Virus record (IMG/VR): IMGVR_UViG_3300028925_010542
Coordinates: 1-32,727 of that record
Source: a virus
Length of the DNA stretch: 32,727 nt
Direction: 5' to 3' (one strand)
This document shows positions 1 through 32,727 of the stretch, piece after piece. How positions within the stretch are numbered: the first letter of the stretch is position 1; each line of letters opens with the position of its first letter. The notes below the pieces were generated by a model. It ran no database searches, was not told the origin of the DNA, and was given only the letters and a program-made list of their open reading frames with translations. Both the position numbers and the translations under genes were made by a program.

Positions 1-1751
1 GTTCCACCTGCTTCTGCGGTGATTGTTCCTGCCATAGTAACTGAACCATCGGTATCTAAATGAAAATTACTTGAACTAATTTCAACATTTCCATTTGAAC
101 CACTAATAAATTGCGCGTCGTCTATTGTTCTGTCTTTACCGAGATAAAAATCATCAGTTTGAACGATAAATTCAGCAGCTTCACCTTGTGCATTTGTTCT
201 AAATTTTAAAAACTTATCTGCAGTTCCACCAGTTCCCTTTGAACCACTAATTAATTCTATACCAACCCCTTCATAACTCTCACTTGTTTGTAATGATTTA
301 GATACTGAACCACTAAACATCATAAATCCTGCTACACCATCATTGGAAGCTGAAGCGAATCCAGGATATCCAACACTTTTAATGTATGCCGAACCACCGT
401 GTAATTCAATACCACTATCTTGTGTACTACTTAAAAATATTGAACCTGTTATTAGTCCGTCAATTCCATCTCCTAATATTTGTGGTGCTCCATCAAATAC
501 TACCGAAGCTGATGTTTCTGCTTGAAAGTTTGATTTGTTATTATTAAAATCATAAAATTCTGTATAGAAGTCAAATCGTTGTCCTCGTTTGACTGGCTTT
601 GGCATTGGAAGTAATGTTCTAAATGAAACTGGATTGAAATTCTTTTCAAAGTATGGTGTTAAAGAAACATTAGCTAATTTAAAATTACCTGACTTTACTC
701 TAAATCCTAATTTAGTTTCTGGTAGACTTACTGCTTTATTGTGTGTTTTGAAATAATTGAATACTCCGTCAATTCTACCCTCAGTTCTACCTTTCATACC
801 TTCAAAAGTATTATCAAGGACACCCAATGAATATTCAGAAGAAGTCATTGTAGGTGAAATTGCAGAACCTGTTAAATATACTTCTATTTCTGCTGTTTCC
901 AATACATCACCTTTAACATCTACTTTATTAGATTTGTTAAAATATGTATCGAATGAAACCATATAGTCTTCACCTCGTTGTAATCCATATGAATCTTTCG
1001 TTATAAAAGTAAAATCACTTGCATGCGCTCCATTAGAACCACTTAACAATACACTAGCTGCTAAATCATCTTCACCTTGTGTTGCTTCCGATAAATTAGA
1101 TGAGGTTACCCAACCATCAGTAATGATTGATTGTGTATGATATACTCCAATTGTTTCAAAACCCGTAACACCATTATTATTAATAAGTTGATTTTGTCCG
1201 TCTAATACGACTTCACCAATTTTTTCGTAATCTCCTTGACTACCCTTTTCTTTTGTAAATACTTTTGCTTTGTAAACATCTCCACTAAATGTTTGTAGAT
1301 TACTGAATTGTATATCTGCGTATGATTTTTTAAATACACCAGAAGTATTTGGTTTTACAATGGTTTTTTCATATGTAATGGAATAGTCAAATGAGTTTAA
1401 TGGAACTGCTCTTGTTTGTCCATCACTCTTTCTTGTAATTTTGTAAGGTGGCATTACAACATTTGTTCCATTGACAACTTTTGTAATCTTTTTTTCGTAA
1501 GTCGTAGGTTTTGTAAATTCTGCGTCTGGAAATAAAGTATTATCTACCGATGAATGTGGGTCTGTAATTGTTAATACTGCTCCCTCTAAAAAACGAGTTG
1601 CTTTATTGACTGGATTATTTGCACCTACTTGAAGAACACTAATAATCATTAAATTCTCACTAGCGGAATTTGGTTTCGTTATAGGACTACTCTTCTGTTT
1701 AGAAAGAGTATTACTACGAACTACATCTATTTCATCAATGAACTTTGGCAT
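1..1751 (-). CDS. Tail/fibre-like structural protein, 3' end outside window
   Basis: The reading frame is open from an ATG at 1751 to the left edge (about 583 codons), so the C-terminus is missing. The start overlaps the stop of the upstream gene as TAATG. The visible part is rich in Gly, Ser and Thr. It has an N-terminal beta-rich region and ends in short repeating stretches of the ISGSNGNVEISSSNFHLD and GSVTMAGTITAEAGG type, which are common in phage fibre shafts and fibre-associated proteins. No signal peptide or enzyme motif is seen. Position at the end of a structural operon and the fibre-like repeats suggest a distal tail or adsorption protein. Family membership is inferred from composition and repeat style, not from a named domain. 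Confidence 0.6.
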   Translation of the reverse strand, partial: MPKFIDEIDVVRSNTLSKQKSSPITKPNSASENLMIISVLQVGANNPVNKATRFLEGAVLTITDPHSSVDNTLFPDAEFTKPTTYEKKITKVVNGTNVVMPPYKITRKSDGQTRAVPLNSFDYSITYEKTIVKPNTSGVFKKSYADIQFSNLQTFSGDVYKAKVFTKEKGSQGDYEKIGEVVLDGQNQLINNNGVTGFETIGVYHTQSIITDGWVTSSNLSEATQGEDDLAASVLLSGSNGAHASDFTFITKDSYGLQRGEDYMVSFDTYFNKSNKVDVKGDVLETAEIEVYLTGSAISPTMTSSEYSLGVLDNTFEGMKGRTEGRIDGVFNYFKTHNKAVSLPETKLGFRVKSGNFKLANVSLTPYFEKNFNPVSFRTLLPMPKPVKRGQRFDFYTEFYDFNNNKSNFQAETSASVVFDGAPQILGDGIDGLITGSIFLSSTQDSGIELHGGSAYIKSVGYPGFASASNDGVAGFMMFSGSVSKSLQTSESYEGVGIELISGSKGTGGTADKFLKFRTNAQGEAAEFIVQTDDFYLGKDRTIDDAQFISGSNGNVEISSSNFHLDTDGSVTMAGTITAEAGG

Positions 1752-2764
1752 TATCGTTCACCCCTTCTTCGTTTTGTAGTTGGACGTGTTAATATTGTTC
1801 GTACTGGAGCTGGTCCTGAAAATCTTTCTGTATTTCGTGGTGGTAATCCACCTGGTCCTGGATTTATAGAATCTTCTTCTTGTCTTGCTGGATTTCCAGC
1901 TCTTTCTGTTTTAATTTTTATTGGTTTTGTAACTTCTTCTTGAAATGTACCTTCAAAGTCTTTATTTTTAATTTGTATTTTAGTAATTACTGGAACAGTT
2001 ATGAAATCATTTCGGAATCGGAGGTCAGATTGACTAACAATATCAATTGGGATTAAATCTTCAAAGTCACCATCATCACCTCTTGTCTTGTCGAAGTCTT
2101 CTAGTTCATCATCAGATGTATTATCTCTTGTGATATCTCCTGTTCCTAAACCAGCATCTGCAGTTGCCGTGAATCCTATTCCATCACCTGTCATTGTTGC
2201 TGAACCAGTTGCCGTTATAAACATAGTAGCAGTATCTGCAGGTAATTCTATCTCACCTTTTACTTGTTCTGCTACGGTCATTCTTGGTGGTATAAAAAAT
2301 TCTATTTCTTCTATATTTGCTGATGTAGTATTGATATCAACTAAACCCGTAAGTCTTACATTGTATGTATCTTGGAAATCTTCTGGAACATCTATGACTC
2401 GTGGGTCAAGTTCTCCCAATATAACAAATCTTCCAACTCCATTTGCTACATTTGATGCTACTTGCATAGTAACTTTTAATTTTTTAGATTTTGGACTTTT
2501 TGGAAGTGCATAATGAAATATTGGTTGACCTGCTGAATCAAGTAGTTCCGTCTTTAATTCAACTTCAGGTTTTAGTAAATCTGAACCTTCCATTTCAAAA
2601 TAAGAGTTACCACCAGGTAACACGCTTGGAAACCTTGATATGTTAAAGTATTGAGAAACAACTAAGGGGCCTAATGATGCTTGTTCTTCAAGAAAAACAT
2701 CAAAACTTTCTAAGTTTAACTTCTTTACTTTTCCTCTTCTAAATATATTATTGACATTTGGCAT
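1751..2764 (-). CDS. Hypothetical phage structural protein
   Basis: This 337-residue protein has no recognisable catalytic motif. The first 200 residues look beta-rich. They are followed by a low-complexity acidic stretch rich in Asp and Glu (about residues 215-240) and a basic, Pro/Arg-rich tail ending in RRRGER. It is the first gene leftward of the divergent gap at 2765-2839, and its stop codon overlaps the ATG of the fibre-like gene as TAATG, so the two are probably co-translated. A GAGAG stretch 9-13 bases before the ATG could be a weak ribosome-binding site. A tail or fibre-connecting role is inferred from the neighbour only. Confidence 0.55.
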   Translation of the reverse strand: MPNVNNIFRRGKVKKLNLESFDVFLEEQASLGPLVVSQYFNISRFPSVLPGGNSYFEMEGSDLLKPEVELKTELLDSAGQPIFHYALPKSPKSKKLKVTMQVASNVANGVGRFVILGELDPRVIDVPEDFQDTYNVRLTGLVDINTTSANIEEIEFFIPPRMTVAEQVKGEIELPADTATMFITATGSATMTGDGIGFTATADAGLGTGDITRDNTSDDELEDFDKTRGDDGDFEDLIPIDIVSQSDLRFRNDFITVPVITKIQIKNKDFEGTFQEEVTKPIKIKTERAGNPARQEEDSINPGPGGLPPRNTERFSGPAPVRTILTRPTTKRRRGER

Positions 2765-2778
2765 AATTTTTTTCTCTC

Positions 2779-2811
2779 GTATATAAATATGAAAATTTTA
2801 AATTTATATAC
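2779..2811. promoter_or_regulatory. Inverted repeat, candidate operator between divergent genes
   Basis: A perfect 10-base inverted repeat lies here: GTATATAAAT at 2779-2788 and ATTTATATAC at 2802-2811, separated by 13 bases. A further partial copy of the right arm (ATTTATATGT) lies at 2814-2823. The element sits between the leftward structural operon and the rightward ribbon-helix-helix-like gene, where an autoregulatory operator would be expected. The sequence is very AT-rich, so part of the symmetry could arise by chance. Binding by the neighbouring protein is inference. Confidence 0.4.
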
Positions 2812-2812
2812 T

Positions 2813-2820
2813 TATTTATA
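2813..2820 (-). promoter_or_regulatory. Possible T4-late-type promoter element TATAAATA
   Basis: The minus strand reads TATAAATA at 2820-2813, identical to the T4 late promoter core. It lies about 50 bases upstream of the leftward structural gene that starts at 2764. No gp55-like sigma factor is encoded in the window and the region is extremely AT-rich, so an exact match is weak evidence. A second TATAAATA lies on the plus strand at 2782-2789, inside the inverted repeat. Confidence 0.25.
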
Positions 2821-2839
2821 TGTATAAGGTGTGTATAAG

Positions 2840-3019
2840 ATGAGTAAAAAGAAAAGATATAATTTTACGCTAGATGAAGACTTGATGTCTTGGTTTAAAC
2901 TATATTGTAGGGAAAATAGGTTGACTGCTTCTGCAGCATTGAATAATCAAATTTTTAAGCTATATAGACAAAGTGGTGTTTCAAAACCATTAAATGTTTT
3001 ATCTACTAAATCTGACTGA
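2840..3019 (+). CDS. Small ribbon-helix-helix-like (CopG/Arc-type) putative regulator
   Basis: This 59-residue protein is the only convincing plus-strand gene in the window. It has a basic N-terminus, then a short strand-like segment (KRYNFTLDEDL), then two predicted helices (LMSWFKLYCRENR and SAALNNQIFKLYRQ). That matches the order and size of ribbon-helix-helix DNA-binding domains. The ATG at 2840 is preferred over the in-frame GTG at 2831 because AAGGTG lies 8 bases before it. The gene is divergent from the structural operon and its 3' end overlaps the end of the Mre11-Rad50 gene by 21 bases, tail to tail. A transcriptional switch or autoregulator is plausible; the fold is inferred from pattern only. 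Confidence 0.6.
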   Translation: MSKKKRYNFTLDEDLMSWFKLYCRENRLTASAALNNQIFKLYRQSGVSKPLNVLSTKSD

Positions 3020-6000
3020 TGAACTTCCGTTTGTCTTTTTGATTTCTAATAGTGTATCAACAAAGTCTCTCATAGTTTCTATGTGGGATACTACAAATGT
3101 AAATTGAAATTGTGTTTTTAGATATTGGAACAATTGTGAAACTGAATTTAAGTTTTCACTATCCATTGTTCCCCAACCCTCGTCTATTGCCAAAAAGTTA
3201 CTTTGTGGTAAATTACTTACATTCATCAATCCAATACGAATTGCTAATGAACTAATGAATCGTTCCATACCACTTGATAATTCTAAAGGCCATACTCTAT
3301 CATCACCATAAACAATGTGAGTATCTATTTGTTTTCCATCCATATTAAACACAATACTAAAATCAACTATCTGTGCAAGAATATCATTTACTGCACCCTC
3401 TACGGTAGGTAATGATTTACTGATTAAATCATAAGGAACTCCGTCACGTTTGATTGCTTCTAATAAGAATTGATATGCTTGGTAATCACCTTCAAGTTCT
3501 TCTACTTTATCAATATTATCGTTAATTTGTTTTTCGTTTGTTTTCAACACTTGTATATTTCCGTGTAATGTGGTCATATGTGTTGATAAGTCTGACATAT
3601 CATCATCTAACAAATATTTCTTTCCTTTAAAGTCTTCTATTTGTTTTCCAATACCTTGATTATAAACTACATCGTGTTGTTGGTCTATTGATTTTTGTAT
3701 TTCAGTAGTAATTGATGTTAATTGATTTTCTAAGTTATCATTTCTTTCTTGTAGATATTTTAGATTTGATGCTAATTGATTATGTCTTGAATTACCCTCA
3801 ACATATGATTGTCCTAAGTCATCTAAATCTTTTTTAAATGCTCGTATCTTAAACATCTTTTGGATTTTGTCGTCCATACGAGATTTCTTTGTTAAATACT
3901 TTCCTGCCAATTCTTTATCTTTGTCCAATGTTTTTTTGTTTTCCATCGCATCTAATGTAAATGGATTACTCATACAATGGTCACAATTTTCATCATAAGT
4001 CAAATTACCAAGTTTTTCAATCTTGTCTAATTTAATTCTTACATCTGCTTTTAACTTGTCTATTTCGACTTGGAATAAATCTCTTTCTTCTTCAAGTTTT
4101 TCTAATTGTGCATATTTTTGTTCTACATTTTCTGATTCATATGTTGCTATCTTATTTTTAACTTCAGTTAATAATCGTTCACAATCATATTGTTCAGTAA
4201 TAGCTCCATCCATATCAGCCATAACACTTTGTTGCATTTGATTAGTGTTGTTCTTTTCAAATTCTAATGTTTTGATATCTCTAATGGTATCGTCAACTGG
4301 CTTTAATTTCTTGACTTCTTCTTCTATATCATCTTGTAAAGAATTTATTTTATTTTTCAACGATTTCTCTTGACTTTGTAATTCTTTTTCCTTAGATTCT
4401 AATATGATGAGTTCGTTAGTAATTTGTGCCAACTCTGAATCATAGTCTGCTTTCTTAAAGTCAGTCAACAAAGCATTTACTTCTCTGATATCCTCGTTAG
4501 CTTGTATCCATAATTTATCAAATATCTTTAATCCCATAAACTGAGATAACAATTCTTTTCTTTCTTTCTGTGTTTTATTAATAAACACCGTAGAATCGTT
4601 TTGACTTGACATAGATGTTAAGATAAAGTCTTCGAAATCTCCAATTACTTTTCTTATATTTAATTGCGTAGTTCTTCTTTGGTCCCCATTAAGACTTGTG
4701 GTATCTCCATTTTCATCAACCATCCAAAAGTCAATATTAATTTTGACGTGTCCTGTTCTTAAATTCTTTTTACCTGTCTTTTCTATCCAGTAATTTGTTC
4801 CATCAATCTCAAAGTTCAATTTACAATGTAGATTGTTTTTTGCGGTATTGATAATATCGGATGCTCTTGTTGCTCTTGTTGATACATCAAATAAACAAAA
4901 TGATAACGCATCTAATAATGCTGATTTACCACTTGCGTTTGGTGCAAACAATCCAATGATACCATTTAGTTTAGTAAAGTCAACTACATTGTCTTCTCCG
5001 TAACTAAACAAATTACTAAATTCAAACTTCTTTAATTTCCAATTTATATTTCTTTGTATTTGTGATTCTGGTATGACTTGATTTACTTCTTCAAGAATTT
5101 TCTTAATCTTAATCATAGTGTCTTCATCAACCATATAATTGTTATTTAGATATTCTTGTATTAATTTGAATTGGTAATCAACACTATTGACATCACCTAT
5201 ATTAATTTTCTTATCACGAATCTTTTCTGTTGATAATCCGTCTACTCTCGTAATAACTGACTCTTGTATATTTGCCATCTTCTGAATCTGAGCCATTAAT
5301 CTTTTTAATTCTGCTGGTTTGGTATTTGATACTCGTATTCTTATTCTTGGTTTAGCAGGAAACTTAGGTAGTTCTGGCAATTTACCACCATCAATATCAA
5401 TTGTATAATAACCATATTCATTTGGTATTTCAATGTATTGTGATTTTCTCTTTGGAACATCCCAAAGTAAATAACCTTTACCTACATCTTCTCCGTGATT
5501 CTGTTGAACTAATGAACCACAATAAGATATGGTTTCTTCTTTATTTAAATGTTGTCTTTTGTGAATATCTCCAAGTAATCCTAAATCATATCCTTTAAAC
5601 ATATTCATTTTGACTTTAGATGGTAACTTGAATCCTAAATCAGTTTCACTTCTATCTACGGTTCCGTGAAACAATACAATTTTAGTATCATCATTTTTAA
5701 TATCTTTTGCTTTAATGTAATCAGATTCTTTATCCCAAACATCCCATACTGCTAAGTTGGTATCGGCACATCTATACACACCTGTCTTTTTCAGATAATG
5801 TAGATTCGGGTGATTTAAATTTTCTACGATTGGTGTCAATACATCCATACGATTTAGATTATTTAGATTAGCGTCGTGATTACCTGCTATGATAACTAAT
5901 GGACATATGTCTGCTAAGTTTTTGAACAATCTTGATAATTGGTCTACCAATTCAGGTGACATCTCAGTCTTTGAATGTGCAATATCTCCACCGATATACG

Positions 6001-6157
6001 AAATGGCATTATCTGGATTCTTTCTTACTTCTTTGTATAGTCCTTCAAATACTTGTTCGTATTCTTTGTGTCGTTGTAAATTTCTGATTTGGATATCACT
6101 AATGTGATGTATGTGTTTTAGTTTCCTAAATGGAACCTTTATTTTTGATTCTAACAA
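2999..6157 (-). CDS. Fused Mre11-Rad50 (SbcD-SbcC / T4 gp47-gp46-like) nuclease-ATPase
   Basis: This 1052-residue protein joins both subunits of the DNA double-strand end-processing complex. The N-terminal third is a Mre11-type phosphoesterase: HISDIQ (residues 18-23), GDIAHSK (57-63), GNHD (92-95), FHG (163-165) and GDIH (196-199). From about residue 374 it is Rad50: Walker A APNASGKS (405-412), long coiled coils around a zinc hook CDHC (C725, C728), then an LSSGM signature and Walker B FLAIDEG near residue 990, and a VVSH switch. The usual motif I His after SD-x is Gln23 here. The start is TTG, supported by AAGGAG five bases upstream and by overlap with the preceding stop. T4 and most bacteria encode the two proteins separately. 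Likely role: recombination-dependent replication and end resection. Confidence 0.93.
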   Translation of the reverse strand: MLESKIKVPFRKLKHIHHISDIQIRNLQRHKEYEQVFEGLYKEVRKNPDNAISYIGGDIAHSKTEMSPELVDQLSRLFKNLADICPLVIIAGNHDANLNNLNRMDVLTPIVENLNHPNLHYLKKTGVYRCADTNLAVWDVWDKESDYIKAKDIKNDDTKIVLFHGTVDRSETDLGFKLPSKVKMNMFKGYDLGLLGDIHKRQHLNKEETISYCGSLVQQNHGEDVGKGYLLWDVPKRKSQYIEIPNEYGYYTIDIDGGKLPELPKFPAKPRIRIRVSNTKPAELKRLMAQIQKMANIQESVITRVDGLSTEKIRDKKINIGDVNSVDYQFKLIQEYLNNNYMVDEDTMIKIKKILEEVNQVIPESQIQRNINWKLKKFEFSNLFSYGEDNVVDFTKLNGIIGLFAPNASGKSALLDALSFCLFDVSTRATRASDIINTAKNNLHCKLNFEIDGTNYWIEKTGKKNLRTGHVKINIDFWMVDENGDTTSLNGDQRRTTQLNIRKVIGDFEDFILTSMSSQNDSTVFINKTQKERKELLSQFMGLKIFDKLWIQANEDIREVNALLTDFKKADYDSELAQITNELIILESKEKELQSQEKSLKNKINSLQDDIEEEVKKLKPVDDTIRDIKTLEFEKNNTNQMQQSVMADMDGAITEQYDCERLLTEVKNKIATYESENVEQKYAQLEKLEEERDLFQVEIDKLKADVRIKLDKIEKLGNLTYDENCDHCMSNPFTLDAMENKKTLDKDKELAGKYLTKKSRMDDKIQKMFKIRAFKKDLDDLGQSYVEGNSRHNQLASNLKYLQERNDNLENQLTSITTEIQKSIDQQHDVVYNQGIGKQIEDFKGKKYLLDDDMSDLSTHMTTLHGNIQVLKTNEKQINDNIDKVEELEGDYQAYQFLLEAIKRDGVPYDLISKSLPTVEGAVNDILAQIVDFSIVFNMDGKQIDTHIVYGDDRVWPLELSSGMERFISSLAIRIGLMNVSNLPQSNFLAIDEGWGTMDSENLNSVSQLFQYLKTQFQFTFVVSHIETMRDFVDTLLEIKKTNGSSSVRFSR

Positions 6158-6354
6158 TCAATCTCCTTGAGTCGTTTATTAACTCTTTGTAATTTCTCTT
6201 TTGTAACCATAATGTCGTATGCGAATATTTCTCCGTCTTTGATATATTTAGCAGTATCCTCTATATTGAATTCTTTTACCAATTCTTCAAATACACCGGC
6301 GCTAATATGCACCTTGTATAAGTCTTCGTCAATTTGCCAGGTATTGTTTTCCAT
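6151..6354 (-). CDS. Hypothetical protein between primase and Mre11-Rad50
   Basis: This 67-residue acidic/basic mixed protein has no recognised domain, Cys pair or membrane segment. It is mostly helical by composition (EELVKEFNIEDTAKYI, VTKEKLQRVNKRLKEI). It overlaps the primase 3' end by 26 bases and the Mre11-Rad50 start by 7 bases, so it is embedded in the replication operon and probably translationally coupled to both. The AAGGAG that serves the TTG of the next gene lies within its last codons. Its conserved placement suggests an accessory replication or recombination role, but that is context only. Confidence 0.65.
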   Translation of the reverse strand: MENNTWQIDEDLYKVHISAGVFEELVKEFNIEDTAKYIKDGEIFAYDIMVTKEKLQRVNKRLKEIDC

Positions 6355-7267
6355 ATAATTTCATTTCCATTAAAGTTTTAAAGTTCATTGGAATAGCGTT
6401 ATGAATTTCTTCAATCATTTGATGATAACCTAAATCGTTTGGGTCTTTTCCGTTTAACTTAACAAAGTTAACGTTTATACCATTATCGGAAAACCTTTCA
6501 ACCATTTGTATAGCATCGTCAAAAGCATCACTATCCAAAACAATAAATATAGAGTTAACTCGTTTTTCGATAATTTTATTTGAAAGTTTAGGTAAAATAG
6601 TTTTCCCGAACAAAGGGATTGCGTTGGATTTAATGCTCATAGCGTCAAATACTCCCTCTACCAAGATAATCGGTAGTGACCAATTAACATATAGGTCAAA
6701 TCCGACAACATCTTTTGGAAAAGGTGGGTTCTTATATTTGAAGTTTGAATTGTAGAAATCTCTTCCGACAAAGTAATTTAACTTTCCGTCTGAATCATAA
6801 CTCGGTATAATAATTCTGTTGTTATACATACCTTCTGAACAATATCCTAAATTGTATCTTGCTATATCTTCTGAATCAAATCCTCTTTTTCTTAAAAATC
6901 TTATTGCGTGTTCTTTAATGACTGATGTATCAAATGGGTCTGATAATAATTTCATTTCTTTGGGTAATTGTATAACTTCTGATTTCTTATCCCCATCTTT
7001 CTGATAATAAGATACATCTCCGAGCATTTGATTTAGCTCTTTAAAATCATTATATCCCGCACCAGCTTTCTTAAATAATTGGTATAAGTTGTGTCCACCT
7101 TGATTACTTACCCAACAATGCCATTTACCCGTTTGGATATTGACTTGTAGCTTTGGTTTATGGTGTTGAACAAAAGGACTCCAATACATATATTCATTAG
7201 TTTTACTTAATGATTGTCCTTTAGAGTTTAATACTTTATCCAATAATTGAATCAACCCTATATTCAT
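6329..7267 (-). CDS. DnaG-type DNA primase with TOPRIM domain and degenerate zinc ribbon
   Basis: This 312-residue protein looks like a short phage primase. The N-terminal region resembles the CHC2 zinc ribbon (WSPFVQHHKPKL, then GKWHCWVSNQGG). Of the four usual ligand positions only Cys51 remains; the others are Ser30, Val33 and Ser54. The TOPRIM region follows: RIIIPSYDSDG (151-161), VGRDF, ILVEGVFDAMS with Glu204, and VLDSDAFDDA with Asp245 and Asp247. It would make RNA primers for lagging-strand synthesis, probably with a helicase encoded elsewhere. The start overlaps the upstream stop as ATGA. There is no helicase domain at the C-terminus. The fold is well supported; activity without the zinc ligands is uncertain. 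Confidence 0.88.
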   Translation of the reverse strand: MNIGLIQLLDKVLNSKGQSLSKTNEYMYWSPFVQHHKPKLQVNIQTGKWHCWVSNQGGHNLYQLFKKAGAGYNDFKELNQMLGDVSYYQKDGDKKSEVIQLPKEMKLLSDPFDTSVIKEHAIRFLRKRGFDSEDIARYNLGYCSEGMYNNRIIIPSYDSDGKLNYFVGRDFYNSNFKYKNPPFPKDVVGFDLYVNWSLPIILVEGVFDAMSIKSNAIPLFGKTILPKLSNKIIEKRVNSIFIVLDSDAFDDAIQMVERFSDNGINVNFVKLNGKDPNDLGYHQMIEEIHNAIPMNFKTLMEMKLYGKQYLAN

Positions 7268-7857
7268 ACTTCGGTTAATCCACTTTCACGAGCTCTTCGT
7301 TGTTTAGCTTCCAATTCTTCCTGTAATTCTAAGTTCTTAACGGATTGATTAATGGTTTCTACATCTTCTAATGTAGGTATCTTCTCTTCTCTTGGAAAAT
7401 CTAATGCGGAATCTGGCATTTCTTTTAAACCCGTATAATTAGAAGAACTTCTTATCTTTTCACCTAATCCATCTACCATTTCAATATTTAATCGTTCACA
7501 AGTTTTAACTTCTGGAACTTCTCCGAAGTCCCTATCTCCACCCTTACAAAAGGTAAGGCTTGAGAGTTCGTGGAACCTGGCTACCATTTCAAGTGATTTA
7601 GACACGCTTGCGTCCTCGTCTACACTTATTAAGACTTCATCCACCATACCTAACGCAAAAACGATTTCTAACCTATCTCTTTCGTCCATAAAGGGTTTAC
7701 CCTTTTTTAATATAGCTTGTTCGTCATTATTGATGATAACTACTAACTTATCACCTAATTTACTAGCCATTTCTAAATATTCTAAATGACCAACGTGTAA
7801 TGGGTCAAAATATCCACTCGTTACGATTACTTTCTCTTTTTCATTCATATTACTCAT
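7264..7857 (-). CDS. Cytidylyltransferase-like nucleotidyltransferase
   Basis: This 197-residue protein has the HxGH nucleotidyltransferase signature in GYFDPLHVGHLEYL (His21, His24) and a downstream RSSS (136-139), the two hallmark motifs of the cytidylyltransferase-like (RfaE2/HldE C-terminal, TagD) family. Members join a nucleotide to a sugar phosphate, alcohol phosphate or cofactor precursor. The core ends near residue 145; the last 50 residues are a charged helical extension that most small members lack. GGAG eight bases before the ATG at 7857 supports this start, which overlaps the upstream nuclease gene by 8 bases. The substrate cannot be read from the sequence. It sits among replication genes but may serve envelope sugar or cofactor modification. 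Confidence 0.85.
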   Translation of the reverse strand: MSNMNEKEKVIVTSGYFDPLHVGHLEYLEMASKLGDKLVVIINNDEQAILKKGKPFMDERDRLEIVFALGMVDEVLISVDEDASVSKSLEMVARFHELSSLTFCKGGDRDFGEVPEVKTCERLNIEMVDGLGEKIRSSSNYTGLKEMPDSALDFPREEKIPTLEDVETINQSVKNLELQEELEAKQRRARESGLTEV

Positions 7858-8185
7858 CCAACATCTCCATTAAGTCGTCTAATTGTAAAACTGCATAGGT
7901 TTTACTTCTATTTCTCTTAAATATCAGTAAAGGTGTATGTTTACCTGCATTTGTTTCGGTTTGTTCTAAAGAACTCCATATATTTAATTTTTCTTGATTT
8001 TTACACTCTACTGAGAATGGAAATAATTTCCTTGCGGCAGGTGATAATAAGATATCTTCACCCGAATCACCCATTGTGATTGAACGAACATCATCTTCTT
8101 CTAATTGATTGAATTTTTCCAAGATTAAATCTCGGACGTTATTCTGTAACCTTTTGCCCTTGTTCTTTGCTGAACGACTTTTCAT
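7850..8185 (-). CDS. PD-(D/E)XK-type phage nuclease, resolvase-like
   Basis: This 111-residue basic protein carries GEDILLS (Asp44) followed by FPFSVECKNQEK (Glu60, Lys62), the D...ExK arrangement of PD-(D/E)XK nucleases. The helix with WSSLEQTETNAG then fits the conserved C-terminal part of small phage nucleases of this type. It heads the replication/recombination operon, so Holliday-junction or branched-DNA cleavage, or DNA end processing, is plausible. No Shine-Dalgarno site is visible before the ATG, and the upstream AT-rich motif TATACTTATTA ends five bases before it. The family call is good; the exact substrate is not known. Confidence 0.8.
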   Translation of the reverse strand: MKSRSAKNKGKRLQNNVRDLILEKFNQLEEDDVRSITMGDSGEDILLSPAARKLFPFSVECKNQEKLNIWSSLEQTETNAGKHTPLLIFKRNRSKTYAVLQLDDLMEMLDE

Positions 8186-8318
8186 ATAGTAATAAGTATA
8201 TAATAAAACTTCTAAAACTTAATTTATTTTATTTAAAAAAGAAATAATTGATTTTCGGTATTTTGAACCATATATATAATTGTAGGTAGGTATTGATAAA
8301 GCAAAAGTTATACCAGTA
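8186..8318. other. Noncoding AT-rich gap upstream of the replication operon
   Basis: This 133-base gap lies between the metallopeptidase gene stop and the nuclease start and is one of the few real intergenic spaces. It is very AT-rich and ends in TATACTTATTA (minus strand 8201-8191) just before the nuclease ATG. It probably holds the promoter of the replication operon, but no clear -35/-10 pair or hairpin terminator stands out. A 64-codon frame that crosses it also overlaps the metallopeptidase gene and is not considered real. Confidence 0.4.
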
Positions 8319-8729
8319 TTAGAAATTACCTTTCCATTTTTTACGATATTCTTGTTGGGCCCAGTTCTCAGCTTTCTTTTCCCACTTATTAGCCAAGTAT
8401 CTATCCAGACCATCTAACTCAGCCATATTACTTGCTTGAGCATATTTCTTTAAGAACTTAGTTTTTCCGTATTTATCGACTTGAATTGCGTGGTGTATTT
8501 CGTGTAGAACCGTAATGATGAAGTCATCAACGTTATCGTAAGACTTATTTAGATTAATTGTATCGGTATCCCAATTATATCCACCTTTATCTGTATGTCC
8601 TTTTTGTTTAGAATAATTACCAAACTTTACTTTAGTTTTAGGTAACTTATAATTCTTTACTAATTCATTTGCAACATATAATAAGTCTGTTCTTTCCATT
8701 AGTAAGTATATTTCTGTTAATTCTTTCAT
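8319..8729 (-). CDS. Small zinc metallopeptidase-like protein (HExxH)
   Basis: This 136-residue protein contains VLHEIHHAIQ, giving HExxH (His76, Glu77, His80), with a later acidic residue in KKAENWAQ (Glu121) that could be the third zinc ligand. This resembles the SprT/ImmA-type arrangement of small soluble metallopeptidases. No signal peptide is present, so action in the cytoplasm or inside the virion is expected. The ATG at 8729 is chosen over the one at 8750 because it overlaps the upstream stop as ATGA and has GGAG eight bases before it. It could cleave a host regulator or process a phage protein; the target is unknown. Confidence 0.78.
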   Translation of the reverse strand: MKELTEIYLLMERTDLLYVANELVKNYKLPKTKVKFGNYSKQKGHTDKGGYNWDTDTINLNKSYDNVDDFIITVLHEIHHAIQVDKYGKTKFLKKYAQASNMAELDGLDRYLANKWEKKAENWAQQEYRKKWKGNF

Positions 8730-8908
8730 CCGTTGTTCTCCATATTCCACTTATCTACGGCTTCTTTCATACCAGACATTGGGCCCTGATAAATTATATT
8801 TGTAGATTTATTCCCTACTGGAATATCTACCAACACCTTTTCTTTATTTGTTAAGTCTTGACTGACTGCCTCTAGCTTTTCTTCTTTCTTTTTACCGAAC
8901 CAACCCAT
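8726..8908 (-). CDS. Small hypothetical protein
   Basis: This 60-residue protein begins MGWFGKKKEEK and has a charged N-terminus and no membrane segment or Cys. No family is recognised. It overlaps both neighbours: TAATG with the PAP2-type phosphatase gene upstream and ATGA with the metallopeptidase gene downstream, so it is likely real and co-translated. AAGG nine bases before the start is a possible ribosome-binding site. Confidence 0.6.
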   Translation of the reverse strand: MGWFGKKKEEKLEAVSQDLTNKEKVLVDIPVGNKSTNIIYQGPMSGMKEAVDKWNMENNG

Positions 8909-9555
8909 TATTCATTACCTTTCATCTGTCTAAATAATTCATCTGCTAACTTCTCACCATACTTTTTATCACTTACATAATGAACTCTACCCATTATTCT
9001 TGATTCAGAAACTTTCTTTGCTATATCCATATATTCATCTGTATTCTTTGGGTCTTTCTTACTCAATACTAATCCAATTAAACGACCTTGTAATGCGTGG
9101 CCACTTGGATAACTTGGTGTTTTAGCAGTATCTAAGTTATGTCGTTTAAAATCTTCTATATTATAATATTCTGCTATTTGAAATGGTCTTGGTCTGTTGT
9201 ATTTATATTTTAATTTAAAGAGATATTTAGCTGTGTCTTGAATAATCTGTTGTAAGTATTCTTCTTTAACATCAATATTATTTTTTTCTACTACTTCCAT
9301 AAATACTTTTACTGTATCATCATACTTCTCTACAAATTTATTATCAATAACTCCGTCATTGTATGCAAGTAGATAATGTATTTCCGATTTTGTTTTTTGA
9401 CTATCATTAGCAGGTGGTTTAATTCCTGATAACGATACCTTTGGTGGAAACAATTTAACTTCCCTTTTCATCTTTTTTAGGTGTCTTGGTTTTATGGTTT
9501 TGGAAAAAACCATATTCTTTAAACTCTCGTTTATAAGTTCTTTTAATTTAATCAT
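8908..9555 (-). CDS. PAP2 / class A acid phosphatase-superfamily protein
   Basis: This 215-residue protein carries all three PAP2-superfamily motifs: K-x6-RP in KYKYNRPRP (116-124), PSGH (150-153) and SR-x5-H-x3-D in SRIMGRVHYVSD (185-196). The predicted nucleophile is His192. Such enzymes remove phosphate from lipid phosphates, nucleotides or other phosphomonoesters. No transmembrane helices or signal peptide are obvious, unlike lipid-phosphate PAP2 enzymes, so it appears soluble. The N-terminus MIKLKELINESL is an amphipathic leader outside the catalytic core. GAGG precedes the ATG by 7 bases, and the start overlaps the upstream stop as ATGA. Phosphate scavenging or nucleotide handling is plausible. 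Confidence 0.85.
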   Translation of the reverse strand: MIKLKELINESLKNMVFSKTIKPRHLKKMKREVKLFPPKVSLSGIKPPANDSQKTKSEIHYLLAYNDGVIDNKFVEKYDDTVKVFMEVVEKNNIDVKEEYLQQIIQDTAKYLFKLKYKYNRPRPFQIAEYYNIEDFKRHNLDTAKTPSYPSGHALQGRLIGLVLSKKDPKNTDEYMDIAKKVSESRIMGRVHYVSDKKYGEKLADELFRQMKGNE

Positions 9556-9761
9556 TCACAATCCTCACATTGACATACTTTTAAATTATCAGGTATGTCG
9601 GTTCTTGTTATTTCGTTTCCGTCTTTATCTTTGATTGTTAAATCAGTATTGGCCTTTACCATTATGTCTTCAACTTCCAAATCATCTATATGACAACCAC
9701 AATCATTACATACTTTTGTAATAGTTCGTGTTCCGTTTGATGCTATATGTAATTTAATCAT
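9552..9761 (-). CDS. Small Cys-rich, zinc-ribbon-like protein
   Basis: This 69-residue protein has two Cys clusters that could form a metal site: CNDCGCH near residues 18-24 and CQCEDCE at the C-terminal end. The middle (VKANTDLTIKDKDGNEITRTDI) looks like a beta-hairpin insert, so the layout resembles a zinc ribbon. The gene lies between a HAD phosphatase and a PAP2-type phosphatase, overlapping the first by 8 bases and the second by 4. No DNA-binding or enzymatic motif is seen. Metal binding is likely from the Cys spacing; function is unknown. Confidence 0.65.
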   Translation of the reverse strand: MIKLHIASNGTRTITKVCNDCGCHIDDLEVEDIMVKANTDLTIKDKDGNEITRTDIPDNLKVCQCEDCE

Positions 9762-10272
9762 AATTAACTAATCTTGTTATCAGTTTAATATCGGGATATG
9801 TATTTTTTAATTTCTTTACTGCTACTATATTCTTTTTTGAATCATCAAAAAATAATACATCATCATATCCATTTTTTATCTGCTTCTCAATCCAATCTGA
9901 TTTATCCTTTGGATTAGAACTTGATAATGCAACAACATAAACATCATATCCAATATCTTTAAAAAATTGACGAACTGGCTTGTATGCAGCTCTTGCTGTC
10001 AAAATTGTTATTCTTCTATTGCCAGAAGCTTTATAAATATTCTTAAAAACTCTAAACATAGATTTAATCTTTTTGGGTTCGATTACTTTACTAAAATCAG
10101 TAAAGTCAAACTCATCACCCGATTTAGCTTTGTATATTGCGTATTCACCAGTAGTTAGTGTTTTCTTTTTCCCTTTATTAATTACGTGTATTCTTGAATT
10201 AGACTTAACTAATGTATCATCAAAATCAAATACTCGTAATTTCTTTTCTAACAATAATTTTAACTTAATCAT
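9754..10272 (-). CDS. HAD-superfamily phosphatase (possible polynucleotide 3'-phosphatase)
   Basis: This 172-residue protein has the HAD motifs in order: DFDDT (Asp16, Asp18), LTARAA (Thr92), Lys122/Lys124 in PKDKSD and FFDDS (143-144). The fold resembles the phosphatase half of phage polynucleotide kinases and related acid phosphatases, but no kinase P-loop is present. The ATG at 10272 overlaps the upstream stop as ATGA and is preferred over 10284, which has no ribosome-binding site and would add only MGLE. The N-terminus MIKLKLLLEK resembles that of the PAP2-type protein two genes on. Candidate substrates are DNA/RNA 3'-phosphates or small phosphomonoesters. Confidence 0.8.
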   Translation of the reverse strand: MIKLKLLLEKKLRVFDFDDTLVKSNSRIHVINKGKKKTLTTGEYAIYKAKSGDEFDFTDFSKVIEPKKIKSMFRVFKNIYKASGNRRITILTARAAYKPVRQFFKDIGYDVYVVALSSSNPKDKSDWIEKQIKNGYDDVLFFDDSKKNIVAVKKLKNTYPDIKLITRLVNYD

Positions 10273-10985
10273 CTCCAATCCCATAGTTTAATTAAATTGT
10301 AGGTTATACCAATTCCAATTACTGGTTCTGTCATACCTGTTGTGTTATTGTATGCTATACCCAAAAACGGGCCAATTGTTAATTGGTTTCTTGGTGGTTG
10401 TATTTTTTGGATTTCACCCCTACCTCTAATTGTTATACCACCAATATACGTTTCATCAATATACGAAACAAATTCATCTTTATTAATCTTTTCTATCTTT
10501 GGTGTTAAATTAATTTCACCAATTGTATTGACATCAACTTTCTTAGTCGTTAGATAATCATCTTTCCACGCAACCAATACTTGCCCTTTGGTTTCATATT
10601 GACCGACACGATTAACTTGTTTATCTACAAATTTAAATCTATCATTACCTGATATATTAGAAGACAAAGTTGACTTCATAGACATCACTTCAATCTTATA
10701 TTCTAAATCTCTTAGTCTTTCTAATAGTAGTGAGTTTTCTTCACCACGAGTTTCGTTGTGTTCTGCGAAATCTAATAATAGTTCTACATTTTGGTCAGAT
10801 AATAAATTGACTCTATCTTCCAAACTATCTATTAGTTTTTCTTGAACTTGAACTTTTAATCTCAATCCAACAAACTCACGATACAATTGTTTTATATCGT
10901 AATGATTTGCAAAATAAACTGATGCTAATAAAGATAACGATGCTATTAATGAAAGTATATCTTTATAATATTTCTTGAACCGCAT
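10269..10985 (-). CDS. Membrane-anchored coiled-coil protein with C-terminal beta segment
   Basis: This 238-residue protein has one N-terminal hydrophobic helix (about residues 10-26) followed by a heptad-rich region (about 30-100), so it is probably anchored in the inner membrane with a periplasmic coiled coil. The C-terminal 35 residues (TIGPFLGIAYNN..., then PVIGIGITYNLIKLW) look like amphipathic beta strands. The start overlaps the end of the CsgG-like gene by 23 bases. Inner-membrane anchor, coiled coil and a possible outer-membrane-facing end would suit a spanin-like or envelope-bridging protein, though no known spanin family is recognised. It may equally work with the CsgG-like proteins encoded just upstream. 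Confidence 0.65.
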   Translation of the reverse strand: MRFKKYYKDILSLIASLSLLASVYFANHYDIKQLYREFVGLRLKVQVQEKLIDSLEDRVNLLSDQNVELLLDFAEHNETRGEENSLLLERLRDLEYKIEVMSMKSTLSSNISGNDRFKFVDKQVNRVGQYETKGQVLVAWKDDYLTTKKVDVNTIGEINLTPKIEKINKDEFVSYIDETYIGGITIRGRGEIQKIQPPRNQLTIGPFLGIAYNNTTGMTEPVIGIGITYNLIKLWDWR

Positions 10986-11478
10986 TACCTATTGCCTCTT
11001 TCAAAGCTCCACCGAGTTCACTTCTATCGAAAGGTAATTCTTCGTTTATTTGAAAACCAGTAGCACTAATTTCTTTATCAATAGTTCCTACTCCATTACC
11101 ACTAACGACTTTACCCGTCTTTTTATTTAATAATTCAACCACAACTCTAATTTCTGTTGTAGTGGTTTGCTTTTTAAATATTCCAAGTATTGTTGTTGAT
11201 GTTCTTGGTCTTCCAAGATAAACAACTCTTGCTGTTAATTCAAAGTCTGATTCATTTTCTACTAAATCATATCGTGAATCCATTACATTTTCTGTAAGTA
11301 TATTTGTAATACCCAAGAAAATACGAGTGTCTTCTAAACCCTCAACTTCTGCTTGATTAACAAAGTTGTTAATTGTCAAAGTTGGAATTTCTAGTTTGTC
11401 TTGACCAACCATTGTTGGTTCTGGCATTTGTGCATTTACTAATCCAATTAGTAATACGATTAACCATAGTTTCTTCAT
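10963..11478 (-). CDS. Secreted CsgG-like protein, short form
   Basis: This 171-residue protein has a signal peptide ending VNA|Q and lacks a lipobox. The mature part resembles the C-terminal half of CsgG-family (curli secretion channel) proteins: a strand-rich region with VVVELLNKKTGKVVSGNG and a terminal helix FDRSELGGALKEAIGNA that matches the family's closing FD-x-S...A...AI pattern. The ATG at 11478 has AAGGAG six bases before it; an upstream in-frame TTG at 11505 is rejected. Canonical CsgG is about 260 residues and lipidated, so this is a short, non-lipidated relative. It is the second of two CsgG-like genes in the cluster and may form a periplasmic or outer-membrane ring component. 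Confidence 0.65.
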   Translation of the reverse strand: MKKLWLIVLLIGLVNAQMPEPTMVGQDKLEIPTLTINNFVNQAEVEGLEDTRIFLGITNILTENVMDSRYDLVENESDFELTARVVYLGRPRTSTTILGIFKKQTTTTEIRVVVELLNKKTGKVVSGNGVGTIDKEISATGFQINEELPFDRSELGGALKEAIGNAVQEIL

Positions 11479-11488
11479 TTTCTTCTCC

Positions 11489-12475
11489 TTAAAAATTAGT
11501 TCCAAATATTATCGAATAGCTTATATTTCGTTTTCCAATATCATTAACTAACGTATTATATCCTACATAAAACCCAAAATTCATCTTAAAGGTTTCTGTA
11601 AAGTTAAAATCTACATTAAATCCTGGATAAATCAATATAGGACTTTCCAGTAATAAATATTTGTTTTCCGTTTTTAATCCCTCATAATAACGAAAAATCG
11701 TATAACTTACAAAAGTTTGTAAGTTTAAGGTATTGTTTCTCATTTGTATTGGATATCTATACCCATACATACCATTAATGTTTAAAAAATTCTGTCGTGA
11801 TATTTGTCCAACTGATGAACTTATCAATCCAACTTGGTTTACATCTTGCTTAATTACTTTTCCGTAATTACCTGTGATTAACCAATCACTACCCTCAAAT
11901 GTTCTATAATATAATGCTCCTACATTCCAAAAAGCACTTTGTTTCTTTTCTTTGCTCTTACCACTCCTACCATACAACCCTAAGACTTTCTTTAAGTCCA
12001 AAGTAATATTCATAGTGTAGTTAAATTCTTTAGTTAGGTCAAAGTTTTCTTCACTATAAACTGAATTTAGTGAAGTAACCGAACCATAACTATAAAAGGT
12101 ATTAACGATATCTCCACCAATAAAACTTGGTTCCGATGCCGATATATCCTCGTCTTCACTTTCTTCTAATTCTGCCGACAAGCCCAATGTGTTCGCAGAT
12201 GCTAATGCTTCTTCTGCAATATTGACCGCACAAGGAAATAGTTTTTCAAAATCACTATAAACTTGCTGTGTCCAATTTTGTAATGTTCCGTCTGCTACTT
12301 GTTCCCAAGTAAAAAATGCTCTTTGGTTGTAATAAGTTACCCAAAAACCACCTTGTGTTGTTTCAGTTGTATAATTAAGATTAACCGCTTGTTGATTACA
12401 AGGGTCTATATAATTATAACCGAAACCTTGTCCATATAAACTACTTACTAATAATAATGTGAGTAACCATTTCAT
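11489..12475 (-). CDS. Predicted outer-membrane beta-barrel protein
   Basis: This 328-residue protein has a signal peptide (MKWLLTLLLVSSLYG|Q). The C-terminal half is made of alternating aromatic/polar strands and ends in Phe (SIIFGTNF), the usual C-terminal signal of outer-membrane barrels. An N-terminal region with two Cys (DPCNQQ and LFPCAV) may form a disulfide-linked plug or domain, followed by an acidic linker (EESEDEDISAS). It lies between the two CsgG-like genes, starting 6 bases after the first, so a joint role in outer-membrane transport or surface assembly is likely. No specific family is recognised; the call rests on signal peptide, strand pattern and terminal Phe. Confidence 0.65.
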   Translation of the reverse strand: MKWLLTLLLVSSLYGQGFGYNYIDPCNQQAVNLNYTTETTQGGFWVTYYNQRAFFTWEQVADGTLQNWTQQVYSDFEKLFPCAVNIAEEALASANTLGLSAELEESEDEDISASEPSFIGGDIVNTFYSYGSVTSLNSVYSEENFDLTKEFNYTMNITLDLKKVLGLYGRSGKSKEKKQSAFWNVGALYYRTFEGSDWLITGNYGKVIKQDVNQVGLISSSVGQISRQNFLNINGMYGYRYPIQMRNNTLNLQTFVSYTIFRYYEGLKTENKYLLLESPILIYPGFNVDFNFTETFKMNFGFYVGYNTLVNDIGKRNISYSIIFGTNF

Positions 12476-12480
12476 TCATT

Positions 12481-13185
12481 TTACCAACCTCTTTTTTCCA
12501 TTCGTCTTAATACATTTGCGACTGCAGTAATTACTGCACCCGTTGTTGCAAATGAAACGGTAGATTGGTCAAATGACATATCAAGATTTTTTAATAGTCC
12601 TTCACCTTCTTTTGCTGAAGTTCCTAAACCACTACCTGTAATATACTTACCTGTTTCAACTGAAACAAGACGAACTTGAATACCAACCATTGTGGTATTT
12701 TTTAATTTTGCTTTTCTTCTTGATATTTCTTCTTGATTAGATACTGCAAAATCATACAATTCTGCATATACAAAGTATTTAGTTTGTGCAAATTGTCCAA
12801 CACTATCTAATTCATTGTCAAGTAATCCACTAACACTTCTTTCCCACTCTTTAACCATTTTATTTAATACTTCTTCTTTTTCTTCAACGAAGTAGAATCG
12901 TCCTGCTTCTTCCAAGACTTCAATGATTCTTTGAGTTACACCAAATCCAACTCGTTTATCACGAAGTTCTGGATAGGCATTTAGAATATTTTCTGAAATG
13001 GAAATCTGAATTAATTGAACTCCTTCAGGTTCTCCATCAAACCACTTGATATCATCAAGAGTTTTTTCTGCTTCATAGGAAGCTATCTTTGATTGAACTT
13101 TTGTTTTACCTGATTGAGCTTCAACACTTGATGTTGCACACCCAAATAAAAATAATGTTATTAATAAACTTAATATATGTTTCAT
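12481..13185 (-). CDS. CsgG-family outer-membrane lipoprotein
   Basis: This 234-residue protein has a lipoprotein signal peptide with lipobox LFGC (Cys16), then CsgG-like features: VGFGVTQRIIEVLEEAGRFYFVEEKEEVLNKM, matching the family's 'short-strand, L...grF.vveR' region, a TKYFVYAELYDF strand, and a closing helix FDQSTVSFATTGAVITAVANVL. CsgG forms the outer-membrane secretion channel for curli subunits; relatives occur widely in FCB bacteria. No curli subunit (CsgA/B) or CsgE/F gene was seen nearby. AAAGGA precedes the ATG. The gene follows the ferredoxin and precedes the barrel gene. A phage-encoded CsgG-like lipoprotein is unusual. Confidence 0.75.
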   Translation of the reverse strand: MKHILSLLITLFLFGCATSSVEAQSGKTKVQSKIASYEAEKTLDDIKWFDGEPEGVQLIQISISENILNAYPELRDKRVGFGVTQRIIEVLEEAGRFYFVEEKEEVLNKMVKEWERSVSGLLDNELDSVGQFAQTKYFVYAELYDFAVSNQEEISRRKAKLKNTTMVGIQVRLVSVETGKYITGSGLGTSAKEGEGLLKNLDMSFDQSTVSFATTGAVITAVANVLRRMEKRGW

Positions 13186-13189
13186 TTTT

Positions 13190-13477
13190 TTATCCTTTAA
13201 AAAAGTTTGCGTTAATTTCTACGAACCTTTGCATATCTTCTGGTGCGTCATCTTCATCCCAAATAGCATCTACTGGACATTCAGGTTCACACGCTCCACA
13301 ATCAATGCATTCTTCTGGGTCTATATAAAGTTGTTTCCCAGAAAGGTCTTTCATACCAATAACTTCTGCTCCTAATCCTGTTGGGTCGTCTGGTCCGTGA
13401 ATACAATCCACTGGACAAACTTCAACACACGCTGTATCACAAGTACCGATACACGGTTCTGTTATGATAAAGGTCAT
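13190..13477 (-). CDS. Bacterial-type ferredoxin with two Fe-S clusters
   Basis: This 95-residue protein has nine Cys in the arrangement of 7Fe/8Fe ferredoxins: C9-x3-C13-x3-C17-x3-C21-P-V-D-C25, then C57-x2-C60-x2-C63-x3-C67-P. Compared with Azotobacter FdI, C9, C17 and C67 would bind one cluster and C21, C57, C60 and C63 the other, with C13 or C25 as possible extra ligands. It would act as a low-potential electron carrier in the cytoplasm. The start overlaps the stop of the 45-residue gene as ATGA, and the CsgG-like lipoprotein gene follows. Phage ferredoxins of the plant-type 2Fe-2S class are known; this is the other, bacterial class. Its redox partner is not encoded nearby. Confidence 0.9.
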   Translation of the reverse strand: MTFIITEPCIGTCDTACVEVCPVDCIHGPDDPTGLGAEVIGMKDLSGKQLYIDPEECIDCGACEPECPVDAIWDEDDAPEDMQRFVEINANFFKG

Positions 13478-13611
13478 TTTTCTGTTTTGCCAAACCCTAA
13501 CATCATCAATTGTACCATAAGAATTAATCTTTTAATTAAAGATAAATCATCTCGTTTCAATTCATTTTGTATGTGTTTGAGTTTTGCTTCTTTTGTTTTA
13601 AATATTTGCAT
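13474..13611 (-). CDS. 45-residue small protein, coupled on both sides
   Basis: This short gene was found by reading the gap between the coiled-coil and ferredoxin genes. Its ATG (13611-13609) overlaps the upstream stop as TAATG, and its TGA (13476-13474) overlaps the ferredoxin start as ATGA. The product has a basic N-terminal helix (MQIFKTKEAKLKHIQNELKR) and a Met/Leu-rich hydrophobic stretch (LIKRLILMVQLMMLGF) that could sit in or on a membrane. No family is recognised. The exact double overlap is the main evidence that it is translated. Confidence 0.6.
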   Translation of the reverse strand: MQIFKTKEAKLKHIQNELKRDDLSLIKRLILMVQLMMLGFGKTEK

Positions 13612-14015
13612 TAGTTTTTAAACCTTGCTAATGGGTCACCGTGAAACTCTTCAATCATTACCTTAAGATTCTTAATAGAACCTTTAAGTTCTTTAATATC
13701 ACGATTAAGATTTACGATATCCTTTTCTAATGGTGATAAATCAACATTACCTACGGTATCTAATTTTTCTCTTAGGTAAACGATATCATCATCAAAACTT
13801 TGAATTTTGTTAGTGACTATTTCTATATCACTTGCTTCTGCAAATCCTTCAACTACTTCTTCTAATGAATCTATTCTACCTGTAAAAGTATACCAACCTG
13901 CTATCAAACCTGATAACACTGTTACTAAACTTACGATATTTGTTATTGATAATCCGAATTTTTTATTCTGAGCATCATCTAACATTTTTTCTGTATCTAC
14001 TACTTTTTTTGCCAT
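13611..14015 (-). CDS. Single-pass membrane protein with coiled coil
   Basis: This 134-residue protein has a short cytoplasmic N-terminus, one transmembrane helix (about residues 21-42, ITNIVSLVTVLSGLIAGWY) and then a periplasmic heptad-rich region to near the end (SLEEVVEGFAE..., DIVNLNRDIKELKGSIKNL). AGAGGA precedes the ATG. The topology matches an inner-membrane spanin subunit or another envelope-tethered coiled coil. No partner outer-membrane spanin lipoprotein is recognisable, although the CsgG-like lipoprotein gene lies two genes downstream. The gene sits directly after the Cys-repeat peptide. The function is uncertain. Confidence 0.65.
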   Translation of the reverse strand: MAKKVVDTEKMLDDAQNKKFGLSITNIVSLVTVLSGLIAGWYTFTGRIDSLEEVVEGFAEASDIEIVTNKIQSFDDDIVYLREKLDTVGNVDLSPLEKDIVNLNRDIKELKGSIKNLKVMIEEFHGDPLARFKN

Positions 14016-14026
14016 TTTATTTTCCT

Positions 14027-14110
14027 CTATTTACAATCGCAATTTTCACAATTACAATTTTCACAATCGCAATTTTCGCAATCACAATTTTCACATTTGT
14101 ATTCTATCAT
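14027..14110 (-). CDS. 27-residue Cys-repeat peptide, (CENCD)x4
   Basis: This gene is short but well supported: ATG at 14110-14108 follows AGGAG by 6 bases, and TAG is at 14029-14027. The product begins MIEYK and then consists of four 5-residue repeats CENCD, CENCD, CENCN, CENCD, followed by CK. Nine of 27 residues are Cys in a C-x2-C-x-C pattern, with no aromatic or hydrophobic core. It could bind several thiophilic metal ions or an Fe-S or zinc cluster like a minimal metallothionein. It lies between the PorV-like gene and the membrane coiled-coil gene, two genes before the ferredoxin. Metal binding is inferred from composition only. Confidence 0.7.
   Translation of the reverse strand: MIEYKCENCDCENCDCENCNCENCDCK
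14036..14095 (-). repeat. Four tandem 15-base repeats inside the Cys-repeat gene
   Basis: Four in-frame copies of a 15-base unit, TGTGAAAATTGTGAT and close variants, encode the CENCD/CENCN repeats. Copies differ mainly at third codon positions (TGT/TGC) plus one GAT to AAT change, so the protein repeat is kept while the DNA drifts. This suggests amplification followed by purifying selection on the protein. Confidence 0.9.
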
Positions 14111-14119
14111 TATCTTCTC

Positions 14120-14974
14120 CTAAAAATCAAACCCGAATGATAACATCAAGGTTTCGTTATGGAAACTCTCGGTATTGTAAAGATATGCTAATGATATATC
14201 CACAACATTAGTATTGATACCACCACCTATTGTGATGTAATCAACATTAAATTCTGGTTCTGAATAATACCCTAATCTTAAATTACCTACTTCTCCTAAT
14301 AAATATTCACCACCAACTCCAAATGAAGAATAATCTTCAAATAGTTTTATATCTGATAGTAAACTAAAACTACCAAAACTTTGTTTAATACCAATACCTA
14401 ATGACATTGGTAAACTTGATGATTGGTCTGCAAATTTCGTTTCACCACCTAAGTCTTTTAATACAAGACCTAATGATGTGTTACCGAATACTTTATGAGC
14501 ACCGATATCAACTCCATAATTCATATCAATATCTATATCATCAATGAAACTATGATTGTAAAGATTAAGTCTTGCACCCAATAACCAATCTCCTAATTCC
14601 ATAGCATAACTTCCACCAACTCTTAGTGATGATGAATCAAAATCTCCTGTTATGATACCACCAATATCTGCAGCTGTTTGAGTTCCGTAATCAAAGTAAA
14701 ATACTTCTACCGAAAATCCCATACCACTTGTGTATTGTAGATTTTGATATCCCATATCATCAACAAGATTTGGTAACCACTTTACATATGATGTTTCTTG
14801 GTGTGATTCAAGTCCTGCAAATGCTGGATTATGAAATAGGTTTTTAGAATTTGAATCCGCAATACCTGAATTTCCTGCTCCTGCACTATGAACACTTGGG
14901 TTCAATGTAAATATACTATTTGCCTGTGCGAATAGTGTTCCTGTTAATAGTAATAAACCTAATAATTTTTTCAT
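14120..14974 (-). CDS. PorV/PorQ-like outer-membrane beta-barrel protein
   Basis: This 284-residue protein has a signal peptide ending LFA|Q. Right after it comes a PorV/PorQ-type start, SAGAGNSGIADSNSKNLFHNPA, matching the family's 'SARSAALGGA...NPAGL' pattern. Strand-rich sequence follows and ends in Phe (LMLSFGFDF), as in outer-membrane barrels. PorV is the type IX secretion shuttle that collects cargo leaving the translocon and passes it to the cell-surface attachment complex; the wider family also includes FadL-like transporters. AGGAG precedes the ATG, and the start overlaps the upstream stop as TAATG. The T9SS cargo gene lies two genes upstream in the same run. Confidence 0.78.
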   Translation of the reverse strand: MKKLLGLLLLTGTLFAQANSIFTLNPSVHSAGAGNSGIADSNSKNLFHNPAFAGLESHQETSYVKWLPNLVDDMGYQNLQYTSGMGFSVEVFYFDYGTQTAADIGGIITGDFDSSSLRVGGSYAMELGDWLLGARLNLYNHSFIDDIDIDMNYGVDIGAHKVFGNTSLGLVLKDLGGETKFADQSSSLPMSLGIGIKQSFGSFSLLSDIKLFEDYSSFGVGGEYLLGEVGNLRLGYYSEPEFNVDYITIGGGINTNVVDISLAYLYNTESFHNETLMLSFGFDF

Positions 14975-15372
14975 TATTTAACTCCTCTGAAATTTCTTTC
15001 TTTTCTATGGTGTTTGTTTCGGTTGTCCATATCATCTTTTCCAATAACATATCCCAAACTAAAAATCACAATACTACCAAGTATCATACGATTTTTCTTT
15101 GAATGTATTTGGTGTTTATAATTTTTGTTATTAAATTTATTATGATGATGTTTATGTTTATTGACGATTTTTCTATCGTGCATTTTCATTCTCATCATCA
15201 TTTCTTCAACTTGAACTTGTCTGTGGTTATCTTTTTGTTTCCACATTCTTTCTTGTTGAAGTTGGTCCTTGTGTTTAATCATTTCTCTATGTTCTTTTTT
15301 AGCTTCATCAGTATCATTGATTGACTGAGCCATTAAAGGAAATAGAAATAATAGTAATAATAATTTTCTCAT
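14974..15372 (-). CDS. Secreted His/Met/Lys-rich protein with one membrane helix
   Basis: This 132-residue protein has a signal peptide (MRKLLLLLFLFPLMA|Q). It continues with a strongly charged, helix-forming region that contains MMMRMKMHDRK (58-68) and KHKHHHNK (72-79), in total about 12 His and 11 Met. A hydrophobic segment (96-111, MILGSIVIFSLGYVIG) and a basic C-terminus follow. The His/Met-rich region could bind Cu, Ni or Zn; the hydrophobic segment with small residues could insert into a membrane. AAGGAG precedes the ATG. It lies between the T9SS cargo and PorV-like genes. No family is recognised. Confidence 0.65.
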   Translation of the reverse strand: MRKLLLLLFLFPLMAQSINDTDEAKKEHREMIKHKDQLQQERMWKQKDNHRQVQVEEMMMRMKMHDRKIVNKHKHHHNKFNNKNYKHQIHSKKNRMILGSIVIFSLGYVIGKDDMDNRNKHHRKERNFRGVK

Positions 15373-15380
15373 AATACTCC

Positions 15381-18341
15381 TTATTTAATTATTGTAAATT
15401 TCTTAGACTTTATTTTGTTTTCTGTTTCCATTACAAATAGATAAATACCTGGTTCCAAGTCTTCATATCCACCATATCCACCTTCACCTATTACATCTGG
15501 TAAGTCTGAGAAAGTATAAGTGTGCATTCCGTCATTAACGACTTCATCTAATATTACACCGACTTTTTGTCCGTTAGCGTTATAAATACTAATCATTACT
15601 TGACCAGTTTGTTCCATAAAGAATTGGAAGTTAATAGATTCGTGTTCACTATTGTTATATGGATTTGGATAAACATAAGTCATTTCATCTTCTGATGGTT
15701 GTCCACCACCGAATGCCCAAAACTTATTCCATATTCTAATCTTACCACTTTGTCTATTCATAAGTAAGTCATCACCTGCTGGATTACCAGCGTTAGCTTT
15801 TCCTACAAATTGTAAGTCTGCTTCTGTCCACTCTTGGTTATTGTTTTCATTTAGTTTTGAATTAAATACTAATTGTAATCCAACCATTTCTTCTGTAATG
15901 TAGTAATCTTGTGGTGCATTGTTCGGTGAGTTATCTAATCCACCAAATGAAATTGTTTTGTATCCGTCTTCGTCAACTTCACTTTCATTTAAGTAAGTCA
16001 TCCACGGCCCTGGCAGTAATCCTGTTTGAGCGTCTATAAATTGTAATTGTTCTTCTTTATATCTAACTTCAAATTCAAATCCTGCTACTTTAGTTGGTAG
16101 TCCTGTTATTTCATCTACACTTGGTGTAATTGTTAATGGAACTACAACTTGGTTACCCATTTGAACTTTAACACTTCCGTCATCTGGTAATGATAAACTC
16201 ACACCTTGTGTTGAGTTCATACTTCTACTACTTCCATTATAGGTGTTGTTTGTGTTGGTATATGTCCAAGCTGTTGGTGCGTCATCACAACTTGCATTTA
16301 CACAATTTTGATTCCAAGAACTATCTCCTGAACTTCCGTTCTGAACCGTATGTGTTGACCAACGATAATATGTTGTTCCTGTGTAAGCGTCTTGATATCC
16401 ATCTGCACCTTGAGATGTTTCTAAAACTTTTGTTCCTGTTAAATTCATATCACCTGTAAAGTGAAGTGCTATTTCAGCTTGTGTATAATCTGGATTTACA
16501 TCTCCGTCAGTTGAAACATCAGGGTCATCAAAGGTTGATGTTCCTGCTAAAATTACTACTTGTAAAGTATCATTACCTGTTACGACATCATCCATCAAAG
16601 CATTTAACCAAACAACTCCCCCAGCGTCTTGTGTTAGTGTTGTTGTTTCTTGTGGTAAGCTGTCATCCCAAAATGCTGTAAATTCTCTTCTTTGTTTTGT
16701 ATCACCACCTCTAAGTGCTTGGTAATAACTAAGACTTTGTGCATTTCCGTTTGCTTTTAAATTATCTATACTTGACCATTGTTGATAAGTGTTTCCATTA
16801 ATGTGAGTATATGATGTTGAGAATACTCCACTTACATACGCCCATAAGAAATAAGCATCATTTAATTGGAACAAGTCATCTCCGTCAACATCACCAATTA
16901 AATATGCACTTGGTGAATCTACATTAATACTTGTTTCATTTATAAATTTATTTGATTGGAAATTAAATGATGCGATTGCGTCATTAATATTTGTAATAGC
17001 ATATCTATCCAATTCCAATTGTGAATGACTTCCGATATCATCATTTGCGTCTGGTGGCCAGAACGAAACACGATAAGTATTGTTTCGTGGTAATTGGATA
17101 TTGTAATATCCATTTTTATCTGTATAGGTGTAATCAAAATATGATACTCCTAAGAATCCTTTACCTGGTAAAGCTTGTGATGCCAAAGCTGTTGGTGTGG
17201 TTGTGTCTGTTAATTTATAATAGTAATAAGTTCCACTAGCGTCTCCAATAACATCATCACTTAAATCTTCATCTGCTGTGTTTGCGTCATCAGCAATACT
17301 TTCTATATTATACCAATTACTAAATGGTGTATTACCATCTACATTTGGATTTGCTTCATCCAATTCAAAAACAACTTTCCAATATGGATATGTTTTTTGA
17401 ACAAATGTATCGTCGTCTATTCCGTCTGAGTCTGTATTGGTTTTTTCTCCAATATATCTACCGAAACCTTCAATGTCAACAAGTTTTGGATGTAGAGAAA
17501 TATCTCCTCTTGCACCACCATTGTTTACTGAATCAGTTCCCCAATTTCCGTCAATGTATACTTTGTAATCTAATAAGTAATCATCAGATACATAAGTATA
17601 ATATCCAGTTCCACCACTATAAAGTGTTGGTATTCTAAATGAACGTGGTTGATAATTATCAACTACATCATTAATTCTAAATGTTAATTTAAGAACTTGT
17701 GCTTGATTTCCAGAACCATTACCAAATGTAAAATCTGGTGTTCCATCACCTGCTCCATTATTTTCAGCGATATCAACTCCGTGACTTACCATAGTAACTC
17801 TTAACCAATCATAACCTGAATCATTTGCTGAAGTTTCATTCCCACTACTTTGAATAGTATCAGTATATCCTACATTGGAATAATGAACCACCTCAAATGA
17901 ATAGTCTGTTGAATTAGTTGATGTTTCATCACCCTCAGTCCAACCTGATATTTGACTACCTTTAATTACTCGTGAGTTTCCTTGAGTCCAAGCATTGATT
18001 GATGTTTCTTGTGTAGTTCCATCATTTTCAATCCAAGTGATTAAATCATTATCAAATGCTATGTCAAATCTAAATGTAGTAATATCTTTACCTACATCGT
18101 CAAGAGTGACTTCTAATTCTAAAATATCATCTCTCCAAGAATCAAAATTATTATTTGTTAGGGCTGGTGTTGATATATCATCTGCCAAAAATGTTTGTAA
18201 TTGTACAGTTGTTTGGGCTTTCCACCAATATTCTGGTGTCTTCCACTCCCCTATTTGTTTAACTCTTATAATTGGATTCTGTGCAAAGACAAATCCAAAC
18301 ATAACTGCTGTCATAACTATTTTTTTCATAAAACGAAACAT
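15381..18341 (-). CDS. Large secreted protein with T9SS C-terminal sorting domain
   Basis: This 986-residue protein has a signal peptide ending FVFA|Q. A beta-rich N-terminal half follows, then a dockerin/EF-hand-like loop DVDGDDLFQLND (about 485-500). A cohesin-like segment (about 725-870) contains VQMGNQVVVPLTI and VAGFEFEVRY. The last roughly 95 residues are a type A T9SS sorting domain: YVYPNPYNN near 888, a G-x-V...GMHTY middle, then LEPGIYLFVMET and the KKFTIIK ending. Such domains direct export through the type IX system and surface anchoring in FCB bacteria. GGAG eight bases before the ATG supports this start. It opens the envelope-gene block, directly after tail genes. The enzymatic role, if any, is not visible; an adhesin or surface-layer role is plausible. 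Confidence 0.85.
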   Translation of the reverse strand: MFRFMKKIVMTAVMFGFVFAQNPIIRVKQIGEWKTPEYWWKAQTTVQLQTFLADDISTPALTNNNFDSWRDDILELEVTLDDVGKDITTFRFDIAFDNDLITWIENDGTTQETSINAWTQGNSRVIKGSQISGWTEGDETSTNSTDYSFEVVHYSNVGYTDTIQSSGNETSANDSGYDWLRVTMVSHGVDIAENNGAGDGTPDFTFGNGSGNQAQVLKLTFRINDVVDNYQPRSFRIPTLYSGGTGYYTYVSDDYLLDYKVYIDGNWGTDSVNNGGARGDISLHPKLVDIEGFGRYIGEKTNTDSDGIDDDTFVQKTYPYWKVVFELDEANPNVDGNTPFSNWYNIESIADDANTADEDLSDDVIGDASGTYYYYKLTDTTTPTALASQALPGKGFLGVSYFDYTYTDKNGYYNIQLPRNNTYRVSFWPPDANDDIGSHSQLELDRYAITNINDAIASFNFQSNKFINETSINVDSPSAYLIGDVDGDDLFQLNDAYFLWAYVSGVFSTSYTHINGNTYQQWSSIDNLKANGNAQSLSYYQALRGGDTKQRREFTAFWDDSLPQETTTLTQDAGGVVWLNALMDDVVTGNDTLQVVILAGTSTFDDPDVSTDGDVNPDYTQAEIALHFTGDMNLTGTKVLETSQGADGYQDAYTGTTYYRWSTHTVQNGSSGDSSWNQNCVNASCDDAPTAWTYTNTNNTYNGSSRSMNSTQGVSLSLPDDGSVKVQMGNQVVVPLTITPSVDEITGLPTKVAGFEFEVRYKEEQLQFIDAQTGLLPGPWMTYLNESEVDEDGYKTISFGGLDNSPNNAPQDYYITEEMVGLQLVFNSKLNENNNQEWTEADLQFVGKANAGNPAGDDLLMNRQSGKIRIWNKFWAFGGGQPSEDEMTYVYPNPYNNSEHESINFQFFMEQTGQVMISIYNANGQKVGVILDEVVNDGMHTYTFSDLPDVIGEGGYGGYEDLEPGIYLFVMETENKIKSKKFTIIK

Positions 18342-18367
18342 AGTGTTTCTCCGTTGGTTTAATTCAA

Positions 18368-18378
18368 TAATAAATATA
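18368..18378 (-). promoter_or_regulatory. AT-rich motif TATATTTATTA upstream of the T9SS cargo gene
   Basis: The minus strand reads TATATTTATTA 27 bases before the T9SS cargo start, in the 50-base gap after the tail genes. The same 11 bases occur at 21168-21158 before another gene start, and near copies occur at 8201-8191 and 2790-2780. A promoter element of this phage is possible; the match could also reflect base composition. Confidence 0.3.
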
Positions 18379-18391
18379 AAGTTAGTGAATA

Positions 18392-19375
18392 TTATACATC
18401 AAAACGAACTACAAAAGTAGTTTCGATGTCATCACTTAATCTGATAGGTTTGGCAAGTTTTCCGTGAGCTAATAGTTCATTTTCTTCACTATAAAGACCG
18501 ATATCTGTCACATATGGTTTAAATTCTGAACCAGTTGTCATTGGTAATGATTCAGTTGCTGCATTGTAGAATGTTGCATAACTTCCTGTTCCTTGACCAC
18601 TCGGATTATGACTTGGTGGGAAGAAGTTAGACATTGAAACCGCACCCTCTTTTACTGTAATACTACCACTTCTATCAGGTGTTAAACTAATATTTGTTGA
18701 AGTATTAAATTCAAAAGGTTTTGCTTTTACGAGATACTCATATTCATATATTGTATGAGTTGCTTGATATTTTAATGTATAGGCAGATGTTGCGGCGTCA
18801 CCATAAGAACCTGTATCGGTAAAGATTAATAGTCCTTGTGGATACATTATGTTACCGACTTCACTACCACTACCTACTGCATTTGTAGTAGTTGTACTAC
18901 CACTTGTAAATTTGTTTGTTTTGAATGTTGAGAAACTTGCAGAGTGTGCATTATCATAAAGATTTCCATCTCCGTCATCTCTAATATCAAATGTTACACT
19001 ACCAATCGTTACCGATAAATCAAGACTACCTGGTTTTATTTCTTCTCCAAATAAATCTCTACCAACACTTAGTATTGAAGCAGATGTATTTAAATTTGTG
19101 CTGACTAATCCTGGATTATAACTTGCTGTAACGTGATTAGCATAAAATGTTTGATTTAACATATGCCAAGTTGGTAATCCAAAGTATTGTGTCGTTACTG
19201 AACCCGAAACTACTTCGGTTACTGCGTCTGATGCGCTTGTGTAATTAAATTGAGAACCACTTCTAGCCTTTATTCCCCATACTCCACTTCCACTATCATT
19301 ATTAGTGAACGTAAAGTTCTTATGGGTTTTAAAAGGTCTAACTGATGCTTCTTGTAATTCAAGATTTTTGAACAT
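18392..19375 (-). CDS. Tail structural protein with shared C-terminal domain
   Basis: This 327-residue protein is Ser/Gly/Thr-rich and beta-strand-like, typical of phage tail or baseplate appendages. Its last 45 residues (YVTDIGLYSEENELLAHGKL, then RFDV) align closely with the end of the next gene upstream (FITQVGLYNDENELLAIAKL, then KLDF), so the two share a paralogous C-terminal domain. AGGA precedes the ATG and overlaps the previous stop. No fibre or enzyme family is recognised. Both proteins probably attach to the same site on the virion through this shared end. Confidence 0.6.
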   Translation of the reverse strand: MFKNLELQEASVRPFKTHKNFTFTNNDSGSGVWGIKARSGSQFNYTSASDAVTEVVSGSVTTQYFGLPTWHMLNQTFYANHVTASYNPGLVSTNLNTSASILSVGRDLFGEEIKPGSLDLSVTIGSVTFDIRDDGDGNLYDNAHSASFSTFKTNKFTSGSTTTTNAVGSGSEVGNIMYPQGLLIFTDTGSYGDAATSAYTLKYQATHTIYEYEYLVKAKPFEFNTSTNISLTPDRSGSITVKEGAVSMSNFFPPSHNPSGQGTGSYATFYNAATESLPMTTGSEFKPYVTDIGLYSEENELLAHGKLAKPIRLSDDIETTFVVRFDV

Positions 19376-19384
19376 TATTTTGTC

Positions 19385-20428
19385 CTAAAAATCAAGTTTC
19401 ACTTTTATAATAGCTTCCCTTGAATATGAATTTAGTAAAGGTTGAGATAACTTAGCAATTGCTAATAGTTCGTTCTCGTCATTATAAAGTCCAACTTGCG
19501 TAATGAAAGTTTTTGGGTCTTTAAAGAAAGTTGCTTGTGTCAATGAACCATCTGAACCTGTTGCAAAGGTTGGATTAGAACTAAAATTAAATTTCTTGTT
19601 GTTTACACGAACAAAGAAATTTGTTGAACTAATTTCCTCTTCTCTACGAGCTGCGAAATATGAACCAGATTTAAGCGAATTATAAAACGCTTGTGGTCTA
19701 TTGGTAAATGCGTCAGCTGACCTAGGGTTTACTGATAATCCACCACTCAATTCTGCCATTTTAGCATTTAGTAATACGATTCCTAAATCAGGATAAAATA
19801 ATCCATATGAACCAAATAGAGTTTCAGCTGCTGCTGTTGTATTAACTCCGTCTGCTACTGAACCACTAACAACATTAAATACTCTACCACCTTGATTAAC
19901 GGTAACATTTGTTGTTGCTCCACTATCATCAATTAATTTAATTTTACTACTAGCCGTATCACCTGCTGGCATTAGTCCTGCTAAATGTAATTCCCAATTT
20001 CCTGGGTCAATCTTTTCTCTTTGTCTTGCTCTTTGAAAAGAAACAAAATAAAAGTCTTTATCTCCTGATGCGGTTGGTGATGCGGTAAATTCAAATTTAT
20101 TGGTATTTGGTGCTAACAATACATTTCTAAACTGACTATATAGTGCAGCTGATTGTCTACCACCTGTTGTTAATTTTGTTGTATTTCCTGTTGAACCACT
20201 TCCATCAAAGTGTGCATATCCAATTGCGTACTGGACTTCTGCTGAACTTGAAAGATTTGGGTCTTCGTTATAGATATCTAAAAAGGAACCTGTAATGTTT
20301 CCATTTGTAGATTGTGTAAATGCGGCTTCAAGAGTTCCTGAACCACCTGTCCATAATCCACTCGAGATAGTTGTTCTTTGATTTTCAACTACATCATTTT
20401 CTTTATCAAATATTTGAAATGTTGACAT
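19385..20428 (-). CDS. Tail structural protein, paralogue by C-terminal domain
   Basis: This 347-residue Ser/Gly-rich, beta-rich protein begins MSTFQIFDKENDVVENQRT. The C-terminal 45 residues match those of the following gene, including GLYNDENELLA and a K-L hydrophobic ending. The N-terminal 300 residues differ between the two, suggesting variable or receptor-facing parts joined to a common assembly domain. AAGGAG precedes the ATG. It is flanked by other structural genes and has no signal peptide, so it is likely a virion component. Confidence 0.6.
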   Translation of the reverse strand: MSTFQIFDKENDVVENQRTTISSGLWTGGSGTLEAAFTQSTNGNITGSFLDIYNEDPNLSSSAEVQYAIGYAHFDGSGSTGNTTKLTTGGRQSAALYSQFRNVLLAPNTNKFEFTASPTASGDKDFYFVSFQRARQREKIDPGNWELHLAGLMPAGDTASSKIKLIDDSGATTNVTVNQGGRVFNVVSGSVADGVNTTAAAETLFGSYGLFYPDLGIVLLNAKMAELSGGLSVNPRSADAFTNRPQAFYNSLKSGSYFAARREEEISSTNFFVRVNNKKFNFSSNPTFATGSDGSLTQATFFKDPKTFITQVGLYNDENELLAIAKLSQPLLNSYSREAIIKVKLDF

Positions 20429-20438
20429 TAATTACTCC

Positions 20439-21113
20439 TTATACTTTACTTGGGTCTGCTTTAACGGTTACTGGTAAGGTAAATTGTGCACCTGAATTGT
20501 TACCGACGACCGTTATGTTTGTTGAAGTTTGTGCTGTTATTGACCTTGATATCAAGTTAACTGCTTTAGCAGTAACTGTGATTGAGCGTTTTCTCTCACC
20601 TTCGTTTAAGAATATTGGTGTTGTTGCTCTTCTACCACTAAATCCAAGTTCTCTCTCTAACATTCCACCACTACCTGCTGATGTTGTTAAACCAACTGGT
20701 GAAATGTTTGCTAACTCCCCATTCTGTAATATGAATGTGTATGAAGTATCAATACCATTTCTTGTATTTGGTGTAATAGTTTGAGTTTGTCCTGCTCCAT
20801 TGAAAGTCAATGATGGACTTGGTAATTCCAATATAGGAAGTTTTGCTGTTTCCTTTGGAAGTGTTGTCAATTTATATCTCATTAGCTGATTCTCATCTAC
20901 GAACGCCTCTAATAAAGGCATATTTTCAATTACTGCCCCATAAAAGTTTGACCCATTTGGGTGTGTTGTATCGTAAAGGTTGTAATCAACCTCGTCATCT
21001 GCTAATGCAAATTTTGTTACTTTAAATTCATTTTGCCCTCTTGCCAAAAGTTCACGACCTTTTTTTGTCAAAATTGCGTCTACTGTTATACTCGTATTGT
21101 CTAAAAATCCCAT
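20439..21113 (-). CDS. Phage structural protein, tail-associated
   Basis: This 224-residue protein has a distinctive N-terminus, GFLDNTSITVDAILTKKGRE, followed by EFKVTKFALADDEVDYNLYD, which resembles a conserved phage tail-associated segment I have no name for. The C-terminal half (about 110-224) looks like an Ig-like beta domain with SITVTAKAVNLI and TNITVVGNNSG. It is preceded by an 81-base gap and has AGGAG before the ATG. Position after the large tail protein and before the paralogous pair suggests a distal tail or fibre-associated role. Confidence 0.55.
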   Translation of the reverse strand: MGFLDNTSITVDAILTKKGRELLARGQNEFKVTKFALADDEVDYNLYDTTHPNGSNFYGAVIENMPLLEAFVDENQLMRYKLTTLPKETAKLPILELPSPSLTFNGAGQTQTITPNTRNGIDTSYTFILQNGELANISPVGLTTSAGSGGMLERELGFSGRRATTPIFLNEGERKRSITVTAKAVNLISRSITAQTSTNITVVGNNSGAQFTLPVTVKADPSKV

Positions 21114-21194
21114 TTTTTATTTGCTCCTGTGGAAATTATATAACTATTCTTCTTCTCTAATAAATATAAGAAAGTTAAATTTTCCATTAGTTTT
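21114..21194 (-). promoter_or_regulatory. Noncoding gap with candidate promoter motif
   Basis: An 81-base gap inside the otherwise continuous structural cluster. On the minus strand it holds TATATTTATTA at 21168-21158 (45 bases before the downstream ATG), then TATATAAT nearer the gene, then AGGAG. This arrangement is consistent with an internal promoter for the genes at 21113-18392. No hairpin terminator was seen. Confidence 0.35.
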
Positions 21195-24100
21195 TTAATC
21201 TGTTCTTAGTTTAGTTATATCTGAATCCTGTGTTACTATTGTTGTTGGTGATACTTGGTTAACCTCAATAGGTTCTTTCCCATCAATAGTGTTGTCTCGT
21301 GTAAGTTTTGTTCCGAGATAAAATGTTCTAAATAGTGGCGAATCATATGCAACACTCTGAACATCACTATTGATAAATGATGAACTATATGATAATGTTG
21401 TTCCGATTGAAGCACTCAATGAACTTGAATAAAAGAATACTGCTTCTTGATTGTTTTCTGATGTTCTTGAAGCAGTTATATTCGGTTGTAATACCTCTGT
21501 AAATATTTTATTACTTGTTCCACCCCCACCTTCAACACTTGCTGTTGCGTATAATGAACCAAATTCACTTCGTGGGTCTAATGCGTCCAACACCATTAAA
21601 GAGCGTTGATTTAAAAATCCTAATGATGAACCTGTGCTATTGTTTAAATTAATTTCACCATTGTATGTATTGTATTCTCCACTCACTTCAAAATAATTAT
21701 CATCTGAACCTGATATATATCTCGTTACTTGTATTCCATCTTCAAAGTGATTTGCATTTTCATAATAACGATTATCAAATTCTGGTCTATCACCGATAAT
21801 TTGTTTACTTCTTTCTAAAATATTTGGTTCAATTAATATACCAACTGAAGCTTTTGCTCTCGCAGGAACTAAATTCTTTACTTGTGTAAATACACTTGAA
21901 TCATAAAAACTTAATATTCTTAAATAATCAAAGAAGTTATTTGTATTTGTATATCGTTTAAAGTATTCTCTACGAATACTTCTTAATTCTGGATAATTAA
22001 CTCTAAATTCATCTCTTGGGTCACCGATATAATCATCAAAGTCAAAATCTGCTACACTATACATTATATCTTCATTTACTACATCAGTTGGTGCAAAATA
22101 AATACCAAGTTTATTACTATCTATTGGTGCAAAGTTGTCTGATGATTTTTCTTTTCTAACATTGTAAACTAATGGTTGTGTAATTGTTGTATCTTCAATT
22201 CTAATCTTTGTAGCATTTCTACGAACACCACCAATATCAGGTACTCTTAATTTTTCTTGGTCAACTAATGTTCTTGAGAAATTAGCTGTAAATCCATTTA
22301 CATCACTACCAGAAGTTCCCAATTCATATGTTTGTAAATGTGCAGCGTTTGATAGTGTTGGTGATGATGATAAATCTACATTATCATTTAATTGATAACG
22401 AACTAATAAGTCATTATATGATGATGAAATGCTATTTCCATTATATGCTTTTGGTGCTCTAACGTGATTATCAAATGCACTTGAACTTAATGGTTCTGAC
22501 CATACACGGAATTCCATTAATGAACCCGTAAATGTATTTGCGCCAAATGCACTACCACTACCACCAATATAAAGATGTCCACTTGATGTGTATGCAGCAT
22601 TTAGTTGACTACCTGATATATTGTTTATATCACTTGCTAAACTTGAAGTGTGTGTTTGTAAACTTTCACTTGATTGAAATAAAATTCTTTGTTTTGTTGA
22701 ATCGTATTGTTTTGTAGTTAATTCATAAACACTCTGACTCAATATTTTATCATCAGCAACCTCATTTCCATCTGTATCTTTTCTTGTCAACATTACTGAC
22801 CAAAAGTCATCATTATAGAATGGTAATAAAGATGAAGTTATAAATTGGTCATACACTTGGTCTGAACCACTTATTTCAAATCTTAAAAATCCATAATCAT
22901 CTGTTTCTCCATTATCTTGTAATGAAATAGCAAAGTCATTTTCTTTTTGTACAATTATAGTATCTTGTGATTTAGGTGTTCTGAATCTAAATTCTATTGT
23001 ATCGGGAACTTGTCCGTCTGCTGCGGCTTTCCAATGTGATTTAATATATTGAGCTGCTCTAAAGTCTGTTGCTCTTGTAAACTTTCTTTTAATTTCATAA
23101 TTAACTCGTGTTCCTTTATCTGGTCCACCATATTCTCTTACTCGTAATATTGAACTCGGAATACCATAACAATTTAATAATCCTTTTAATGCTCTTTCCG
23201 TTCCCTTTGATTTAATAAAGTAAGGTAGGTTTGCTAAAATTCTTTTCCATATTTCTTCGGTAACTTTTTCTTGTGGTGAATCATATAATGACGCTCCATC
23301 CACATCATTACCCAACAAATATTCAGGTAAATTTACTAAATCATTTCCACTTGATAAATTTAATCCAAGTGCTCGTGCATAATTTTGTGCCACATCTTTT
23401 GATATACCCTCTGATATCTTTTCTACTCTCATATTAATATCTGTAATGGATTTTGTATAAGTCCATATTTCATCAAATTGTTGTCCTACCATATCCATAA
23501 ATTCTAAGAATACATTGTTTTCAGTATCTTGATTAATATGTAATGGTAATGAATTTCTTAATGAATCCATATTATTTTGGTCATAAGTAGACGCACTTGA
23601 TATGATATTATCGTACCAACTTATAGCGTCCGAACCTGTTGTATGAGTTAATGTAAATGGTGATGATGAATTTGACTTTGGCCAAGCGGTATCGTGAAAT
23701 TCTCCGTCTGATGAACTAACATAAGATGAACTTTCAAAATATAAATAATGTTCATATGGGTCAAAAGAATTAATTACTCGTTGTTTCTTTCTTTGTAATT
23801 CTAATCTTGTGTCAGAAGAACTTGATATGGTTGTCAATGAATGACTTGCTACACTATGACTTTCAATTAATACTAACTTATCTTTAAAATTATTAATTCT
23901 ACTTTCTGCGTTTGAGAAATTTACAAAATTTCCAAATCCTATATCGTCATTATCGTTATGTAATGTTGTTCGTTTTTGATAATCAATATTTGGTTGAACA
24001 TCTAATAAACTACCCGATATTAATAATCTCTCAATATCTCGTGAGTCATCGTCTTTGTTACTTAATAACCCATCGTGTGTTTTATAGTTTGTTCCTTGAA

Positions 24101-25319
24101 AATCAATTGGATTATCAACTGAATTTAAATTTGGAATTCTTAAAAATAAACTATCATTTTCTGTTTCTATAAATGGTTTTAATGTAACGATATCTTTATA
24201 GTCTGGTAATCTTTTTTCTACAAATATAACTTTATCATCTACTGCACAATTTTCTGCAGGTTGTTTTAATTTAATAAATCTTTCTTTACCACTAGCCCCA
24301 AGTTCTTCATTAGTAATCAAATAATACTGATTATCTTTTACCATATAGGTTTTGTATCGTTCAATATTATTTTTTATATAATTAACTCTAAAGTTTTTAA
24401 ATTTATTTGCTACTTCATCATCACCCTTGTGTTGATATAAATTTACTCCTTCATTATAGGATAAATTAACACGAATACGATTACTATCCATTACCTCTGT
24501 AATTGTTCCTACATAATCTCTTGGTTTTAATTTTGCTTGTGCTTGAGTAGTTGTGATAATCTTTTCTTTTGCCGTACCACCATTTCCACCACTTTCATTT
24601 TCAGTATCAGATTCAATAACTTTTTTAGGAACTTTAGGAATAAATCTTTCTAATCCAGCTTCTTCTAAAGCTTTCTTTGTATCCGGCTTTACTTCAAATA
24701 CTTCTCCGGCCTCATCTTTACCTGTTGCTACGTGTTCTGCAAAATCTTCTCTTAGTGCTTCAATAGCTGGTGGTGGGTCTTGTGGGTCGAATCCTACATC
24801 TTTGATTGGGTCTACAAAAACTCTACCGTCTCCACCAATTTCTTCCAATACTACTCCACCTGGTCCAAGAATTTCTGTTACTCCATCGGGTCTTAAATTT
24901 GTTTCTGACCTTATTTGCATTGGTGTTTGAACACCTATATCTTTTGTAGGTGTTTCTATTGGTGGTGGTAATAATACTGGCGCTGGAATAACCAATGGTC
25001 TAACTGGCGCTGGTAATGGTTGTAGTTTTATAACTTCTGCTACTTGCTCTAATTGTATTTCTGCTTCAGTTACAACTTTTGGTGGTCTTGGTGTATATGC
25101 TGCTGCAATATTTGCTACGGCATTACCTGGCTGTGAAGTATCTTTTTCTTCCGATACATTTTCTATCTTAGGTCGTATAGGTAATCTTGGTGGTGGTGTA
25201 ACGACTTTCGCTCTTGCTCCACCAGCTGCTGCTCTATTTGAGACTGGCTGATTTTTACGAGTGACACTTGTATTGTCCTCACCCCCAACTTCTCTACTAT
25301 ATCCTCTTGCTCTAGCCAT
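21195..25319 (-). CDS. Large tail/baseplate protein with gpI-like and LamG-like regions
   Basis: This 1374-residue protein has a Pro-rich N-terminal region (about 1-200), possibly an OB-like strand region near 265-300, and then a P2 gpI-like tail segment: EFMDMVGQQFDEIWTYTKS (about 606) and LPYFIKSKGTERALKGLLN, then YGIPSSILRVREYGGPD (about 700-740). A LamG/concanavalin-like beta region (about 780-940) follows, with FRVWSEPLSSSAFDNH. The remainder is of unknown fold. P2 gpI works with gpJ at the baseplate edge, which fits the J-like gene upstream. The start overlaps the previous stop as TAATG. The LamG-like part may bind glycans. No signal peptide. Confidence 0.75.
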   Translation of the reverse strand: MARARGYSREVGGEDNTSVTRKNQPVSNRAAAGGARAKVVTPPPRLPIRPKIENVSEEKDTSQPGNAVANIAAAYTPRPPKVVTEAEIQLEQVAEVIKLQPLPAPVRPLVIPAPVLLPPPIETPTKDIGVQTPMQIRSETNLRPDGVTEILGPGGVVLEEIGGDGRVFVDPIKDVGFDPQDPPPAIEALREDFAEHVATGKDEAGEVFEVKPDTKKALEEAGLERFIPKVPKKVIESDTENESGGNGGTAKEKIITTTQAQAKLKPRDYVGTITEVMDSNRIRVNLSYNEGVNLYQHKGDDEVANKFKNFRVNYIKNNIERYKTYMVKDNQYYLITNEELGASGKERFIKLKQPAENCAVDDKVIFVEKRLPDYKDIVTLKPFIETENDSLFLRIPNLNSVDNPIDFQGTNYKTHDGLLSNKDDDSRDIERLLISGSLLDVQPNIDYQKRTTLHNDNDDIGFGNFVNFSNAESRINNFKDKLVLIESHSVASHSLTTISSSSDTRLELQRKKQRVINSFDPYEHYLYFESSSYVSSSDGEFHDTAWPKSNSSSPFTLTHTTGSDAISWYDNIISSASTYDQNNMDSLRNSLPLHINQDTENNVFLEFMDMVGQQFDEIWTYTKSITDINMRVEKISEGISKDVAQNYARALGLNLSSGNDLVNLPEYLLGNDVDGASLYDSPQEKVTEEIWKRILANLPYFIKSKGTERALKGLLNCYGIPSSILRVREYGGPDKGTRVNYEIKRKFTRATDFRAAQYIKSHWKAAADGQVPDTIEFRFRTPKSQDTIIVQKENDFAISLQDNGETDDYGFLRFEISGSDQVYDQFITSSLLPFYNDDFWSVMLTRKDTDGNEVADDKILSQSVYELTTKQYDSTKQRILFQSSESLQTHTSSLASDINNISGSQLNAAYTSSGHLYIGGSGSAFGANTFTGSLMEFRVWSEPLSSSAFDNHVRAPKAYNGNSISSSYNDLLVRYQLNDNVDLSSSPTLSNAAHLQTYELGTSGSDVNGFTANFSRTLVDQEKLRVPDIGGVRRNATKIRIEDTTITQPLVYNVRKEKSSDNFAPIDSNKLGIYFAPTDVVNEDIMYSVADFDFDDYIGDPRDEFRVNYPELRSIRREYFKRYTNTNNFFDYLRILSFYDSSVFTQVKNLVPARAKASVGILIEPNILERSKQIIGDRPEFDNRYYENANHFEDGIQVTRYISGSDDNYFEVSGEYNTYNGEINLNNSTGSSLGFLNQRSLMVLDALDPRSEFGSLYATASVEGGGGTSNKIFTEVLQPNITASRTSENNQEAVFFYSSSLSASIGTTLSYSSSFINSDVQSVAYDSPLFRTFYLGTKLTRDNTIDGKEPIEVNQVSPTTIVTQDSDITKLRTD

Positions 25320-26194
25320 TAGTATTGTCCATCTGCTGCTTGTTCTTGAAGTGTCGCATCTGCTACTTCATCACCTTGTGAAGCTAATTCAATTAAATCT
25401 TGTTTTGATAAATTTCTATAATCATCTTCAAATACTGGGTCTTGTTGTTGAGTTGAAGTATCTTCATTTGTTGTATCTTCATTACCTGTAATCTTATATA
25501 GACTCGGTATAACGATTTGTCCACCTACCATATTTTGTGTAAATCCTCTATCTTTTGGATTAATATCAAACTCTAAAACATTTTGGTCTTTTGAATCAAA
25601 TTTAATTAATCCACCATTGTCTGCTTGAATCGCTTCATATTCAATCATAGCGTTCATTTCTTTAAAGTCATTTAAATATTCTGCATTATTTACTAAACTA
25701 TCAGTTATAATTTTTACTTCTGTTTTGTCAGGTGATGTTTCACCGACAATATATTTTTGTTCTTTGATAAATACTTCCATAGGTTCTGCATTTGATTTTT
25801 CTTCATCTGATGTCTTTTGGAAGTATCTTACTTCTCCATTAATTATTTTTCGTTCAGCTTCACCTTTAAATAATGTTCCATCTTCTTTAATGAAAACATT
25901 TCTTGGTCTACCTGCTAATCGTCTTAAAAATTTATAAGTAACTTTAAAATCACCTTGTCTAAAACCTAAGTTTCTTAGATGTTGGCCAATATTCAAATCA
26001 ACAAAAGAACCATCAGAAGTTACTTCAAATTCACCCAGTCCCATTATTCTTGTTACAAGTAAAGTATCTTGTATATCATAAACATACAACGCAACATAAT
26101 CGTTGGTAGTATCTTTACCAAAGCTACTATAAACTTTACCTGGTTGGTAATAATTTATTTTTTCTTTATCTGTAAATCCGTATTCTAAAGCCAT
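25319..26194 (-). CDS. Baseplate-region structural protein, unknown family
   Basis: This 291-residue protein has a beta-rich first half (YGFTDKEKINYYQPG, VALYVYDIQDTLLVTRIMG) and an acidic, low-complexity Thr/Glu/Gln linker (about 237-255), then a short helical C-terminus with NLSKQDLIELASQGDEVAD. It lies between the 236-residue protein and the gpI-like protein in the baseplate cluster. No signal peptide or enzyme motif. A connector or wedge-associated role is inferred from gene order only. Confidence 0.5.
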   Translation of the reverse strand: MALEYGFTDKEKINYYQPGKVYSSFGKDTTNDYVALYVYDIQDTLLVTRIMGLGEFEVTSDGSFVDLNIGQHLRNLGFRQGDFKVTYKFLRRLAGRPRNVFIKEDGTLFKGEAERKIINGEVRYFQKTSDEEKSNAEPMEVFIKEQKYIVGETSPDKTEVKIITDSLVNNAEYLNDFKEMNAMIEYEAIQADNGGLIKFDSKDQNVLEFDINPKDRGFTQNMVGGQIVIPSLYKITGNEDTTNEDTSTQQQDPVFEDDYRNLSKQDLIELASQGDEVADATLQEQAADGQY

Positions 26195-26202
26195 TGTTAC
26201 CC

Positions 26203-26913
26203 TTAATTAAGTTTCTTATCTATTACGTATGGAAATTGTAATTGTAACCATATTCGTTGACCTTGTAGCGTTCTGTATAAATGGTCTTCAACTATTTCAT
26301 CATAACGAAAATCCTTTAAATCTTTTTTTATTTCGCCAAATCTGTTAGCACTTATTCCCCTAACATTTCTTTTTGTATTAACTCTAAATTCTTCCCAACC
26401 ATCAGCGTTAACATTTTTTTTATCTTTTTTATTTTCTTTAAAGAATTGTATAATCTTTTCGTGTAAACCGTCTGTTGAGATATCTGGTCCATTATCTTCT
26501 GAAAAGTATTCATTAGTGAATTGAATTAAATAATCTCTTAATGTTGCTTGGAACTCAATAATTTCTTCTGTTGTTGTATCTGTTGTGTCTGTTGAAGTGG
26601 TTGAATCATTTTGTCCGTCTTGAAAGTAAAAAGTAAAGCTATTGTCAAGTTCTCCCGTAAAGAATTGTTGTTTGTTTTCTAAGCGAACTTGTTGAAAGTC
26701 TTCTTCCAATGCAACTCCATCAACTGAACCCTCAAATGATTGTAGTCTTCCTATTGAATCCCTTAGTGGTGCTTTCGCATCAACTACTGAACCCGATAGG
26801 TTTGTTTTCTTTTTTAGGTCTTCTATTTCATTTTGATATTCTATGACATCTCCACTTAGGATATTATCATACAATTCTGATTTCTTTCTTGCGTCGGAAG
26901 GTAAGTAAGGCAC
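26203..26913 (-). CDS. Baseplate-region structural protein, unknown family
   Basis: This 236-residue protein is mainly helical and charged, with an internal Thr/Asp low-complexity stretch (NDSTTSTDTTDTTTEE). The N-terminus (LPSDARKKSELYDNIL) and C-terminus (GQRIWLQLQFPYVIDKK) appear more ordered. It starts just after the 388-residue gene in the baseplate cluster. No family is recognised; its place suggests a baseplate wedge component. Confidence 0.5.
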   Translation of the reverse strand: MPYLPSDARKKSELYDNILSGDVIEYQNEIEDLKKKTNLSGSVVDAKAPLRDSIGRLQSFEGSVDGVALEEDFQQVRLENKQQFFTGELDNSFTFYFQDGQNDSTTSTDTTDTTTEEIIEFQATLRDYLIQFTNEYFSEDNGPDISTDGLHEKIIQFFKENKKDKKNVNADGWEEFRVNTKRNVRGISANRFGEIKKDLKDFRYDEIVEDHLYRTLQGQRIWLQLQFPYVIDKKLN

Positions 26914-26914
26914 T

Positions 26915-28081
26915 TTATCTCACCACTCTAAATTCAAATTCATCATCATAGAAATTAATTTGTTCATCAGTAGTGTCACTACCACTAATTACTTTAATAG
27001 CAAATCTATAATTTCTCTCTGCTTGTAGTCCGTCCATTTGTATGTTAAAGAAATTACTTGTTGAATCACAACTAATCTTAGAACCCGTTCCAAATGGAAT
27101 TATCTCTTCCTCTGTTTCTGCGTCACGAACTGAATAAAAAGCAGATGCACTTGGTAAATACTTTATATCTAATTCACTTGGTGTTGTTGCAAAAGAAGTT
27201 GTTGGATACAATTCTCTACCAACTACTCTTAATTTTACTTTTGATTTTTCTTTGTATTCAGGTCTTAAATTTTTAAAATATATTTTTAATCTTTCTAAAT
27301 CTGTTGAACTTAAAGCTGATAAACTTCCTGTTGCCCAACTTGAGTCATCCCACACTGCTTCCAATTTAGGTGGATAGATTGTATGAGTTTCTCTTGAAAA
27401 GAATTTTAGATTTCCTAATCGAGTTGAATCACCTTCTTGTCCTGCATTAAATGTGAAACTTGCTGTTGCGTGATTGCTTCCATATGAACCACTATCCTCT
27501 CGTTTCAGAATAAACCCGTTGTTCGGGTAAACTGAACTTGAGTAAACCCAATTATTCACCATATCAGTAACATCTGCTCTAATATCTTTCTTATCAAATG
27601 TAATGTCAAATGAAGAACTAATACCATATTCTTGATTAGCATCAAGACTTGCTGAAAACCAAGTACCACCTTCAGTCAATACCGAACCCGTAATCCAAGG
27701 CGTTAACGCATCGTGATTACGATATTGATAACTTGCTCCGTCAGAAGTTACTGGATTGTGGTCAAGTTTTCCTGTTCCTGCAGTCCAACTACCACTTACC
27801 ATATAAATGTGCAGTTTTTGTTCTGCTTCAACTTCTTCCGAAGTTGCGTCAAATAAATTTAAAAAGAATTTTGTTCCTGTTGGCATTAAACCACTTTGGA
27901 TTGATTCTGAAATATATACTAAATCAAAGTCAATCAATACTCTTGATACATTTGCTATACTACCATTTTGTTGAACGACTTTATTAACTTCTAATATTTC
28001 ATCTAATCCAGTATTGATGGAAGCTGTTGTTCCACCCGAATAAAGTGTTGTGTCTCGTTTTCCAAATTCAAAATAATGCAT
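26915..28081 (-). CDS. Structural protein with DNRLRE-like N-terminal domain
   Basis: This 388-residue protein starts with a pattern seen in DNRLRE-type carbohydrate-associated domains: DTTLYSGGTTASINTGLDE, then SRVLIDFDLVYIS. Later come VTDMVNNWVYSS and NNGFILKRED, which also fit that beta-sandwich. The C-terminal third contains an Ig-like or fibronectin-like stretch (YRFAIKVISGSD). The start overlaps the stop of the gp6/J-like gene as TAATG. A glycan-binding or scaffolding role on the baseplate is suggested; the domain match is by eye. Confidence 0.6.
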   Translation of the reverse strand: MHYFEFGKRDTTLYSGGTTASINTGLDEILEVNKVVQQNGSIANVSRVLIDFDLVYISESIQSGLMPTGTKFFLNLFDATSEEVEAEQKLHIYMVSGSWTAGTGKLDHNPVTSDGASYQYRNHDALTPWITGSVLTEGGTWFSASLDANQEYGISSSFDITFDKKDIRADVTDMVNNWVYSSSVYPNNGFILKREDSGSYGSNHATASFTFNAGQEGDSTRLGNLKFFSRETHTIYPPKLEAVWDDSSWATGSLSALSSTDLERLKIYFKNLRPEYKEKSKVKLRVVGRELYPTTSFATTPSELDIKYLPSASAFYSVRDAETEEEIIPFGTGSKISCDSTSNFFNIQMDGLQAERNYRFAIKVISGSDTTDEQINFYDDEFEFRVVR

Positions 28082-30066
28082 TATTTATCTCCCAATACTC
28101 TTCCCTCGATATCACTATCGGGGAATTTCAGTTCAAATATACTTGGGTCTAATGATGGATATACAACTCCGTCTTTTGATGCGGAATCCATATCATAAAC
28201 ATTACCACTATAATTGTCTGTTGTTAAATGTTTATTCGTAATAACAATTAAATTCTTTTGTGGATTATTTGTTTCTGGTGGAACAATTGAAACTACTCCG
28301 TCCACTAATGAAATCTGATATGCTAAATCACTCAACACAATCGGTTGATTAATTTGCCACTTCTCTGTTGCGAAGAAATTCTTCACTTGTTGTATTGCTT
28401 TAAACAATACATCATTTTTATTAAATCCTCTACGAGTTATGATATTAAACTTAACTCCAATATTAATAACATAAGCGTCTTTAAGATTAATTGCATCTGT
28501 TAGTAATCTATATTGTGAAAGATATAATTTTAAATTTTCTTTTACTGCTTGATTTACTTGAGTTAGTTTTTTATTTCCTGTATGACCTAATAAATACATA
28601 TTCAATGCCATAGGATTAGGAATAGTTGAGATGTTTCCAATTCGTTTTGCTACCCCATCAATGACTTCCAATTGTCCATTTTGTTCTAATTGTTCATCTT
28701 GAACAATAAATGCTTTTGCAATATTACCATATTTCTGTGGTAATGAATAAACTCTCGTAATGTAGTCTGCTCTTGTTACTGCTCTATTCTGTGCATTAAA
28801 GTATGCTGCAGCATTTTCTTTTATTTCAATTAATGTTTCTTGACTTGCTCCACCTGAGCTTGGTGATTCATTAAATACTATCAAACTTCCATTTGAAGTA
28901 TCTTGTGTAGCAGTATCTAAACCTGATGTGCTATTTGTATAGGTTTTACTCTTAAAGTTTGTAATTGCATTTGTTGGAACATTATCTTCAACTGCTCCAC
29001 CGTAATTATATTTTACAGTTAATGTAGTGCTTGATGGTGATAATCCAAATGTTTCAGTCTTTAGGAAATTACTTGGGTCAAAACTTTCATCTAATCTTGA
29101 AATACCCGTTCCTAATGATGAACCAACATTATCTGGATTTGGAATCAATTCTTCATCTGCGTCTGCACTAATACCACTTCCGAATCGTATTTCCATTTTA
29201 TTATCATCACGAACATAAGTTGTAAATCGTCTTGCTGTTTTAATTAATTTTAATAAATAAGGTGTATCATTTTGATGTTCTGATAAAGCTGGGTCATTAA
29301 GTGTTGTATTTTCTTCTGATTCAAATACCGTATCTTGTGCTAAGAAAGGAACTTGATACCAAGTATTATTTTCACTATCAGTTATTGATATAATTTCCGT
29401 TACCTTTTCATTTGATAAAACTATTTTGTCAAACTTTTTAGCAGTTGTAAATGTAAATGTTTCTTCTTCTCTTGTTCCAGATTTTGCTAAAACTTTTTTA
29501 GTTAATCTATAATTTGTTGGAATATTACCTGAAGTGGGTTGTAATGTTTCTACTTGCATTGGGTCTAATGAACTTGATGCTTTAAAATTAACATCATCCA
29601 ATAAACTAAATTCTGTTCCATTCTGTGATACTACCGTTGAGTTTCCACTTACAATACCAGAGTAATCTAAGTCTGCTTGGTAAGTTGCACTTGCTCCACT
29701 ACCAATTGTTTTTGCAGGTACATCAACTTGAACCGTAAGTTCTACCGTTGAAGGTGCTGCTAATCTTGGTTTATATCCATATGATTGAGCAATTGCTAAT
29801 ACATTTTTTCTTTCTTCTGCAAATTGTAATAATGTTTCTCTAAATTGATTATCAACATAATAATTCAATACATCACCTACATACGCAGCCATTTCAACAA
29901 ACATCATTCCTGGTGATGCTTCATTGAAATCATTGTATGTTGTTGGGAAGTAACTCTTTGCAAATTCTATAAGATTTTGTCTTATATCACGGAAATCTCT
30001 ACCGAGATAATTTACCTCTTTTTTTACTAATTTTTTGTTTGTTCCGTAGTCTACTTGCCTCGGCAT
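28081..30066 (-). CDS. Baseplate wedge protein, gp6/J-like
   Basis: This 661-residue protein has the hallmark N-terminal region of baseplate J/gp6 proteins: FNEASPGMMFVEMAAYVGDV, then LNYYVDNQFRETLLQFAEER and YGYKPRLAAPS. The central part includes VTRADYITRVYSLPQKYGNI, also typical of J-like proteins. These proteins form the inner wedge ring of contractile-tail baseplates. The gene follows gp25, as W precedes J in P2-like phages. No signal peptide. Confidence 0.88.
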   Translation of the reverse strand: MPRQVDYGTNKKLVKKEVNYLGRDFRDIRQNLIEFAKSYFPTTYNDFNEASPGMMFVEMAAYVGDVLNYYVDNQFRETLLQFAEERKNVLAIAQSYGYKPRLAAPSTVELTVQVDVPAKTIGSGASATYQADLDYSGIVSGNSTVVSQNGTEFSLLDDVNFKASSSLDPMQVETLQPTSGNIPTNYRLTKKVLAKSGTREEETFTFTTAKKFDKIVLSNEKVTEIISITDSENNTWYQVPFLAQDTVFESEENTTLNDPALSEHQNDTPYLLKLIKTARRFTTYVRDDNKMEIRFGSGISADADEELIPNPDNVGSSLGTGISRLDESFDPSNFLKTETFGLSPSSTTLTVKYNYGGAVEDNVPTNAITNFKSKTYTNSTSGLDTATQDTSNGSLIVFNESPSSGGASQETLIEIKENAAAYFNAQNRAVTRADYITRVYSLPQKYGNIAKAFIVQDEQLEQNGQLEVIDGVAKRIGNISTIPNPMALNMYLLGHTGNKKLTQVNQAVKENLKLYLSQYRLLTDAINLKDAYVINIGVKFNIITRRGFNKNDVLFKAIQQVKNFFATEKWQINQPIVLSDLAYQISLVDGVVSIVPPETNNPQKNLIVITNKHLTTDNYSGNVYDMDSASKDGVVYPSLDPSIFELKFPDSDIEGRVLGDK

Positions 30067-30069
30067 TTC

Positions 30070-30477
30070 TTATTCTCCAATATTAAAATTAAATGTTAAT
30101 GTTTCAAAAGAATCGGGTTCTAATGATACTGAAAAGTCTATTGATACATCCACGATATTACTATCGCCTTGAATCACAACTATATCGTTTATGTTTATAT
30201 AAGGTAACCAACTTGAAGTTGCGTCTCTAATAGCTTCATCTATTTGATTTTGAACATCTGGTCCTTGTTCAAATAAGATATCTGTTAATGTTGAACCAAA
30301 TTCAGGTTGCATAACTCTCTCACCCTTTGATGTTAATAATAAATTTCTCAGATTAGCTTTTGCTTGTTCTAATATAGTTTTTGTCTTATAGAAAAATCCC
30401 TCTGGACTATAATCTAGTGGAAATCTAACTCCAACATATACATCATCATTTCTATCTATTTCTCTTACACTTGCCAT
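30070..30477 (-). CDS. Baseplate wedge protein, gp25/W-like
   Basis: This 135-residue protein shows the GPW/gp25 signature: NLLLTSKGERVMQPEFGS, followed by LTDILFEQ and a helical-strand C-terminus ending NFNIGE. gp25 sits at the core of the baseplate wedge in contractile tails and binds gp6. The gene ends 4 bases before the J-like start and follows a 160-residue gene. Length and motif fit the family well. Confidence 0.9.
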   Translation of the reverse strand: MASVREIDRNDDVYVGVRFPLDYSPEGFFYKTKTILEQAKANLRNLLLTSKGERVMQPEFGSTLTDILFEQGPDVQNQIDEAIRDATSSWLPYININDIVVIQGDSNIVDVSIDFSVSLEPDSFETLTFNFNIGE

Positions 30478-30483
30478 TATCTA

Positions 30484-30966
30484 TTAAGGTCTAAATCCCT
30501 CACCTTTTTTCTTTTTATCCATTGCTTTCATCAAACCAGAATAATCACGAGTTAAAGCATCTTGAACACCCTCTGGAACTTGGTCTACTGAAACACCTTG
30601 TTTCTTGATTGTATCTACTGCTGCCATTTCTCTTGCTCGTTCTTTATTTTGAACTCCACCCAAATTTCCATAACCCAATACTTCTGCCATATTGTCACTA
30701 CCTAATACACCACCGCCCAATGTAGGATAGTCATCAGACTTTGCCTGTTGTCCTAATGGGTTCGTGTTGTTCAATACTTCATTCAATGTTGAATTTTTGG
30801 TGTATTGTTTTTTAGTTTTTTTCTTTACTATGTTTGGTTTTGGTTTAGAAATCACTTCTGATAGTTTGATTTCTTTATCTTCATTAATAAATATCTCACT
30901 TAGCTGCTTTTTAATCTCTTTACGGACAACTAATTCAATTATATTTTTTAACTTACTCTTATTCAT
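30484..30966 (-). CDS. Hypothetical protein between spike and gp25 genes
   Basis: This 160-residue basic protein has an amphipathic N-terminal helix (MNKSKLKNIIELVVRKEIKK), a Lys-rich linker (KKKTKKQYTK), a Gly-rich middle (TLGGGVLGSD, GYGNLGG) and a charged C-terminus (MDKKKKGEGFRP). AGGAG precedes the ATG. No family recognised. Position between the central spike and gp25 genes suggests a virion or assembly protein. Confidence 0.55.
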   Translation of the reverse strand: MNKSKLKNIIELVVRKEIKKQLSEIFINEDKEIKLSEVISKPKPNIVKKKTKKQYTKNSTLNEVLNNTNPLGQQAKSDDYPTLGGGVLGSDNMAEVLGYGNLGGVQNKERAREMAAVDTIKKQGVSVDQVPEGVQDALTRDYSGLMKAMDKKKKGEGFRP

Positions 30967-30987
30967 TACTACTCCTATTTAGTTTAA

Positions 30988-32631
30988 TTATATGTTTTCA
31001 CCCAGTTTAATTAGTTCTGCTATTATTCCCATTGAAGATAGTTTTTGGGCGTCTTGTTCTGTCTTTTTAGAACTGATTAATAATTCTCTGACTTGTGGTG
31101 AACCACCAAAGTCAAGATATCTTTTTACATCTTCAGTATCAACACCCTTCGATGCAATCACATCTCTAATATCTGTTGTGTCTAATGGTGGATTATTTGG
31201 GTCTGCCTCATAAGCATCAAGTGCTTCTATTATTGATTGCGTTGAACCACCACCTTGTTGTATAGTATCAAATGCTGCATTTAATGCCGCAACCGCTACA
31301 GCTGCTGCTGCTGCCTGTGCTTGTATGTTTGCTACTTTAGATTTTGCTTTATCAATATCGTCAAAAAATTCATTCCACGCGAGTTTATTTTTAGCAGGAA
31401 GAGAATCTAACTCATTTAATCCGAGTGCTTCAGTTAGTTGATTCAACGATACGGTTTTCCATTCTTTTTTATCTACCCATTTAAAATCAAAAAAGTCTTT
31501 TACTTTTTTTAATTGGTCATTAAAAAACTGCAAATCAAGTAAATGGCCTGAAAGGTTTAGCGGGTTTATTACTCCCGGTGCTATTACGGGTGGTAATATT
31601 TTTGATGCTGCTGATATTACTCCATTGTTAATATTTGCTATATGTGGTTTCATAGATTCTGCCATTGGTAAAATGTTTCGTGGTAATAACTTTGTATCAC
31701 TATCTATATCATCTATCTTGTCACTTATATCTTTTTTTACTCCATTGGAATAATCCGTTACCATTTCGTTGGTTACAATACTTACCGCTTCACTATTTTC
31801 AATATTTACTTTATTACCTTTAATAAATATATCACGTTGTGCAAAAATACCAATATCATCTGACTTAGCATTTATCATAATTCTATCAGAATCAAAAATA
31901 ATTTGTGGTAAGTTATAATCTATATTTAATCCTCTACTATCTTCTCCACCCATTTCAGGCCCTTCTTTTAAAGTGGGTTCTGAATACACTATCTTTTCGT
32001 TAGTGGTCATTTGAATTGAAGAATCACTAGCTAGTAAATTTATGTTTGGTGAAATAGATTCACCTTCGATTTGATTACTACCTAAAATAACTGAATTACC
32101 AAATCGTCCTTGTATGATTGTATCACCTTCGGAAAATGGCACTTTTGGCGGAGATGTATCTACAAAATATCTACCTTGTCTATACTGTTCCAATTCACGA
32201 TTACTATTTAGTAATGTACCTTCTTCATCATCATTTTTTGATTTATCTCCAACACTACTTTTATTAAAGTTTTGAAAATTTACTTTATTAGTATCAGTAT
32301 TTAATCTACCAAAGTAATATCTTTGTTGAGTGGTTTTATCATTAAATCCAAGAACTATTTCGCCAACTATTGGTATCTGTAATATATTGGCATTTAATGG
32401 TAAAAATTCTTGTAATTCACTTGGACTATCTCCCTCCTCTGAAACAACATATCTACCGACTATTGTTCCTCTATCATCAGAGATATCCATTACCTCTAAT
32501 GCTTCTAATTCATAGAATAAGTGTTCTGCACCTAATTGCGCAAGTTTATTTCTTAATCCATCACTCGTAAGTATATGGTTATCTAAAGGATTTGGTTCTC
32601 CACCAGAACCCCTTTTAATAATGTGAGCCAT
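30988..32631 (-). CDS. Central spike / baseplate hub protein, gp5-like
   Basis: This 547-residue protein begins with an OB-fold-like region (about 45-125, with VGRYVVSEEGDS and QIPIVGEIVLGFND). GDTIIQGRFGNSVILGS (about 168-185) is a conserved segment of gp5-type spike proteins, and repeated short strands follow (QIIFDSDRIMINAKSDDIG, FIKGNKVNIENSEA) that fit a triple-stranded beta-helix. The C-terminal part is helical and Ala-rich (about 435-460). No lysozyme domain is present, unlike T4 gp5. The start overlaps the previous stop as TAATG. It punctures the outer membrane at infection in related phages. Confidence 0.78.
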   Translation of the reverse strand: MAHIIKRGSGGEPNPLDNHILTSDGLRNKLAQLGAEHLFYELEALEVMDISDDRGTIVGRYVVSEEGDSPSELQEFLPLNANILQIPIVGEIVLGFNDKTTQQRYYFGRLNTDTNKVNFQNFNKSSVGDKSKNDDEEGTLLNSNRELEQYRQGRYFVDTSPPKVPFSEGDTIIQGRFGNSVILGSNQIEGESISPNINLLASDSSIQMTTNEKIVYSEPTLKEGPEMGGEDSRGLNIDYNLPQIIFDSDRIMINAKSDDIGIFAQRDIFIKGNKVNIENSEAVSIVTNEMVTDYSNGVKKDISDKIDDIDSDTKLLPRNILPMAESMKPHIANINNGVISAASKILPPVIAPGVINPLNLSGHLLDLQFFNDQLKKVKDFFDFKWVDKKEWKTVSLNQLTEALGLNELDSLPAKNKLAWNEFFDDIDKAKSKVANIQAQAAAAAVAVAALNAAFDTIQQGGGSTQSIIEALDAYEADPNNPPLDTTDIRDVIASKGVDTEDVKRYLDFGGSPQVRELLISSKKTEQDAQKLSSMGIIAELIKLGENI

Positions 32632-32727
32632 TAGTTTTCCTGTTTAATATCTTGAATAATTTCGTCTTGCTTGTTTTGTAACTCTTGAACATTTTCTTCT
32701 ATTGCATCCATCAATTGTTCTTTTTCT
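32631..32727 (-). CDS. C-terminal fragment of an upstream gene, helical
   Basis: Only the last 31 codons are in the window; the stop TAA (32633-32631) overlaps the spike gene start as TAATG. The residues are Glu/Gln/Lys-rich and helix-forming (ENVQELQNKQDEIIQDIKQE). No function can be assigned from this piece; the gene order suggests a baseplate or tail protein. Confidence 0.55.
   Translation of the reverse strand, partial: EKEQLMDAIEENVQELQNKQDEIIQDIKQEN

Follow-up and report, generated by a model that had tools for sequence, protein, structure and literature searches.

The window, a 32.7-kb IMG/VR viral contig (32,727 nt), carries T4-like tail and primase genes. Among cultured phages, its baseplate-wedge protein is closest to those of Microcystis phage Mel-JY01 and Flavobacterium phage 'immuto', with 40-47% identity. 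The region under study is encoded on the minus strand and comprises the following features, listed in the direction of transcription:

14120-14974, minus strand: preceding gene, PorV-like, 284 aa, with a signal peptide and beta-rich; orthologues known
14117-14121, minus strand: AGGAG ribosome-binding site, 6 nt 5' of the ATG; read from the sequence
14027-14110, minus strand: Cys-rich micropeptide gene, 27 aa, MIEYKCENCDCENCDCENCNCENCDCK; identified from the ORF, orthologues in the same place and Cys-codon constraint
14033-14095, minus strand: 15-nt tandem repeat coding for CENCD/N units; 4.2 copies with 85% match in TRF
13611-14015, minus strand: following gene, TM-cc, 134 aa, with one membrane helix and a coiled coil
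13190-13477, minus strand: ferredoxin-like protein (Fer4), three genes downstream of the micropeptide

An earlier note on this DNA had described a 27-residue Cys-repeat ORF with an AGGAG site, a clean start and stop, four repeats with drifting third positions and one-third Cys in C-x2-C-x-C spacing. Each of these elements is found in the sequence, and the ORF can be placed on the minus strand, which the note had not given. The ATG occupies positions 14110-14108 and the TAG stop positions 14029-14027, while the AGGAG (14121-14117) overlaps the TAG stop of the preceding PorV-like gene (14122-14120). Nine of the 27 residues are Cys with a spacing of 2,1,2,1,2,1,2,1. What distinguishes the four 15-nt units is TGT/TGC variation at the third positions of Cys codons and a single D-to-N replacement. 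The TM-cc gene begins 11 nt past the micropeptide stop; the AF2 model of its product is all-helical with low confidence (pLDDT 48.7). The designation PorV-like refers to the appearance of the 284-aa protein, which has no Pfam or PHROG match.

No other ATG mini-ORF of 9-45 aa in the window has at least 4 Cys and at least 25% Cys, and composition shuffles of the window yield 0.025 ORFs with at least 33% Cys per window. ORF 14110-14027 goes beyond what is expected by chance, and with its frame and cysteines kept in orthologues it is confirmed as a real gene.

Several other products of the window are worth recording. The Fer4 ferredoxin (13190-13477) has 115 viral relatives confirmed by scan and is unusual for a phage late operon. 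A 986-aa secreted protein (15381-18341) shows a cohesin-like match and a sub-threshold Por secretion-tail match, which together suggest a T9SS-bearing host. A 132-aa signal-peptide protein in the same operon (14974-15372) is very rich in His, Lys and Met (KHKHHHNKF) and may bind metal, and a 69-aa protein (9552-9761) with CxxCxC and CQCEDCE at its ends is a possible zinc ribbon. No metal-transport or metal-regulation gene lies beside the micropeptide gene.

A micropeptide family in marine phages

BLAST of cultured phages gave no match to the micropeptide. Relatives were retrieved from viral contigs using the neighbouring genes as synteny anchors together with DNA patterns. Scanning marine viral contigs with an alignment of the TM-cc protein yielded 62 loci, of which 36 harbour a Cys-rich mini-ORF of 11-27 aa in the same place, defined as an ATG-initiated mini-ORF in the 200 nt 5' of TM-cc that contains at least 4 Cys and at least 25% Cys. 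About 40% of the phages with a TM-cc locus have no micropeptide gene at that place. Only four comparable Cys-rich ORFs occur elsewhere in the TM-cc loci, in 565,016 bases counted over both strands, and three of these look like moved family members: the peptides of L372 and L379 (MKNVCDNPNCECENCTCENCNC and MIYACDNPNCECENCQCENCQCENCNC) are encoded three genes downstream of the usual place, and that of L415 (MKCDCCNCTCC) precedes a gene other than TM-cc. With the window and L009 included and an SD site required for every micropeptide, the family comprises 38 loci with 24 distinct DNA sequences and 23 peptides; as some contigs are near-identical, the distinct sequences are the better count.

Near relatives in the same place are MIEYKCENCDCENCDCQNCDCQNCDCK, ...CENCNCK and MMCNNPECKCENCNCENCNCK, and more distant ones are MKCDCCNCTCC and MKNYQDNCECGCCN. 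The CENCD repeat emphasized in the earlier note is not conserved as such among these relatives and represents a local form of a broader family. What is conserved is a dense thiol array built from CxC, CxxC and CC, usually with 6, 7 or 9 Cys. An exact search of 2.9 million viral contigs with the 11-aa pattern M[K/N]C[D/E]CCxCxCC-stop gave seven matches, none outside this phage group; six precede TM-cc or a neighbouring gene, and the seventh is truncated by the end of its contig. A 19-aa pattern gave 16 matches, most of which precede TM-cc and some of which are cut by the contig end; those in L425, L430 and L437 precede a gene other than TM-cc. A loose 7-Cys DNA pattern returned mostly noise, with L239, L310 and L339 as exceptions. 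The micropeptides are thus a genuine, conserved, unusually small, movable stand-alone gene family of marine phages that was previously unlisted.

Selection on the cysteine codons

In six equal-length homologue pairs, which are not all independent and whose members were picked as Cys-rich, none of 48 Cys codons changed residue and eight changed synonymously (TGT/TGC), compared to residue changes in 30 of 53 non-Cys codons (Fisher p=3e-11); longer forms could lose up to half of their Cys and still pass the Cys-rich label. The gene is under selection for its cysteines. Loss of the frame or the repeats, or disruption of Cys codons, in related phages had been named as evidence against the gene; in these relatives the frame and the cysteines are conserved. 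Although the tandem repeat and the very short ORF might point to a chance ORF or a non-coding minisatellite, frame, start, SD site and cysteines are kept in diverged phages whose DNA differs and lacks the repeat, and the Cys codons vary only synonymously. This constraint essentially rules such an origin out.

Leader peptide and ferredoxin partnership

At most loci the ORF is very short, Cys-rich, led by an SD site and located 9-17 nt 5' of the next gene. This would also be expected for a cis-acting leader peptide, in which slower translation of the many Cys codons under low cysteine tunes translation or transcription of the following gene. The hairpin of the window copy folds better than shuffles (z=-3.1). 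However, this hairpin follows from the tandem repeat and is not conserved: of five relatives that were folded, three have z-scores close to 0 (0.0 in L363, -0.04 in L359 and -0.4 in L396). There is neither a terminator-like site nor an Rfam match. The ORF precedes at least four different genes (TM-cc, the MANWDSVAEDF gene, a secreted-protein gene in L372 and L379, and the MIKLKKLI gene in L425 and L430), TM-cc is kept in phages that have no micropeptide, and the Cys spacing conserved in the protein would be needless for a leader. Since the gene moves between operon sites, we consider a cis-acting leader highly improbable and dismissed it mainly on this ground.

The thiol density of the peptide and the Fer4 gene three genes downstream in the window phage could likewise indicate an Fe-S cluster carrier or iron donor acting with the phage ferredoxin, or a plain thiol redox buffer; the earlier note had suggested a metal or Fe-S binder. 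The co-occurrence expected from such a partnership is not in excess: the peptide is found in 10 of 14 contigs with the ferredoxin and 18 of 36 without it (p=0.22; the contigs are fragments), and contigs of 54-82 kb carry the peptide without a ferredoxin. Furthermore, the CxxCxxCxxxC motif is absent from the peptide, and a redox buffer has no need for spaced CxC/CxxC arrays. The Fe-S role with the ferredoxin was dropped for want of co-occurrence, and we regard this group of functions as very unlikely.

Similar peptides in other phages and in bacteria

The pattern CENC[N/D]CENC has matches in 36 contigs, of which 29 (L015, L018 and L023 among them) are from a second, unrelated marine phage lineage in which the peptide is longer, e.g. 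MADEDKKNCNCENCDCENCTCSEENPCACMTDKQGEDTNG. In this lineage the Cys-rich gene is located near terminase and portal genes, flanked by a membrane coiled-coil gene on one side and a small holin-like membrane gene on the other. Every pair compared shows only synonymous change in the Cys codons. Homology of TM-cc to this TM/coiled-coil neighbour was considered and rejected (hhalign probability 9%, covering the C-terminal coil only); with so low a probability, the shared position beside a membrane coiled-coil gene is a lead and we make no claim from it. In L010 and L041, isolated similar peptides map to T4-like head and tail regions.

When bacterial genomes were scanned by pattern, short peptides sharing the Cys arrangement of the phage peptides emerged in Tamlana, Dyadobacter, a Flammeovirgaceae MAG and a Lentisphaeria MAG. 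In every case the gene immediately downstream encodes an ECF sigma factor that scores best against SigZ in NCBIfam, below the cut-off; when the Cys peptides were placed automatically relative to the SigZ genes, the sigma frame was recovered at some of the loci only. In Bacteroidota and the one Lentisphaeria MAG these Cys-rich peptides measure 33-49 aa (L194, L203, L210, L178, L198, L189 and L148, together with L461, L462, L464, L470 and L475, which were added by a survey of 395 genomes of Tamlana's class). Flavobacteriia-type genomes encode CxCxxCxC-array peptides of 33-41 aa, e.g. MTYKGECTCNCDGCKTGSCTNCTCENCTCSNCNC in L462. Neither these SigZ-adjacent peptides nor those of the other phages fall within a family of Pfam, NCBIfam, PHROG or PDB, and the SigZ-like sigma factor and its Cys-rich neighbour apparently constitute a putative, undescribed sigma/metal-peptide pair. 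Since activation of CorE-type sigma factors proceeds through a metal-binding domain rich in Cys (PMC8999054), a metal link to the SigZ-like sigma gene is plausible. Separately, a Pelagibacteraceae genome encodes a 39-aa Cys-rich peptide, MACENKSCNCKNCNCEECKCDGSKVCTCSPESNSCCCNS (L170:1125-1163), between a metallo-beta-lactamase-fold gene and cysE/cysK, the serine acetyltransferase and cysteine synthase genes that it adjoins.

These cellular counterparts raise the question whether the phage peptide is a protein-binding effector that attaches to a host regulator, such as a SigZ-type sigma factor or another thiol/metal sensor, and mimics the host Cys-rich peptide encoded beside that sigma gene. 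In line with this, genes for SigZ-like ECF sigma factors in Bacteroidota and a Lentisphaeria genome are immediately preceded by CxCxxCxC peptides of 33-49 aa, and the tail genes of the window have their nearest cultured relatives in Microcystis and Flavobacterium phages, which makes a Bacteroidota host possible. The link to the SigZ peptides, however, consists of the Cys pattern only, and a specific protein interface is disfavoured because the spacers differ freely. We therefore hold an effector role to be unlikely.

Discussion

The properties of the family point to a metallothionein-like peptide. Over the 24 distinct sequences the micropeptides measure 11-27 aa with 29-55% Cys, the lowest value belonging to a 14-aa form with 4 Cys, and in most members Cys makes up a third to over half of the residues. 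The Cys spacings are nearly all 0, 1 or 2 residues, and Cys counts of 9, 6 and 7 predominate. The spacers are polar or acidic and freely variable, with 0-1 aromatic or His residues; 17 of the 24 sequences contain no F, W, Y or H, while the window peptide has one Tyr. The micropeptides have no signal peptide. One form, MKNYQDNCECGCCN, contains only 4 Cys, which is little for a metal cluster. Zn3Cys9 and Zn2Cys6 clusters occur in the plant metallothionein (MT) Ec-1 (PMC10612145), and 7-Cys Cu units in fungal MTs (PMC4755600). Taken together, the Cys-only constraint, the free polar spacers, the scarcity of aromatics and His, the lack of a signal peptide and the Cys counts of 9, 6 and 7 argue for a cytosolic metal-thiolate (metallothionein-like) peptide as the likely function, to which we assign a probability of about 0.7. 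The description as minimal metallothionein-like given in the earlier note fits the real gene, the Cys-only constraint, the free polar spacers, the few aromatics, the spacing and the Cys counts, while its Fe-S/ferredoxin part is not supported.

Neither the micropeptides nor their relatives have an above-threshold match in Pfam, NCBIfam, PHROG or PDB; this includes the metallothionein families of Pfam and NCBIfam and any PDB chain. By every sequence feature tested, except a strict absence of aromatics, the micropeptide is metallothionein-like, and it falls outside all described MT families. Phytochelatins and synthetic EC-repeat peptides resemble the phage peptides in being short and acidic with regularly spaced thiols, but phytochelatins are enzyme-made with gamma-Glu bonds whereas the phage peptides are ribosomally encoded. 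The bacterial MTs SmtA/BmtA/PmtA comprise about 55-80 aa, use His ligands and adopt a zinc-finger fold. Like the phage peptide they are small, cytosolic and Cys-rich (PMC10612145), but the phage peptide contains no His and with 27 aa is too short for a zinc-finger fold; the Pfam/NCBIfam bacterial metallothionein profiles do not match the window peptide or its relatives. The short fungal Cu-MTs of family 8 (Neurospora crassa, Agaricus bisporus), with about 26 residues and 7 Cys in CxC motifs (PMC4755600), share with the phage forms a single Cys-rich unit and few aromatics. They differ in their Gly/Ser spacers, as compared to CxCxxC or CC spacing with acidic/Asn spacers in the phage forms, which are phage-encoded, reach down to 11-12 aa with 6 Cys and have no demonstrated sequence homology to the fungal proteins. 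The SigZ-adjacent Bacteroidota peptides carry the same CxCxxCxC arrays but are longer and lie beside an ECF sigma gene, and homology is undemonstrable at such length. Pentapeptide-repeat proteins (PF00805) have the five-residue period in common with the window peptide, whose match of 15.7 bits is below the 20.2-bit cut-off; the window peptide has only four units, and its relatives show no such period.

In the metallothionein-like reading, the micropeptide would be translated as a separate late-operon cistron, coupled to the preceding stop codon. The product would be a free, cytosolic and largely unstructured peptide that folds round soft metal ions via its Cys thiolates, i.e. a metallothionein-like peptide reduced to a single cluster. 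The nine Cys of the 27-aa and 19-20-aa forms could accommodate one M(II)3Cys9 cluster, and the six Cys of the 11-15-aa forms either M(II)2Cys6 or Cu(I)4Cys6. Its likely role would be Zn or Cu buffering, or Cd/oxidant scavenging, in the host cell late in infection. Metal binding, the choice of metal and the benefit to the phage are all inferred from the sequences. It is also conceivable, if doubtful, that these single-cluster peptides of 11-27 aa are the shortest known metal-cluster peptides made by ribosomes, that they arose or were acquired repeatedly, and that marine phages use them to usurp the metal or thiol signalling of the host, possibly through imitation of the SigZ-adjacent peptide of Bacteroidota.

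The Neurospora MT, with 26 residues, is the textbook shortest metallothionein form (PMC4755600), and we found no report of a phage metallothionein in the open-access full-text literature. If they bind metal, the micropeptides would probably be the smallest gene-encoded metallothionein-like peptides so far and, as far as the open-access literature reaches, the first described from phages. The SigZ-linked cellular peptides provide a testable parallel in culturable bacteria. If metal-binding, the micropeptides would also be a clear case of functional 11-codon genes, found only via synteny and codon constraint, and would imply phage control over the metal or thiol balance in late infection.

Follow-up and report, generated by a model that had tools for sequence, protein, structure and literature searches.

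Can a bacteriophage bring to its host not only a cargo of the type IX secretion system (T9SS) but also the outer-membrane protein that would carry it? This question is raised by the window (the whole stretch of DNA analysed here, a 32.7-kb linear virus record), in which an earlier note had read one open reading frame as a PorV-like shuttle paired with a T9SS cargo. The window includes T4-like baseplate wedge and SbcC-like genes; between its baseplate/tail genes and the SbcC-like gene lies a seven-gene envelope cassette that is headed by the cargo-carrier pair and comprises the following features:

15381..18341, minus strand: T9SS type A cargo, 986 aa, with a signal peptide, cohesin-like and dockerin-like stretches and a C-terminal sorting domain
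15381..15713, minus strand: type A C-terminal domain (CTD) of the cargo, about residues 877-986, with a Y-P-N-P motif and the lysines KxKKFT
14974..15372, minus strand: 132-aa secreted His/Met/Lys-rich ORF between cargo and carrier
14120..14974, minus strand: PorV/PorQ-family outer-membrane barrel, 284 aa, proposed cargo carrier (by family profile, tree, AF2 model and hhalign)
13611..14015, minus strand: coiled-coil protein of 134 aa with a transmembrane segment (relatives: 126-137 aa)
13190..13477, minus strand: FdxA-like ferredoxin, a gene of the cassette in only some of the T4-like members
12481..13185, minus strand: 234-aa lipoprotein (lipobox LFGC), CsgG-like by a weak match of 0.018, which is below cut-off
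11489..12475, minus strand: 328-aa exported protein, by sequence a probable outer-membrane protein
10963..11478, minus strand: exported protein of about 171 aa, or 180 aa if read from an upstream TTG; its likeness to CsgG was judged only by eye
10269..10985, minus strand: 238-aa inner-membrane-anchored coiled coil, whose C-terminus resembles an outer-membrane beta motif; weak DUF6808 match

A HAD-type phosphatase (9754-10284, minus strand) matches phage polynucleotide kinase (phrog_415, 1.7e-11).

Family of the barrel protein

The open reading frame at 14120-14974 (minus strand) opens with ATG and encodes 284 aa; its sequence begins with a Sec-type signal (MKKLLGLLLLTGTLFAQ) and ends with Phe, a terminal residue typical of outer-membrane barrels, and it contains the hatch motif NPA (N49-P50-A51). 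The NCBIfam PorV/PorQ family profile NF033709 matches it at 1.9e-29 with 103.3 bits (curated subfamily cut-off 90 bits), and its phage relatives score 95-125 bits. Against the strict PorV (NF033710) and PorQ (NF033711) equivalogs it reaches 61.8 and 57.1 bits, respectively, below the cut-offs of 250 and 220 bits, and Pfam PorV (PF19572, cut-off 27) does not match it. A second phage carrier leans to PorV (80.9 vs. 53 bits), whereas that of contig L035 leans the opposite way (PorV 52 vs. PorQ 61.5 bits). Judged by these profiles, the protein is a divergent member of the PorV/PorQ family.

Within that family, its nearest kin is the PorV of the probable host lineage (described below). Blast aligned host PorV with phage carriers over nearly their full length at about 26-34% identity (best matches 29-34%), and hhalign joined the carrier to host PorV over its full length (1.7e-26), as against 3e-5 for the second host paralog. 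In a tree, the phage clade (100/100) fell on the PorV side together with host PorV and Flavobacterium johnsoniae PorV, and the split between this side and the PorQ-leaning host paralog was likewise supported at 100/100; the phage stem is long (2.6 changes per column), so that the tree does not fix the exact sister of the phage clade. A PDB sequence search with the phage carriers returned chance matches only (DARPins), and a first genome scan with a phage carrier as query returned no relative.

The AF2 model of the carrier (pLDDT 78.4, pTM 0.78) is predicted to be a 14-strand barrel with a hatch. Its best fold match is PorV in the translocon bound to the RemA CTD (8gl6_F, 1.9e-10, Z 30.8), nearly tied with FadL (2r88_A, Z 29.3) and followed by BamG (9n2d_B, Z 26.0); FadL mutants at the NPA motif are also among the matches. 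Because PorV, FadL and BamG have this fold in common, the fold alone cannot discriminate PorV from FadL, and it is the sequence that does so. By Blast, profile comparison and tree, we conclude that the carrier is a PorV-family barrel, not a FadL, and is nearest to host PorV. The PorV-like identity first proposed for this reading frame is thus borne out by the family profile and by its nearest kin, and the phylogeny that had been suggested as a check separates the phage clade from the PorQ-leaning paralog.

Linkage of carrier and cargo in phage contigs

We collected 19 contigs from IMG/VR by scans with the carrier and, separately, with the cargo as query; all phage records in this comparison are fragments. 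The carrier follows the cargo in 19/19 (17 distinct carrier sequences), either directly or past one small insert, and among these contigs we found neither a complete cargo that has room downstream yet lacks a carrier nor a carrier without a cargo. A ribosome-binding-like AGGAG or GAGGG precedes the carrier in most contigs. This linkage is far beyond chance, and the pairing of the barrel with a type A cargo in a phage, which the earlier note had described from one sequence, extends in fixed order to every contig. The spacing of 'two genes apart' given there is correct for the window and the near-identical L002, in which the 132-aa ORF is inserted (L019 has a homologue), and the intervening gap in these three is about 400-500 bp; it does not apply to nearly all other relatives, where the genes are mostly 8-11 bp apart, overlap by 4 bp in two contigs (a gap of -4 bp) and are separated by 186 bp in one. 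The inserted ORF has no counterpart at this position in most relatives, and in L035 and L249 its homologues occupy a later place among the cassette genes, indicating that it hops within the cassette; that this His/Met/Lys-rich protein binds metal is a guess.

The cargo itself is matched by TIGR04183 over residues 890-984 (32.3 bits, cut-off 23), as are three of its relatives (35-37 bits), and a Sec signal sequence was seen by eye. In 11/11 contigs checked, the window included, there is exactly one sorting-domain protein. The C-terminal lysine region KxKKFT is invariant in 16 phage cargos, and no region of the cargo other than the CTD has relatives in host genomes. A model of the CTD predicts seven strands at low confidence (pLDDT 62.7), with T9SS CTDs among its matches at background Z scores of 6.0-6.2. 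Two further stretches of the cargo, at about residues 483-506 and 722-774, are a D-x-D-x-D run that looks dockerin-like by eye and a weak match to cohesin; through these the cargo could conceivably assemble with itself on the surface.

How exclusive the pairs are can be judged from L019 (10001-14299), in which the cargo is 85% identical to that of the window and the carrier comes from the L035 clade. On sequence grounds, this arrangement is a recombination between the cargo and carrier genes, showing that pairs are reshuffled while their linkage is kept. Distances between carriers and between CTDs correlate weakly (r = 0.23), a value blurred by recombination. Both observations argue against a strict one-to-one specificity of carrier for cargo, and the cross-clade pair suggests a loose, PorV-like recognition of CTDs by the carrier.

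The pair and the genes behind it (a coiled-coil membrane protein, sometimes the ferredoxin, the CsgG-like lipoprotein, the 328-aa protein, a small exported protein and the inner-membrane coiled coil) recur in unchanged order in two phage backbones. One is a T4-like myovirus; the other, which differs from it in head and tail, is represented by L025, L031 and L096, where the cassette adjoins portal and/or capsid genes (a tape-measure gene is present on the L025 contig as well). Between the second phage type and the window, the CsgG-like and 328-aa proteins are 72-83% identical and the carriers about 48-52%. We found no host relatives of the 328-aa protein (17 genomes) or of the CsgG-like genes (199 genomes) except for a match of 68 residues whose reading frame is interrupted by a stop. 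Since the cargo CTD and the carrier have host kin and the other tested cassette genes do not, the host-like parts of the cassette, the ferredoxin aside, are the two T9SS parts. Among isolated phages, neither PorV nor the cargo was found in 50,697 records. Host PorV as query retrieved three short, unannotated 'Bacteriophage sp.' records of human-faecal origin at 25-27% identity, one of them (MT836897) marked UNVERIFIED; we took these to be likely bacterial contigs and rejected them as phage PorV.

Probable hosts and a proposed secretion route

The best pointer to the host phylum is, by sequence similarity, the cassette ferredoxin, which among cellular sequences comes closest to those of two Neomarinimicrobiota genomes (69 and 68%; all others ≤61%). 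Among 199 Neomarinimicrobiota genomes, the carrier's best matches are full-length and lie in genomes of 0.7-1.0 Mb. Gene similarity thus indicates that the hosts are probably streamlined Neomarinimicrobiota (Marinimicrobia), which are tiny-genome ocean bacteria. Among 17 small genomes of this lineage, which may be incomplete, the SprA translocon exceeds its cut-off in 15, sorting-domain proteins are present in 15, and all 17 have a strong PorV-family gene, which has a nadD-like neighbour at the inspected loci and matches Pfam PorV at 2.3e-21 and F. johnsoniae PorV (6h3i) at 1.5e-20. The second, PorQ-leaning paralog occurs in 13/17 and, in the loci inspected, lies directly downstream of a sorting-domain protein. 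Four such loci (L236 2763-7082, L237 3579-8469, L238 3741-8433 and L240 2760-7073) encode a CTD protein of about 1,080-1,270 aa followed by the PorQ-leaning barrel, with a TonB-receptor-like gene ahead of the pair, and are a chromosomal precedent for cargo-barrel pairs. A PorU sortase over the family cut-off was found in none of the 17 genomes, where only its C-terminal, CTD-bearing region was matched; the host may therefore lack the step from translocon to attachment complex, although a divergent sortase may be present.

We propose that with the 284-aa protein the phage supplies a PorV-type carrier for the type A cargo whose gene lies just upstream, a reading to which we assign a probability of roughly two in three. 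The PorV of F. johnsoniae closes off the side opening of SprA and binds the CTD through its extracellular loops, an input of energy pulls the two away, and the backbone of PorV N87 and F115 holds the invariant lysine of the CTD (PMC10994853). The counterparts of these two residues in the alignment are D72 and Y96 of the phage carrier, inside the highly conserved segments WLPNLxDDMxY and FYFxYGxQ; position 72 is Asp in nearly all phage and host sequences, and position 96 is Tyr in the phage rows inspected. By analogy with the F. johnsoniae structures (PMC10994853), carrier and cargo would be made from one operon late in infection and exported by Sec, the carrier would insert in the outer membrane and dock at the lateral opening of host SprA, and the cargo CTD would bind the carrier's extracellular loops so that the pair leaves together. 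The cargo would then end on the host surface, either after a hand-off or held by the carrier as its anchor; the two outcomes are equally possible, the anchor role being at most slightly favoured because no PorU sortase was detected. What the cargo might do there is a guess, such as blocking re-adsorption by sister phages. Against this reading, the host has its own PorV, and in F. johnsoniae a single PorV suffices for every type A cargo (PMC12618676); the proposal does not explain why a second one would be needed.

Other roles for the barrel have to be weighed against this carrier reading, and the least improbable of them, unlikely as we hold it to be, is a PorQ- or BamG-like accessory barrel that serves the assembly or attachment of another envelope machine made by the cassette (the CsgG-like lipoprotein, the 328-aa protein and the inner-membrane coiled coil) rather than transport. 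Such a role would fit the seven-gene order kept in two backbones, the BamG barrels of the same fold and the host's PorQ-leaning paralog, which likewise adjoins a CTD protein; the profile scores, however, lean to PorV or are undecided for the phage proteins, L035 being the opposite case, and the tree sets them apart from that paralog. Somewhat less probable still is that the phage replaces or dilutes a host receptor barrel of the PorV family with an altered receptor or decoy, the cargo acting as a second factor of superinfection exclusion. Phages can use barrels of the FadL fold as receptors (T2, by annotation, uses E. coli FadL), and the carrier gene adjoins tail genes and its product is expected to be surface-exposed; against this, the loops show no receptor-type diversification, the one around residues 66-76 being among the most conserved parts, and this reading gives no reason for the gene's constant place after a CTD cargo.

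We give the least credence to FadL-type uptake or a general porin, by which small molecules would enter the infected cell and the place behind the cargo would be incidental. This had been put forward as the main alternative, and the common fold, with nearly tied Z scores, and the NPA motif, which occurs in FadL too, are compatible with it; yet hhalign against E. coli FadL gave a probability of 1% over 27 columns, Pfam FadL (PF03349) has no match to the carrier up to E 1 and reaches 0.03, far below its cut-off, with the L025 relative, and the linkage to a T9SS cargo is invariant. We therefore rejected FadL uptake as the main reading on its lack of FadL sequence similarity. Apart from these readings of the barrel, the coiled coils of the cassette (within 10269-14015, minus strand) could be spanin- or holin-like, which would make lysis another possible role.

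Relation to known systems and implications

Like F. johnsoniae PorV (6h3i, 8gl6; PMC10994853, PMC5562754), the phage carrier combines the family signature with a barrel and N-terminal hatch, conserved segments at the positions of the CTD contacts and a type A CTD cargo; unlike it, the carrier is phage-encoded, very divergent and shorter (284 vs. 402 aa), and it occurs once per cargo in an adjacent gene, whereas F. johnsoniae PorV is a shared housekeeping protein. The arrangement of a cargo followed by its own outer-membrane carrier resembles that of the SprF/PorP shuttles downstream of type B cargos, where SprF serves as the anchor of its cargo and the two are presumed to be required in matching amounts (PMC12618676, PMC9143113); the phage pair differs in joining a PorV-family protein to a type A CTD, and in doing so in a virus. 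The Marinimicrobia pairs described above, from the inferred host lineage, likewise place a PorV/PorQ-family barrel after a type IX-tagged protein, and differ in being chromosomal, in belonging to the other paralog clade, in their unrelated cargo body and in the TonB-receptor-like gene upstream.

T9SS sorting domains on phage genes have precedents in the parts of the literature available to us: Cryophage encodes type A cargos (PMC7468147) and crAss-like gut phages carry sorting domains (PMC6949934). As far as the consulted portions of these two reports go, those cargos (an endoglucanase, a GH39 protein and a PA14 protein) are variable and no carrier is mentioned; in the present phages, by contrast, a single cargo family stays joined to its carrier. 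A literature search that left most subscription journals outside its reach gave no account of a phage with a PorV-family carrier. Phage T9SS cargos are thus already known, and the phage-borne carrier alongside is, as far as the literature found goes, the new element. These phages appear to bring both the cargo and the carrier for a viral protein on the host surface. A broader and more tentative possibility, which we consider rather doubtful at present, is that Marinimicrobia phages exchange the seven-gene module as a surface-display route of their own on host SprA, composed of a tagged protein, a private PorV-type carrier as its anchor and CsgG-like, outer-membrane and inner-membrane partners, and amounting to a viral secretion accessory system common to unrelated phage types.

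If the carrier reading is true, a virus supplies the outer-membrane carrier of type IX secretion, and the logic of 'each cargo its own carrier' extends from type B to type A tags. The question of whether a carrier alone decides the destination of a T9SS cargo when the sortase is absent is thereby made testable, and the finding bears on the possible effect of some uncultured ocean phages on the host surface late in infection.

Follow-up and report, generated by a model that had tools for sequence, protein, structure and literature searches.

The window analysed here is the whole of a 32.7 kb IMG/VR virus contig (record IMGVR_UViG_3300028925_010542, 32,727 nucleotides), with baseplate genes at 28081-30477. 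On its minus strand, at 15381..18341, it harbours an open reading frame with an ATG start encoding a protein of 986 aa, which ORF and domain searches identify as a predicted type A cargo of the type IX secretion system (T9SS). From the N to the C terminus, the protein comprises a signal peptide, a beta region, a dockerin-like region, a cohesin-like region and a sorting domain. The signal peptide (residues 1-20; 18282..18341, minus strand) was assigned from the sequence pattern following the Bacteroidetes Q-rule, with predicted cleavage before Q21. The type A sorting domain occupies residues 890-986 (15384..15674, minus strand); TIGR04183 matches residues 890-984 with 32.3 bits (E 7.4e-8; NCBIfam cut-off 23), and a six-frame search returned a match of 38 bits at 15390-15674. 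The Pfam model of the sorting domain gave 20.8 bits, under its cut-off of 27. An initial annotation, made from the DNA alone, had proposed a signal peptide ending in A|Q and a type A sorting domain with a YPNP start, a G-rich centre and a GIYLFVMET...KKFTIIK end. All of these elements are present: the signal peptide ends in FVFA|Q, all 21 homologues share Q21, and the TIGR04183 search suggested at the time bears out the domain.

The cohesin-like region spans residues ~714-873 (15723..16202, minus strand). In the window protein alone, the cohesin model PF00963 matches residues 722-774 with 20.6 bits, under the cut-off of 24.1. Across the family all 21 proteins match at E <= 0.1 (best 1.9e-12), and the homologue in Flavobacterium phage vB_FspM_immuto (hereafter immuto) reaches 36.6 bits, above the cut-off; the cohesin-like region of the initial annotation, near threshold in the window protein, is thus upheld by its relatives. 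The dockerin-like region (residues 441-510; 16812..17021, minus strand) contains the calcium loop DVDGDDLFQLND at residues 484-495 (16857-16892, minus strand), and D454, D484 and D495 do not vary among the 21 sequences. Compared with type I dockerins, which carry two DxNxDGxIxxxD loops, the region has one good loop (484-495) and a degenerate second half. The Dockerin_1 model (PF00404) did not match the window protein at E up to 1, whereas it matched seven of the 21 cargo homologues at E <= 0.1 (best 5e-4), and a strict 12-residue calcium loop occurs in three of the 21 proteins against 0.15 expected by shuffling. The dockerin-like motif noted earlier therefore stands as a single calcium loop with matches among the homologues, and not as a Pfam match in the window protein.

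The diverse set of viral cargo proteins consisted of the window protein and 20 others, 16-66% identical to it, and the sorting domain was recovered in 18 of these 21. Since the cohesin, dockerin and sorting parts are matched across 21 divergent viral homologues, we regard them as real. TIGR04183 also found the sorting domain in all 14 close homologues, and the dN/dS of the cargo gene (0.16-0.36) corresponds to purifying selection. The structure model of the cargo was too poor for a fold search (pLDDT 38.7), and a search of PDB sequences with the cargo profile gave chance matches only. That the protein is a virus-made substrate of the type IX secretion system of the host is the best explanation overall, with a probability of roughly 60%; this reading, already proposed in the initial annotation, is backed more by the homologues than by the window protein alone.

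Downstream of the cargo gene lies a gene for a small exported His-rich protein of 132 aa (14974..15372, minus strand), which starts 8 bases after the cargo gene and overlaps the following gene by 1 base. The product is also very rich in Lys and Met and has a C-terminal hydrophobic stretch; it is kept in some relatives only, at varying places. The overlapping gene (14120..14974, minus strand), missed by the initial annotation, which named only tail genes as neighbours, encodes an outer-membrane beta-barrel of the PorV/PorQ family (284 aa), here proposed to be a phage-encoded T9SS shuttle. Its product matches the PorV/PorQ family model NF033709 with 103.3 bits (cut-off 90), as do 14 of 14 viral homologues at E up to 0.001. 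The PorV equivalog model NF033710 gave 61.8 bits against a cut-off of 250, and because this model is far from reached, the protein could be another barrel of the FadL family. The BamG model matched only one of the 14 homologues. A profile of the 14 homologues retrieved Flavobacterium johnsoniae PorV from the PDB sequences at 6.8e-13, with the next entry at 0.1. In the predicted structure (pLDDT 76.5), barrel strands begin at residue 58 and are preceded by short N-terminal helices, which agrees with an outer-membrane barrel of FadL type whose N terminus forms a plug, and Foldseek found the PorV chains of the T9SS translocon to be closest. VIA-align gave PorV a Z of 27.6 over 267 residues; FadL proteins scored within 1 Z unit, so the fold alone cannot separate PorV from FadL. 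A fold search of BFVD returned weak matches to generic barrels only, and viral relatives could still exist. Neither the cargo nor the PorV-like gene nor the 132-aa protein had a match in PHROGs, and when the cargo and the PorV-like protein were compared with 50,697 phage records by tblastn, no hit was obtained.

Twenty-two contigs include the cargo 3' end together with sequence beyond it (18 from the cargo search, two from the lipoprotein search described below, one filed under a Flavobacteriales MAG, and the window), some of them near-identical. In every one, the PorV-like gene comes after the cargo gene, with at most one small gene between them. Across these contigs, the lowest identities are 46% for the cargo and ~24-25% for the PorV-like protein, whose dN/dS of 0.14-0.42 indicates purifying selection. 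Fifteen viral PorV-like proteins form one clade in the tree (support 100/95), apart from a sample of 29 Bacteroidota proteins, which fall into two groups taken as PorV and PorQ-like from their length and score. The best match in a Bacteroidota genome, with a viral-looking contig set aside, reached 88 bits. On these two grounds a recent capture of a PorV gene from a host is not supported, and the gene looks like an old viral lineage.

The barrel might instead work in the outer membrane independently of the cargo; it could be a decoy receptor or a transporter, or could block the host translocon by jamming it. Such a role would agree with the FadL-family folds scoring nearly as high as PorV, with the missed PorV equivalog cut-off, and with the absence of specific co-variation: in a mirror-tree analysis, the PorV-like protein was coupled no more closely to the sorting domain than to the rest of the cargo. 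However, PorV is the best match both by sequence and by fold, and among the module contigs checked the PorV-like gene occurs only in the clade of the window, beside the cargo. We therefore favour the shuttle and consider an independent barrel unlikely, although it is the strongest of the competing explanations.

The genes directly upstream of the cargo encode two conserved tail-region proteins of 327 and 347 aa (18392..20428, minus strand), which in relatives are followed by tail fibres in place of the cargo. Beyond the PorV-like gene, the minus strand encodes a protein of 134 aa with a transmembrane segment and a coiled coil (13611..14015), conserved beside the PorV-like gene and at best spanin- or holin-like. 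Further on, it is followed by an exported lipoprotein of 234 aa (12481..13185), which served as the module marker, by an exported protein of 328 aa with a Y-x-Y-x-DPC start and a barrel-like end (11489..12475), whose family is conserved downstream of the lipoprotein gene, by an exported paralogue of the lipoprotein (10963..11505; 180 aa from TTG, 171 aa from ATG), and by a membrane-anchored coiled-coil protein of 238 aa conserved in the window clade (10269..10985). The 234-aa lipoprotein bears a faint resemblance to CsgG, and PF03783 matched one of 23 homologues (E 0.018). A CsgG or curli identity was rejected for the window lipoprotein, with 14.8 bits against a cut-off of 20.8 and no PDB match.

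The cargo is part of a wider module of Bacteroidota-type phages, in which the cargo is accompanied by the exported lipoprotein and a protein predicted to lie in the outer membrane, and often also by lectin or PA14 proteins that are exported. The marker lipoprotein (query 12481-13185) was found in >560 viral contigs. A type A sorting domain was present in 33 of the 47 lipoprotein contigs tested (32 above the cut-off), and at the loci inspected the sorting-domain protein is encoded just 5' of the lipoprotein gene. The family of the 328-aa protein was found in 76 of 80 lipoprotein loci. Genes of the PorV family were present in two of the 47 contigs, both from the window clade. Most module phages, immuto included, have no PorV match, so the PorV of the host can suffice. 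On the contigs of L091, L092, L094 and L102, a second, different sorting-domain protein (frame of 533-542 aa) is encoded elsewhere.

Several phages encode exported Lectin_C, Laminin_G_3 or PA14 proteins downstream of the barrel-like gene. A calcium loop of strict dockerin type is present in four of ten such lectin/PA14 proteins, where shuffling would give 0.02; the loop pattern was chosen after inspection of the family. No sorting domain was seen in the lectin/PA14 proteins examined, and no separate lectin gene was found in the window clade within the stretch covered. Three exported phage proteins (L091:13032-14024, L103:12053-13798 and L097:10787-12439) combine a C-type lectin with a dockerin-type loop, and two of them also possess laminin-G.

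In one clade (examples are L111, L120, L121, L123 and L138) the cargo stops behind the cohesin region, and a gene immediately 3' of it encodes a lipoprotein of ~120 aa whose Ig-like end is similar. We read this Ig-like end as possibly related to the sorting domain. The exchange of one anchor for another, sorting domain for lipoprotein, fits envelope anchoring as the common purpose. Cargo homologues without a sorting domain that are followed by the ~120-aa lipoprotein were observed in L120 (7521-9613), L111, L121, L123, L138 and L145.

Two phages share the tail gene order of the window. The baseplate wedge protein is 39.9% identical to that of immuto and 46.8% identical to that of Microcystis phage Mel-JY01; immuto was reached through this baseplate protein and its record was then searched with HMMs. 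The module of immuto contains a 363-aa protein, a 243-aa protein with cohesin and sorting domain (QQO91933.1; TIGR04183 45.4 bits, in addition to the cohesin score given above), a lipoprotein 34% identical to that of the window (E 5e-43) and a protein related to the 328-aa one, and a Lectin_C protein is encoded upstream within it. A 627-aa homologue from another phage aligns over both the 363- and the 243-aa proteins (29.5% over 95%), which indicates that the immuto cargo is split in two genes. The split (L048:2599-4423) lies between the dockerin-like and the cohesin parts, with a signal-like start on each. Similar to most module phages, immuto gave no PorV match.

In immuto the module is located next to nrdA, with ~70 kb between it and the baseplate genes, and in other phages the module lies near the endolysin. 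The proximity to tail genes pointed out in the initial annotation is accordingly true in the window but does not define the gene. Neither a sorting domain nor a PorV match was detected in Mel-JY01, whose host is a cyanobacterium; this agrees with a requirement of these parts for a T9SS in the host, in a comparison of one phage each. Contig L045, filed under a Flavobacteriales MAG, shows the gene order of the window clade. It is probably viral and was binned together with a genome rich in T9SS genes, which makes it a weak hint to the host of the window clade.

The setting near endolysins raises the alternative that the module is an apparatus for cell exit, in which the cargo, the lipoprotein and the barrel would serve a lysis cassette as its arm for the outer membrane, weakening or piercing it when the cell lyses. 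In the wider family, 24 of 26 contigs have a recognisable endolysin (GH19 or PG_binding) at most 7 kb away from the lipoprotein gene, compared with ~7 by random placement, but this count is not independent because the contigs are related; moreover, immuto has its endolysin ~30 kb away from the module, and the window-clade contigs searched gave no match to GH19 or PG_binding. The small transmembrane proteins encoded between the cargo and lipoprotein genes, and a 3TM holin directly 5' of the cargo in one relative, would also suit lysis, as would the phage CsgGF that has been proposed as a lysis regulator (PMC9004378); the CsgG label on the lipoprotein is, however, weak, and cohesin, lectin and PA14 domains fit binding better than breaking. 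A GTA-type 3TM holin was present in one of 49 records and was rejected as a part of the module. On balance we find an exit apparatus improbable.

That the cargo is instead a structural virion protein, such as a tail fibre or whisker with an end that merely resembles a sorting domain, appears very improbable: tail fibre or spike genes (immuto annotation) hold its place in both phages with the same gene order, and BACON proteins of crAss-like phages near tail genes have been linked with T9SS domains (PMC6949934), but the conserved signal peptide with its invariant Q21, the position of the immuto module far from its baseplate genes and the constant presence of the PorV/PorQ-family gene downstream of the cargo make such a role less likely.

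Returning to the cargo as a secreted protein, we propose the following route. It would enter the periplasm by Sec and be cut before Q21, a step read from a conserved sequence pattern, and the SprA translocon of the host would then read the type A sorting domain, as expected from the domain match and from knowledge of the pathway. We hold these two steps to be highly probable. The PorV-like barrel would act as a dedicated or additional shuttle from the translocon to the anchoring machinery, which its family, its predicted fold and the invariant gene pairing render probable. A PorV of the host that becomes limiting late in infection, or a different destination for the phage cargo, might explain why the phage brings its own shuttle.

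The cargo would finally be displayed by the infected cell as a surface scaffold of cohesin/dockerin type, an end point that we favour slightly. In related phages, this scaffold could hold the lectin or PA14 proteins, which are exported on their own and in several cases have dockerin-like loops. Cellulosomes have cohesin on a surface-anchored scaffoldin and dockerin on the partner enzymes. The predicted layout of scaffold and partners is alike, with the differences that here both the scaffold and the lectin/PA14 partners would be viral and that the dockerin match is partial. Display on the cell surface is well argued, and we infer it from the parts described above. Our guess is that the coat alters the binding properties of the cell, in the simplest case because receptors are hidden from further phages or because cells are made to adhere to glycans; the benefit of display may be receptor masking, adhesion or cell exit. 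Export and display would take place late in infection. Taken as a complete viral display kit, in which a scaffold with a sorting signal is accompanied by a PorV-type shuttle that takes over from or supplements that of the host, and the cell is re-coated late in infection with a viral cohesin/dockerin scaffold that gains lectins in related phages, the proposal is tentative.

In F. johnsoniae, PorV collects type A cargo from the translocon, and type B cargo is served by cognate PorP/SprF-like shuttles, whose genes are often directly downstream (PMC12618676). The shuttle gene directly 3' of its cognate type B cargo is required for secretion (PMC12618676). PorV and PorP-like proteins are 14-stranded barrels of the FadL family, with a proposed common site on the translocon (PMC9143113). 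Similar to the SprB-SprF and Fjoh_3952-Fjoh_3951 pairs (PMC12618676), the window presents a cargo gene followed by the gene of a FadL-family barrel, and this mirrored gene order suggests that the phage barrel is a cargo shuttle. The bacterial pairs are chromosomal and combine type B cargo with PorP/SprF-like proteins, whereas the viral pair combines type A cargo with a PorV/PorQ-family protein.

T9SS cargo of phages has already been published. Cryophage, a Bacteroidetes phage, encodes proteins with type A sorting domains for which use of the host system was proposed, and this was called a unique occurrence (PMC7468147); its cargo comprises variable enzymes and a PA14 protein, and cohesin and PorV are unmentioned. 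ORFs of gut phages with T9SS sorting domains are also described in PMC6949934, with carbohydrate-binding BACON repeats and, in the passages concerned, no mention of a shuttle gene or of cohesin/dockerin. Pelagimyophages and Melnitz are likewise marine phages with envelope proteins; theirs are CsgGF pores and S-layer-like proteins, for which a part in lysis or in the exclusion of other phages has been proposed (PMC9004378); these involve type VIII secretion, and the window lipoprotein is not CsgG. In the open-access literature, to which the searches extended, we found no report of a phage-encoded protein of the PorV family, and the PorV/PorQ-family gene is therefore the part for which no precedent was found.

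A family of marine bacterial viruses thus pairs a predicted T9SS cargo with a relative of PorV, which suggests that infected cells are re-coated with a scaffold-like protein. If the conserved pair is indeed cargo and shuttle, a component of a secretion machine is supplied by the viruses themselves, which thereby redirect that machine. The pair would also provide a natural test of how shuttles recognise type A signals, which is useful since one PorV serves all type A signals in F. johnsoniae. The surface-remodelling system would seem to be widespread among phages, considering the number of lipoprotein contigs and the frequency of the sorting domain in those checked, and the cultured phage immuto makes the scaffold part accessible to testing.

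Further genes were observed on the minus strand of the window. Within the envelope-protein cluster, at 13190-13477, a 4Fe-4S ferredoxin of 95 aa (Fer4, 43.5 bits) is encoded; it is conserved in several relatives and is a possible auxiliary metabolic gene and host clue. Near the cluster, at 8908-9555, lies a gene for a PAP2-family phosphatase (28.1 bits, cut-off 27.2), with a possible function in lipid or envelope modification. A 1052-aa ORF with a TTG start at 2999-6157 matches SbcD in its N-terminal part and then SbcC/Rad50, and is an apparent nuclease-ATPase fusion.
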